A stretch of 46,853 nucleotides of DNA from the NCBI GenBank assembly GCA_949294785.1, contig CASFIQ010000065.1, forward strand, positions 1-46,853, in the 5' to 3' direction. This DNA comes from an uncultured Collinsella sp. GTDB taxonomy: Bacteria; Actinomycetota; Coriobacteriia; Coriobacteriales; Coriobacteriaceae. Shown here piece by piece: positions 1-46,853 of the stretch (its first letter is position 1; every line of letters begins with the position of its first letter). The translations under genes and the position numbers were made by a program. The notes beneath the pieces are model-generated. The model saw only the letters and a program-made list of their open reading frames with translations. It was not told the origin of the DNA and ran no database searches.

Positions 1-59
1 CCCTCCGCCTCGGCTTCGAGAATCGCCGCGCGCACCTGGTCGATATCGTGCAGTTCCAT
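1..59 (-). CDS. N-terminal fragment of an unidentified protein
   Basis: An ATG at 59-57 opens a frame that runs off the left edge, giving 19 full codons (MELHDIDQVRAAILEAEAE). It is preceded at 66-70 by GGAGG, six bases from the start, which strongly supports a real gene. A second ATG at 63-61 is in another frame and too close to the ribosome binding site. The fragment is too short to name; its acidic, helical look says nothing specific about function. It is transcribed away from the threonine aldolase-like gene, whose stop lies about 300 bases upstream of it. Confidence 0.6.
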   Translation of the reverse strand, partial: MELHDIDQVRAAILEAEAE

Positions 60-357
60 ACATGGCCTCCCATCTCACCTGGGACATGCGTCCCCGCTCG
101 GTGAGATAGGGCTACCCCGCATATCTGACCGGAATCGGAAAGAATCTGCACGGCGATTCGAAAGATGCCGTGCGCGTTCTGACAGAAATCTGACCAAGCG
201 AAATACGCAGCCATCTACCTGCAGGTTCGTTTTCACTCAAGATGCCGCTCGCCGCGTCGGCGCACACAGCTCCCCCATACATCGGGCAGCGAATCCACAA
301 GCTTCCCACGGATTCACGGTATAGGATTTCGCACGGGCCGGTCGCCAGCCGCCCGTC
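60..357. other. Intergenic region before the left-edge gene
   Basis: About 300 bases separate the aldolase stop codon from the left-edge gene, both on the minus strand. Apart from the GGAGG at 66-70 I see no convincing promoter hexamer pair, RNA gene or coding potential. A GC-rich imperfect inverted repeat just past the aldolase stop (about 335-356) could act as a terminator, but it has no T-tract. The open frames on either strand lack ribosome binding sites. Confidence 0.4.
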
Positions 358-1440
358 TTACCCGCGCAGGGCGCGCGCCGCCTCGCCCAGTTCGGTGATG
401 CCCGCGAGGTCGGTCGCCCAACTGGTCACGAAACGCGCGACGACGCGGCCGGCGCCCGCGGGATCGGGCTGCACCTGCAGCTCCGCCCCGAAGTCGCACG
501 CGAGCCTCTGCCCCTCGTCCGGCGTGACCCAGAAAAACTGCTGGTTGCCCGTCGTTTGGATGAAGGGCTCGAACCCCGCCCCGGTCATCTGGCGTTTGAG
601 CTCGAGCGCACACGCATTGGCATGGCGGGCGAGCTGCCAGTAGAGCACCTCGCCCGAGCCATCGTCCGTCGCAGGATCGAAGGCGGTCTCGTACTGCACG
701 CCCATGAGGCGGCCCTTGGCCATGAGGGAGCCGGCGCGCTTGATGAGGTACGGCAGGCGCTCGACCATGCGCGCACCGCGCGGGCTCGCCGGGTTCACCA
801 CCATCGCCTCACCGAAGAGCATGCCGTTTTTGGTGCCGCCCAGCGTGAACGCGGTCGCACGGCGGGCGATGTGGCGGATATCCAGGTCCGCACCCGCGGC
901 GGTCATGGCGCTCGCCATGCGCGCGCCGTCCACGTAGACGGCGAGCTCGCGCTCGTCCGCCCAATCGCAGAGCGCGTCGAACTCGGCGGCGGTGTAGACG
1001 TGCCCCAGCTCGCTCGTGTCGGAAAGGTAGATCATGCCCGGGCGCGTGGTATGGCTGCCGTTGGCGCGCCAGGACTCCCAGATAGGGTCGGCGCCGGCGG
1101 GCGTAAGCAGGCCGTACGGGTCCGCGGTGGCAAGCAGCCGGCGCCCTGCGCCCTCGATCGCGCCCGTCTCGTGGATGGTGGGATGGGCGTCGGCGGCGAG
1201 AATCGGCCCCTCGTACTCCTCGGTGAGGCAGCTGATCGCGAGGATGTTCGCGGCGGTGCCGCCGGGGATGAAGCGGACGTATGCGTCGTCGAGACCCACC
1301 TCGGCACGGATGAGCTCGGCGGCGCGGGCGCAATGGGCGTCCTCGCCGTACCCAACGGTCTGCTCCAGGTTCGTGCGTGCGAGCGCCTCCAAGATCTGGG
1401 GCGCGGCGCCCTCGCTGTAGTCGTTGCGGTACTGCTGCAT
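358..1440 (-). CDS. Low-specificity threonine aldolase-like PLP enzyme
   Basis: The predicted 360-residue cytosolic protein belongs to the beta-eliminating lyase/threonine aldolase fold-type I PLP family, which cleaves L-threonine or allo-threonine to glycine and acetaldehyde. Visible hallmarks are the N-terminal RNDYSEGA segment, IPGGTAAN near residues 58-65, the PLP-ring contact DGAR (171-174) and the Schiff-base lysine K204 in TLGGTKNGM. Length matches the family (about 340-360). I chose the ATG at 1440; ATGs at 1458 and 1446 sit before or inside the GGGGG ribosome binding site. The gene follows pyruvate kinase by only 27 bases on the same strand, so the two may be co-transcribed. Substrate preference cannot be read from the sequence. 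Confidence 0.85.
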   Translation of the reverse strand: MQQYRNDYSEGAAPQILEALARTNLEQTVGYGEDAHCARAAELIRAEVGLDDAYVRFIPGGTAANILAISCLTEEYEGPILAADAHPTIHETGAIEGAGRRLLATADPYGLLTPAGADPIWESWRANGSHTTRPGMIYLSDTSELGHVYTAAEFDALCDWADERELAVYVDGARMASAMTAAGADLDIRHIARRATAFTLGGTKNGMLFGEAMVVNPASPRGARMVERLPYLIKRAGSLMAKGRLMGVQYETAFDPATDDGSGEVLYWQLARHANACALELKRQMTGAGFEPFIQTTGNQQFFWVTPDEGQRLACDFGAELQVQPDPAGAGRVVARFVTSWATDLAGITELGEAARALRG

Positions 1441-1467
1441 CTTCATCCCCCGGCGCACCGATCGTAC

Positions 1468-2925
1468 CTAGCGCACCTGCGCCACGTAGACGACGTTGGT
1501 GGAGTTCACGCCGTCATCCAGCACCACCGAGGTCTCCGGGTCGCCCACGGTGACGACCGCGATATCGCCCGAGTGGACCACGCCGGAATCCTTCGCGACC
1601 TCAAGCGCGTTCTTGACGATGAACTTGACGTCGCCGTAGTCGTAATCCAGGCGCGGGTCGACACCCCAATAAAGCGTCATCTTGCGAACGGCCCACTCGT
1701 GCTGCGTCGCCGCCTGGATGGGCAGCGATGGGCGGAAGTTGGACACCAGGCGCGCGGAGCGGCCCGAGGAGGTGGGCGTCAGGATCGCACGGGCGTTCAC
1801 GTTGAAGGCGGTCGTGACCGCGGCGAGTCCCACCGCGTTGTTGATGACGTTGGCACCGGTCTCGTCCACGTGGATGTCCAGACGCGAATGCTCGGGCATG
1901 GTGGCCTCGGCGATGAGCGCGATATTGGCCATCATCTTCACGGCCTCGACCGGGTACTTGCCCGCGGCGGTCTCGCCGGAGAGCATGGTCGCGTCGGTAC
2001 CGCCGGAGATGGCGTTGGCGACGTCGGTCACCTCGGCGCGGGTCGGACGCGGGTTGCGGATCATGGAGTCGAGCATCTGCGTGGCGGTGATGACCGGCTT
2101 GTAGGCCTTGTTGCACTTCTGCAGGATCTCGCGCTGGATGATCGGGCAGACCTCGGGCGCCACCTCGACACCCAGGTCGCCGCGGGCGACCATGATGCCG
2201 TCTGCCTCCTTCAGGATCTCGTCGAACTTGTAGACCGCCACGGCGCACTCGATCTTGGGGATGATGCCCACGTGCTCGCCGCCGTTCTCGTCGCAGAGCT
2301 TGCGGATCTCGCGCACGCCCTCAGCGTCGCGGATGAACGAGGCGGCGATGAAGTCGATGCCCTCCTCCAGGCCGAAGAGGATGTCGGCGCGGTCCTGTTC
2401 GGTGATGGCGGGCAGCGACAGATGCGCGTTCGGGACGTTCACGCCCTTCTTCTCGCCCAGCTCGCCGCCGTTATCCACATGGCAGTACATATCCTGGCCG
2501 TCGATCTTCTCGACGGTGAGGCCGATCAGGCCGTCATCGACCAAGATCGTGCCGCCCACGTTGACCTCGTTGGGGAGGCCCAGGTGATCGAGGTAGAAAT
2601 GCTCGGCGGTGCCCTGCAGCTCCTCGGAGGTCTCGGCAGCGGTCACCACGACGGTGGAGCCGGTCTCGAGCGTGACCTTCTTGTGGCCCTTGAGGAAGCC
2701 CGTGCGGATCTCGGGGCCCTTGGTATCGAGCAGGATGCCGATCGGGGTGTCCAGCTCGCGCGCGATGCGCTTGACGCGCTCCATGCGCTCGCGATGCTCC
2801 TCATGGCTGCCGTGGCTGAAGTTGAAGCGGGCGACGTTCATGCCCGCCTTGATCATCTCGCGAAGCGTGTCCTCGCTGTCGCAAGCCGGTCCCATGGTGC
2901 ATACGATCTTGGTGCGCTTGTTCAT
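1468..2925 (-). CDS. pyk: Pyruvate kinase
   Basis: Pyruvate kinase transfers phosphate from phosphoenolpyruvate to ADP in the last step of glycolysis. The 485-residue protein has the standard TIM-barrel/B-domain/C-terminal domain layout: TKIVCTMGPA at the start, NFSHGSHEEH near residue 35, K224 and E226 in PKIE, the metal ligand D250 in MVARGDLGVE, T282 in ATQML and SGETAAGKYP near 316-325. It lacks the extra PEP-utiliser domain seen in some Bacillus enzymes. The ATG at 2925 is preceded by a GGAGG-type site. Upstream on the minus strand lies a weak -10 (TACACT, 2998-2993) and a GAACGGT-like direct repeat that recurs in other regulatory regions of this window. Confidence 0.97.
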   Translation of the reverse strand: MNKRTKIVCTMGPACDSEDTLREMIKAGMNVARFNFSHGSHEEHRERMERVKRIARELDTPIGILLDTKGPEIRTGFLKGHKKVTLETGSTVVVTAAETSEELQGTAEHFYLDHLGLPNEVNVGGTILVDDGLIGLTVEKIDGQDMYCHVDNGGELGEKKGVNVPNAHLSLPAITEQDRADILFGLEEGIDFIAASFIRDAEGVREIRKLCDENGGEHVGIIPKIECAVAVYKFDEILKEADGIMVARGDLGVEVAPEVCPIIQREILQKCNKAYKPVITATQMLDSMIRNPRPTRAEVTDVANAISGGTDATMLSGETAAGKYPVEAVKMMANIALIAEATMPEHSRLDIHVDETGANVINNAVGLAAVTTAFNVNARAILTPTSSGRSARLVSNFRPSLPIQAATQHEWAVRKMTLYWGVDPRLDYDYGDVKFIVKNALEVAKDSGVVHSGDIAVVTVGDPETSVVLDDGVNSTNVVYVAQVR

Positions 2926-3091
2926 GCATTCCTCCCCGTCGGGTCATTCGCCGTGCCCGGGCATGCAGTCCCCGCACGGCCGCGTTGTGGCTAGTGTACG
3001 GTATTCGACGCGCGTAAACGGCAGCGATTACACCAAACGCGCAAATAGCTAACTATCCCCTTACCTTGCGTGATGCGCACGGCCCGAGACG

Positions 3092-3172
3092 AGAGGATCC
3101 GGGCAGCTCCCCGCGAACGTCCTCGCCGCGATGCGGCTGCGGATTGTTCGCGGGGAGCTGCCCGGATCCTCT
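3092..3172 (+). repeat. Long palindromic element, copy E1
   Basis: A perfect 27-bp inverted repeat (3092-3118 with 3146-3172) encloses a 27-base core (3119-3145). The core opens with GTCCTC, has an apical hairpin GCCGC-GAT-GCGGC and ends CTGCGGATT. The same core, with compensatory changes in the apical stem, recurs at 3907-3933, 45238-45263 and 45461-45487. E1 lies in a divergent intergenic region upstream of both neighbours and has no T-tract, so it is not an obvious terminator of a visible gene. Confidence 0.85.
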
Positions 3173-3205
3173 AGAGACCGCGGTGAATTCCCTAGGGTGC
3201 ACTCA

Positions 3206-3232
3206 TAATATGTATAATCATACGTATCAAAA
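3206..3232 (+). promoter_or_regulatory. Toxin-antitoxin promoter with candidate operator
   Basis: A consensus -10 TATAAT at 3213-3218 lies inside an AT-rich imperfect palindrome (GTAT-AATC-ATAC at 3212-3223 and flanks). Phd/YefM antitoxins usually repress their own promoter by binding such palindromes across the -10. A clear -35 is not visible. The antitoxin start follows about 30 bases downstream. Confidence 0.55.
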
Positions 3233-3249
3233 CGTTCGAAGGAGTGCGT

Positions 3250-3537
3250 ATGCCCGTCGTCGTGCCCGTGACCGAGATGCAGAGAAACGGTGCCGCCCTC
3301 ACCGATGAGGCGATGCGCACCAAAGAGCCGATATACCTGACGCGGCGGGGAAAGTCCGCCGTGGTGCTGATCGATGCCGAGGAATTCGACCGGCGCATGG
3401 CGTATCGCGACGGCATCATCGCCCGCGAGGAACGCGCCTATGCCGGCATCATGCGCGGGCATGAGGAGATCGCCCGGGGCAATGGCGTCCCGCTCTCTGC
3501 AGCGCTCGAACAACTTGGTGATGATTGGGGCAGATGA
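3250..3537 (+). CDS. Phd/YefM-type antitoxin
   Basis: A 95-residue protein with the pattern of type II antitoxins of the Phd/YefM/RelB kind: an N-terminal DNA-binding half (MPVVVPVTEMQRNG, then EPIYLTRRGKSAVVLIDAEEFDRR) and a charged C-terminal tail that would wrap the toxin. The ATG at 3250 is chosen because GAAGGAG at 3238-3244 is optimally spaced; a GTG at 3244 overlaps that site. It overlaps the toxin gene by about 17 bases, the usual translational coupling. It should neutralise the toxin and repress the operon with it. The family assignment is firm; the exact subfamily is not. Confidence 0.85.
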   Translation: MPVVVPVTEMQRNGAALTDEAMRTKEPIYLTRRGKSAVVLIDAEEFDRRMAYRDGIIAREERAYAGIMRGHEEIARGNGVPLSAALEQLGDDWGR

Positions 3538-3832
3538 CGTGGACGGCTACGAGATCGTCCTCGCCCCTTCGGTTATCGATGTCATGGCGGGCATAACCTC
3601 GAAAGACGATGCGCGCCGTGTGCGGCGACGTCTTGAAGCGCTCGCCATCGCGCCTCATATGGGCACGGTCTACGACCCCATCTACCCATCTGCCCGTCCG
3701 CCGCATGAAGTGCTCGTAACCTTCGCGGGGCATTTCGGCATCTATTACACGATTGATGCCGACGCCCATCAGGTATGCGTCGAATATCTCGAGGACTGCC
3801 GGCGGGACCCTGAGGAAAAGTTCCGGTCCTGA
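3521..3832 (+). CDS. RelE/ParE-family toxin
   Basis: A 103-residue basic protein with the RelE/ParE superfamily layout: YEIVLAPSVIDVMAGI (strand-helix), an Arg-rich second helix (DDARRVRRRLEAL), central LVTFAGHFGIYYTID strands and a C-terminal VCVEYLEDCRRDP. RelE relatives cut ribosome-bound mRNA and ParE relatives poison gyrase; which applies cannot be told here. ATG 3521 gives a typical overlap with the antitoxin but has a poor ribosome binding site; GTG 3539, preceded by GGGG, is an alternative that removes six residues. The gene converges on the aldolase gene, with palindromic element E2 between them. Confidence 0.8.
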   Translation: MIGADDVDGYEIVLAPSVIDVMAGITSKDDARRVRRRLEALAIAPHMGTVYDPIYPSARPPHEVLVTFAGHFGIYYTIDADAHQVCVEYLEDCRRDPEEKFRS

Positions 3833-3881
3833 GCAGAATCCTTTGTCGGCGCCATCCCGATCCCGCACTGGTAACGCAAGA

Positions 3882-3957
3882 GCCCCGGTCGGGCTTTCCC
3901 GCGAACAATCCGCAGGCGCCTTGCGCCGAGGACGTTCGCGGGGAACCCGACCGGGGC
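3882..3957 (-). repeat. Long palindromic element, copy E2 (aldolase 3' end)
   Basis: Arms 3882-3906 and 3934-3957 pair almost fully and enclose a 27-base core that, read on the minus strand, begins GTCCTC and ends CTGCGGATT, as in E1. The apical stem is GGCGC-AAG-GCGCC, a covarying version of E1. It lies between the convergent toxin and aldolase genes, 25 bases past the aldolase stop, and is a plausible bidirectional terminator or 3'-end stabiliser. In the aldolase transcript the core reads in the GTCCTC-first orientation. Confidence 0.8.
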
Positions 3958-3982
3958 CCCGAGAAGTTATGGCGAGAAGACC

Positions 3983-4831
3983 TTAGGCGCGGCCGACCGA
4001 GCCCAGGTTCTCCATGCGGATCTTCACGATCTTGGTGATCTCGGCCATGCCCGCCTGACCAGGCTTCTTGGGGTCGAAGCAGGTGGGGTTCTCGGCCATG
4101 TAGGCCATGAAGCCACGGGTGAAGGCCTGGCGGAGCTCGGTGGCGTAGTTGACCTTGCAGATGCCGTTCTTCACGGCCTCGGCGACCTGCTCATCGGGCA
4201 CGCCAGAGGTGCCGTGCAGCACGAGCGGCACGTCCACCGCGGCGCGGATCGCCTTCACGACGTCCTGCTCGATATGCGGCTCGGCGGTGTAGACGCCGTG
4301 CGAGGTGCCCACGCCGATGGCGAGCGAGGTGCAGCCGGTGCGCTCCACGAACTCGCGGGCCTCGTCCGGATCGGTGTAGGGGCTCTCGCCCTCGACCTCG
4401 ACGTCGTCCTCCTTGCCGCCGACCTTGCCGAGCTCGGCCTCGACGGGCACGCCCATGGCGGCGCCGGCGTCGGCAACGAGCTTGGTGAGGGCGATGTTGT
4501 CCTCGAAGGTCTCGTGGCTGCCGTCGATCATGACGGAGGTGTAGCCGGTCCGCAGGGCCTTCATGCAGCGGTCGTAGCCGTCGCCGTGGTCGAGGTGAAG
4601 CGCCACGGGCACCGAGGTGCGCTCGGCAGCCGCCTTGACCATGCCGTAGAAGTAATCGAGGCCGGTCATCTTGATCGTGCCCGAGGTGGTCTGCATGATG
4701 ACGGGGGACTTGGTCTCCTCGGCGGCGGCGAGGACCGCCATGACGAACTCGAGGTTCTCGACGTTGAAGGCGCCCACGGCGTAGTGGTTCTTCTGCGCGT
4801 CGAGCAGCATCTCCTTGGTGGTTACGAGCAT
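3983..4831 (-). CDS. Class II fructose/tagatose-bisphosphate aldolase
   Basis: A 282-residue zinc-dependent class II aldolase of the GatY/KbaY/Fba type, which cleaves tagatose-1,6- or fructose-1,6-bisphosphate to dihydroxyacetone phosphate and glyceraldehyde-3-phosphate. The catalytic D81 and zinc ligand H82 lie in HLDHG; further zinc ligands are H178 (GTSHG) and H206 (LVLHGTSG); E132 is in EAELGKVGG. Length fits GatY/KbaY (about 284). ATG 4831 has an AGGAG site; the frame is open much further upstream but without homology. As the last step downstream of AgaS and a LacC-type kinase, tagatose-1,6-bisphosphate is the likely substrate, though the enzyme could also serve glycolysis. Confidence 0.9.
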   Translation of the reverse strand: MLVTTKEMLLDAQKNHYAVGAFNVENLEFVMAVLAAAEETKSPVIMQTTSGTIKMTGLDYFYGMVKAAAERTSVPVALHLDHGDGYDRCMKALRTGYTSVMIDGSHETFEDNIALTKLVADAGAAMGVPVEAELGKVGGKEDDVEVEGESPYTDPDEAREFVERTGCTSLAIGVGTSHGVYTAEPHIEQDVVKAIRAAVDVPLVLHGTSGVPDEQVAEAVKNGICKVNYATELRQAFTRGFMAYMAENPTCFDPKKPGQAGMAEITKIVKIRMENLGSVGRA

Positions 4832-4942
4832 CGCGTATCTCCTTTCCTCCCCGCGCGCGGCGGGTCCCATATATAGCAATGATACCGCGCCGGAACGCCG
4901 AACGGCGCGTCCGGGCGGCGCCGGCCATCCCGCGGCGCAGAC

Positions 4943-4977
4943 GGCCCGCCGGCAGCGGATGGGCTTGCCGGCGGGCC
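4943..4977 (-). terminator. Hairpin after the sugar-phosphate kinase gene
   Basis: A perfect 12-bp GC-rich stem (4943-4954 with 4966-4977) with an 11-base loop lies six bases past the kinase stop codon. No T-tract follows on the minus strand, so it may be a weak terminator or a processing/stability hairpin between the kinase and aldolase genes. Confidence 0.55.
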
Positions 4978-4983
4978 CGGTTG

Positions 4984-5919
4984 CTAGACCTCGGTGACCT
5001 CGATCGAATCGAAGACCTCGTCCCAATGCTCGATGGCGAGGTGCCCCGTCTGCGGGTCCATGGCATTGAGCTTGCCGCAGGTGTTGCCCCAGCGCAGGAC
5101 GTCGACGGGCTCCATGCCGGCGGCGATGGCGTGGGCGAAACCGGCCACGGTGGAATCGCCCGAGCCGGTGGCGTTCACCGCGGCGATGGCGGGCGTCACC
5201 ACACGGTAGCGCTTGCCCTCGTGGAAGGCGACCGCGCCCGCGGCACCCATGGTCACCACGACCCAGGAGATGCCCGCAAAGCGCGGGTCCGCCGCGACGG
5301 CATCTCCCAGCGCGGCGGCCTCCTCGGTGGTGAACGACGTGCCCAGAAGCTGGTTGATCTCGGTGAGGTTGGGCTTCACGAGCGTGGGCTTCACCGCGGC
5401 GGCGAGCGCCGCATCGAGCGCGGCGCCCGAGGTGTCCAGAAGCACCGGGCACCCGGCCTCGGCAGCGAGCTTCACGAGCTCGACGTAGTAATCGGCGGGA
5501 ACGCCCTTGGGCAGGCTCCCCGAGATGGTGACGCACCCGGCGTCCTTCACCAGGTCGGCGAAGTTCGCCGTGAAGGCGGCGAGCTCCTCGGTCGAGACGG
5601 CCGGACCGCTCTCCAGAAGCTCGGTCTGGTTGCCGTCGTGCAAAAGGGCGATGCAGGTGCGCGACTCGCCCGCGATCGGCGTGAAGCGATGGCGAATGCC
5701 GTCGGCATCCATGAGGTCGCCCAGATAGGCACCGGAATGCCCGCCCAGAAGACCCGTGGCGACGACATCGTCGCCCAGCTGGACGAGCACGCGGCTGACG
5801 TTCAGGCCCTTGCCGCCCGCAGTCTTGGCCGGGGTGACGCGGTTCACGTCATCGACGACGAGGTGCTCGACCTCGTAGCGCGTGTCGATCGAGGGGTTCA
5901 GCGTGACGGTGAGAATCAT
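4984..5919 (-). CDS. PfkB-family tagatose-6-phosphate/1-phosphofructokinase
   Basis: A 311-residue ribokinase-superfamily sugar-phosphate kinase of the LacC/FruK group, starting MILTVTLNPSID as is typical. Visible motifs are AGGKGLNVSR (34-43), the substrate/phosphate region GSLPKG (134-139) and the ATP-site/catalytic-base motif GSGDS with D255 (usual form GAGDS). It would phosphorylate tagatose-6-phosphate (or fructose-1-phosphate) for the aldolase encoded next. It follows nagA by 12 bases on the same strand and likely shares its transcript. Context favours tagatose-6-phosphate, but LacC and FruK cannot be separated securely by eye. Confidence 0.87.
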   Translation of the reverse strand: MILTVTLNPSIDTRYEVEHLVVDDVNRVTPAKTAGGKGLNVSRVLVQLGDDVVATGLLGGHSGAYLGDLMDADGIRHRFTPIAGESRTCIALLHDGNQTELLESGPAVSTEELAAFTANFADLVKDAGCVTISGSLPKGVPADYYVELVKLAAEAGCPVLLDTSGAALDAALAAAVKPTLVKPNLTEINQLLGTSFTTEEAAALGDAVAADPRFAGISWVVVTMGAAGAVAFHEGKRYRVVTPAIAAVNATGSGDSTVAGFAHAIAAGMEPVDVLRWGNTCGKLNAMDPQTGHLAIEHWDEVFDSIEVTEV

Positions 5920-5931
5920 GTGCTGCCTGCC

Positions 5932-7101
5932 TTACGCGTTCACGGAGACGCCGGCCACATAGGTGTCGGCGAGCGTCATATCGGCGTTGAAGATGGTGAG
6001 GTCGGCGACACGGCCCGGCTTGATGGAGCCGAAGCGGTCGTCGACGCGCGCGGAGCGCGCCGGGACCTCGGACGCCATGCGGATGGCGTGGTCGGCGCTC
6101 ACGATCTGCCAATCGACCATGTTCTTCACACCGCGTGCGAGGTTCAGGACCGAGCCGGCGATCGAGCCCGTGGTGCCGTCCTCGTTCTTGATGTAGCACA
6201 GACCGTCTTTCATCACGACCGGCATGCCGCCCGAGACGTAGTCGCCCTCGGGCATGCCGCCGCAGATGAGGCAGTCGGTGATGAGCACCGTGTGCTGCCA
6301 GCCCTTGGCATCCACCAGCGCCTTGATGGCGGCGGGGACCACGTGCTTGCCGTCGCAGATGATCTCGGCATAGGTCGACGGCGTCGTCATCGCGGTACCG
6401 GTCACGCCCGGATCGCGGTGGTGGAGGCCGCGCTGGCCGTTATAGGTGTGGACGAAGCAGGTTGCTCCGGCGTTCACCGCGGCGAGCGCCTCATCGTAGG
6501 TGGCGTCCGAATGGCCGATCGCGGTGACGACGCCCTTCTTGTCGAGCGCGGCGATGTAATCGAGGGCGCCGGGCTTCTCCGCTGCGAGCGCGCTCTTGAC
6601 GATGCGGCCGCCCGCCGCCTCCTGCCAGCGGTCGAAGACCTCGACGGTGGGATCGATCAGGTAGACCGGGTTCTGGGCGCCTACATGCGCCGTGGTGAAG
6701 AAGGGCCCCTCCAGGAAAATGCCGGCGATGTGCGCGCCGCGGAAGTCCCCGCCGCGCCGGTCGTCCGCCGTCGCAATGGCGTGGCAGGCGCGCTCGATGT
6801 CCTCGACGGACTCGGTGAACGTGGTGGGGATCCACGCGGTGGTGCCGGACTTCGCGAGCGCGATGCTCGAGTCGTCAATCGCCGCGGGGTCGCAATCGGT
6901 GGTCGCATGGTTGTGGAAGCCGTGGATATGGGTGTCCACCAGGCCCGGGCCCACGATGGCGCCGGGGTACTCGACGATGTCGCATGCGGGCTTCTCGGCG
7001 GACCAGCTGCCGAAGACGCCGTCCTCGATCGTGAGGTAGCCACCCTGGACGGTGGCACCGGGAAGCACGAATTTGTCAGCGGAGATTGCAAACGTAGCCA
7101 T
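5932..7101 (-). CDS. nagA: N-acetylglucosamine/galactosamine-6-phosphate deacetylase
   Basis: A 389-residue amidohydrolase-superfamily enzyme that removes acetate from N-acetylhexosamine-6-phosphate. Metal and catalytic residues are visible: H58 and H60 in DTHIHG, E131 in FLEGPF, H197 in GHSDA, H218 in HTYNGQRG and the catalytic aspartate D276 in ITDC (TDA in most NagA). ATG 7101 has AGGAG seven bases upstream; the open frame extends 23 codons further without support. Beside AgaS it probably acts on GalNAc-6-phosphate (the AgaA role). It lies between the AgaS and kinase genes. Confidence 0.92.
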   Translation of the reverse strand: MATFAISADKFVLPGATVQGGYLTIEDGVFGSWSAEKPACDIVEYPGAIVGPGLVDTHIHGFHNHATTDCDPAAIDDSSIALAKSGTTAWIPTTFTESVEDIERACHAIATADDRRGGDFRGAHIAGIFLEGPFFTTAHVGAQNPVYLIDPTVEVFDRWQEAAGGRIVKSALAAEKPGALDYIAALDKKGVVTAIGHSDATYDEALAAVNAGATCFVHTYNGQRGLHHRDPGVTGTAMTTPSTYAEIICDGKHVVPAAIKALVDAKGWQHTVLITDCLICGGMPEGDYVSGGMPVVMKDGLCYIKNEDGTTGSIAGSVLNLARGVKNMVDWQIVSADHAIRMASEVPARSARVDDRFGSIKPGRVADLTIFNADMTLADTYVAGVSVNA

Positions 7102-7188
7102 GAGCTGCTCCTCAATTACGTGACTCGTCGCAACGAGCGGGGGCGAGCCTGAAAGCCCGCCCCTCCCCATGCGCGAACGCCTTGCCTT

Positions 7189-8355
7189 CTATGCCTCGAA
7201 CGGATGGATGGTGACGCCCTTGACCACGCGGTTCACCGTGCCGGTGGGGCTCGGCGTGTCGGGGGTGTTGCCCACGCGGACCGAGTTCAGAAGCGACACG
7301 ACCTGCGCGACCATCACAAACGGCAGCGCCAGATAACCCTCGGGAAGCGGCGCGCGGCCGGCGAAGGTGAAGCTCTCGCCCGCGAAGGCGGGGTCCGCAT
7401 CCTGCTGGACGGCGATGGTCTTACGCGCGATCTTGTCGCCGTCGATCTCGTTCAGGATGTCGAGGTCGTACAGACGGGTATACGGATCGTTGTTCATGAA
7501 GACGAAGACGAGGGTCTTGTCGTCCACGAAGCTCTTGGGTCCGTGACGGTAGCCCATCGAGCTGTCCCACGAGGTGGCGACGAGGCCGTGGGCGAGCTCG
7601 AGGATCTTGAGCTGGCTCTCCTGGGCGAGGCCCACGAACGAGCCGGAGCCCAGGTAGGTGACGCGGTTGAAGTCACCGGAGAGATACGCGGCGACCTCGT
7701 CCTCGCGTGCGACGACCTCGCGGCCCATCTCGGCAGCCTGGCGCACCCAGGCGAGCTTCTGCTCGTCCGAAGCGGTATCGAAGATGAGGGTCGAGAGCAG
7801 CGTCATGCACGAGTAGCTGCCCGTCATGGCGAAGCCCTTGTCGTTCGCGCGCGGGATGAGCAGCGTGAGGGCATCCGGATCATCAGCGCTCTCGACGGCG
7901 AGTTTGCCTTCAGGGGCGCAGGTGATGTTCAGGAACTTGATGTTCTTGACGTACTTGCGCGCGACGTCGACCGCGGCGAGGCTCTCGGGGCTGTTGCCCG
8001 AGCGCGCGAAGGACACAAGGATCGTCGGGTCCTCGGCGCGCAGGAAGTCGCGCGGCGCCGAGACGATATCGGTGGTGGCGATGGGCTTGAAGTCGTACAG
8101 GTCGGTATCGCCCGCATGGCGCAGGTAGGGCGCCGCGGTATCGCCCACGTAGTCGGAGGTGCCGGCACCGGTGAAGATCACGCTCACGCGGCCCTCGCCC
8201 ATAGCGCGGGCATCCGCCAGAAACGTCTCGATGGCCGCCTTGTTGTCCGTGTAGATCTGGAAGGTGTCCTCCCAAAGATCAGGCTGCTGCTTGATCTCGG
8301 CCGTGGTGATGTCGGCACCGAGGGCCCTCAAATCCTCAACGGTTTTCTCAAACAT
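7189..8355 (-). CDS. agaS: AgaS-type galactosamine-6-phosphate deaminase/isomerase
   Basis: A 388-residue protein with two SIS (sugar isomerase) domains, as in AgaS, which converts galactosamine-6-phosphate to tagatose-6-phosphate and ammonia. Motifs include FTGAGTSDYVGDT in domain one, the phosphosugar-binding SFARSGNSPES, LGSGSFVGLAQE opening domain two, and the helical SSMGYRHGPKS segment. Two consecutive ATGs exist; 8355 is preferred because AAAGGAG sits five bases upstream of it. Its position between the GntR regulator and nagA, with kinase and aldolase following, completes the galactosamine branch. A glucosamine-6-phosphate isomerase of the SIS type is the alternative reading. Confidence 0.88.
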   Translation of the reverse strand: MFEKTVEDLRALGADITTAEIKQQPDLWEDTFQIYTDNKAAIETFLADARAMGEGRVSVIFTGAGTSDYVGDTAAPYLRHAGDTDLYDFKPIATTDIVSAPRDFLRAEDPTILVSFARSGNSPESLAAVDVARKYVKNIKFLNITCAPEGKLAVESADDPDALTLLIPRANDKGFAMTGSYSCMTLLSTLIFDTASDEQKLAWVRQAAEMGREVVAREDEVAAYLSGDFNRVTYLGSGSFVGLAQESQLKILELAHGLVATSWDSSMGYRHGPKSFVDDKTLVFVFMNNDPYTRLYDLDILNEIDGDKIARKTIAVQQDADPAFAGESFTFAGRAPLPEGYLALPFVMVAQVVSLLNSVRVGNTPDTPSPTGTVNRVVKGVTIHPFEA

Positions 8356-8499
8356 CATCTCTCCTTTACGTTTGCCGTTCCTGAACCGGCGCCGGGCGCC
8401 GGATCGCCTGCGTGGATGATCCTGGTCGATGTCCCCAGGATGATGCGGTGTGACGGATGCAGACCGCATCATCCAAGGGGCACGCGTGCCCCGTCCGCG

Positions 8500-9225
8500 C
8501 TACTTCACGCGCTGGTGATAGACCTTGTACTTGAACTGGTCGGCGCGGGCGACCGACAAGGTAAACTCGATGACCTCGTTTCCCATGTTGTAGGTGGTGC
8601 GCACCAGATCGAGCACCGGCGCGTTCTCGCTGATATCCAAGATGCGCGCGTCTGCGGGACGCGCGATGCTGGCGAAGAACTCCTCCTCCGCCACGCGGAT
8701 CTTCTCGCCGAAATCGTTCTCCATCACGTCGTAGAGCGAGGTGCGCTCGATCTGCGGGCGCTTGAGCGAGAGGAACTTGCGCACGGGCAGGTAGGTGCGC
8801 TCGAGCATCATGGGCATGCCGTCCGCGGCGCGCAACCGCTTGAGCTTGAAGATGCGCTCGCCGATCTTGCAGTGCATGCGCTCGGCCAGGTACTTGTCGG
8901 CCTCCTGCTCGGCGAACTCGAGGATTGTGGTCTCAGGGACGCGCCCCAGCTCGCGCTGCTGGTCGGTGAAGCTGTACGCCTGCATGAGGTTGGTGGTCTG
9001 AGCGGAGCGGTCTGCCACGAACGTGCCGCGCCCGTGCTGGCGAACCACCAGGCCCAGCCGCTCGAGCTCCTGCAGGGCGAGGCGCACCGTGGTGCGCGAG
9101 AGGCCGTAGCGCTCGGAAAGCTCGCGTTCGGAGGGCAGCAGGTCGCCCGGGTTGTTCTCATGCTCGATCTTCTCGGTCAAGATATCCACGAGCTGATCGT
9201 AGAGCGGTTGTTTGCGCGCACCCAT
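8500..9225 (-). CDS. GntR/HutC-family transcriptional regulator
   Basis: A 241-residue regulator with an N-terminal winged helix-turn-helix (PLYDQLVDIL, LLPSERELSERYGLSRTTVR, then GRGTFVAD near residue 70) and a C-terminal UTRA ligand-binding domain (about 90-240). HutC-type members such as NagR/YvoA and AgaR sense phosphorylated amino sugars. It lies between the PTS genes and agaS and is the obvious local regulator, probably repressing until GalNAc-6-phosphate or GlcN-6-phosphate binds. ATG 9225 is used; a GTG at 9234 is possible. The terminator at 9264-9304 separates it from the PTS operon. Confidence 0.88.
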   Translation of the reverse strand: MGARKQPLYDQLVDILTEKIEHENNPGDLLPSERELSERYGLSRTTVRLALQELERLGLVVRQHGRGTFVADRSAQTTNLMQAYSFTDQQRELGRVPETTILEFAEQEADKYLAERMHCKIGERIFKLKRLRAADGMPMMLERTYLPVRKFLSLKRPQIERTSLYDVMENDFGEKIRVAEEEFFASIARPADARILDISENAPVLDLVRTTYNMGNEVIEFTLSVARADQFKYKVYHQRVK

Positions 9226-9263
9226 TTTCGACACCGCCTTTCCGCGTATGGCGTCCCGCCTGA

Positions 9264-9304
9264 GAAAAATGGCCGCGAACCCTGTCTTTCGCAGGGCCGC
9301 GGCC
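9264..9304 (-). terminator. Rho-independent terminator of the PTS operon
   Basis: Read on the minus strand, GGCCGCG and CGCGGCC arms, with an inner CCTG/CAGG pairing around a short A-rich loop, are followed by ATTTTTCT (9270-9263). This is a textbook intrinsic terminator, located 66 bases past the EIID stop and before the GntR gene, so the regulator has its own transcript or depends on read-through. Confidence 0.85.
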
Positions 9305-9369
9305 AATGTCGTGCTCGGTCGAGGAGCGGGGGCGCGACCGCGTGGCGCTGCCCCCGCACGCAAGGGACC

Positions 9370-10449
9370 TTACCAGATGCTCGTCCACAGATCGAAGGGA
9401 CCAGCACCGATGATGCCGATGATGAGCAGGAGCACGATGCCCTTGATCGGCGTGAAGTTCTTCTTGGCGAACAGGAAGTACAGGCCAAGAACCATAGCCA
9501 GCGGGACCAGCTTGGGCAGGACGGAGTCGAGCGTCGAAGCCACGGAGTAGGAGACCGGGGTCTCGGTGACGGTGGCGTAGGTGACGGAGCTCATGCCGTT
9601 GCCCAGGTCGGTGACGCCGGTCTCGACGGCGTTGCCGTCAGCGTCGGCCGCGGTCAGCGGGTTGCCGTCCATGTCGGAGATCGCCATGGTGCCAGCCTCG
9701 GCGGTGTCGGTGTCGATGGCGAGGTCGGCGAAGTTCTCGGCCTCCTCGTTGGACACGACGATCGTCTGAGCGGACAGGCCGCGGGTGGTGCCGTTGGGGA
9801 TCGTGGCGTTGATCTGGGTGGCACCCATGGTCACGGTCAGGCAGCCGACGACGAAGACGCCGAGGATGGAGGCGGCGCGGGTGAACGCCTGCATGTTGGC
9901 CGTGAGCGCGTCGATGGCGCCGGTACCAACACGGTAGGACCAGTTCATGAGGCCGAAGCGGCAGGCGAACTGAGCCAGGTTGAAGATCACCAGGAAGATA
10001 ATCGGGGCGGCGATGTTGCCCTCGATGGCCATGTTCGAGGTGATGCCGGCCGTGATCGGCACGAGCGTCAGCCAGAACAGAGCGTCACCGATGCCGCCGA
10101 GCGGCGAGGCCGCGGAGATGCGGACGGCGCGGATGGTCTGGGTATCGACCTTGTTCTGCTCGAGGGAGAGCACGATACCCATAACGAAGGTCACCAGGAA
10201 CGGGTGGGTGTTGATGAAGTCCAGGTTGTGGTACATCGACGCCGCGAGGTCGTTCTTGTTGGTGTGGACCTTCTCCAGGCCAGGGATCATGGCGAACAGC
10301 CAGCCACCGGACTGCATGGTCTCGTAGTTGAACGAGGACTGGAGCCAGCAGGAGCGCAGAGCCATGCGGTTCAGCGTCTTCTGGTCAACGTTCGGAGCAG
10401 GGGTCAGATCCTCGTAGCGCTCCGGAATGACGAACTCATTAGATGCCAT
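9370..10449 (-). CDS. PTS mannose/sorbose-family EIID with enlarged loop
   Basis: A 359-residue EIID membrane subunit that, with EIIC, forms the sugar channel of a mannose-family PTS. Family features are the N-terminal RMALRSCWLQSSFNYE motif, ISAASPLGGIGDALFW (111-126) and a C-terminal hydrophobic region beginning LDSVLPKLVPLAM. Typical EIIDs have about 270-300 residues; the excess lies at about 216-305, a hydrophilic, Asp/Thr-rich segment placed where the family has its short extracytoplasmic region. Its start overlaps the EIIC stop by 11 bases, with GGAGG about 11 bases upstream. It ends the PTS operon before a strong terminator. Confidence 0.93.
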   Translation of the reverse strand: MASNEFVIPERYEDLTPAPNVDQKTLNRMALRSCWLQSSFNYETMQSGGWLFAMIPGLEKVHTNKNDLAASMYHNLDFINTHPFLVTFVMGIVLSLEQNKVDTQTIRAVRISAASPLGGIGDALFWLTLVPITAGITSNMAIEGNIAAPIIFLVIFNLAQFACRFGLMNWSYRVGTGAIDALTANMQAFTRAASILGVFVVGCLTVTMGATQINATIPNGTTRGLSAQTIVVSNEEAENFADLAIDTDTAEAGTMAISDMDGNPLTAADADGNAVETGVTDLGNGMSSVTYATVTETPVSYSVASTLDSVLPKLVPLAMVLGLYFLFAKKNFTPIKGIVLLLIIGIIGAGPFDLWTSIW

Positions 10450-11239
10450 CGCTGAAGTCACCTCCGTCAACAGCTGCACCCTTCAGCTCGGTCTGCTGCT
10501 GGAAGTCCCAGAAAGCGATGCCGAAGCCGATGAGGGTGAGAACGAGCAGGACCGCGGAGCTGCCGATCGTGGGGATGTTGCTCGCGATGATCGCGAGGCC
10601 GAAGCCCATGAAGTAGAAGCCCCACATATCGCGGGTCATCATGACCTTGAGCAGGATCGCGAAGCCGACGAACTTCATCATGTTGCCCGCAGCGGACAGG
10701 CCGTTGTTGAGCCACTCGGGGATGGCGTCGACGACCTGCTGGCCCACGGCGAGACCGGCGATGAAGAACAGGGTGACGATGACGGCGAAAATCAGGCCCA
10801 GGATGCACTCGGACACGATCGTCCACTTGGTGATGCCCTTGGTGTCGGCCTTCTCAGCGCAGCCACGGAAGAACTCAAGGAGCGGAGCACGGAGCGTGAA
10901 GAACAGGGTCACGCCGTACTGACCGAGCAGCGCGAACGGAATCGCGGTGGCGACGGCCATATCCGGGTCCATATCGATGGTGCAAGCGAAGACGGCAGCC
11001 ATGATGCCACCGATGACCGCGTTAGGCGGCTGGGCACCTCCGATCGGCATGTTGCCGATCGTCATGAGCTGATAGGTACCACCGACCACGAGACCAGTGT
11101 TGATATCGCCGAGGATGGCACCGATGACGGCACCAGTCACGATCGGCTGGTACAGCGACTCGAGGAAGTCGAACTGATCGATGGCCGCGATAAACGTGAC
11201 GATGAAGACAAGGATGATCTGAACAATCGAGACGTCCAT
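10439..11239 (-). CDS. PTS mannose/sorbose-family EIIC
   Basis: A 266-residue integral membrane protein, the EIIC channel subunit of a mannose-family PTS (AgaW/AgaC-like). The family signature is clear: an N-terminal TM segment ending in AAIDQFDFLESLYQPIV, the loop GGTYQLMTIG followed by GGAQPPNAVIGGI, and several further hydrophobic helices. A GGAGGAG site precedes ATG 11239. It is co-transcribed with EIIB upstream and overlaps EIID downstream. Substrate specificity is inferred as N-acetylgalactosamine/galactosamine from the downstream catabolic genes, not from the EIIC sequence. Confidence 0.94.
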   Translation of the reverse strand: MDVSIVQIILVFIVTFIAAIDQFDFLESLYQPIVTGAVIGAILGDINTGLVVGGTYQLMTIGNMPIGGAQPPNAVIGGIMAAVFACTIDMDPDMAVATAIPFALLGQYGVTLFFTLRAPLLEFFRGCAEKADTKGITKWTIVSECILGLIFAVIVTLFFIAGLAVGQQVVDAIPEWLNNGLSAAGNMMKFVGFAILLKVMMTRDMWGFYFMGFGLAIIASNIPTIGSSAVLLVLTLIGFGIAFWDFQQQTELKGAAVDGGDFSDGI

Positions 11240-11336
11240 CTTGTTGCTCCTCCTTTCAAACGGTTTAAGAGCAAGCGTTTAGTGCTTTGAGGCACGCGGG
11301 CATATCCGAACCCGCCCGCCTGAAGAACATCGGCCC

Positions 11337-11819
11337 TTACGCGAAGAGCTTGTTGATGTCCTCGACCGGCGTGCTCGGGACACGCCTGATTTCCAGCTCC
11401 ACCCCCCTATCCTGAAGCTCCTTGAAAGCGGCGACGTCCTCGTCGTTGACGGCGACCGAGGTAGCGACCTGCCGCTTTCCCTCCGACATGTGCATGTTGC
11501 CGATGTTGACCTTCTTGATGGGCACGCCGCCCTTGACGAGCGTGAGCACATCCTCCGGGTTCTCGGCAACGATGAATATCTTCTGCTTCGGCGACGCCTT
11601 GCCAATGATGTCAATGGTGTGCTGAAGCGAGAAGAACCGCGTGGCGACGCCCACCGGGGCTGCCATCTTCATGAGGTTCTGACGCATGGTGTTGCCGGCG
11701 ACCTCGTCGTTGGCAACGAGAATCAGGTTGGCGCCGAGCGTGGAGTTCCACTGCGTGGCGACCTGACCGTGGATGAGACGGTTGTCGATACGGGTAAGAA
11801 GGATGTTGGGTTCTGCCAT
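11337..11819 (-). CDS. PTS mannose/sorbose-family EIIB
   Basis: A 160-residue cytosolic EIIB protein. The active-site histidine H17 lies in RIDNRLIHGQV, the standard EIIB-mannose motif; it takes phosphate from EIIA and passes it to the incoming sugar. The rest (LILVANDEVAGNTMRQNLMK, IGNMHMSEGKRQVATSVAV) fits the AgaV/ManX-B family. ATG 11819 has GGAAG six bases upstream. It lies between the YajC-like gene and EIIC. A GC-rich hairpin (11869-11885) occupies the gap upstream. Confidence 0.94.
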   Translation of the reverse strand: MAEPNILLTRIDNRLIHGQVATQWNSTLGANLILVANDEVAGNTMRQNLMKMAAPVGVATRFFSLQHTIDIIGKASPKQKIFIVAENPEDVLTLVKGGVPIKKVNIGNMHMSEGKRQVATSVAVNDEDVAAFKELQDRGVELEIRRVPSTPVEDINKLFA

Positions 11820-11917
11820 GTCGCTTCCTTTCGATCGCGCCTTTCGGCTTCCCATTGATACCTGCCTTGCGGGCGGGGTGCCCGCTGCGCCCCCATTCCG
11901 GGAACCCGGGGAGGACG

Positions 11918-12205
11918 CTATTTCTCGATCTCCTGCACCGCGTAGCGCGAGACATCGAGCGTGGCGCCGGAGCGGACCTTCACGGTGACGCGATCCTGAC
12001 CGACGGACTGCACCGTGCCGTAGATCCCGCCCGCGAACATCACCTCTTTGCCCGGGGTGAGCTCGGTGTGAAGCTCCTTGAAGTAGTTGCGCTTCTTGCG
12101 CATGTTAATCTGGGACCAGATGGTGTAGATGACACCCATGATCACCATGAGCGCCAGAAGCGCGAGCGAGGAGGCCGCGAGGCTCTGGAGGAAATCGGGG
12201 CTCAT
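11918..12205 (-). CDS. YajC-like membrane protein inside the PTS operon
   Basis: A 95-residue protein with one N-terminal transmembrane helix (about 13-30) and a small soluble domain (NYFKELHTELTPGKEVMFAGGIYGTVQSV) typical of YajC, the SecDF-associated accessory subunit of the preprotein translocase. Its ATG overlaps the EIIA stop codon (ATGA-type), so it is translationally coupled to the PTS. YajC-like genes also accompany mannose-family PTS genes in streptococcal glycosaminoglycan operons, as I recall, so this is a recurring association. It may assist assembly or stability of the EIIC/EIID membrane complex; that role is inference. Confidence 0.88.
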   Translation of the reverse strand: MSPDFLQSLAASSLALLALMVIMGVIYTIWSQINMRKKRNYFKELHTELTPGKEVMFAGGIYGTVQSVGQDRVTVKVRSGATLDVSRYAVQEIEK

Positions 12206-12642
12206 CAGATGCCGTCCCCACCGAAGTCGTCCTCATCGGAGCCGCCGAGGGTGGCGAGGCTCTGATGGGTCACGCCCATCTGGCCGATCTCGACCGCCTG
12301 GGAGGCGAGCTGGGAGATGGTGGCACCGCCGCGGGTGATCACGAGCTCGACCATCATGGGAAGGTTCGCACCCGTCACGATCTCGACGTTGTCGACGTCG
12401 GCGGCGATCATCATGGTCTGGTTGAAGGGCGTGCCGCCCAGAAGGTCCACGAAGACCAGAACGGCCTCGCACTCCGCGCGCAGGTCCGTGATCGCGCGGC
12501 GAAGGTCGTCGCCGTACTCGGCGGCACGAGAGCCCTCGAAGGGAACGACTGCGAACGCCGGCTGCTCGCCAGCGACCATCTCGATCGCGCTTGCAAGACC
12601 GGGGGCGAACTGCCCGTGACCCGTCAGGACGAAACCAACCAT
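12205..12642 (-). CDS. PTS mannose-family EIIA
   Basis: A 145-residue EIIA protein of the mannose family. Phosphorylation of H9 (FVLTGHGQFA) by HPr starts phosphotransfer to EIIB; other family features are FVDLLGGTPFNQT (64-76) and the EIVTGANLPM strand-loop. It is the first gene of the operon EIIA-yajC-EIIB-EIIC-EIID. ATG 12642 is preceded by a GGGAG site. A candidate extended -10 promoter lies about 100 bases upstream. The C-terminal acidic tail (GGSDEDDFGGDGI) is unremarkable. Confidence 0.94.
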   Translation of the reverse strand: MVGFVLTGHGQFAPGLASAIEMVAGEQPAFAVVPFEGSRAAEYGDDLRRAITDLRAECEAVLVFVDLLGGTPFNQTMMIAADVDNVEIVTGANLPMMVELVITRGGATISQLASQAVEIGQMGVTHQSLATLGGSDEDDFGGDGI

Positions 12643-12740
12643 CTGAGGAGCTCCCTTCGCTCGCTGCCGTCATCCCGTGGGATGCGCGTTGCCCCGGTTC
12701 GATCGGGCAACTGGTAGTAACCACGTAATCAGTTGTTCCC

Positions 12741-12749
12741 ATAATAGCA
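12741..12749 (-). promoter_or_regulatory. Candidate extended -10 of the PTS operon
   Basis: On the minus strand the sequence TGC-TATTAT is an extended -10 element about 100 bases upstream of the EIIA start. No good -35 is present at 17 bases, which is tolerable for an extended -10 or an activator-dependent promoter. Confidence 0.4.
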
Positions 12750-12970
12750 CGACCGATAAATCAATCCGATTTCGGACTATTTTGACTTCCATCCGACCGC
12801 TTGCAGGCGAAAATCGACCGCTAACCCACAGTTCCTGCAGTTAATTAACGTAAGCAAAAGAATCGTAAACAGAGTGGCATCGCTGGACCGAGTATTTCCG
12901 AGCGCGAATTCGCACCGGATAACACCGTCTTTGAGCTGCACATTTCAAGCACATTTGTGTAGAAAGACGC

Positions 12971-13131
12971 AACTTGTATCAAAATTGGTATGCATGTCCC
13001 AATACCCACAAGATGCCTACAAAGCATGCCGTTCGGCCGATTGGTCTTTCGGTGAACGGTAGGTTTCCTACCGTCTACGGTATTTTTTACCGAATCGTAA
13101 CCATACTGGTCTCTGCAATGTGATACAAGTT
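12971..13131. repeat. Pair of inverted 11-mers (candidate operator copies)
   Basis: AACTTGTATCA at 12971-12981 and TGATACAAGTT at 13121-13131 are exact reverse complements about 140 bases apart. CTTGTAT-type half-sites resemble targets of GntR/HutC regulators, and a GntR gene belongs to this locus. Two sites for the same protein in opposite orientation, possibly looping, is the simplest reading. Confidence 0.45.
13054..13092. promoter_or_regulatory. GAACGGT direct repeat with ACGGTA hairpins
   Basis: GAACGGT (13054-13060) and CTACGGT (13075-13081) are spaced 21 bases apart. The ACGGTA motif is also present inverted, forming ACGGTAGG-TTT-CCTACCGT (13056-13074) and CGGTA-TTTTT-TACCG (13078-13092). 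Equivalent 21-base-spaced repeats occur at 38126-38153 and 43924-43951, and a 20-base version at 2998-3022. Confidence 0.45.
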
Positions 13132-13278
13132 CCCGCTTGGATAGGGCTGACGCCGTCGCGGCCGAACCTCGCTCGCCAGCTCGCTCTCAACCGAGTGCTT
13201 TCCTTCGCACGGAATACGCCCGAATCCATTCCAAGGCCGCGCATAGCGAGGACCACCGCGCGAATCGACGTCTGCCCC

Positions 13279-13307
13279 TTGCACGCCGGCCAAATTCCAC
13301 GTACTAT
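13279..13307 (+). promoter_or_regulatory. Promoter of the tRNA-Thr gene
   Basis: TTGCAC (13279-13284), a 17-base spacer and TACTAT (13302-13307) form a near-consensus housekeeping promoter. Transcription would start near 13314, about 30 bases before the tRNA. Confidence 0.7.
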
Positions 13308-13345
13308 ATTCATCCGGTGGCGCGCGAGCGTCGCCGACACGAATC

Positions 13346-13421
13346 GCCAGCATAGCTCAGTTGGTAGAGCACCGCTCTCGTAAAGCGGGGGTCATCGGTT
13401 CGAGTCCGATTGCTGGCTCCA
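13346..13421 (+). tRNA. tRNA-Thr (anticodon CGU)
   Basis: A 76-base cloverleaf. The acceptor stem GCCAGCA pairs with TGCTGGC; the D arm is GCTC-AGTTGGTA-GAGC; the anticodon arm CCGCT-CTCGTAA-AGCGG has anticodon CGT in DNA, reading ACG threonine codons; the T arm is ATCGG-TTCGAGT-CCGAT; the discriminator base is T and CCA is encoded (13419-13421). It has its own promoter and terminator. No integrase or duplicated 3' end suggests use as an attachment site here. Confidence 0.96.
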
Positions 13422-13432
13422 GTGAAGTGTTG

Positions 13433-13470
13433 CGGGCCAGGGGCGGCAAAGCCCCTGGCCCGTTTTGCTT
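13433..13470 (+). terminator. Rho-independent terminator of tRNA-Thr
   Basis: A perfect 12-bp stem (13433-13444 with 13451-13462) with a GGCAAA loop is followed by TTTTGCTTT. It lies 11 bases past the tRNA and also converges on the phosphoesterase gene. Confidence 0.9.
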
Positions 13471-13520
13471 TCGCGGCGCCGGGAGCATCCCCATACCGCT
13501 ATAGCGGCACCCGTACATGC

Positions 13521-13994
13521 CTACCAGCGCGGCTCCCCCAGATCGACGAGGTCGGCAGAGAGCACCTCGCCCGCGCGAACGCGCAAGCGGGCGATGGTCG
13601 GCCCGCGGCGCCCGCGCGGGAGCGAGGCGGAGCCGGGGTTGATGACCAGGCAGCCGCCCACGTCCATGATCTTCGCACGGTGCGTGTGGCCGCACACGGC
13701 GACATCCGCCATACCGCAGGGCAGGTCCTCCCGGTAATGGGAGACCGCGAAGCGCAGGCCCTCGTAGGTGAACTGCGCAAGACGCGAGACCTCGGGGCCG
13801 TAATCGTAGTAGTAATCGTTGTTGCCCTTGACCGCGCGGATGGGCGCGATCATCTTCAGGCGCTCCCAGTCATCCTCCGAGGTGATATCGCCCGCATGGA
13901 TGATCAGGTCGGCACCGGCGAGCTCGTCCAGGAGCGCCTGGCTCAGCCTGCCGTGCGTGTCGGATACGATATCGATGCGCCGCGCGTCCTCCAT
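13521..13994 (-). CDS. YfcE/MJ0936-family metallophosphoesterase
   Basis: A 157-residue calcineurin-like phosphoesterase of the YfcE/MJ0936 group. Metal-binding motifs are all present in order: SDTHG near the N-terminus, IHAGDIT, VKGNND, and later VSHYRED and CGHTHRA, ending NPGSASLPRG. Such proteins hydrolyse phosphodiesters in vitro; the physiological substrate is unknown. ATG 13994 is used because GGGGAG is five bases upstream and the family starts close to the SDTHG strand; an ATG at 14039, directly after the LytR-type stop codon with GGGGGAG, would add 15 residues. It is probably the last gene of the glycosyltransferase-LytS-LytR transcript. Confidence 0.87.
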   Translation of the reverse strand: MEDARRIDIVSDTHGRLSQALLDELAGADLIIHAGDITSEDDWERLKMIAPIRAVKGNNDYYYDYGPEVSRLAQFTYEGLRFAVSHYREDLPCGMADVAVCGHTHRAKIMDVGGCLVINPGSASLPRGRRGPTIARLRVRAGEVLSADLVDLGEPRW

Positions 13995-14048
13995 GCGGTC
14001 TCCCCGAACCCCTCGAAGCCTTCTGACGAACGGAAGCATGCGCTCCCC

Positions 14049-14765
14049 CTACAGGCTGAGCGCCTTCTTGAGCGGCACTACGCGGCGGCGGGAAACCGGA
14101 ACCCGCTCGTCCATCCCCACGATACCCAGCTGAATCGCGCCGGACGGCACGGTCTCGACATCCTCAACGCAGGCGAGGTTCACGATATAGCGGCGGTGAA
14201 CGCGGAAGAACCCGAACTCGGAGAGCTTCGCCTCGAACTGGGCGAGCGAGGTGGTCGAGAGGAACCGGTCGTCATCGGTGAAGATGCAGGAGTAATCGTC
14301 CTTGGCCATGATGTACTTGATCTGGTCGACGGGGATGAGGACCTTGCGGCCGCCCTTCTCCACCGGGATGCGCTCGATGGTGACCTTGCTGTCCGGAACC
14401 GGCTTGACCCGGGCGATGACCTTGTTGATCGCCTGGTCCAGACGGTCCTCCTCGACCGGCTTCAGAAGGTAGTCGACCGCGTCGACATCGAAGGCCTCGA
14501 CCGCGTGATCGCTATAGGCGGTCACGAACACGATCGCCGGCGGGTTCTTGAGCTTGTGGAGCGCCTCGGCAAGCTGCAGGCCGGATGCGCCCGGCATGGA
14601 GATGTCCAGAAACACCACGTCCGAACGGTTCTCCATAAGCATCTCGATAGCGGAACGCACGCTCGATGCCTCGGTGATGGTGCTCATCTTGCCCGTTTGC
14701 TCCAGAAGATAGCGCAGCTCAGAGCGAGCAGGAGCCTCGTCATCAACGATCATGGCGCGTAGCAT
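14049..14765 (-). CDS. LytTR-type response regulator
   Basis: A 238-residue response regulator of the LytR/AlgR/AgrA class. The receiver domain (1-120) has acidic residues D8/D9, the phospho-acceptor D54 in FLDISMPG, T/Y switch residues in FVTAYS and K102 in LLKPV. The LytTR DNA-binding domain (about 130-238) has IKYIMAKDDYSCIFT and FFRVHRRYIVNLACV. LytTR proteins bind direct repeats spaced about 21 bases; such repeats occur in this window (see the GAACGGT repeats). It is encoded just downstream of its probable partner kinase with a gap of 72 bases. Confidence 0.93.
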   Translation of the reverse strand: MLRAMIVDDEAPARSELRYLLEQTGKMSTITEASSVRSAIEMLMENRSDVVFLDISMPGASGLQLAEALHKLKNPPAIVFVTAYSDHAVEAFDVDAVDYLLKPVEEDRLDQAINKVIARVKPVPDSKVTIERIPVEKGGRKVLIPVDQIKYIMAKDDYSCIFTDDDRFLSTTSLAQFEAKLSEFGFFRVHRRYIVNLACVEDVETVPSGAIQLGIVGMDERVPVSRRRVVPLKKALSL

Positions 14766-14837
14766 ACCTTGGAATCCCTTCGTCCTGTAAGCCGAACGAG
14801 TGCGCGGGCGTGCGCATCGGCCCCCAACTCTCTTATC

Positions 14838-16181
14838 TTACTCCACCGAAAAGATACTCTCCACCACATCGAGCGTCAGGGTGATCGTGGTCCCCTCGCC
14901 GGGATGCGAGCGGACGCTCGCCTGGGAGCGCGGCCCGAAGAAGCGCTTGATGCGCTCGGAGATGTTGTGCATGGCAACGCCCGCGCCACCGCCCTGCGGA
15001 GCGCTCATGGCGGGCTGCGGTGCGCGCTCGTCGAAAAGGCGCGCGGCGGTCTCCTCATCCATGCCCACGCCGTCGTCGGCGACCTCGATGATGACGGAGC
15101 GCTCGCCCGCCGGCCGCACCGAGACCGCGATATGCAGCGCGCCCTCGTCGCCCATGGCGTGGCGCACCGCGTTCTCAACAAGGGGTTGAATGGTGAAGGC
15201 GGGAACCGGCGTGTCCTGCACCGCAGGGTCGATGTCGAAGGTCGCCTGGATGCGGTCCTCGCCGAAGCGGGCCTGCTCGAACACCAGGTAGCGCTTGGTC
15301 TGTGCGATCTCGCGCGTGACGGGGATGAGCGAGCCGGAGTTATCGAGCGTGGAGCGGTAGAACGAGGAGAACTCGCGCAGCAGCTCGCGGGCGCGCGTGG
15401 GGTCCGTGCGCGTGAACGACGCAATGGTGTTGAGCGTGTTGAACAGGAAGTGCGGGTTGATCTGCGCCTGCAGCGCGCGCAGCTCGGCGCGGGCGGTGAG
15501 CTCCTCCTGAAGCTCCAGCTCGTGCACGGAGAGCTGGGCGGACAGCAGGTCCGCGAAGCCGGAGACGAGCGCGTACTGGGTGCGGTTGGCATCGCGCGAC
15601 GAACGGAAGTAGAACTTGAGCGTCCCCACGGTCTTTCCGCCCACCTTGAGCGGGGCGATGATGCCCGCGGGGATCTGACGGCGCCTGCCGGCCTCGACCT
15701 CGACCTCCAAAGGACGGGTGAACGACTGGACGATACCGTGCTGCAGCACGTAATGGGTCATGAGCGTGTGGATCTTCGACCCCGGCGGAAAATCCCCGAA
15801 GAGGTCGCCCACGCAGCCCAGGATGTGCTCGGTATCGGTGATGGCGATGGTGCTTGCACGGGTCTCGGGATACAGGCGCTGGCAGATGGCGTCGGCGCTC
15901 TCGGCGTCGAGGCCGCCGCGCAGGTCCTCGAGCATCGCCGAGGCGACCGAAAGCGTCTCCTCGGTGTATTGCGACCGCAGCGAATCGGGGCTGAGCAGCA
16001 GATAGAGCATGAGGCCGCCGAAGACGAGCATGATCAGGCCCACGACCACGCTGGGCAGAAGCGCCACGCCCTCGATCAGCATGTGCAGCAGGTGCGAGAG
16101 CAGCGCCGTCGCGCACACGAGCGTCGCCGCGGCGATCAGGAGCGTGCCCCGCCGCTGCCGCTCGTTCATAAGATGCGCCAT
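14838..16181 (-). CDS. LytS-type sensor histidine kinase
   Basis: A 447-residue membrane histidine kinase: two transmembrane helices (about 13-35 and 40-63), a GAF-like sensing region (about 71-215), the His_kinase domain with H244 in QINPHFLFNTLNTI and a HATPase domain (PLVENAVRHAMGDEG, ADDGVGMDEE, GAGVAMHNISERI). This is the LytS/YehU/AgrC-like class that pairs with LytTR regulators. With a very short external loop, the GAF part rather than an extracellular domain is likely to sense the signal. ATG 16181 overlaps the glycosyltransferase stop (TGATG), so translation is coupled. MNER at 16169 is an alternative start. Confidence 0.9.
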   Translation of the reverse strand: MAHLMNERQRRGTLLIAAATLVCATALLSHLLHMLIEGVALLPSVVVGLIMLVFGGLMLYLLLSPDSLRSQYTEETLSVASAMLEDLRGGLDAESADAICQRLYPETRASTIAITDTEHILGCVGDLFGDFPPGSKIHTLMTHYVLQHGIVQSFTRPLEVEVEAGRRRQIPAGIIAPLKVGGKTVGTLKFYFRSSRDANRTQYALVSGFADLLSAQLSVHELELQEELTARAELRALQAQINPHFLFNTLNTIASFTRTDPTRARELLREFSSFYRSTLDNSGSLIPVTREIAQTKRYLVFEQARFGEDRIQATFDIDPAVQDTPVPAFTIQPLVENAVRHAMGDEGALHIAVSVRPAGERSVIIEVADDGVGMDEETAARLFDERAPQPAMSAPQGGGAGVAMHNISERIKRFFGPRSQASVRSHPGEGTTITLTLDVVESIFSVE

Positions 16182-17368
16182 CAGCTCTCCTCCCACATCC
16201 GACGCAGGCCGGCGTCGTTCCAAAGACCGTCGACGATCCGCGGCCAGAAGCTTTGGAAGCGCAGGTACGATCCGCGATGCTCGATGGCGTAGCGCTCGGC
16301 CTCCGCCTTGCCGTGATGGTAGATCGAAAGGTAGCTCGAGTGCTCGCCGGTGACGGTCGCGCGGATGAGCGCCGTCTTGCGCACCCGGTCGTCCAGCTCG
16401 TCCGAGATCCAGGGCCCCGGGTAGGGCATGAGCGACTCGGGCGTCACCGCCACCAGGTCGTTCTGGCGGTTGGCATGGCGGATCTTCGCGCGCTCGTAAT
16501 ACCAGCGGTAGACGTCCTGCATGAAGCGCGGCGCGCGCTGGTCGCTCTCGGGCGGCAGGTGCTTCACCACCCATGTGTTGTCGAACCACATATCGAGCCC
16601 GAAGAGCCTGAGGTTGAACAGGTAGTCAAGGTCCTCGCCGCGGGTGATGAAGGGATCGAACGGCACGCGTGAGAAGGCGCGGGCATGCACGGCCATGCAG
16701 CCGCCGCACACGTAGTTCGACCGCGAGATGCGCGTACCGGAGAGCGCGCGGCGCATCCAGGTGTTGAAGTCCTCGCGCTTGGACCACCAGCGGTTGGCGA
16801 GCGGCGCCTTGGAGGTATCTGCCAGCGGCGACCCCGCACGGTCCAAGAAATACCCGCTCTTCGCCCAGATGGGCAGGCCCTGACGGGTCTCCTGCCCCAG
16901 GCCGTAGAGGGCGCGGGACATGAAATCGGGGTCGAGGACCACCTCGTCGTCATCCAGGTAGACCGCGACGTCGCAGGCGCAGATCGCGGCGACGGCGAGG
17001 CCCATGTTGCGGATGGCGCCGTAGCCGCGCAGCGACACGCACTCCCCCGCCGCAGACGGCGCGAGCTCGTTCACGCGGTCGATGATGCGGTTCGCCTCAT
17101 GCGCGGTAACGAGCCGCACGTCGAGGGAGGGATGGGCGGCCGCTATCTCGCGCACACGGCGCGCGGCGGCCTCTGCCGCCGTAAGCGGCGAGACCACCAG
17201 CAGAAAGATACGGGAAAGATCGCGTACCCGCTCGAGCGAGGCCAGGCAGCGATCGAGCTCGGGAGCGGGCGCGTTGAGGTCGGTCGCGTGGTCGTAGGCG
17301 CCCGGGGCGTGCGCATCCAGCTGGTCCGCCGCCCAGTACGTCGGTATGATGACGATCGAGCTCGCCAT
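16181..17368 (-). CDS. GT2-like glycosyltransferase
   Basis: A 395-residue protein with a GT-A glycosyltransferase fold: IVIIPTYW at the N-terminus, the substrate region GAIRNMGLAVA (117-127), the metal/nucleotide motif YLDDDEV with D139-D141, and a later GEDLDYLFNLRLFGL segment with the acidic catalytic region. No signal peptide or transmembrane helix is evident, so it acts in the cytosol or at the membrane face. It heads a three-gene unit with the LytS/LytR system, which suggests that the two-component system governs, or responds to, a surface glycan. The acceptor is unknown. Confidence 0.75.
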   Translation of the reverse strand: MASSIVIIPTYWAADQLDAHAPGAYDHATDLNAPAPELDRCLASLERVRDLSRIFLLVVSPLTAAEAAARRVREIAAAHPSLDVRLVTAHEANRIIDRVNELAPSAAGECVSLRGYGAIRNMGLAVAAICACDVAVYLDDDEVVLDPDFMSRALYGLGQETRQGLPIWAKSGYFLDRAGSPLADTSKAPLANRWWSKREDFNTWMRRALSGTRISRSNYVCGGCMAVHARAFSRVPFDPFITRGEDLDYLFNLRLFGLDMWFDNTWVVKHLPPESDQRAPRFMQDVYRWYYERAKIRHANRQNDLVAVTPESLMPYPGPWISDELDDRVRKTALIRATVTGEHSSYLSIYHHGKAEAERYAIEHRGSYLRFQSFWPRIVDGLWNDAGLRRMWEES

Positions 17369-17458
17369 GCCCTCGCCCCCGTGGTCAGGAGCGCGCCCCG
17401 CGCTTCACGGGCGCGCCCTCGTGAACGTCCGTCCCCCGGCAGCTCGATGCGGCGGGTC

Positions 17459-18049
17459 CTACCTGCCGGCCGCCCCCGCCGTCCCCCTGAAGGGCGACAG
17501 CTCGCGGAAAGCAGGGACCCTGGCCAGCGAGCGGCTGAGGGGGTATCCCAACAGATACATGATAACCGCTTCGCCGACCCCCGTGGCAACGAGACCGAAC
17601 AGGTACATGACCGGCCAGAGCCCGTCGAGCGAGATCGAGGTGAAGGGGATGGTGTAAAAACCGGTCGCCTGCAGCAGGATCGGCAGGTACGCCGGGACGA
17701 TGAGGGCGTTGGCGATCACCGGCCCGGCGAGCGCGACCATAGGATGCGCGCGCATCTTCCAGGTGAAGAGCGCTCCCAGAAAGGTCGCGATCGAGCCGAA
17801 GACCACGTCGAGCAGGCCCAGCGCACCGGTGCCGGAAAGGGCGATGTTGGCGAGGTTGGCGATCGCGCAGCCCAACGCGAGCCCCGGCGCGGCGACGGGC
17901 GTGAAGAGCGCGAGCGCGCAGAGCGCCTCGGATACGCGGAACTGCACCGGTCCCCAGGCGAGGCTGCCCAGAAAGAGCAGCGCGAAGAGCGTCGCCACCG
18001 CGTAGACGGCGGCGATCATGCCCATGCGGGCGATATCGATGGATTTCAT
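17459..18049 (-). CDS. QueT-family transporter
   Basis: A 196-residue membrane protein with about five to six hydrophobic helices that matches the QueT/YoaK-like family, proposed substrate-binding (S) components for import of queuosine precursors. The segments GPVQFRVSEALCALALFTP, GCAIANLANIALS and DVVFGSIATFLGALFTW are characteristic. ATG 18049 is used; a GTG at 18061 is possible but overlaps the AAGG site. No preQ1 riboswitch is recognisable upstream, but a 10-bp hairpin sits 23 bases before the start. An energising ECF module is not encoded nearby. Confidence 0.82.
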   Translation of the reverse strand: MKSIDIARMGMIAAVYAVATLFALLFLGSLAWGPVQFRVSEALCALALFTPVAAPGLALGCAIANLANIALSGTGALGLLDVVFGSIATFLGALFTWKMRAHPMVALAGPVIANALIVPAYLPILLQATGFYTIPFTSISLDGLWPVMYLFGLVATGVGEAVIMYLLGYPLSRSLARVPAFRELSPFRGTAGAAGR

Positions 18050-18071
18050 CTGATGCTTCACCTTCTATGTT

Positions 18072-18104
18072 CGGAGGGCTTTACTGATGCCGTGAAGCCC
18101 TCCG
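18072..18104 (-). terminator. Hairpin between the MFS and queT-like genes
   Basis: CGGAGGGCTT (18072-18081) pairs perfectly with AAGCCCTCCG (18095-18104) around a 13-base loop. No T-run follows on the minus strand. It could be a weak terminator of the upstream MFS gene or a leader structure of the QueT gene. Confidence 0.45.
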
Positions 18105-18159
18105 CGCAGGCGAAGGCTGCCAAACGAGCGCGCGGGAAGCGCGGAAAACCGCTGCCCCT

Positions 18160-19410
18160 TTAAGCGACGCCCCTCATGCGCGCGAGCCTCACGAGCATGA
18201 CAAGGCCCACGATCAGCAAGATCCCGATGGAAAGCACTCCTAAAGAAGGATCGCCCGTGAGCGATGTCACGACCGATACTAGCAGAGTTCCCATCACGGA
18301 CGCGTAGCGTCCGAAGATATCGAAGAATCCGTAGTACTCGTTGGCGCGCTCCTTGGGGATGAGCTTGCCGAAGTAGCTGCGGGAGAGCGCCTGGATGCCG
18401 CCTTGGAAGAGCCCCACGGCGACCGCGAGGATCCAGAACTCGACGGCCGTCTTAAGGAAGAACGCCGCGAAGAGCACGATCGCCACGTAGGCGACCACGG
18501 CGACGATGATCATGCGCAGCGTGCCCCAGCGCCCGGCGAGCTTGCCGTAGGCAATCGCCGACGGGAAGGCCACGAACTGCGTGACGAGCAGCGCCAGGAT
18601 GAGCTGGGTCGAGTCGATCCCGAGCGAGGTACCGTAGGTGGTCGCCATGGAGATCACCGTGTGCACGCCGTCGATATAGAAGAAGAACGCGATCATGTAG
18701 ATGAGAATCGCCTTGTCGCGGGCGATGCGGCGCATGGTCTCGCCCAGGCCGCGAATGGTGCGCGAGATCTCGGCGGCGAAGGTCTCGCCGGGCGCGAGCT
18801 CCTTGGCGTAGCGCTGCCTATAGGTGCGCACGAGCGGCAGCGTGAAGGCGAGCCACCACAGCCCGGTGATCACGAACGACACGCGCACGCACAGCATCAT
18901 GTCCAGTCCGAGGGCGGCCGGCCCGCCCAGGATGAGCGCGATGCAGACGATGAACGGCACGCAGGAGCCCACATAGCCCCAGGCATAACCCGAGGACGAC
19001 ACCGCGTCCATCCGCTCGTCGGTGGTGACATCGGGCAGCATGGCGTCGTAGAACGTCATGGACGAGTTGAGGCCGATGGTGCACAGCACGTAGACCACCA
19101 GAAACGCCAAGGCGCTCATGGGGATGGCCTGCGCGAAGCACAGCACCAGGCCCGTGAGGAAGAAACCCAGGAAGAACTTGATCTTGTTGCCCGCGAAATC
19201 GGCGAGCGACCCCAGAATGGGCATGAGCAGCGCGACGACGAGCGATGCCGCGGTCTGGGCGTTCGCCCATGCGGTCACGAGCTCCGCCTGGCTGGCGCCG
19301 GTGTTGAGCGCGTCGAAGTAGATGGGCACCACCGACGTGTTGAACAGGACGAGGGCGGAGTTGCCCACGTCGTACATGACCCAGCGGCGCTCGAGCGGCG
19401 TGTACTTCAT
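18160..19410 (-). CDS. MFS transporter, UMF1/Atg22-like
   Basis: A 416-residue protein with 11-12 hydrophobic segments of the major facilitator superfamily, UMF1 group (related to vacuolar effluxer Atg22). Characteristic segments are YDVGNSALVLFNTSVVPIYF at the N-terminus, FYDAMLPDVTTDERMDAVSSSGYAWGY in the first half (residues about 125-150) and YFGKLIPKERANEYYGFFDIFGR near the end. Substrate unknown; efflux of small metabolites is usual for relatives. ATG 19410 has GGGAG upstream. It lies on the same strand as the QueT gene but with a hairpin between. Confidence 0.85.
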   Translation of the reverse strand: MKYTPLERRWVMYDVGNSALVLFNTSVVPIYFDALNTGASQAELVTAWANAQTAASLVVALLMPILGSLADFAGNKIKFFLGFFLTGLVLCFAQAIPMSALAFLVVYVLCTIGLNSSMTFYDAMLPDVTTDERMDAVSSSGYAWGYVGSCVPFIVCIALILGGPAALGLDMMLCVRVSFVITGLWWLAFTLPLVRTYRQRYAKELAPGETFAAEISRTIRGLGETMRRIARDKAILIYMIAFFFYIDGVHTVISMATTYGTSLGIDSTQLILALLVTQFVAFPSAIAYGKLAGRWGTLRMIIVAVVAYVAIVLFAAFFLKTAVEFWILAVAVGLFQGGIQALSRSYFGKLIPKERANEYYGFFDIFGRYASVMGTLLVSVVTSLTGDPSLGVLSIGILLIVGLVMLVRLARMRGVA

Positions 19411-19580
19411 AGCGATATGCTCCCTTGACGGCGGAGCGCGGCACGAAAGACCGCGCGCATCCGTCAATGGTACGGCAAGCGGGGGCCGGTGCGCGTCATG
19501 ATTCGGTAAAGAGCGCGAACCGCAAGCGCACCCCTTGAAGTGCGCCCTGAGGCGGGGCGCCCGCCCCCGGGCACCGGCGG

Positions 19581-20546
19581 CTACGCCGCCACGTCCGGGC
19601 GCTCGTCCTCCTGGTCCCATTCCTCGTCGGCGTCCAGCACGCGACCAGAATAGTTCACGTGCCCGGTCATGGCGCCAAGGTCCGTGCCGTCGACGAATGC
19701 TGCGGCGAGGGCGGCGTAACCGGAACGGGCGCGCTCGAAGACCTCGAAGAAGCTCTCGTGCGACTCACGCCCCGTGAAGGGGTCGCTCCAGACGTGATGG
19801 TCGAGGTTGCCCGCCGCACGCGGCGGCTCGCTCGTGACGCGATGCGAGAGCGCACCCAGGAGCGGATAGTCGTGGACGAGCCCCTCGGCGGTGCCCAGGG
19901 CCCATGAGCCCAGCGACCCCGCCGGCTCGATGAGGCGGTAGGCGAGGCGCATATCCGCCACCGCCCCGCCGTACTCGTCAGCTCCCACATCGAGCCCGAA
20001 GGCGCTGCGGGCGACGCTCGCCATGAGGGCGCCCGCGACCTTGCTCACGCGGTCGTTCGTCTCGAGCTCGTCGGCGGGCGGGAAGGCGGCGACGGTCGCG
20101 CCGTCGCGCATAAGCTGGAGCATCAGGACGTCGAGGTCGGCCTCGATCACGGCATGGACCTCGTCACCCGCATCGGCGAGCGAGGGGTCCGCACCCTGGA
20201 TACCCCACTGCTGGGCGTACACGAACGGATGCGCCGTGCGGTCGAGCGCGTAATGCGAGAGCATGCCCAGCGCGAAGGCGCGGCCCACACCGGCATCGTG
20301 CTCGGGCAGGCGGTCGACACCCGCGCGCAGCACCCCGAACGCCTCGGTGATATGGCAGCGGTGCATGCTGTGCCCCAGCTCCATGCACGCGCTGAAACCC
20401 AGGCTGCGCGCGCGGAAGAAGAACGGGTCGGGCCCCTGGTTGCCGATCAGAAACGCGATACGCTCGTCATCGGAGGAGACGAGCCCCTCCGGCAGCGTCT
20501 CCATGCTCCGCTCGCCGAACAGGCGATGTGTGATCAAAGCCGGCAT
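19581..20546 (-). CDS. Zinc-dependent phospholipase C-like protein
   Basis: A 321-residue protein of the zinc-dependent phospholipase C/S1-P1 nuclease-like fold. Potential zinc ligands are in MPALITHRLFGE, IGNQGPDPFFF, GHSMHRCH, MLSHYALDRTAHPFV and the EVHAVIEADLD helix, a pattern seen in clostridial and coriobacterial proteins of this family. No signal peptide is evident, so it appears to be intracellular, unlike secreted alpha-toxins. ATG 20546 follows GGAGG by six bases; an ATG at 20552 overlaps that site. Its substrate and role are unknown. Confidence 0.75.
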   Translation of the reverse strand: MPALITHRLFGERSMETLPEGLVSSDDERIAFLIGNQGPDPFFFRARSLGFSACMELGHSMHRCHITEAFGVLRAGVDRLPEHDAGVGRAFALGMLSHYALDRTAHPFVYAQQWGIQGADPSLADAGDEVHAVIEADLDVLMLQLMRDGATVAAFPPADELETNDRVSKVAGALMASVARSAFGLDVGADEYGGAVADMRLAYRLIEPAGSLGSWALGTAEGLVHDYPLLGALSHRVTSEPPRAAGNLDHHVWSDPFTGRESHESFFEVFERARSGYAALAAAFVDGTDLGAMTGHVNYSGRVLDADEEWDQEDERPDVAA

Positions 20547-20615
20547 GTTCATCCTCCTTTTGGGCGCATGCGCCCGCAGACGTCATCGTTCGCGCGGCGC
20601 GGTGCGCCTTCCCCC

Positions 20616-20621
20616 ATTATG
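20616..20621 (-). promoter_or_regulatory. Candidate -10 of the phospholipase C-like gene
   Basis: CATAAT on the minus strand, about 70 bases upstream of the start, is the only AT-rich hexamer in a very GC-rich gap. No clear -35 partner is visible. Confidence 0.3.
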
Positions 20622-20736
20622 CCCCGCGCACAAGGCGAGCATGCGCGACCCGTCGCTTCCGACCCCCGAACGCCGGAAAGACTCGCGTCCCCGTAACGGC
20701 CCGCCGCGGCACCGCCCCTGCGTCGCGCCGCGCTGA

Positions 20737-21612
20737 TCAAAGGGATGCGTCGAGCGCGCAGGCGAGACCGAGCAGGGTGTCGGCACCCGAGGTGTGCCCG
20801 ATACCGAGCACCGCCTCGATCGCCGCCGCCGCATCCTCAGCGGAATCGCGTTCGGCGGCACGGGCGAGCTCGCGCGCAACCGGGTTCGCGAAGCCGTCCC
20901 GATAGGCGGCGAGGTACGCGGCCGAGACCGGTGCGGTCCGGGCGAGGTCGCAGCGGGCGAGCGCACGGTCGAAGCGCGAGGCGGCACCACGCAGGTGGAG
21001 CCCGATGCCGAAGCCGATCAGCACGTCGTCGCCCGCGGGCGTGAGCCCCGCCCCGCGCCCGAGAAACCACGCGACCGCATCGTCGAGACACCGGTCGGCG
21101 CCCCCTCGAACCGTATCGGGTCCGCACGCGCGGCGGCACAGCGCCTCGAGCGCGCAGGCCGCCTCCCGCCCCTGCGGAAGGCCGCAGCGTCCCTGCAGGT
21201 CGAGCGCATCCAGCAAGCTGGAGAGCAGGCGTACCCCGGGTGCCGCCATGGGGCCCGGCAGGGTGCAGTCCACCTCGCCCAGGGCGGCAGGGTCCACCGT
21301 GAGGACGCCGGTGCGCGCATAAACCCGAAGGCGCCCGTTGCGCACGGTCGCCACGTCCCCGGGGCGCACACCCGCCGCCGCAGCGCGGACATCGTCGGCG
21401 GGCAGGCGCATGCCCAAGCAGGAAAGCGGCGCCTCGTCCGAGCCCACGTGCACGAGCGCGCCCGCGAGCTCGATGTTGAAGCTCGTGCGGAAAACCTGCC
21501 GCACCCGCCCGGCGACGTCGACGCGCGCGCCCGCGCGGTCCGGCGATGCGTTCCGGAACGCGCGGGCGATATGCGCGGCGATCTGCCCGTACCGGGCATC
21601 CGGGGCCGTCAT
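20737..21612 (-). CDS. DUF2877 protein (AllH/YlbF-like)
   Basis: A 291-residue DUF2877 protein. The C-terminal half carries the family-typical GRGAGLTPAGDDVLIGFGIGLH and GIGHTSGADTLLGLACAL segments. In E. coli the homologue YlbF (AllH) works with FdrA (AllF) and YlbE (AllG) as oxamate carbamoyltransferase, converting oxalurate and phosphate to oxamate and carbamoyl phosphate in anaerobic allantoin use, as reported recently to my knowledge. The ATG at 21612 lies four bases past the stop of the fused FdrA-DUF1116 gene, so the two are surely co-translated. Its N-terminal part is compatible with nucleotide or phosphate binding, but no catalytic residue can be assigned. Confidence 0.85.
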   Translation of the reverse strand: MTAPDARYGQIAAHIARAFRNASPDRAGARVDVAGRVRQVFRTSFNIELAGALVHVGSDEAPLSCLGMRLPADDVRAAAAGVRPGDVATVRNGRLRVYARTGVLTVDPAALGEVDCTLPGPMAAPGVRLLSSLLDALDLQGRCGLPQGREAACALEALCRRACGPDTVRGGADRCLDDAVAWFLGRGAGLTPAGDDVLIGFGIGLHLRGAASRFDRALARCDLARTAPVSAAYLAAYRDGFANPVARELARAAERDSAEDAAAAIEAVLGIGHTSGADTLLGLACALDASL

Positions 21613-21616
21613 GCCG

Positions 21617-24600
21617 TTACTCGATACCCAGCTTCGCGCAGTACGCCTCGAGCGCACGCTCGAAGCACGCGAGCGGCGCGCGGACCGTGCCCGCGCCGAT
21701 CTGCCCCAAACCCGCCTGCTTGTTAGCGATGCCGGTGTTGATGAGCGGCGTGATGCCCGTCGCCACGACCTTGCGGATGTCGATGCCCAGGCATGCGCCC
21801 TTGAAATCCCAGGTGGGGATCGTCCAGTTGGGATTGTGGGAGATCGAGATCTGCTCCATCTCGTTGGAGATGGCGAGCGCGTCCGCGAAGCCGCCCGCGC
21901 CCACGAAGCGCGTGACCCCAGGCGCCGCGATCATGGCCATACCACCCACGCCCACGGTCTCGGTGATGGCGGAGTCGCCGATATCGGGATTCGCATCGTC
22001 CTCGGTGAAGCCCGTGAAGTACAGGCCGCGCGGCGTGTTCACGGGACCGCAGAACCACTCGTCGCCCAGACCCGACACGCGGATGCCGAAGTCGCGCCCG
22101 TTGCGGGTCATGCAGGTGACCACGCAGCCCTCCTGGTCCTTGCGGGCGTAGTCGGCAATCGACTTGCCCTGGGCCATCATGATGTTCAGGTAGAACTGGT
22201 CGGTGTCGGCCAGGAACTGCATGACCTGCTGCTTCTCGGTCGCATCCCAATCGAGCGCCGTGATCTGGGGCGCGATCTCCTTCAGGAAGTTGAGCGTCGC
22301 GGCGATGTTGCGCTGATGGAACTCGTCGCCCATGGTGATGGCGCGCGCCACGAGCACGTTCAGGTTGATGCCGTCCTCGGTGCGGCGCAGCGCCGCCGAG
22401 AGCACGGGGCCCAGCACGTCGCGCATCCAGCGCAGGCGCTCGACCACCTCGGGACCGTACGCGCCGAAGCGCAGCACCCGGCCGATCCCCTCGTTCATGG
22501 TGCAGTAGGCGCGCGTGCCGTCGGCACGGTTCTCCACCACGAGGACCGGCATGTTCTTCGAGGTGATGCCGCCCATGGGCCCCACCGCGTGCACGTGGTG
22601 GCACGGCATGAAGGAGACCTCGCCGGAATCGAGGAGCGCGCGTGCCCCGTCCTCGTCCGCCGCCCAGCCCTCGAAGAGCGCCGCGCCGATGCACGAGCCC
22701 TTCATGGGGTCGGTCATGTCGGCGTAGGCGATCGGCGGGCCGGCGTGCAGCAGCACCTTGCCGTGCACGGCGTCGTCCAGCTCGGGAATCACCGTGTAGG
22801 CGGGCACCACGTCGATGAGGAAGGGCTGCGAGTCGCGGAAGCGCGCGATGACGCGCTCGTTCGCCTCGTCGATGCCCTCGACGCGTGAGAGCTCGGAAAG
22901 CAGGTGAATCATGCGCTTGTTGCCGCCGGCGAGCGGCTTCCAGGCCAGGTGCACCGCGCTCGCGCCGGAGGCGGCGAGGGGCTCGGTGAAGCTCTCGACG
23001 CCCACGTTCACCACGCGCGGCCTGCCGGCGAGGAGCTCCGCCACGGCGGGCGCCGGCGCGGGGACCGGGTCTGCGGCATCGCCCTCGTACGGCACGGTAT
23101 CGCGATCGGGCTCGGTGAAATCGACGCCCTTGAGCGCGAGCGCGGCGCGCACGGCGGCGGCGTTCGAGGGCTCCATGATCGCACCGGCCTGCCGGAGAAT
23201 CTGAACGGAGCGGTCGTAATCCTGCGGATCGTGAGCTGTGCCCACGACGGTGCCCACGAACGCGAGCTCGTGGCCCGAGGCCTCGGCGCGCGCTCGGCAC
23301 TCCCGGATCACCGGGGCGAGCTCGGAGGCCATATCGGGATGGCACCCGTAACCCAGCACGCAATCGAAGAGGATCACACCGCACGCGGGGCGCGCCGCGT
23401 AGTCGCGCATCATCTCGATGCGCACGCGCGCATCGATCATGGGATGCGGACGCCCCTGGGTGTAGACGTCGTCGCCCAGGTCGATCACGTCGTAACCGCG
23501 CGTGCGCAGCATATAGCCGTCCTCTTTGATGATGTCGCCGAGGTCCAGTGCCTCGGTGATCATCATCGCCGCCTCGCCGGCGAGCGTGCCGCCCGAGTAG
23601 AGGCCCACGACGGTCTTGTCCGCGGGGAGCGCCTCGTCGACCTCGATATCGAGCGGCTCCAGGTAGCTCGGCTTGACCGTGCGGCCCGCCGCCAGATCGA
23701 CCGCGATGCGCGCGCACTCCTCGAGCGTGTGCGCCAGGTGCACGTGCCCCAGATGATGCGCAGGCTTCTCACCGATGAAGAGCGCCACGACCGGTTTCTC
23801 GCAACGCTCCAAAAGATCGATCACGCGATCGCGCACCTCGGGCGCGGGCGGCTTGGAGATGACGCAGATCACATCGGTGGGGTCGTGGTGCTCGAGCGCG
23901 CAGATGGCGTCCATGGTAGTGATGCCGCCGACCTCGGAGGAGAGGTCGCGCCCACCGGTGCCGATCGCATGCACGCAGCCCGCGCCCAGGCGGTCGATCA
24001 TGCAGGTGACCTCCTGGATACCGGTGCCGGAGGCGCCCACGATGCCGATGTTGCCGGGACGGATGACGTTGGTGAACGCCACGGGGACGCTCGAGATGAC
24101 GCCGGTGCCACAATCGGGGCCCATGAAGAGCAGGCCCCGCTCGTGGGCCTTGCGCTTCAGGCGCACCTCGTCGGCGAGCGGCACGTTATCGGTGAAGGAG
24201 AAGACGTTGAGCCCCAGGTCGAGCGCGCGCTCCAGCTCGGGCGCGGCGTACTCGCCGGGAATCGAGAAGAGCGCCATGTTGGCATCGGGCAGCGCCGCCA
24301 CGGCCTCCTCCCAGCTCTCGGCGACCTGGGACGAGCCGCTGCCCGCATCGCGCACGGAAAGGTCCGCGAGGAACGCCTCGGCCTCGGCGAGCACCGCATC
24401 GACCACCGCGGCATCCTCCGCCTCGACCACGATGACCATGTCGGCGGGGGCGGCGGATGCGGCCTCGTCCGTGAGCAGGCCCGAGGCGCGGAAGATGTCC
24501 TTGTTGGCATCGGTCCCCATCATGATCTGGCCCTTGACCACGCCGGGCAGCGCGCAGATCTTGTTGGTGAGCAGCATCAGGTTGATCGAATCCTGATACG

Positions 24601-24628
24601 AGTTCTTCTTGACCACGGAATAGAGCAT
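21617..24628 (-). CDS. FdrA-DUF1116 fusion, putative oxamate carbamoyltransferase
   Basis: A 1003-residue protein joining two normally separate partners. Residues 1 to about 510 match FdrA (AllF), a succinyl-CoA-synthetase-alpha-like protein with CoA-binding-fold motifs NIGIVGASGTGIQEV (193-207) and LYSGGTLAGEA (343-353). A short Pro/Ala linker (about 519-530) leads to DUF1116 (YlbE, AllG), from RPRVVNVGVESF to the end. With the DUF2877 gene directly downstream, all three E. coli AllFGH components are present in two genes. The expected reaction is phosphorolysis of oxalurate to oxamate plus carbamoyl phosphate, or the reverse. ATG 24628 has GAGG five bases upstream. Alternatively it acts on another ureido compound. 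Confidence 0.88.
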   Translation of the reverse strand: MLYSVVKKNSYQDSINLMLLTNKICALPGVVKGQIMMGTDANKDIFRASGLLTDEAASAAPADMVIVVEAEDAAVVDAVLAEAEAFLADLSVRDAGSGSSQVAESWEEAVAALPDANMALFSIPGEYAAPELERALDLGLNVFSFTDNVPLADEVRLKRKAHERGLLFMGPDCGTGVISSVPVAFTNVIRPGNIGIVGASGTGIQEVTCMIDRLGAGCVHAIGTGGRDLSSEVGGITTMDAICALEHHDPTDVICVISKPPAPEVRDRVIDLLERCEKPVVALFIGEKPAHHLGHVHLAHTLEECARIAVDLAAGRTVKPSYLEPLDIEVDEALPADKTVVGLYSGGTLAGEAAMMITEALDLGDIIKEDGYMLRTRGYDVIDLGDDVYTQGRPHPMIDARVRIEMMRDYAARPACGVILFDCVLGYGCHPDMASELAPVIRECRARAEASGHELAFVGTVVGTAHDPQDYDRSVQILRQAGAIMEPSNAAAVRAALALKGVDFTEPDRDTVPYEGDAADPVPAPAPAVAELLAGRPRVVNVGVESFTEPLAASGASAVHLAWKPLAGGNKRMIHLLSELSRVEGIDEANERVIARFRDSQPFLIDVVPAYTVIPELDDAVHGKVLLHAGPPIAYADMTDPMKGSCIGAALFEGWAADEDGARALLDSGEVSFMPCHHVHAVGPMGGITSKNMPVLVVENRADGTRAYCTMNEGIGRVLRFGAYGPEVVERLRWMRDVLGPVLSAALRRTEDGINLNVLVARAITMGDEFHQRNIAATLNFLKEIAPQITALDWDATEKQQVMQFLADTDQFYLNIMMAQGKSIADYARKDQEGCVVTCMTRNGRDFGIRVSGLGDEWFCGPVNTPRGLYFTGFTEDDANPDIGDSAITETVGVGGMAMIAAPGVTRFVGAGGFADALAISNEMEQISISHNPNWTIPTWDFKGACLGIDIRKVVATGITPLINTGIANKQAGLGQIGAGTVRAPLACFERALEAYCAKLGIE

Positions 24629-24870
24629 GAAGGCCTCGCTTCCCCTCATGGATGTCGGATGCTACCGACAAGTAAACCACACCGCCGGGAAGCGTGCGCG
24701 CGGCGTTGCGCAACGGGTTTCCCGAGCGTTCGCGCGCGGCTGCGGAGTCGGTCGCCCGCGCGACGATAGGCCCGGGCATGCGGCGCCCGGCGGCAGCGAA
24801 CCGGGGCGGGTTGGGCTACCATGGGACCCATGGCGCCGCGCGATGGCGCCCGGATGCAAGGGGGATGCAC

Positions 24871-26112
24871 ATGCCTGGTACCGGTCGAGCGGGCGCGGTG
24901 GAACGGAGCGCCAAGGCGGAGTTCTGGAGACGCGCCATCTGGATCCTCGCCGCCGGTTGGGTGGTCATCTGGATCTCGCGCATGATGCTCACCCCCATCT
25001 ACCCGGTTCTCTCGGACTTCTTCGGCGGCGTCACCAACACGGAGCTCGGCGCGATCTCGAGCTTCTACTTCCTGGGCTACGTGGTGCTGCAGATTCCCTC
25101 GGGGGTGCTCGTCGACCGCATCGGCATGCGGCGCGTGATCGTGCCCGGCTTCATCGTCTTCGCCGCGGGGATCGCCCTCATGGCGCTCTCGTCCTCGCTC
25201 GAGATGCTCTACGCGGGCAGCTTCATCTCGGGCGTGGGCTCTGGCACGTTCTACGGGATCGCCTACACCATCACCAACGTCTACGTGCCCAAGGACAAGA
25301 AGAGCCTGGCGACCGCGATCGTGAACAGCGGCACCGCGGTGGGATCGGGCGCGGGGCTCGTCTCGGCAAGCACACTCGTCTCGACCGGCATCATGCCCTG
25401 GCAGGCCCTCGCCGCCGCGACGGGCGTCTTCGCCGCGATTATGACGGTCGTCTTCGCCAAGACGCTTCCCGATACCCCGGCGCGCACGCCCGCGGTGGGC
25501 ACGGCGGGCGGTGCGGGCGGACGGGGCGTCTCGCGTCTCTTCGAGCCGCATATGGTCGCCGCGTACATCCTCTACTTCTGCACCATCTACATGTATTACC
25601 TGATCAGCACCTGGCTTCCCGATTTCCTGGGGTCGGAGCGCGGGTTCGCCAGCTCGCTCACGGGCATCGTCTCGTCGCTCGTGTTCTTCGCGGGCGTGCC
25701 CGGCGCGCTCGTCTTCAGCCGCCTGGCCGATAAGATGCCCGAGCGCAAGGTCCCGCTCATCGTGGGCCTCGAGCTCGGTGCCGCCGCCATGGCCGTCGTC
25801 ATGATCGCCACGGGCGAGCCGGCGCTCACCGTGGGCGGCATCGTCGCCTACGGCTTTCTGGGCAAGCTCACGGTCGAGCCGATCATCATCTCGTGGCTGG
25901 GCGGCTACGCGCCCGCGGGCAGCGTGACCACCATGTTCGGCGTGTTCAACTTCTTCGGCATGTGCGCCTCGGTGGTGGCGCCCTCGGTACAGGGCATCAT
26001 CACCGACGCGCTCGGCACGGGTGTGTGGGGCTTCTACCTCGCCGTGGCGATCATCGTCGTCGGCGTGGCGGCGTTCGTGGGCATCGTCCGGGCGGTGGAG
26101 GCGCGCGCATGA
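24871..26112 (+). CDS. MFS transporter
   Basis: A 413-residue major facilitator with 12 predicted helices. The loop 2-3 signature is visible as GVLVDRIGMRRVIVPG, and the second-half equivalent is SRLADKMPERKVPL. Overall it resembles anion:cation or sugar-phosphate/hexuronate-type MFS carriers. It is transcribed divergently from the FdrA-DUF1116 fusion and is translationally coupled to an alpha/beta hydrolase gene. Uptake of an ester or ureido substrate processed by those neighbours is a reasonable guess only. ATG 24871 is preferred over 24865 because AAGGGGG is properly spaced from it. Confidence 0.88.
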   Translation: MPGTGRAGAVERSAKAEFWRRAIWILAAGWVVIWISRMMLTPIYPVLSDFFGGVTNTELGAISSFYFLGYVVLQIPSGVLVDRIGMRRVIVPGFIVFAAGIALMALSSSLEMLYAGSFISGVGSGTFYGIAYTITNVYVPKDKKSLATAIVNSGTAVGSGAGLVSASTLVSTGIMPWQALAAATGVFAAIMTVVFAKTLPDTPARTPAVGTAGGAGGRGVSRLFEPHMVAAYILYFCTIYMYYLISTWLPDFLGSERGFASSLTGIVSSLVFFAGVPGALVFSRLADKMPERKVPLIVGLELGAAAMAVVMIATGEPALTVGGIVAYGFLGKLTVEPIIISWLGGYAPAGSVTTMFGVFNFFGMCASVVAPSVQGIITDALGTGVWGFYLAVAIIVVGVAAFVGIVRAVEARA

Positions 26113-27068
26113 TGCGCGCCCGGAACATCGCGATCGAGGTTGAGGCCGAGCGCGCGGACGGACGTCGCGAACGGGTTCGCCTGGGAGCCACCGTCCACGA
26201 GCCGGCAACGGACATGCCGGGCGGCGGTACGACGGCAGCCCGATCCGGGACCGCGATCGTCTACCTGCACGGGGGCGGTCTGCTCTGGGGCGAGCGCGAC
26301 GACCTCCCCGCGTGCTACATCGGGCAGATCCTCGAGCGCGGCCATGTTCTCATCTGCCTGGATTACCCGCTCGCGCCCTCGGTGACCGCGGCGGGCATCG
26401 CCGATGCGGTCGTATGCGCTCTCCGGAATCTGCACGACGAGGTGCTCCCCCGCCTCGGCTGCACGCGCTACGTCCTGTTCGGAAGGTCGGCAGGGGCATA
26501 CCTTGCCCTTATCGCGGCGGCGCGCCTGAGCGCGCAGGCCGCACGGGACCATATATCCCCGCCAGCCGCCGTCTGGGACTTCTACGGCTATCCCGCACTC
26601 TCCCCCGAGCTTGCGGGCGCGCCGTGCGGGCGCTACGCGAAGCTGCCCGCAGTCGACGATGCGACGGTGCGGCGCATCGTCGCGTCAGAGGGCGGCACCA
26701 TACCCACGAGCGGGCCCGCCACGACGCGCTTCGCCCTCTATATCCACGCGCGGCAGACCGGGCGCTGGGGAACGCTGCTGGGTGTGGGCGCAGACGGTGC
26801 GGGAGCGCCGGCGCTCTACGCGAACGACCTCGCGGCGCTGCCCCCGCTCTTCATCGCCGCGAGCACCGGGGACGAGGACGTGCCCTACGGCATCTCGAAG
26901 CGGCTCGCCCGCGCCGTACCGGGGTCGCGGCTCTACACCGCCTACTACCTGGAGCACGACTTCGACCGCGATACCGCCCGCCCCGAGGGACGAGCGGCCT
27001 ATGCCCAGGCCCTCGACCTGCTCGACGACGTCTCGGGCGACGGCGCTTCAGGGTGCCTCACGGCATAG
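26109..27068 (+). CDS. Alpha/beta hydrolase (HSL-like esterase)
   Basis: A 319-residue cytosolic alpha/beta hydrolase of the hormone-sensitive-lipase type. The oxyanion-hole motif HGGG is in VYLHGGGLLW, the nucleophile elbow GRSAG supplies the serine, the acid is in STGDEDVPYG and the histidine in LEHDFDR. The ATG overlaps the MFS stop codon (ATGA), with GGAGG seven bases upstream, so both proteins are made together. It probably hydrolyses an ester or amide brought in by the adjacent transporter, but the substrate cannot be deduced. Confidence 0.86.
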   Translation: MMRARNIAIEVEAERADGRRERVRLGATVHEPATDMPGGGTTAARSGTAIVYLHGGGLLWGERDDLPACYIGQILERGHVLICLDYPLAPSVTAAGIADAVVCALRNLHDEVLPRLGCTRYVLFGRSAGAYLALIAAARLSAQAARDHISPPAAVWDFYGYPALSPELAGAPCGRYAKLPAVDDATVRRIVASEGGTIPTSGPATTRFALYIHARQTGRWGTLLGVGADGAGAPALYANDLAALPPLFIAASTGDEDVPYGISKRLARAVPGSRLYTAYYLEHDFDRDTARPEGRAAYAQALDLLDDVSGDGASGCLTA

Positions 27069-27157
27069 CGGCGCGCCCGATGCCGCGGGGCGGCGCCACG
27101 CCGGCGTAACGGTCGCGTTTCCACCCCGCCCCGCCGGGCGGGACGGCGGCGAAATAG

Positions 27158-27163
27158 TATAAT
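27158..27163 (+). promoter_or_regulatory. -10 element of the symporter gene
   Basis: A perfect TATAAT lies 72 bases upstream of the symporter start in an otherwise GC-rich gap that begins with a GC hairpin. No TTGACA-like -35 is present at 16-18 bases, so activation or a short -35 may be involved. Confidence 0.5.
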
Positions 27164-27229
27164 CTGGCAACGATTTGCAGGCGCGGCGGCCGGCCCATGG
27201 CACCGCGGACCTCATGCAAGGGGGATAGG

Positions 27230-28465
27230 ATGTCTTTGAAGAAGCTCAACATCAACACCTGGATCGTGATATCCATGGTGCTCGGCGTCATCGCCGGCGT
27301 CATCGGCGGGCCCGTCATGGCGAACATCCAGTTTGTCGGCGATATCTTCTTCCGCCTGGTGCAGATGGGCATCGTGCCGTTCGTCATGTGCGCCATCGTG
27401 GGCGCCGTGGGCGGCCTCACGCCGAAGGACCTTTCGGGCATCGGCGTGAAGGGCATCGTCTGGTTCGCCGTCTCGTCGCTGCTCGCCTCCGCGTTCGGTC
27501 TCTTCATGGCGACCGTCTTCCAGCCGGGCGCCGGCCTTGCGGGCACCGCCCTGGTGGAGAACGCCACCACCACGGCCGAGGCCACCGCGAGCACCTGGCA
27601 GGACACCATCCTGTCCTTCTTCGGCTCCAACATCGTCGCCTCCATGTCCGCCGGCACCATGGTGCCCTGCATCGTGTTCGCGATCGCGCTGGGGCTCGCC
27701 ATCACCTACTGGCGCAACACCCATGACGGCGTCTGCATCGTCTTCGACGTCATCCAGGAGCTCGAGAACCTGCTGCTCACCATCATCCGCGGCGTCATGA
27801 CCATCGCGCCCATCGGCATCTTCTGCTACGTGTCGGCCATGGTGGGCACCCTCGGCGCCGAGGTGCTCGTCCCGCTGCTCAAGTACCTGCTGGTGCTGGG
27901 CGGCACCGTCGCGATCTTCCTGGTGCTGTGGGTCGTGGTGGTCTGCGTGCGCTGCGGCATGAGCCCCGTGAAGCTCATCCAGAAGATGTGGCCTATGTCC
28001 GTCATGGCGCTCGCCACCATCTCCTCGGCCGTGACCCTGCCCGTCGAGATGGAGGACGCCAAGAACCGCCTGGGCATCCGCGAGGACATCGCCGACCTGG
28101 TGCTGCCGCTCGGCATGCCGCTCAATTCCAACGGCGCCTCGATCCACCTGGCGATCACCGCGCTCACCATCGCGCAGATCTACGGTATGACCTTCGCCGG
28201 GTTCGATTACATCTATCTCACCGTCATCTGCACGCTGCTGTCGCTCGCCAACGCTGTGGCGCCGGGCGCCGACATCGTCTCGCTCACCATGATCGTGCCG
28301 CAGCTGGGCCTGCCGCTCTCGAGCATCGGCATCTTCGCCGGCCTCACCTACCCCGTCGGCGCCATCCGCACGATCCTGAACGTCGACTCCGACGTGTTCT
28401 GCGCCATGATGGTCGCGCAGAGCGAGCCCGAGGGCATCGACCGCAAGGTGTTCGACGCGAAGTAA
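27230..28465 (+). CDS. Dicarboxylate/amino acid:cation symporter
   Basis: A 411-residue membrane protein of the DAACS (glutamate transporter) family with eight predicted helices and two re-entrant loops. Diagnostic elements are the helical-hairpin segment ATISSAVTLPVEMEDAKNRLG, the TM7-like LPLGMPLNSNGASIHLAI and VPQLGLPLSSIGIFAGLTYPVGAI. The usual SSSSAxTLP serine-rich loop reads TISSAVTLP here. It would take up glutamate, aspartate, serine or a dicarboxylate with sodium or protons. ATG 27230 follows AAGGGGGATAGG. It ends in a strong terminator that also forms the start of the following HTH gene. Confidence 0.92.
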   Translation: MSLKKLNINTWIVISMVLGVIAGVIGGPVMANIQFVGDIFFRLVQMGIVPFVMCAIVGAVGGLTPKDLSGIGVKGIVWFAVSSLLASAFGLFMATVFQPGAGLAGTALVENATTTAEATASTWQDTILSFFGSNIVASMSAGTMVPCIVFAIALGLAITYWRNTHDGVCIVFDVIQELENLLLTIIRGVMTIAPIGIFCYVSAMVGTLGAEVLVPLLKYLLVLGGTVAIFLVLWVVVVCVRCGMSPVKLIQKMWPMSVMALATISSAVTLPVEMEDAKNRLGIREDIADLVLPLGMPLNSNGASIHLAITALTIAQIYGMTFAGFDYIYLTVICTLLSLANAVAPGADIVSLTMIVPQLGLPLSSIGIFAGLTYPVGAIRTILNVDSDVFCAMMVAQSEPEGIDRKVFDAK

Positions 28466-28499
28466 CGCGGCGCCGGCGCAAAGCCCATCGAGCTATCGA

Positions 28500-28533
28500 A
28501 GCGGCGGTGCCCATCGGGCGCCGTCGCTTTTTT
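28500..28533 (+). terminator. Rho-independent terminator of the symporter gene
   Basis: A 13-bp stem (28500-28512 with 28516-28528, including two G-U pairs) with an ATC loop is followed by TTTTTT at 28528-28533. It lies 34 bases past the symporter stop. The T-tract overlaps the apparent TTG start of the next gene. Confidence 0.88.
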
Positions 28534-28756
28534 GGCAAAACAGGACGCCGATCGCATGCTCGCCGATCGCAAGATCAGCTCGAAAGATCTTGCGGAGCGC
28601 ATCAACCTCTCGGAGAACAACTTGTCGCGCATCAAGACGGGGCGCATCAAGGCGATTCGCTTCTCCACGCTTGAAGCCCTCTGCACCGAACTCGAGTGCC
28701 AGCCAGGCGACCTGTTCGAGCACGTTCCTCCTTCGGCTGACCCCTCGGTCCGATAG
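28532..28756 (+). CDS. Small Cro/CI-type HTH regulator (YozG-like)
   Basis: A 74-residue helix-turn-helix protein of the small Cro/CI (YozG-like) group: RMLADRKISSKDLAERINL, then SENNLSRIKTGRIKAIRFST (recognition helix and wing), then LEALCTELECQPGDLFEHVP. Family members start seven or eight residues before RML, which points to TTG 28532 inside the T-tract of the preceding terminator; ATG 28556 would cut off the first helix. Neither start has a good ribosome binding site. Expression therefore seems tied to read-through of, or a promoter inside, the symporter terminator. Its target genes are unknown. Confidence 0.72.
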   Translation: MAKQDADRMLADRKISSKDLAERINLSENNLSRIKTGRIKAIRFSTLEALCTELECQPGDLFEHVPPSADPSVR

Positions 28757-28927
28757 ACGCCTTCCGCCTTCGATGCCGCAGACGCCCTGCCCCCTTTCGC
28801 GGACGCGCCGCACATCTGACCGATGTCGGGCAATGCGTTGGTCTATCATGGAATCTCCGCCATATGCGGTGCCTGGCGGCACCGCGCGCAAGATGCGCGT
28901 CGAGCCGAATGACGAGGAGGATGGCCC

Positions 28928-30034
28928 ATGGCGTCACGCGACTCCCGGTATGCCGGCGCCAGCCCATCGCCGCGCCGACGCTCCTCGACGAACTCCGGTT
29001 ACCGGAGCGCGACCGGCGGCGATGCCCACCGGCCCCATCGGCGCACCCCATCATCCACTTCGCACACCGCGCGCTCCCCGCGCACCGGCTCCGCGCCGGT
29101 AGGACCCCCTGCCCGAGACCAGTCATTTCAGCCGCGCTCAGCACGCCTTGCCCAGCGCACCCGCCCGCCCGAGCCGCCGCGGCGGCGTGAGACCCATCCT
29201 GCGGGCTCCGCGCGCGACGCCCGGTACCGCAACGACCCGACGCCCCTCCCCCGTCTGCGCCATACCACGCCCCCCAGCGGGGTTCGCCTCTCGAGAAGTC
29301 CCCTTGCGGGCACCATCCGGCGCGGTCGCGACCGGGCCCCCCTGATCGCCTTCGGCGGGCTCGCCATCGTCCTGCTGGCACTCTGCGTCTTCGTCCTGCC
29401 CGGGGTCCTGTTCCCGCCTCAGGTCGCCGAGCCCGCCGAGGAGGAGGCGGCTGCGACGCGCGCGCTCGTCGACGAGGAGGGCTTCGTCAACGTGCCCCTT
29501 GATATCGCCTCGCTGAATCGTTCCACCCCGCGCGCCGCTTGGACCAAGGGTCAGATGCCCTACCTCTACCAGACCGATTCCCAATGGGCGGACGAATCCT
29601 ATGCCGGCGGGACCGTCGCCCAGAACGCCTGCGGCCCCACCTGCATGACCATGCTCTACATCTACTTCACCGGCGACCGCAGCCTCGACCCCGGGGACAT
29701 GGCCGCACGGGCCGACCAGGGGGGATACGCCCCCACCGGCGCCACCGAGTGGTCCTATATGACCCAGGGCGCCGCCGAGCTGGGGCTCGTGGGGACCGCC
29801 GTGAACCCCAACCGCTCCGATATCGCCGCGCAGCTTGAAGCCGGGAACCCCGTGGTATGCAGCATGCGCCCCGGAACCTTCACCACCGTGGGCCACTACC
29901 TCGTCCTCACAGGGATCGACAGGGACGGCACGGTCACCATCCACGATCCCAACAGCGTCCGCAACAGCGTCCGCCGCTGGGGCATCAACGAGGTGCTCAC
30001 CCAAGCGGACATGTGCTGGGCGTTCAGCGCATAG
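28928..30034 (+). CDS. Membrane-anchored C39-like cysteine peptidase
   Basis: A 368-residue protein with three parts: a basic, low-complexity cytoplasmic region (1-135, rich in Arg, Ser, Pro), one transmembrane helix (about 138-161) and an extracellular C39-like/papain-fold domain (about 205-368). The catalytic cysteine is C235 in NACGPTCMTM, the histidine H323 in VGHYLVLTG and the acid probably D340 in IHDPNS. It is not fused to an ABC exporter, so a role in cleaving leader peptides is not implied; processing of surface proteins or peptidoglycan peptides is possible. ATG 28928 has GAGGAGG upstream. A lipoprotein gene follows after 14 bases. Confidence 0.82.
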   Translation: MASRDSRYAGASPSPRRRSSTNSGYRSATGGDAHRPHRRTPSSTSHTARSPRTGSAPVGPPARDQSFQPRSARLAQRTRPPEPPRRRETHPAGSARDARYRNDPTPLPRLRHTTPPSGVRLSRSPLAGTIRRGRDRAPLIAFGGLAIVLLALCVFVLPGVLFPPQVAEPAEEEAAATRALVDEEGFVNVPLDIASLNRSTPRAAWTKGQMPYLYQTDSQWADESYAGGTVAQNACGPTCMTMLYIYFTGDRSLDPGDMAARADQGGYAPTGATEWSYMTQGAAELGLVGTAVNPNRSDIAAQLEAGNPVVCSMRPGTFTTVGHYLVLTGIDRDGTVTIHDPNSVRNSVRRWGINEVLTQADMCWAFSA

Positions 30035-30048
30035 GAAGCGGGGCGGCC

Positions 30049-31458
30049 ATGGGAACCCGTCTCAGCGCCTCCGCGCAACCGACCCGTCGAGGCGCCATCC
30101 GTCCGGGCGCCCACCAGGTCCATCGGCACGGCCCGCGACGCCTCGCCGCGCTCCTTCTCGCCGTCCTCACCTGCTTGATCACCGTCTCCTGCGGGGTGCC
30201 GCTCGACAGCCCCGCGCCGGGAGAGGATGAGGTCCTCGCCTATGTGCGCGGCGCCTGCCCTACCGAGGAATTCGAACTCGTCTCCACCGAGGAGCTGCAG
30301 AGCCTGCCGCAACAGGTGCGCTACACCTTCCGCTCGATGGAGCGCGATCTTACCTTCACCGCGACAAGCGAGATCAACGAGGCGAGCTACACCCTCCTGC
30401 CGCGCGGCCCCTATCCAAGCATCAGCTGCGATTACGCTCATGAGGTTCGCGTGCGCTACCAGGATGCCGCCGAGGCTACCTTGCGCGGCGCCTTGGCGAA
30501 ACGCGCGCCTGAAACCTGTTCGTACCTCGACAGGAACGGGCTCACGCTGTTCTGCGGATACACGGACATCGACGCGGTGATCGATGCGGCGACCGAGGCG
30601 GGAGCCGTCTATGATCCCGAACTCGCCTACAACACCGCCGATTGGATTCGGGAGAACATCGCGATCGACCTCGCCGCGGCATGGGTCCCGGAAGGCGAAA
30701 ACCTCGCCGACCCAGATACCTGGGAGCTCGTGGGAGACCGCTTCGCCCTGGGAAAGACCTTCGATGCGGGCACCGCGCGCTCGTCTATCGCAGCGGGCTA
30801 TGCCCAACTCGTCGCCGACGGCATCGCCCCCGAGGACCCGGACCTGCCCGAAGAGCTCTTAGCGGGCCGCCACCGTCGCGTCATACCCGCCATCACCGTG
30901 GACGGGGATCGCATCCCCTTCGCATTCGATGCCGTGGGAGACAGCATCTCCTATGCCGACGGCAACCCCTACCAGCGAGCATATGTTTCGTCTGGCGACC
31001 CTATCGCCTGCCGGTGGAACGACGAGCGCGAGCGCTACGAGGTGCTCGTGGATTCCGGGCGGATAGACGGATCGTGGTCCGAAGGAGCCGGCACCGCGCG
31101 CAGGTTCAAGCCCGGATCGTGGCTCATCACGCAGATGTGCCGGCTCACCGGTGGCACGGCGAGCGAGAAAGCGGGCTTCAGCTGGAGCGCGCGCGGCATT
31201 GCGGGCGAGATCGTCGCCGGCGACGGCGACATCCCGTTCAAGATTGTCGCGAACCGCATCCGCGATGACCAGGGCTCTTGGTTCTCCGGTCTTCTCGATG
31301 CCGTCGATGACGACTTCGACATCGACCTCCCCAACGATAGCGGGGTCTGGACGGGCCAGGTCATGAGCTATGTGGACGTGGCGGAGTTCGCCGGGCTTTT
31401 CGATATGAGCTATCGCATCGACGAGGAAGCGGGCGTCCTCGAGCTCACGAGCCGCTGA
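30049..31458 (+). CDS. Putative lipoprotein of unknown function
   Basis: A 469-residue protein that I do not recognise. It has a basic N-terminus, a hydrophobic stretch (about 32-47) and a lipobox-like ITVSC with C48, followed by a Pro/Ser linker, consistent with a membrane-anchored lipoprotein; a long n-region of 31 residues is unusual. The mature part is acidic with scattered Cys residues (such as C69, and others in ISCDYA, TCSYL, LFCGY) that could form disulfides. No catalytic motif is visible. It follows the C39-like peptidase gene by 14 bases and is probably made with it, so it could be a partner or substrate. ATG 30049 has GGAAG upstream. Confidence 0.65.
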   Translation: MGTRLSASAQPTRRGAIRPGAHQVHRHGPRRLAALLLAVLTCLITVSCGVPLDSPAPGEDEVLAYVRGACPTEEFELVSTEELQSLPQQVRYTFRSMERDLTFTATSEINEASYTLLPRGPYPSISCDYAHEVRVRYQDAAEATLRGALAKRAPETCSYLDRNGLTLFCGYTDIDAVIDAATEAGAVYDPELAYNTADWIRENIAIDLAAAWVPEGENLADPDTWELVGDRFALGKTFDAGTARSSIAAGYAQLVADGIAPEDPDLPEELLAGRHRRVIPAITVDGDRIPFAFDAVGDSISYADGNPYQRAYVSSGDPIACRWNDERERYEVLVDSGRIDGSWSEGAGTARRFKPGSWLITQMCRLTGGTASEKAGFSWSARGIAGEIVAGDGDIPFKIVANRIRDDQGSWFSGLLDAVDDDFDIDLPNDSGVWTGQVMSYVDVAEFAGLFDMSYRIDEEAGVLELTSR

Positions 31459-31493
31459 CGCGTCGGCGGTGCATGCATACCGCGAGTTGCGCG

Positions 31494-32879
31494 TTAGCGC
31501 TCGACATACGTGCCGGGCCGAGCGCCCGTCGGATCGCCGTCGCGGGAGACGAGCTCGCCTGCGACGAACACCAGGCTCGCGCGCCCTTGGACCTCGAACC
31601 CCTCGTATGGGGTGTAGTCGACCGCCTGGTGCTGCGTCGCGGCGCGGATGGTCCAGCGCCGGTGCGGGTCCCACACCGTCACGTCGGCATCGGAGCCCAC
31701 AGCGAGGCGGCCCTTGCGCGGGTACATGTCGAACACGCGAGCCGGGTTCTCGCTCATGAGGCGCATGAGGCCGACCGGCCCCAGCTCATCTCCGAACCGC
31801 GTCGCGACGAGCGCCGGCCGATACTCGATCCCCGGAGCACCGTTGGGGATGCGGGTGAAGTCGCCGCCCGCCTCGGGGCGGCCGCGGTCCTTCTGACCAG
31901 TCATGTTGAACGAGCAGTGATCGGTCGCGATCGTATCGATCTCGCCGGCGAGAAGCGCCGCGGCGAGCGCTTGCACGTCGCGCATCTTGCGCAGCGGCGG
32001 ACTCATGACGTACTTCGCCCCCGCGAAACCGTCCTCTCCTTGCTCGCGATAGCACGCTTCATCCAGCAACAGGTATTGCGGGCAGGTCTCGACGTAGATG
32101 TTCTTCTGGCCGCGGGCGCGCGCGACGCGAACGGCCTCCAGACCAAGCTCGGTCGATAGGTGCACGATGTTCACCGGGGCGTCCCCGGCGAGTCGGGCAA
32201 GATAGAGCAGACGGCTCACCGCATCGGCCTCCGCCTCAGCAGGGCGCGAGAGCGGATGTCCCTCCGGACCCAGGACCCCCCGGGCGAGCATGCGCCGCTG
32301 GAGCGCATCGACGATGTCGCCGTTCTCGCAATGCGTGCATACGATACCGCCCAGGTCGCGCACGGTCTCGAGCACCTCGAGCGTCTCGGAGTCCGTAAGG
32401 CGCAGATGGTCGTAGGCGAGGTAGGTCTTGAAGGACGAGACGCCCCGTTCCCGCATACGGCGCATCTGATTGGGACCGTCGGGCAGCCATTCCGAGATCG
32501 CCATATGAAAGCCGTAGTTCGCGGTGCAGGAGCCGTCGGCGCGCCGATGCCACTCGTCGAGCGCCTCGTCCATGGAGACCCCGCGGTCGGCGGTGGCATA
32601 ATCGACGACGGTCGTGGTGCCCCCTACCGCCGCGGCGCGCGTGCCCGTCTCAAAGCTGTCGGCGGTCCAATCCATGCCCGTCCAGCACTGCAGATGCGTG
32701 TGGGCGTCGATGAAGCCGGGGAACACCCAGCAGCCCGAGACATCGTACGTCTTGCAGGAGGCGGCGTCGGGAGCCTCGATCGAGGGCTCGATACGTGCGA
32801 TCTTCCCATCCTCGAGCGCAAGATCCGCCGAGATAACGCCTTGCGGCGTCACGAGAGAACCGCCTTTGAGAACGATCAT
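31494..32879 (-). CDS. hyuA: Dihydropyrimidinase/hydantoinase (HyuA-like)
   Basis: A 461-residue cyclic amidohydrolase that opens hydantoin- or dihydropyrimidine-type rings. All ligands of the binuclear centre are present: H60 and H62 in DAHTHL, carboxylated K151 in FKTYLAYD, H183 in THCEN, H240 in VHLST and catalytic D320 in ATDHCS. It corresponds to HyuA of the E. coli yge-ygf purine cluster and closes the ygeX-ygeY-ygeW-carbamate kinase-hyuA operon. It would hydrolyse a ureido-ring intermediate of urate breakdown. ATG 32879 has AGGAG five bases upstream. It converges on the lipoprotein gene with only 35 bases between. Confidence 0.92.
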   Translation of the reverse strand: MIVLKGGSLVTPQGVISADLALEDGKIARIEPSIEAPDAASCKTYDVSGCWVFPGFIDAHTHLQCWTGMDWTADSFETGTRAAAVGGTTTVVDYATADRGVSMDEALDEWHRRADGSCTANYGFHMAISEWLPDGPNQMRRMRERGVSSFKTYLAYDHLRLTDSETLEVLETVRDLGGIVCTHCENGDIVDALQRRMLARGVLGPEGHPLSRPAEAEADAVSRLLYLARLAGDAPVNIVHLSTELGLEAVRVARARGQKNIYVETCPQYLLLDEACYREQGEDGFAGAKYVMSPPLRKMRDVQALAAALLAGEIDTIATDHCSFNMTGQKDRGRPEAGGDFTRIPNGAPGIEYRPALVATRFGDELGPVGLMRLMSENPARVFDMYPRKGRLAVGSDADVTVWDPHRRWTIRAATQHQAVDYTPYEGFEVQGRASLVFVAGELVSRDGDPTGARPGTYVER

Positions 32880-32923
32880 GTCGGCTCCTATCAATCAGAC
32901 GGGGGGGACATGCCCCTGCCGCA

Positions 32924-32929
32924 AGTATA
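32924..32929 (-). promoter_or_regulatory. Possible internal -10 before hyuA
   Basis: TATACT on the minus strand lies 45 bases upstream of the hyuA start and just downstream of a hairpin, so hyuA may have a secondary promoter. No -35 is evident. Confidence 0.3.
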
Positions 32930-32941
32930 GTGGGACGGGCA

Positions 32942-32973
32942 ACCGGGCGGCACCGCGATAGGCGCCGCCCGGT
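32942..32973 (-). terminator. Hairpin between carbamate kinase and hyuA genes
   Basis: ACCGGGCGGC (32942-32951) pairs with GCCGCCCGGT (32964-32973) around a 12-base loop, 50 bases past the carbamate kinase stop. It lacks a T-tract and may reduce rather than stop transcription into hyuA. Confidence 0.45.
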
Positions 32974-33023
32974 ATCTGGGAAACCGATGGGAGGAACTTC
33001 GGGGAGTCGCATCCCGCGCCCTC

Positions 33024-33965
33024 TCAGCACTCGATGGCGGTGCCCGTCTTCCCCGCGATGCCGTCGCGGGCGCGCTCGAGCAGCGTGATCAGGGCTCTCC
33101 TGCCCGGACCCGATTCGACGAACTCCACGCACGCCTCCACTTTCGGCTTCATAGAGCCCTCGCCGAACTCGCCGGCGTCGGCGAGCTCGCGCGCCTCGGC
33201 GGCGGTCAGGCGGTCGAGCCAGCGCTCGCGCTCGGTCCCGAAACCCACCGCGACCCTCTCGACCGCGGTCAGGATGATGAGGGTGTCGGCATCGAGCTGC
33301 TCGGCGAGCTTCTCGGCCGCGAAATCCTTGTCGATGACCGCGGCGGCGCCCTTCAGGTGGAAACCGTCGGTGGGCACGACCGGGATGCCGCCCCCGCCGC
33401 AGGCGATCACGATATGGCCTGATTCGAACAGCGTTCGGATGGTGTCGATCTCCACGATCGAGCCGGGACGCGGGCTCGCCACGACGCGGCGATAACCCCG
33501 CTTCTCATCGTAGACGAAATCATAGTCGCGCTCGCGGCGCAGCACCTCGGCCTCGGCCTCGGTCATATACGAGCCGATGGGCTTGGTGGGGTGCTCGAAC
33601 GCCGGGTCATCCGGATCCACCTGCACCTGCGTGAGCACGGTCGCCACGCCCTTGTCGATGCCGCGGCGCAGCATCTCCTCGCGAAGCGCGTTCTGCAGGT
33701 CGTAACCGATGTAGCCCTGACTCATGGCACCGCAGACCGAAAGCGGGCAGGGAATGTAGTGCTCCGGGTCCGACCGCGTGAGCTCGGTCATGGCGTTCGC
33801 GATCATACCCACCTGCGGCCCGTTCCCGTGGACGATGACGACCTCCTTGCCATCTTGGATGAGGTCGACGATCGCGCGGGCGGTGTTCTGCACGGCGGCC
33901 ATCTGCTCGGGCAGGTTGGACCCGAGGGCGTTGCCGCCGAGCGCGATGACGATACGTTGGGACAT
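33024..33965 (-). CDS. arcC: Carbamate kinase
   Basis: A 313-residue carbamate kinase of the amino-acid-kinase fold, making ATP from carbamoyl phosphate and ADP. Motifs: IALGGNALG at the N-terminus, VIVHGNGPQVGM, the family segment PLSVCGAMSQGYIGYDLQ, VVASPRPGSI and CGGGGIPVV, and a C-terminal FGEGSMKPKVEA. It lies 28 bases downstream of ygeW, matching YqeA in E. coli. Here it would recover energy from carbamoyl phosphate released by YgeW (or by the FdrA-DUF1116/DUF2877 system encoded about 10 kb away). ATG 33965 is supported by AGAAAGG. Confidence 0.95.
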   Translation of the reverse strand: MSQRIVIALGGNALGSNLPEQMAAVQNTARAIVDLIQDGKEVVIVHGNGPQVGMIANAMTELTRSDPEHYIPCPLSVCGAMSQGYIGYDLQNALREEMLRRGIDKGVATVLTQVQVDPDDPAFEHPTKPIGSYMTEAEAEVLRRERDYDFVYDEKRGYRRVVASPRPGSIVEIDTIRTLFESGHIVIACGGGGIPVVPTDGFHLKGAAAVIDKDFAAEKLAEQLDADTLIILTAVERVAVGFGTERERWLDRLTAAEARELADAGEFGEGSMKPKVEACVEFVESGPGRRALITLLERARDGIAGKTGTAIEC

Positions 33966-33993
33966 GGCAGTGGCCTTTCTGCTCGCGCGGGCC

Positions 33994-35196
33994 CTACGCC
34001 TGGAACCAGCGGTCCGTGCCGGCGGCCTCGAGCGCACGCAGCGTCGCCACAGGGTCCTTGACCTTCTGCAGGAAGATCATGGCAGCGATGGCATACGGCT
34101 TGTAGCTGGCCTCCTTGTACATGCCCACGCGATGCATATCGAAGACATCGGCCATAACCTCGCCGTGCTCGCAGGAGACGCCGGAGATGTCGGCAGGCAG
34201 CGGGTGCATGTAGATCGTGTCATCGCCGTGCGCGGTCTTTGCCATGAGCTCGCGCGTGGAGCACCAATCATTGTGGGTGGCGTTCTGGGCGAGAAGCTCC
34301 TTCTCCAGCGCCTTGATACCGGCATCGTCGCCTGCGGCGTAGAGGTTGGTGCGCTGCTCCATGGCGGCGTAGGGCGCCCAGCTCTTGGGGATGACGATAT
34401 CGGCGCCCTCGAAGGCCTCTGCCATGGTGCCCACCTGCTTGAAGGTGCAGCCGGACTCGGCGGCGTAGGCACGGGCGGCCTCCACGCGGTCGCCCATGAG
34501 GTCGTAGCCCTCGGGGTGGGCCAGCGTGACGTCCATGCCGAAGCGCGGCAGGAGCGAGATGAGCGACTGCGGGCAGGAAAGCGGCTTGCCGTAGCTCGGA
34601 GAGTACGCCCACGTGACCGCGACCTTCTTGCCGCGGAGGTTCTCGAGGCCGCCGAACTCCTCGATGAGGTAGAGCATATCCGCGGAGGACTGGGTGGGGT
34701 GATCGGAATCGGATTGGAGGGAGATCAGCGTCGGACGGTGATCGAGGACGCCGTCGCGATAGGCCTCGTCGACGGAATCGGCGACCTCGGCCATATAAGC
34801 ATCGCCCTTGCCGATGTACATGTCGTCGCGGATACCGATGACGTCGGCCATGAAGGAGATCATGGTCGCGGTCTCGCGCACGGTCTCGCCATGGGCGATC
34901 TGGCTCTTGCCCTCATCGAGGTCCTGGAGCTGAAGGCCCAGCAGGTTCGTCGCCTTGGAGAACGAGAAGCGCGTGCGGGTGGAGTTGTCGCGGAAGAGCG
35001 AGACGGCCAGACCGGAGTTGAAGATGCGGGGGCTGATGTTGCGCTCGCGGAGGTTGCGCAGCGCCGCCGCCACGGCGTACAGGGCCTTGAGCTCATCGGT
35101 GGTCTTGTCCCAGGTGTGCAGGAAGTCGGCGTTGTACATACCGGAGAAATCGTAGCCGGCGAGCTCGTCGAGAATCGCGGAGAAATCCTTGGCCAT
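33994..35196 (-). CDS. ygeW: YgeW-type putative carbamoyltransferase
   Basis: A 400-residue member of the aspartate/ornithine carbamoyltransferase superfamily, close to E. coli YgeW. The carbamoyl-phosphate motif is S72-T-R-T-R76; HPTQ is at 166-169 and HPLP in YMHPLPAD near the C-terminus. YgeW-type enzymes do not use ornithine or aspartate; in purine-degradation clusters they are thought to phosphorolyse a ureido group, yielding carbamoyl phosphate for carbamate kinase. The gene lies between ygeY and the carbamate kinase gene. ATG 35196 has GGAAAGG upstream. A 12-bp hairpin lies between it and ygeY. Confidence 0.94.
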   Translation of the reverse strand: MAKDFSAILDELAGYDFSGMYNADFLHTWDKTTDELKALYAVAAALRNLRERNISPRIFNSGLAVSLFRDNSTRTRFSFSKATNLLGLQLQDLDEGKSQIAHGETVRETATMISFMADVIGIRDDMYIGKGDAYMAEVADSVDEAYRDGVLDHRPTLISLQSDSDHPTQSSADMLYLIEEFGGLENLRGKKVAVTWAYSPSYGKPLSCPQSLISLLPRFGMDVTLAHPEGYDLMGDRVEAARAYAAESGCTFKQVGTMAEAFEGADIVIPKSWAPYAAMEQRTNLYAAGDDAGIKALEKELLAQNATHNDWCSTRELMAKTAHGDDTIYMHPLPADISGVSCEHGEVMADVFDMHRVGMYKEASYKPYAIAAMIFLQKVKDPVATLRALEAAGTDRWFQA

Positions 35197-35242
35197 GGTG
35201 AATCCTTTCCGGGGCGAGCGCCCCTCGGTGTCGAAGGAGTGT

Positions 35243-35279
35243 CCGGTGCGCGGGGTGGTTGCGCGAACCCGCGCACCGG
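35243..35279 (-). terminator. Hairpin between ygeY and ygeW
   Basis: CCGGTGCGCGGG (35243-35254) and CCCGCGCACCGG (35268-35279) form a perfect 12-bp stem with a 13-base loop and no T-tract. It may attenuate transcription or stabilise the upstream mRNA inside the operon. Confidence 0.5.
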
Positions 35280-35293
35280 CGGAAAGAGAGGGT

Positions 35294-36700
35294 CTACTTG
35301 ATATCGTTGTCGGTCGCGCCCGCGCGGAAGACGGTGACGTCACCGTTCTTCTTCGAGGGGTCGTACAGATTGAGCGCGGCGGTGTAGAGCGCGGCGGCCG
35401 TCACGAGGTCCTGCTTGTAGGTGACCTCGTTGGGCGCGTGCGCCTGGCTCTCGGCACCGGGACCGAAGCCCACGCACGGGATACCGTAGCGCCCCTGGAT
35501 GGAGACGCAGTTGGTGGAGAAGGTCCACTTATCGGTCAGCGGACGTCCGGTGCGCTTATCCATGGACGGGGCGCAGCCGATACGCTCGTCACCGAAGAGG
35601 GCGCGATGCGCGTCGACGAGCGCCTGGACGTGCGCGGCGTTCTCGGCGTTGATCCACGTGGGGAAGTAGGCCTCGGTCTCGTAGACGGTCCCCTTCCAGC
35701 TGGGACGGTCGTACATGTACATCGAGACCTCGACGTCGTCGCCGTACTTCTTGACGGCGGGCAGGTTGCGGATCTCATCCAGGCACGAATCCCAGGTCTC
35801 GCCGGCGGTCATACGGCGGTCGATAGAGATCGCGCAGCTGTCGGCCACGGCGCAACGGGAGGGGCTGGTGTAGAAGACCTGGCTGACGGTGCAGGTTCCG
35901 CGCCCCAGGAACCGGGCGTCCTCGAAGTGCTCGGGATTGTACTTGGGATCGAGCATCTTGACGAGGCCCTTGATGTCGGTCGACTCGTCGCAGCCGTTGT
36001 TGTTGAGGGCGCGGACGTCGGCGATGATGTCTGCCATCTTGTAGATCGCGTTATCGCCGCGATCGGGGGCGGAGCCATGGCAGGAGACGCCGTGGACGTC
36101 CACGCGGATCTCCATGCGGCCGCGATGCCCGCGGTAGATGCCGCCGTCGGTGGGCTCGGTGGAGATCACGAACTCGATCTTCTCCCGTGCGTCCTCGGGA
36201 CCGTCGAAGTACTTGTTGACAAGGTACTGCCAGCACATGCCGTCGCAGTCCTCCTCCTGGACGGAGCCGACGACCATGACCTTGTAGCCCTCGGGGATGA
36301 GGCCCAGGTCCTTCATCATCTTCGCGGCGTAGGTGGCGCTTGCCATGCCGCCCTCCTGGTCGGAGCCGCCACGGCCGTAGATGAGCTCATCGGTCTCGTA
36401 GCCCTCGTAGGGGTCGGCCTCCCAGTTGTCGCGGTTGCCCACGCCCACGGTGTCGATGTGGGAGTCGATGGCGATGATCTTATCGCCCTCGCCCATCCAG
36501 CCGATGACGTTGCCCAGGCCGTCGACCTCGACCTTGTCGAAGCCGAGCTTCTCCATCTCGGCCTTGATGCAGGCGACGACCTCGCCCTCCTCACAGGATT
36601 CGGACGGGTGCGAGATCATCGCGCGCAGAAAGGCGGTCATGTCCGCGCCATAGGCATCGGCGGCCCGCTTGATCTTCTCGTAATCCAACTCGTGTGCCAT
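35294..36700 (-). CDS. ygeY: YgeY-type M20 family hydrolase
   Basis: A 468-residue metal-dependent hydrolase of the M20/ArgE-DapE family, matching YgeY. Metal ligands and base: H81 and D83 in DSHIDTVG, D114 in [10 protein letters not shown], catalytic E149 and E150 in VQEEDCDG, then a ligand in ISTEPTDG, and a distal His in the C-terminal [14 protein letters not shown] dimerisation lid ([19 protein letters not shown]) is present. In the cluster it probably hydrolyses an N-carbamoyl or amide bond of a ureido intermediate. It lies between ygeX and ygeW in one operon. ATG 36700 has an AGAGAGG site. Confidence 0.93.
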
Positions 36701-36758
36701 GATGCGATCCTCTCTTCTCGATCCACACGGATACTCGTGCGAGGCCCCTCCCCCGCAT

Positions 36759-36773
36759 GGCGCGTATCGCGCC
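36759..36773 (-). terminator. Short hairpin between ygeX and ygeY
   Basis: GGCGCG-TAT-CGCGCC is a perfect six-bp stem with a three-base loop located just past the ygeX stop. No T-tract follows; it probably tunes expression within the operon rather than ending it. Confidence 0.35.
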
Positions 36774-36778
36774 CGTTG

Positions 36779-37996
36779 CTAGGCGGTCGGCGCGGGGTAT
36801 GCGCCGTCCCACACGACCTTCCGGTAGTTCTCCGGATCGGTGTCGCCTTCCGTCGAGAACAGCAGAACCGAGCTGTTCTCGTCCAAGCCAATAAGATCAC
36901 GCAGTTCAGCGTAGGTATCGTCGGTCATGATCGTCGTGATGAGACCCGTGCCCACCGCGCCGGACTCGCCGGAGATGACGCGCGGGTCGCCCGCGAGCGG
37001 GGCGCCGAGCACGCGCATGCCCCGAGCCGCGACCCAGTCGGGGCACGACACGAACACGGAAACATGGTTGCGCAGGATGTCCCAGCTGATGGTGTTGGGC
37101 TCACCGCAGGCGAGACCTGCCATGATGGTGGGCATGTCGCCCTCGACGATGCGCGGCTCGCCATCGCCCGCGACAGCACCCCGGTACAGGCACGCCGCCT
37201 CGGAGGCCTCCATCACCACGAAGGTGGGCGGGTTATCGGGGAAGCGGTTGACGAAGTATCCGACCACCGCGCCCGCGAGCGACCCCACGCCCGCCTGGAC
37301 GAACACGTGGCTCGGCCGCTCGATACCCGCCTGAGCGAGCTGCTCGGCGGCCTCGGACGCCATGGTGCCGTAGCCCTCCATGATCCAGCTGGGAATCTCC
37401 TCGTAGCCCTCCCAAGCGGTGTCCTGCACGATGACCCCGTTCTCGCAAGCCTCCGCCTCGGCGGCTGCCATGCGAACGCACTCGTCGTAATTGACCTTTT
37501 CGATGGTGACCTCGGCGCCTTCCTTGGCGATGTTGTCGAAACGGCTCTTCACACTGCCCTTGGGCATGTGGACGACCGCCTTCTGACCGAGCTTGTTCGC
37601 CGCCCACGCCACGCCGCGACCGTGGTTGCCGTCGGTTGCGGTGAAAAACGTCGCCTGGCCGAAGTCGCGCGCGAGCTCCTCGCTCGTGAGGTAGTCGTAG
37701 GTCATCTCGCCGACGGGACGGCCGATCTTGCCGGCGATGTAGTTCGCCATGGCGAAGGATCCGCCGAGCACCTTGAAGGCGTTGAGACCGAAGCGGAAGG
37801 ACTCATCCTTGACCGCGAGCCCTGCGATACCGAGATCGGACGCGAGTGCGTCAAGCCGGGCCAACGGGGTCACGCTATACTGCGGGAAGCTCTGGTGGAA
37901 CGCGCGCGCTTCCCGCACGTTGCCGAGCGACATGATACCCAGATGGGCATCATCGCTGCGCTCCATGGTGTTGGCGATCCATTTGATGGGTTCCAC
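36779..37996 (-). CDS. ygeX: Diaminopropionate ammonia-lyase
   Basis: A 405-residue fold-type II PLP enzyme that converts 2,3-diaminopropionate to pyruvate and two ammonia through an aminoacrylate intermediate. The PLP lysine is K75 in FGLNAFKVLGGS, aligned with K77 of the E. coli enzyme; the active-site aspartate region TATDGNHGRGVAW and a later QAGVGSLAGAVVGYF phosphate loop are present. The start is GTG 37996: GGAGG is five bases upstream and no ATG is near. It is the first gene of the ygeX-ygeY-ygeW-carbamate kinase-hyuA operon and faces the regulator gene at 38325 across an operator-rich gap. Confidence 0.95.
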   Translation of the reverse strand: MEPIKWIANTMERSDDAHLGIMSLGNVREARAFHQSFPQYSVTPLARLDALASDLGIAGLAVKDESFRFGLNAFKVLGGSFAMANYIAGKIGRPVGEMTYDYLTSEELARDFGQATFFTATDGNHGRGVAWAANKLGQKAVVHMPKGSVKSRFDNIAKEGAEVTIEKVNYDECVRMAAAEAEACENGVIVQDTAWEGYEEIPSWIMEGYGTMASEAAEQLAQAGIERPSHVFVQAGVGSLAGAVVGYFVNRFPDNPPTFVVMEASEAACLYRGAVAGDGEPRIVEGDMPTIMAGLACGEPNTISWDILRNHVSVFVSCPDWVAARGMRVLGAPLAGDPRVISGESGAVGTGLITTIMTDDTYAELRDLIGLDENSSVLLFSTEGDTDPENYRKVVWDGAYPAPTA

Positions 37997-38052
37997 GCGT
38001 GCCTCCTTGAAAGTCGGTGTTCGGCGTCACACCTAATTTTTCATTTGCCTAC

Positions 38053-38067
38053 CAAACATTTTGTTTG
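38053..38067. promoter_or_regulatory. Palindromic operator site 1
   Basis: CAAAC-ATTTT-GTTTG is a perfect 5-bp inverted repeat around an AT-only centre, embedded in a TACCAAAC...GTTTGCTAAGC context. Its 15 bases reappear exactly, on the other strand, at site 3. It lies about 57 bases upstream of the ygeX start, in the likely ygeX promoter. Confidence 0.65.
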
Positions 38068-38099
38068 CTAAGCCATTTGTACCATAGGTTGCAGCATTG

Positions 38100-38120
38100 T
38101 TACCAAATATTTTGTTAGGC
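38100..38120. promoter_or_regulatory. Palindromic operator site 2
   Basis: TTACCAAATATTTTGTTAGGC is a degenerate version of sites 1 and 3 with the same ACCAAAnATTTTGTT frame. It lies 47 bases from site 1 (about 4.5 helical turns). Confidence 0.55.
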
Positions 38121-38125
38121 TTGTT

Positions 38126-38153
38126 GAACGGTATTGATTCTTCGGTAAACGGT
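38126..38153. promoter_or_regulatory. GAACGGT direct repeat, 21-base spacing (ygeX region)
   Basis: GAACGGT (38126-38132) and AAACGGT (38147-38153) are spaced 21 bases start to start. AACGGTAAT fits the LytTR target pattern, as I remember it, at eight of nine positions. The same arrangement is seen upstream of the PTS operon and of the purine permease. Confidence 0.45.
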
Positions 38154-38200
38154 AATTTATCTGCAGATTCAGTCAACGCATAGCCGTTGGGTATCCGGTG

Positions 38201-38215
38201 CAAACAAAATGTTTG
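38201..38215. promoter_or_regulatory. Palindromic operator site 3
   Basis: CAAAC-AAAAT-GTTTG is the exact reverse complement of site 1. It lies 110 bases upstream of the regulator start, a suitable place for autoregulation. Confidence 0.65.
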
Positions 38216-38324
38216 TAAGCAAGAGCCTTTTGCCGCACAATACGTGTTGGCAGATTGACGATTCCCTGCAGCGGCAGCGAGGCGCCACCCCTATCCGGCG
38301 CGCCAGACAAGAAGGAGCCGAACC

Positions 38325-38984
38325 ATGACCTCGAACCAGATCGCGTTCTACCGAAGCCTCGCCCGCAGCCTGGCGCAGCAGTTCGGCCCCAATTGCGAGG
38401 TCGTGGTGCACGACCTCGAGGCGAGCGACCTCGACCATTCCATCGTCGCGATCGAGAACGGCCATATCAGCGGCCGCAAGCTTGGCGACGGCGCATCGCA
38501 TGTCGTGCTGGAAGCCATGCACGCCGACCCCGCATCCCTCAAGGACCGCGAGCCCTACCTCACCAAGACCTCCGACGGCAAGCTACTCAAATCGACGACC
38601 GTCTTCATCCGCGACGACGACGGGCGCGCCACGGGCGTGCTCGCCATCAACTACGACATCACCGTCATGACGGCGTTCAACAACATGCTCTCCTCCTTCG
38701 TGGGGACAGGCGCGGGGAACGGGCGCGAACCCGAGCCCATCACCCGCAGCGTCGCCGGGCTCCTCGAGGACCTCTTCCGCGAGAGCGAGCAGCTTATCGG
38801 CAAACCGGCGGCGCTCATGACCAAGGACGAGCGCGTGCGCGCGATTGGCTACCTCGATCGCCGCGGCACGTTCTTGATCAGCAAGTCGAGCGAGCGCGCC
38901 TGCGACTTCTTCGGCATCTCGAAGTACTCGTTCTACTCCTATCTGAACGAGGCGAAGGCGGCGGCGGAGACGCAGGCGGGCTGA
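38325..38984 (+). CDS. YheO/DauR-like PAS and HTH transcriptional regulator
   Basis: A 219-residue regulator with an N-terminal YheO-like PAS domain (about 8-120: FGPNCEVVVHDLEASDLDHSIVAIENGHISGR, STTVFIRDDDGRATGVLAINYD) and a C-terminal DauR-type helix-turn-helix (about 165-215: GTFLISKSSERACDFFGISKYSFYSYL). This family includes DauR and other regulators of amino acid and purine catabolism. It is divergent from ygeX and probably binds the palindromes between them, sensing a pathway intermediate through the PAS domain. ATG 38325 has AAGGAG seven bases upstream. A paralogue lies at 44049. Confidence 0.88.
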   Translation: MTSNQIAFYRSLARSLAQQFGPNCEVVVHDLEASDLDHSIVAIENGHISGRKLGDGASHVVLEAMHADPASLKDREPYLTKTSDGKLLKSTTVFIRDDDGRATGVLAINYDITVMTAFNNMLSSFVGTGAGNGREPEPITRSVAGLLEDLFRESEQLIGKPAALMTKDERVRAIGYLDRRGTFLISKSSERACDFFGISKYSFYSYLNEAKAAAETQAG

Positions 38985-39071
38985 GCGCCCGGCGAGGCAC
39001 CCCGGCACGCGGTGCCCGTGCGCATCCGCCTGACAGCGGGCAACCTCTTGCAGAAGAATCCGACGTGAAAG

Positions 39072-39110
39072 ACGGGGCGGGACGCGGCGGTGCTGCCGCG
39101 CCCCGCCCGT
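39072..39110. terminator. Bidirectional hairpin between the regulator and ygfK
   Basis: A long GC-rich stem (ACGGGGCGGG-A-CGCGGC with GCCGCG-CCCCGCCCGT) lies between the convergent regulator and ygfK genes. On the minus strand it is followed by a short T-rich stretch (CTTTC), consistent with terminating the permease-ssnA-ygfK operon. Confidence 0.55.
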
Positions 39111-39167
39111 GCAAGGGGAGGTGGATCCAGGGGCGAGCGCGCAAGGCGCCCCCGTGACGGGCGCGCG

Positions 39168-40874
39168 CTACGCTCCCAAAAGATACGGGTAGCGATCGCG
39201 TACGGCGGCGATGACGCGCGCCAGATCCTCGGGGATGCCGCTCGTCGCCGGATCGTCCACGTTCGCGAACACGGTCTTGCCCTGATGGCGCACGACGAAG
39301 CTGCCGTCCTCGCGGCGAAGGAACCCGTCGTTCTCGCTCGCCTCCATATCGGCAGCGGTCCAGAACACGGTGAGCTTGTTCTTGTAGGGACGCCCCTCGT
39401 ACGGGCAGAACACGGCGCAGTTGCCGCACTCGTTGCACATACCGTCCACGTGCAGCACCTGCTTGCGCTTGAAGCCGGGAACGTCGATCGTGACGTTGGC
39501 GCGGTTGGGGCACACGACCTCGCATACGCGGCACGCCAGGCAATCGAGCAAGGGGAGCTGGGCGGAAAGCTGCCGCTTGGACTGGCCGTGCTCGGGACGG
39601 CGGTACAGATCGCCCGAGACGGCGGCCTCGTCGAGCGCCGCGACCGCCTGGACATCGACGGTGCGCTCGCCTGGATCCTCGACCGTACCGACCGCCTTGG
39701 CCATACGGCTGAAGCGCTCGTACCCGCACGGACGCAGAAGCGAGGTCGCCACGGTGACGGGCCACACGCCCGCATGGTAGAGATCGGCGATGTTGCGCTC
39801 GTCGGCACCCGCGGAGAACGAGACGTGGATCTTGCCCGCGAACTCGGCGGCGATGCGATCGACGACGGCGATGGCAAGCGGGAACAGCGCCACACCCGAC
39901 ATGTACATCTGGTCTGCCGGGAGCTCGTGGAAGAGCACCCTCACCGGCAGCGTGTTGCACACCTTGACCCCGAAGGAGCGGCCGCAGGCGTGCGCGCGGT
40001 CCATAAGGCGATGGAGCATGCCGACGGCATCCTCCCATTTGAGGTCCGCATCGAAGCTCTCGCGGCTGAGCGACAGCGCCTCGTATCCCAGGGCATCAAG
40101 GCGCTCGCGCACGAAATCATAGCCCGTGAGCGTGGGATTCAGCTTGACGCAGGTGTTGAGGCCCTTCTCCTCCAAGAGGTAGGCGACGATGCCCTCGATC
40201 TCATCGGCGGGGCAGCCATGCATGGTCGAAAGCGTCATGGAGGTGCTCACCGCAGGATCGATGCCTTCGACGAAGGCGCGATCGACCCGCTCGAAGCGGT
40301 CCAGGTTCGCAAGCGTCCAAGCTCGGCACTCATCCCACGCCGCGGTGCCGCTCGCGTCCTTCATGCCCTCGATGAAGGCGTCCACCTTCGGGCTCTTGAT
40401 GCCGGCAAGGTCGTAGCCGACCGACATGTTGAAGACGAATCCGTCATCAGCGCCCAGCTCGAGCTCGCGGGAGAGGAGCTTGCAGGCGAACCAGCCCTTG
40501 ATGTACTCGCCAAGCGCATCCTCGCAGGTGAGCTCTGTGGACCACTCGCAGTTATAGCACACATCGCCCGGGGCGATGCAGGGTTTGGGGATGCAGGCGG
40601 TCATCTCGGCGCCATCCATAACCTGGACGGTCTTGAGCTCGAAGAAGCGCCCGCCCGCCACGTAGCCGGCGACGAGGTTCTGCGCGAGCTGCGTGTTGGG
40701 ACCCGCCGCCGGACCGAACGGCATCTCGATGCGCTCGTCGTTGAGCGCGATACCGCTACCCGGCTCGAAGCGCTCGATGCGCTTGACGCCGAAAACGCTC
40801 CCCTGCTCCTGATATTCCGTCAGCGCCCAATCCATGAGCTGCGCAAACGGCATCGGTTTCATGATATCGCTCAT
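39168..40874 (-). CDS. ygfK: Short YgfK-type oxidoreductase lacking the FAD/NAD module
   Basis: A 568-residue relative of E. coli YgfK (about 1030 residues), a component of the anaerobic purine-degradation cluster. The N-terminal DHOD-like TIM barrel is intact (MSDIMKPMPFAQLM, GPAAGPNTQLAQNL, MTLSTMHGCPADEIE, CVKLNPTLTGYDFV, MYMSGVALFPLAI). The C-terminal ferredoxin part has two 4Fe-4S motifs (CLACRVCEVVCPNRANV and CNECGNCAVFCPYEG) and the conserved ending YPYLLG. The GltD-like FAD/NAD(P)H module that lies between them in E. coli is missing. ATG 40874 has GGAGG seven bases upstream. Electrons would have to come from a separate donor such as ferredoxin. Confidence 0.88.
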   Translation of the reverse strand: MSDIMKPMPFAQLMDWALTEYQEQGSVFGVKRIERFEPGSGIALNDERIEMPFGPAAGPNTQLAQNLVAGYVAGGRFFELKTVQVMDGAEMTACIPKPCIAPGDVCYNCEWSTELTCEDALGEYIKGWFACKLLSRELELGADDGFVFNMSVGYDLAGIKSPKVDAFIEGMKDASGTAAWDECRAWTLANLDRFERVDRAFVEGIDPAVSTSMTLSTMHGCPADEIEGIVAYLLEEKGLNTCVKLNPTLTGYDFVRERLDALGYEALSLSRESFDADLKWEDAVGMLHRLMDRAHACGRSFGVKVCNTLPVRVLFHELPADQMYMSGVALFPLAIAVVDRIAAEFAGKIHVSFSAGADERNIADLYHAGVWPVTVATSLLRPCGYERFSRMAKAVGTVEDPGERTVDVQAVAALDEAAVSGDLYRRPEHGQSKRQLSAQLPLLDCLACRVCEVVCPNRANVTIDVPGFKRKQVLHVDGMCNECGNCAVFCPYEGRPYKNKLTVFWTAADMEASENDGFLRREDGSFVVRHQGKTVFANVDDPATSGIPEDLARVIAAVRDRYPYLLGA

Positions 40875-40950
40875 CGATTTCCCTCCTTGGTGCCCTATGC
40901 GGCATCGCGCCCGCATCGGGGGTTCGATATGCCTGCGGCGCTCTGTGCCG

Positions 40951-42303
40951 CTAGTAGGCCCTTCCGTTCAAGTCGCCCCAGAGTTTTTTGGCCTGCTCGA
41001 GTGTCCACGCGTTGATGCGCTCCTCATCCAGGTCGACGAACGCGCGATCGCGGTAGAGCACCCGCCCGTTCACGATGGTGGTGCGGCAGCTCCTGCCCAT
41101 CATGCCGAACAGCATGTGCCCGTCGATGTTCTCGTCGGAGAACGGCGTGAAACGCGGATAATCCATCACGATGACGTCGGCGACGGCTCCGGGGCGGAGC
41201 GCGCCGATCTCGCGTCCGAAGTACCCGCTCGCCATGCGGGGGTTGTTCTGGAACAGCATGGCCATATCCTCCGACCAGCCCACGTTGGGCATGGCGGCGT
41301 TATGGCGCTGGATGATCAGGAAGACCTTCAGGCTCTCCAGCATGTCGTGCGTGTGGGCATCCGTACCCAGGCACACGTCGATACCGCGGCGGAAGAACTC
41401 GAGCACCGGTGCGCATCCCACCGCGTTGCCCATGTTGGACTCCGGGTTGTTCACGATATGGGTCCCGGTCTCGCGGATGATGTCCATCTCGGCGGGCGTC
41501 ACATGGATGCAGTGCCCGAGCATCGTCTTCGGACCAAGAAGCCCATGCTGCAGGAGCCGCTCGACCGGGGCGATCCCGCCACGGTTGGCACGCGAATCCC
41601 ACACGTCGTTCATACCCTCGCACACATGGATGTGGAAACCGGTGAGCCCGTCGTTCGCCTCGGCCATCTTATCCATCGTCTCATCGGAGAGCGTGAACGT
41701 GGCATGCCCGCCGAACATCGCGGCGATCATCCCGTTGCCCGCCTTCTGCTCGCGCGCAGCCCAGCGAGCGAACTCGGCGTTTTCGGCAATCGCCTGATCG
41801 CGCTTCTCAACCCCGTCGCGGTCGGACGTCTCGTAGCACAGGCACGCGCGGATACCGCACTCCTGGGCAACATCCTTGATCGCGAACAGGCTGCCGGGGA
41901 CCTCGGCGAAACTCGCATGATGGTCGAAGATGGTCGTCACGCCGTTGCGAATCGACTCCAGGATCGTGGCATAGGCGCTGGCGCGCGTGCCGTCGAGCGT
42001 GAGCTTTCGATCGATCGCCCACCACTGCTGCTCCAGGTTCTCCAGGAAGTTCGTGGGGTTGCAGCCCTTGATGGAGAGCCCGCGTGCGAGCCCGGAATAG
42101 ATATGCGTGTGGCAGTTCACCAAGCCCGGCATGATGACGCCGCCGCGCGCATCCACGAACTCGGCATCCGCGAAGCGCTCCTCGAGCTCCTCCTGGCCGC
42201 CCACCGCGACGATCTGCTCGCCATCGATGGCCACCGCGCCGCGCTCGATATACGGCTGCTCGGGATCGCGCGTGATGACGGGACCGTTTCCAACCAACAG
42301 CAT
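40951..42303 (-). CDS. ssnA: SsnA-type amidohydrolase
   Basis: A 450-residue amidohydrolase-superfamily enzyme matching SsnA of the purine cluster. Metal ligands are visible in NCHTHIYSG (H65 and H67), FHIHVCEG, MLGHCIHV and the catalytic GTDAHTHD. Relatives deaminate or open nitrogen heterocycles (chlorohydrolase/cytosine-deaminase group). It lies between the purine permease and ygfK genes in one operon, so it probably acts on a reduced urate-derived ring. ATG 42303 is preceded by AAAGGAG. Confidence 0.92.
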   Translation of the reverse strand: MLLVGNGPVITRDPEQPYIERGAVAIDGEQIVAVGGQEELEERFADAEFVDARGGVIMPGLVNCHTHIYSGLARGLSIKGCNPTNFLENLEQQWWAIDRKLTLDGTRASAYATILESIRNGVTTIFDHHASFAEVPGSLFAIKDVAQECGIRACLCYETSDRDGVEKRDQAIAENAEFARWAAREQKAGNGMIAAMFGGHATFTLSDETMDKMAEANDGLTGFHIHVCEGMNDVWDSRANRGGIAPVERLLQHGLLGPKTMLGHCIHVTPAEMDIIRETGTHIVNNPESNMGNAVGCAPVLEFFRRGIDVCLGTDAHTHDMLESLKVFLIIQRHNAAMPNVGWSEDMAMLFQNNPRMASGYFGREIGALRPGAVADVIVMDYPRFTPFSDENIDGHMLFGMMGRSCRTTIVNGRVLYRDRAFVDLDEERINAWTLEQAKKLWGDLNGRAY

Positions 42304-42329
42304 GGGGACTCCTTTGCTTCACATACCCT

Positions 42330-42361
42330 GCCCGCGCGAGCGGATTGCCGTCCGCGCGGGC
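42330..42361 (-). terminator. Hairpin between the permease and ssnA genes
   Basis: GCCCGCGCG (42330-42338) pairs with CGCGCGGGC (42353-42361), with an inner GCGGA/TCCGC alternative pairing. It lacks a T-tract and sits 16 bases past the permease stop, where it could attenuate transcription or protect the permease mRNA. Confidence 0.45.
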
Positions 42362-42376
42362 TCGCTCTTCGTCGCC

Positions 42377-43759
42377 CTACTCGACCTCGGGCTCCTGACG
42401 CGCCGCCTCTGCCTCGGCGATCGCCTCGGCGTCCTTGGGCAGCACCAGGTTCAAGATGATCGCCGCGATGGCGGAGACCACGAGCTCCGAGGCGCCGAAG
42501 ATGCTCGAGACCCACTCCGGCATGCCGGGGCCCGCGAGGCACCCGGACACGTGGTAGATACCCAGGCCGAGCGCGATGGAGGTGCCCACGATGAGCTTCT
42601 TGCGGTCGGTGAAACCGCCCTCGATGATGAGCTCCAGACCGGAAACGGTGATCGTGGCGAACACGCCGATGACCGCACCGCCGATGACCGGCTGAGGAAT
42701 GCAGGTAAGCAGCGCCGCGAGCTTGGGGAAGAAGCCGGCGACGATGAAGACCAGGCACGCGAAGGTGAAGACGAGGCGGTTCTTGACGCCGTTGGAGATG
42801 ATGATGCCGGTGTTCTGCTCGTAGGTGGACTGCGGGATGGCGCCGATGAACGCGCCCAGGACCGACATGATGCCGAGCGACACGATGCCTCCGGTGTACT
42901 CACGGCTGGTGGGGATTCGATGCTCCACGGCGTTGGTGGTCATGGCCACACCGCCCATGTTCTGCAGGCAGTTCACCACGTATACGATCGCCGCCGTCGC
43001 CATCGCCGCCGGGGCGAAGTCGAGCTCGAAGTGCAGCACGCCCGGAAGCGCCACCCAGCCGGCGTCGGCGAGGTTCGTCAGGTCGAGCATGCCGAAGGGG
43101 ATGGAGACGATAGTGCCCGCGATGATTCCGAACAGAAGCGATCCCTGGCTCAAGATGCCCTTGCAGAAGTTCGTGAAGATGAATGTGATCACCAGCGTGA
43201 TCAGCGCGATGAGCCAGTTGATCGGGCTGCCGAACATCGCGGTGCCCTCGCCGCCCGCCATCCAGCGAATCGCAATCGGATAGAGCGACAGGCCGATCGT
43301 GAAGATCACGGTTCCGGTTACGACGGCTGGGAACAGGTGCTTGATATATTTGATGAAGAGGCCCACCACGATGGCGACGATACCTCCCACCACCTCGGCG
43401 CCGAGAATCGTGCCGATGCCGAAGTCCGCACCGATGGTCTGGAAGACGGGAACATACGCGAAGGCCGCACCCATGATGATGGGCAGGCCCGTTCCGATAC
43501 GCCCGAACAGCGGGAACAGCTGGATGAGCGACGCGATTCCCGTCATGATGAGCGAGGCTTGAATGAGCAGCGTCTCATCGGCGGGCGACAGGTCGCACAC
43601 GCCGGCGATGATCATCGCCGGCGCGACCACACCCATGGCGGATGCCAAGACATGCTGCAGCCCGAGCGGAATGATCTCCGCAATCGTAGGTTTTCCCTCC
43701 CAGGTGAACAACGGGTTCTCCGCGGTTTTCGCGCCCGCCGCCTCCAGATCCTTGCTCAT
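42377..43759 (-). CDS. NCS2-family purine (xanthine/urate) permease
   Basis: A 460-residue membrane permease of the nucleobase-ascorbate (NCS2) family, with about 14 helices. The N-terminal GLQHVLASAMGVVAPAMIIA carries the conserved QH motif of TM1; the TM-10 region reads QNMGGVAMTTNAVEHR, where XanQ/UacT have QNxGxxxxTG/R-like signatures, so the last positions deviate. TM8-like regions and IPQPVIGGAVIGVFATI are also typical. It resembles XanQ/UacT/PbuX and probably imports urate or xanthine. It heads the permease-ssnA-ygfK operon and is divergent from the second PAS/HTH regulator. ATG 43759 has AGAAGGGAG upstream. Confidence 0.92.
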   Translation of the reverse strand: MSKDLEAAGAKTAENPLFTWEGKPTIAEIIPLGLQHVLASAMGVVAPAMIIAGVCDLSPADETLLIQASLIMTGIASLIQLFPLFGRIGTGLPIIMGAAFAYVPVFQTIGADFGIGTILGAEVVGGIVAIVVGLFIKYIKHLFPAVVTGTVIFTIGLSLYPIAIRWMAGGEGTAMFGSPINWLIALITLVITFIFTNFCKGILSQGSLLFGIIAGTIVSIPFGMLDLTNLADAGWVALPGVLHFELDFAPAAMATAAIVYVVNCLQNMGGVAMTTNAVEHRIPTSREYTGGIVSLGIMSVLGAFIGAIPQSTYEQNTGIIISNGVKNRLVFTFACLVFIVAGFFPKLAALLTCIPQPVIGGAVIGVFATITVSGLELIIEGGFTDRKKLIVGTSIALGLGIYHVSGCLAGPGMPEWVSSIFGASELVVSAIAAIILNLVLPKDAEAIAEAEAARQEPEVE

Positions 43760-43844
43760 AACCGAGCTCCCTTCTCACGCGACCGCAATCCCGGTTCGCA
43801 TACATCCCTTACGGGAAATTCCAGACTAAAAAACTTGAGGCAAG

Positions 43845-43860
43845 ACCTTTTGTTAGGTCC
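43845..43860. promoter_or_regulatory. Palindromic operator site 4
   Basis: GACCT-TTTGTT-AGGTC is a perfect 5-bp inverted repeat sharing TTTTGTTAGG with site 2 near ygeX. It lies in the permease leader, about 85 bases upstream of its start, where a bound protein could block transcription. Confidence 0.5.
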
Positions 43861-43923
43861 ATCATAAGGAGCCGTCCTCTCTTTAGGCAATAATAATTTC
43901 TCATCTAATAACTCCTTTTCGCT

Positions 43924-43951
43924 GAACGGTTGGTTCTGCCCTGTGAACGTT
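43924..43951. promoter_or_regulatory. GAACGGT direct repeat, 21-base spacing (permease region)
   Basis: GAACGGT (43924-43930) and GAACGTT (43945-43951) are spaced 21 bases. The pair ends about 31 bases upstream of the -35 of the second regulator's candidate promoter, a position typical of an activator. Confidence 0.45.
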
Positions 43952-43982
43952 TTACTACCTGTTTAGCAGGAATATCGTCTGC

Positions 43983-44010
43983 TTGACGTTTCGCTCTTGA
44001 ATGATAAATT
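43983..44010 (+). promoter_or_regulatory. Candidate promoter of the second PAS/HTH regulator
   Basis: TTGACG (43983-43988), a 16-base spacer and TAAATT (44005-44010) form a plausible sigma-70 promoter ending about 38 bases before the ATG. Confidence 0.5.
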
Positions 44011-44048
44011 ATTATCGTCAGTCGAACCCCATCGAATGGAGGGGTCCC

Positions 44049-44702
44049 ATGGATCCAGCTGTCGAGCGATTTGTACCCATCGTCGATTTCCTGGGGCGCG
44101 CTCTCGGTCGCAACGCGGAGATCGCGCTGCACGACTTCTCCGACCTCGAGCACTCCCTCGTCGCGATCGCCAACGGACACATCTCGGGGCGAAGCGTCGG
44201 CGCACCGGCGACGGATTTCGCGCTCAAGATTCTGAATGACTACGCGCCCGAGCGCGGTGACGTTGTAGCGGGCTACATAAGCTATAGCGTCGACAATCGC
44301 CCGCTCAGGTCTGCCTCCTATATCATCCGCGGAGAGAACCGCACCGCCGGCATGCTCTGCATCAACGTCGACGTCTCGCAGCTCGAGCTCCTCGAGCACC
44401 TGGCGCACGACATCCTTGAGGGATACGCTCCGGCAAACAACCAGGAGCGCTCGCGCAGCACGTCGGAGCGCCTTACGTCCTCGTCCGACGACCTGGTTAG
44501 AAATGTCGTGCAGGCGCACGCGCTCGAGCGCGGCAAGCCCGTGGAGAAGCTCGATCAGGCGGACCGCATCGATATCGTTCGGCAGCTCAATGACAACGGC
44601 GTGTTCCTGCTCAAGGGCGCGGTGGCAGAAGTCGCCCAGGCGATGGGGATCTCCGAGCCAAGCGTCTACCGTTACCTGCAGAAGGTCAAGCGCGAAGGAT
44701 AG
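44049..44702 (+). CDS. Second YheO/DauR-like PAS and HTH regulator
   Basis: A 217-residue paralogue of the regulator at 38325. The PAS part (about 5-115) has IVDFLGRALGRNAEIALHDF and LVAIANGHISGRS, and the C-terminal DauR-type helix-turn-helix has GVFLLKGAVAEVAQAMGISEPSVYRYLQKVK, which is a better canonical HTH than in the first copy. It is divergent from the permease-ssnA-ygfK operon and presumably controls it, perhaps with the first regulator. ATG 44049 is chosen for its GGAGGGG site; the frame is open 16 codons further upstream but unsupported. RidA follows on the same strand after 109 bases. Confidence 0.87.
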   Translation: MDPAVERFVPIVDFLGRALGRNAEIALHDFSDLEHSLVAIANGHISGRSVGAPATDFALKILNDYAPERGDVVAGYISYSVDNRPLRSASYIIRGENRTAGMLCINVDVSQLELLEHLAHDILEGYAPANNQERSRSTSERLTSSSDDLVRNVVQAHALERGKPVEKLDQADRIDIVRQLNDNGVFLLKGAVAEVAQAMGISEPSVYRYLQKVKREG

Positions 44703-44811
44703 CGCCCCGGCAGGCTCCGCTTTTCACCTCCGGCCATCCATACCCGGTAATCCGTCGATCGGACAGCATCTCCGACCGACTTCACATGCGATCGAAAGGA
44801 TCTGAAGAACC

Positions 44812-45189
44812 ATGGACAAGCACGTCATCGCCTCCGACAAGGCCCCTGCGGCGCTCGGCCCCTACTCCGCCGGCATCAAGACCGGCAACCTGGTGTTCCT
44901 CTCCGGCCAGCTCGGCCTCGTGCCCGCGACCGGCGAGCTTGCCGAGGGCGTTGTCGCCCAGGCCGAGCAAGCGCTGAAAAACGTCGAGGCACTCCTCACC
45001 GCCGCCGGCGCAAGCTTCGATAACGTGGTGAAGACCACGGTCTTCCTGGCCGACATCGCCGATTTCAACGCGGTGAACGAGGTCTACGGCAGCCGCTTCA
45101 CCGAGCCTTACCCCGCGCGCAGCGCCGTGCAGGTGGGCGCGCTGCCCAAGGGCGCGCTCGTCGAGATCGAGTGCGTCGTCGCGCTGTAG
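44812..45189 (+). CDS. ridA: RidA-family enamine/imine deaminase
   Basis: A 125-residue RidA/YjgF/UK114 protein, usually trimeric, that hydrolyses reactive enamines/imines such as 2-aminoacrylate to 2-ketoacids. The N-terminal [23 protein letters not shown] and the C-terminal [20 protein letters not shown], with the conserved catalytic arginine in PARSAV, are diagnostic. Because YgeX releases aminoacrylate from diaminopropionate, placing ridA at the end of this island makes chemical sense. ATG 44812 follows AAAGGA at a rather long spacing. It may be co-transcribed with the regulator upstream and ends in palindromic element E3. Confidence 0.94.
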
Positions 45190-45211
45190 CCTTACACCGA
45201 TTGGCATCAAG

Positions 45212-45290
45212 CGGGCCCCGAAGGGTTCCGTTCGAACGCCCTCGCGCTCACGCGCTGCGGGTCGTTCGTCCGGAATCCCTTCGGGGCCCG
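45212..45290 (+). repeat. Long palindromic element, copy E3 (ridA 3' end)
   Basis: Arms 45212-45237 and 45264-45290 pair closely (CGGGCCCCGAAGGG with CCCTTCGGGGCCCG). The 26-base core begins GCCCTC and ends CTGCGGGTC around a CGCG-CTCA-CGCG apical stem, a diverged copy of the E1 core. It lies 22 bases past the ridA stop and reads in the sense direction of ridA. Confidence 0.75.
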
Positions 45291-45368
45291 TGGCAAACCC
45301 AACCTGGACGTCCGGTGCCACCCGTCATGGAGGCGAGCACAGCAGCAGCCTCGCGGGCGCATTGATAA

Positions 45369-45413
45369 CTTAGATTCTTTTAGAAAGTTTAGGTTTCTTT
45401 AGAACGTTTTAGA
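45369..45413. repeat. Helically phased TTAG repeats
   Basis: TTAG occurs at 45370, 45380, 45389, 45399 and 45409, i.e. every 9-10 bases, mostly as TTTAGAA or TTTAGG. Such phasing puts five copies on one face of the helix, suggesting cooperative protein binding or intrinsic bending. It lies between two palindromic elements with no gene start nearby. Confidence 0.6.
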
Positions 45414-45433
45414 AACTGTCGCAAAACAGAAGA

Positions 45434-45513
45434 AGGCCCCCGAGGGGATTCCGAGCGAACCATCCGCAGCCGCATCGCGGAGAGGACGTTCGCGAGGAAC
45501 CCTTCGGGGGCCT
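45434..45513 (-). repeat. Long palindromic element, copy E4 (PFOR 3' end)
   Basis: Arms 45434-45460 and 45488-45513 (AGGCCCCCGA...TCGGGGGCCT) enclose a 27-base core that on the minus strand starts GTCCTC and ends CTGCGGATG, differing from E1 at two positions. It lies 31 bases past the PFOR stop and reads GTCCTC-first in that transcript, as E2 does for the aldolase and E3 for ridA. Confidence 0.8.
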
Positions 45514-45544
45514 CCCGCTACATCAGGCTACACCTGAGAAGCTC

Positions 45545-46853
45545 TTAGACCTCCGCGTAGACGTCCTTGAGCTTGAGGAGGTGCTGGTAACGAGCCATAG
45601 CGGCCTCCTCGTTGGCCTTGAAGAGCGCGTCGACCTGGTCCTGCGGCAGGACGCGGCTGAGCGAGGCGTAGCGGGCCTCGTTCATCAGGAAGTCCTGATA
45701 GCCGCCCTTCGGCTCCTTGGAGTCGAGGGTGAACTTCTTGCCGACCTCGGCCGCCGGGTTGCAGCGGAAGAGGTTCCAGTAGCCGCAGTCCACGGCCTTC
45801 TTCATCTCGGCCTGGCAGTTCGTCATGCCGCCCTTGATGCTGTGCATCTCGCAGGGGGCGTAGGCGATGATGAGGGACGGGCCGTGGTAGGCCTCGGCCT
45901 CGGTGATGGCCTTGATGGTCTGGGCCGGGTTCGCGCCCATGGCGATCTGGGCGACGTAGACGTAGCCGTAGGTCATGGCGAGCTCGGCCAGAGCCTTGCT
46001 CTTTATCTCCTTGCCGGCCGCGGCGAACTGCGCCACCTGGCCGATGTTGGAGGCCTTCGACGCCTGGCCGCCGGTGTTGGAGTAGACCTCGGTGTCGAAC
46101 ACGAACACGTTCACGTCCTCGCCGGAGGCCAGGACATGGTCGAGTCCGCCGTAGCCGATGTCGTAGGCCCAGCCGTCGCCGCCCATGATCCACACGGACT
46201 TCTTGTTCAGGTAATCCTTCTTGGAGAGGATCTCCTCCGCGAGAGCGCAGGCCGCGCAGTCGCAGTACTTCTTGCCGGCGGCCTTCAGCTTGGCGCCGTG
46301 GGCCGCAAACTTCTCGTCGACGCAGTTTATGAGCTCATCCACAGTGCAGATGTTCTCTTCCAGCGCGGCGATATAGGCCTTGGCGGCTTCGCCGTTGGCG
46401 TTGCCGTCGTTATAGGTGTCGAGCCACTTCTGAGCCGCTTCCTTCAGCTCTGCCGCGCACCAGTCGACGGCGATGAGCTCGCGGGTCTTGGCGGCGAGGT
46501 CGTCGCGGATCTTCTTCTGGCCGAGGTACAGGCCCAGGCCGTGCTCGGCGTTATCCTCGAACAGGCTGTTGACCCAGGCGGGACCCTTGCCTTCCTTGTT
46601 GACGGTGTAGGGGCTCGTCGCGGCCGGGCCGCCCCAGATGGACGAGCAGCCGGTGGCGTTCGAGACGATCATGTGGTCGCCGAAGAGCTGGGTGATGAGC
46701 CTGGCGTAGCTGGTCTCGGCGCAGCCGGCGCAGGAGCCGGAGAACTCGAGCATGGGCTGCTTGAACTGGCTGCCCTTCACGGTGTTGTCCTGCATGTCCT
46801 TCTTCTCGGAGACCTTCTCGGTCATGTAGGTCCAGACTTCCTGCTGAGGCATC
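45545..46853 (-). CDS. nifJ: Pyruvate:ferredoxin (flavodoxin) oxidoreductase, C-terminal part
   Basis: The C-terminal 435 residues of a single-chain pyruvate:ferredoxin oxidoreductase, which oxidises pyruvate and CoA to acetyl-CoA and CO2 with reduction of ferredoxin. The visible part has the proximal 4Fe-4S cysteines (SGSCAGCAETSYARL, NATGCSSIWGG) and the TPP-binding region from MGGDGWAYDIGYGGLDHV to VFDTEVYSNTGGQASK. The last ligand cysteine is probably that in APCEMHSIKGG. The N-terminal and ferredoxin domains lie beyond the right edge. It could oxidise pyruvate from YgeX and supply reduced ferredoxin. The gene ends in element E4. Confidence 0.95.
   Translation of the reverse strand, partial: MPQQEVWTYMTEKVSEKKDMQDNTVKGSQFKQPMLEFSGSCAGCAETSYARLITQLFGDHMIVSNATGCSSIWGGPAATSPYTVNKEGKGPAWVNSLFEDNAEHGLGLYLGQKKIRDDLAAKTRELIAVDWCAAELKEAAQKWLDTYNDGNANGEAAKAYIAALEENICTVDELINCVDEKFAAHGAKLKAAGKKYCDCAACALAEEILSKKDYLNKKSVWIMGGDGWAYDIGYGGLDHVLASGEDVNVFVFDTEVYSNTGGQASKASNIGQVAQFAAAGKEIKSKALAELAMTYGYVYVAQIAMGANPAQTIKAITEAEAYHGPSLIIAYAPCEMHSIKGGMTNCQAEMKKAVDCGYWNLFRCNPAAEVGKKFTLDSKEPKGGYQDFLMNEARYASLSRVLPQDQVDALFKANEEAAMARYQHLLKLKDVYAEV

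Follow-up and report, generated by a model that had tools for sequence, protein, structure and literature searches.

A short form of YgfK without the NAD(P)H module in Coriobacteriaceae: a likely ferredoxin-driven yanthine reductase

Background

Where does a YgfK protein take its electrons from if the part that binds FAD and NAD(P) is missing, and is such a protein functional at all? This question is raised by a ygfK gene of a gut bacterium, in the DNA stretch analysed here (the window, 46,853 nucleotides), whose product joins the N-terminal barrel directly to the C-terminal iron-sulfur domain. YgfK, which acts in anaerobic uric-acid breakdown, was flagged in 2008 within a selenium-dependent molybdenum hydroxylase gene set and was shown in 2025 to be a yanthine reductase (PMC12507026). 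The initial annotation of this locus spoke of urate reduction, which has to be corrected: it is yanthine (2,8-dioxopurine) rather than urate that YgfK reduces (PMC12507026), and the window's genus lacks XdhD, the pathway's first enzyme, for the conversion of urate into yanthine. In a limited literature search YgfK, UacX and an F420-type substitute were found described, but neither a YgfK without the NAD(P)H module nor a YgfK pathway without XdhD. From the sequence comparisons given below, we consider it probable that the short gene encodes a functional, ferredoxin-driven yanthine reductase of the YgfK family; the identity of donor and substrate and the path of the electrons are inferred.

Results and discussion

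Domain content and deletion junction

The reading frame is open throughout its 568 codons, from the ATG at position 40874, preceded by the ribosome-binding site AGGAGG, to the stop at 39168. When searched with the TIGR03315 profile (1012 positions), the window protein was matched in positions 1–443, the N-terminal barrel, and 889–1012, the C-terminal 2[4Fe-4S] region, but not in the gap between. The missing 445 positions, 444–888, are the Fer4_20 and FAD/NAD(P) module, and the polypeptide has no FAD domain; in long YgfKs Fer4_20 and Pyr_redox_2, a module with two clusters, FAD and NAD(P), fill this part. The score of 705.4 bits is below the curated cut-off for the full-length family (835.3 bits). 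E. coli K-12 YgfK (b2878, 1032 aa) is 46% identical to the window protein over 562 common columns, and the residues invariant in 32 short and long YgfKs are found in the window protein as well. Thus, the initial observation that the barrel and the double 4Fe-4S region are kept while the middle module is gone was fully supported.

An AlphaFold2 model of the short protein is confident (pLDDT 88.6, pTM 0.92). In a fold search against the PDB, dihydropyrimidine dehydrogenase (DPD) was the best match (E about 1e-9), followed by DHODH; the TM-scores to the DPD matches are low (0.34–0.37), so that the match identifies the fold without confirming how the domains are arranged.

At the junction, the segment AVSGDLYRRPEHGQSKRQLSAQ still aligns to the linker of long YgfKs, and LPLLDC corresponds to the first residues of the lost module (VPLIDC FTAPCRSGCPI... 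in the long forms); the join is at or just past C445, and the sequence continues with LACRVCEVVCPNRAN. The first cluster motif at this scar has the canonical CxxCxxCxxxCP spacing. Hence a single internal stretch, comprising the Fer4_20, FAD and NAD(P)-binding module, is deleted, starting inside the module, and the remnant LPLLDC argues that the short form arose by deletion from a long ancestor. The clean join and intact frame described initially hold, whereas its place needed a small correction, to at or just after C445.

Gene neighbourhood

The short ygfK is co-localised with ssnA and ygeX/Y/W, and furthermore with yqeA and hyuA (Table 1). In each of the genus's three genomes, the permease is flanked by a RidA-like gene together with another regulator of the PAS_6 type (window 44001-45189; L184:13225-14343; L186:5718-6838); RidA could detoxify aminoacrylate made by YgeX. 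The partial gene at the contig end encodes pyruvate:ferredoxin oxidoreductase (PFOR). Its adjacency was rejected as evidence for ferredoxin use, since PFOR is not beside the cluster in one of the other genomes of the genus (G004).

Table 1. Features of the short ygfK locus and ferredoxin genes at related loci (positions refer to the window unless a locus is given).
Feature	Position	Strand	Evidence
hyuA, D-hydantoinase/dihydropyrimidinase	31494..32894	-	TIGR02033, 492.9 bits, above cut-off
yqeA/arcC-type carbamate kinase	33024..34037	-	TIGR00746, 368.8 bits, above cut-off
ygeW, knotted carbamoyltransferase	33994..35343	-	TIGR03316, 700.3 bits, above cut-off
ygeY, M20 hydrolase	35294..36700	-	NF009555, 591.5 bits, above cut-off
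ygeX, diaminopropionate ammonia-lyase	36779..37996	-	TIGR03528, 619.8 bits, above cut-off
YheO-like PAS_6/HTH regulator, divergent from ygeX	38325..38984	+	PF08348, PF13309
short ygfK, 568 aa: FMN-type DHOD-like barrel and C-terminal 2[4Fe-4S] domain, without Fer4_20/FAD/NAD(P) module	39168..40874	-	TIGR03315 match, AlphaFold2, PDB fold
deletion scar LPLLDC/LACRVCE: LPLLDC (start of lost module) fused to dicluster motif	39519..39557	-	alignment with long forms and E. coli YgfK
ssnA, aminohydrolase opening the reduced purine	40951..42303	-	NF005540, 621.8 bits, cut-off 444
NCS2 xanthine/uracil-type permease, candidate oxopurine importer	42377..43759	-	PF00860; TIGR03173, 356 bits, under cut-off 414
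RidA-like gene; in G001 and G004 also upstream of the permease	44812..45189	+	gene call and sequence
PFOR, C-terminal part, cut by contig end; possible reduced-ferredoxin source	45545..46852	-	TIGR02176, E = 1.3e-148
small 2[4Fe-4S] ferredoxin ORF between ygfK and xdhD	L189:16202-16429	+	
small 2[4Fe-4S] ferredoxin ORF between ygfK and xdhD	L187:14612-14932	-	
small 2[4Fe-4S] ferredoxin ORF between ygfK and xdhD (example)	L098:13004-13300	+	

Distribution and origin of the short form

Within the window's order, a YgfK match was obtained in 104 of 397 genomes, and five of these 104 carry the short form. Nearly all remaining YgfKs of the order are long (about 1000–1070 aa), with few fragments or split frames. 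At two loci (L046 in G030 and L089 in G166) a long ygfK seems to be broken into two frames that overlap or adjoin, through a frameshift or sequencing error. The short form is found also in Blautia, other Lachnospiraceae, a Tissierellia bacterium, Clostridium psychrophilum and others; in our sample of Clostridia it accounts for 6 of 14 YgfK-positive genomes.

In a tree built from the barrel and dicluster columns, the short forms of Coriobacteriaceae constitute one clade (100/100), nested in the long forms of Coriobacteriia (100/95), while C. psychrophilum YgfK is placed among other long forms (100/100). Well-supported branches require the form to have changed four times or more; the precise count of losses is unsure because several rows from Clostridia are long-branched. 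A single short clade was not rejected in the first tree (86 rows, smaller sample; AU p = 0.084), but was rejected in a second one with more short and long forms from Clostridia and the E. coli sequence (AU p = 3.4e-5). Thus, the short forms of Coriobacteriaceae are a clade, but all short forms together are not. Module remnants in the short forms of Coriobacteriaceae and of some Clostridia speak for losses rather than regains. From these sequence comparisons, the module was probably lost repeatedly in the YgfK family, and the short forms probably arose several times, a point missing from the initial annotation.

A maintained gene, probably with a non-NAD(P)H donor

The removal of a whole functional module might be taken for decay or for a collapse during assembly, the more so as the source is a fragmented metagenome-assembled genome (223 contigs, 86% complete) which is also without XdhD. 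However, the same deletion, with an identical deletion point in all five genomes, is present in four independent assemblies (G001, G004, G024 and Collinsella sp. An2, here G009), the proteins of which are 74–87% identical to the window protein (86–87% in G001 and G004, which belong to the same genus, and 74% in G024). Across the short ygfK genes of Coriobacteriaceae dN/dS is 0.04–0.28 for the whole gene, with the barrel and the Fe-S part behaving alike, and the lowest values occur within the window's genus (0.04–0.12). A full-length YgfK homologue was searched for in this genus and not found. Together with the ribosome-binding site, the open frame and the intact neighbours, the independent assemblies and the purifying selection refute decay and assembly collapse, so that a remnant or artefact is exceedingly unlikely and the earlier view of a clean truncation rather than a decayed pseudogene stands.

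A more serious alternative would be a two-subunit NAD(P)H enzyme resembling PreT-PreA, in which a GltD/PreT-like protein from another locus would stand in for the lost module. Reductases from other parts of the genome could indeed partner the short YgfK in trans, and the window's own genome has both a stand-alone 608-aa match to exactly positions 445–888 (C129) and, on contig C46, a GltD-like fragment. But genes of the C129 type occur also in the long-form genomes G010, G014, G015, G017, G021, G040 and G048, adjoin a gene with 2Fe-2S/4Fe-4S, hydrogenase-like sequence, and an equivalent of that size over 445–888 is not listed for the short-form genomes G001, G009 and G024. In a genome-wide comparison, GltD-like genes of 470–510 aa were found in genomes with a long, a short or no YgfK; they do not track the short form. 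When the lost-module profile was run against all ORFs of eight short-form loci with flanks of up to 10 kb (L090, L091, L092, L131, L134, L142, L148 and L159), no stand-alone GltD-like relative was detected. The suggested co-occurrence of the short form with such a gene is therefore not borne out, and a dedicated reductase subunit appears improbable. The other half of that suggestion, a donor of the ferredoxin or flavodoxin type in place of NAD(P)H, is most likely judged by the sequence data. As a separate observation, the C129 gene and its neighbour (L038:3636-7207 in the window's genome) encode the GltD-like protein and a 583-aa FeFe hydrogenase-like iron-sulfur protein, a pair that is present in several relatives independent of the form of YgfK.

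Ferredoxin as the likely electron donor

In G009 and G024, a small ORF with two CxxCxxCxxxC motifs, characteristic of a 2[4Fe-4S] ferredoxin, separates the short ygfK from xdhD; the ferredoxin of the An2 (G009) cluster has 76 aa. Many Coriobacteriia with the long form have such an ORF at the equivalent place. As it is found also beside long YgfKs, this ferredoxin is probably older than the deletion, and for the same reason it may serve XdhD and not YgfK. The XdhD of the cluster is without a fused FAD domain (TIGR03311 type). In the window's genus there is no such ferredoxin gene beside ygfK, so that the donor there would have to be a housekeeping ferredoxin or flavodoxin. Blautia sp. Marseille-P3087 has a short YgfK as well; directly past its xdhD, a gene (L092:14288-14914) codes for a 209-aa protein with four CxxCxxCxxxC-type motifs, a further candidate electron carrier.

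The mechanism preferred by us is as follows. Electrons would reach the short YgfK directly from a carrier of low potential, reduced 2[4Fe-4S] ferredoxin being the most likely one. The two C-terminal clusters would relay them to the FMN of the barrel, from where they would go on to the purine ring; hydrolysis by SsnA would then pull the reaction forward. In evolutionary terms, the ferredoxin may first have served XdhD, YgfK would have gained the ability to use it, and its own NAD(P)H module would then have become dispensable. E. coli YgfK alone, without SsnA, gave no detectable product, possibly owing to unfavourable thermodynamics according to the authors (PMC12507026); a donor of lower potential would presumably help here.

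Absence of XdhD and the substrate in the window's genus

XdhD is present in 101 of the 104 YgfK-positive genomes of the order; only the three genomes of the window's genus (G000, the window's own, G001 and G004) are without it. Neither PF02738 nor the XdhD of Collinsella sp. An2 as queries gave a match in these three, two of which are 99% complete. The region following ygfK is unbroken in each of these genomes and is occupied by other genes, while HyuA, YqeA, YgeW, YgeY and YgeX are all kept. Full-strength SelD matches (366–408 bits) are missing in the same three genomes and present in G009, G024, G014, G021 and G010. However, C. psychrophilum and G017 have XdhD although they lack a strong SelD match, therefore the absence of SelD alone proves little. 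A loss of all molybdenum enzymes was rejected, as the C-terminal domain of MoaA (PF06463) is found in all three. In another genome, G002, two contigs (L195:1-192 and L196:1-192) each open with the final 62 residues of XdhD (74% identity) and then diverge, one of them carrying an AlsT-like gene like the one that follows ygfK in G001 and G004; in G002, XdhD may have been there, may have been duplicated, or may have been lost where the assembly breaks.

The short YgfK could have changed its substrate and reduce urate, or another oxopurine, directly, in which case the molybdenum/selenium enzyme would no longer be needed. The joint lack of XdhD and SelD, the retention of all later genes and the purifying selection still acting on YgfK would fit such a change. 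Yet few conserved positions set the XdhD-less clade apart from its short relatives with XdhD (F45N and L250T are among the strongest), too few to read a new substrate from the residues, and this speaks for an unchanged one; we regard direct urate reduction as unlikely. Since XdhD is missing, the substrate would be imported yanthine, and uptake of yanthine by the window's genus is the simplest reading. E. coli secretes yanthine, as Enterococcus probably does, and the compound occurs in human serum (PMC12507026). That the genus has become a specialised yanthine consumer, which lost XdhD and SelD, combines a ferredoxin-driven YgfK with the full downstream pathway and lives on yanthine leaked by urate-reducing neighbours, is a serious possibility, with the balance tipped slightly against it. 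If true, yanthine use would be self-balanced on paper: the two electrons consumed by YgfK would be matched by the two that PFOR yields in oxidising the product pyruvate. Genomes of the G000, G001 and G004 type are thus candidate yanthine consumers, in which the question of cross-feeding is directly testable.

Comparison with known systems

By its barrel, its C-terminal dicluster and its neighbourhood (ssnA, ygeW/X/Y, hyuA and yqeA), the window protein resembles E. coli YgfK (TIGR03315/IPR017701), from which it differs in lacking positions 444–888 (Fer4_20, FAD, NAD(P)). With PreA of PreT-PreA and domains IV–V of mammalian DPD it shares the fold, DPD giving the best PDB matches, but it reaches only 22 bits with the PreA model NF006183 (cut-off 335), and no PreT-like neighbour was detected at the eight scanned short-form loci.

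Closer parallels in electron supply are two FAD-less proteins. PydAc of Clostridium chromiireducens takes its electrons from reduced ferredoxin or methyl viologen (PMC7332683); it likewise consists of barrel and dicluster only, comes from a strict anaerobe in which the NAD(P)H module was lost, and carries out the reductive dearomatisation of an N-heterocycle, but it belongs to another family and another gene cluster, and its substrate is uracil. UacX, the replacement of YgfK in the cluster of Clostridioides difficile, was assayed with reduced methyl viologen, with ferredoxin proposed as its donor (PMC12507026). The same step is proposed for it, and it is an FMN barrel without FAD domain and with a donor other than NAD(P)H. 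However, UacX is a PydA homologue of PF01180, whereas the window protein is a YgfK by sequence, and PF01180 (DHO_dh) did not match it even at E <= 10.

The change from NAD(P)H to ferredoxin is therefore known already, being published for uracil reduction by PydAc and proposed for UacX, but we found none described within the YgfK family, where it appears to have occurred repeatedly, in gut and other anaerobes. If so, the database label 'YgfK' does not reveal the electron donor, which matters to models of urate degradation in the gut and to engineered uricolytic strains. The best explanation for the short YgfK is that it would work like PydAc and UacX, yet belongs to neither of their families.
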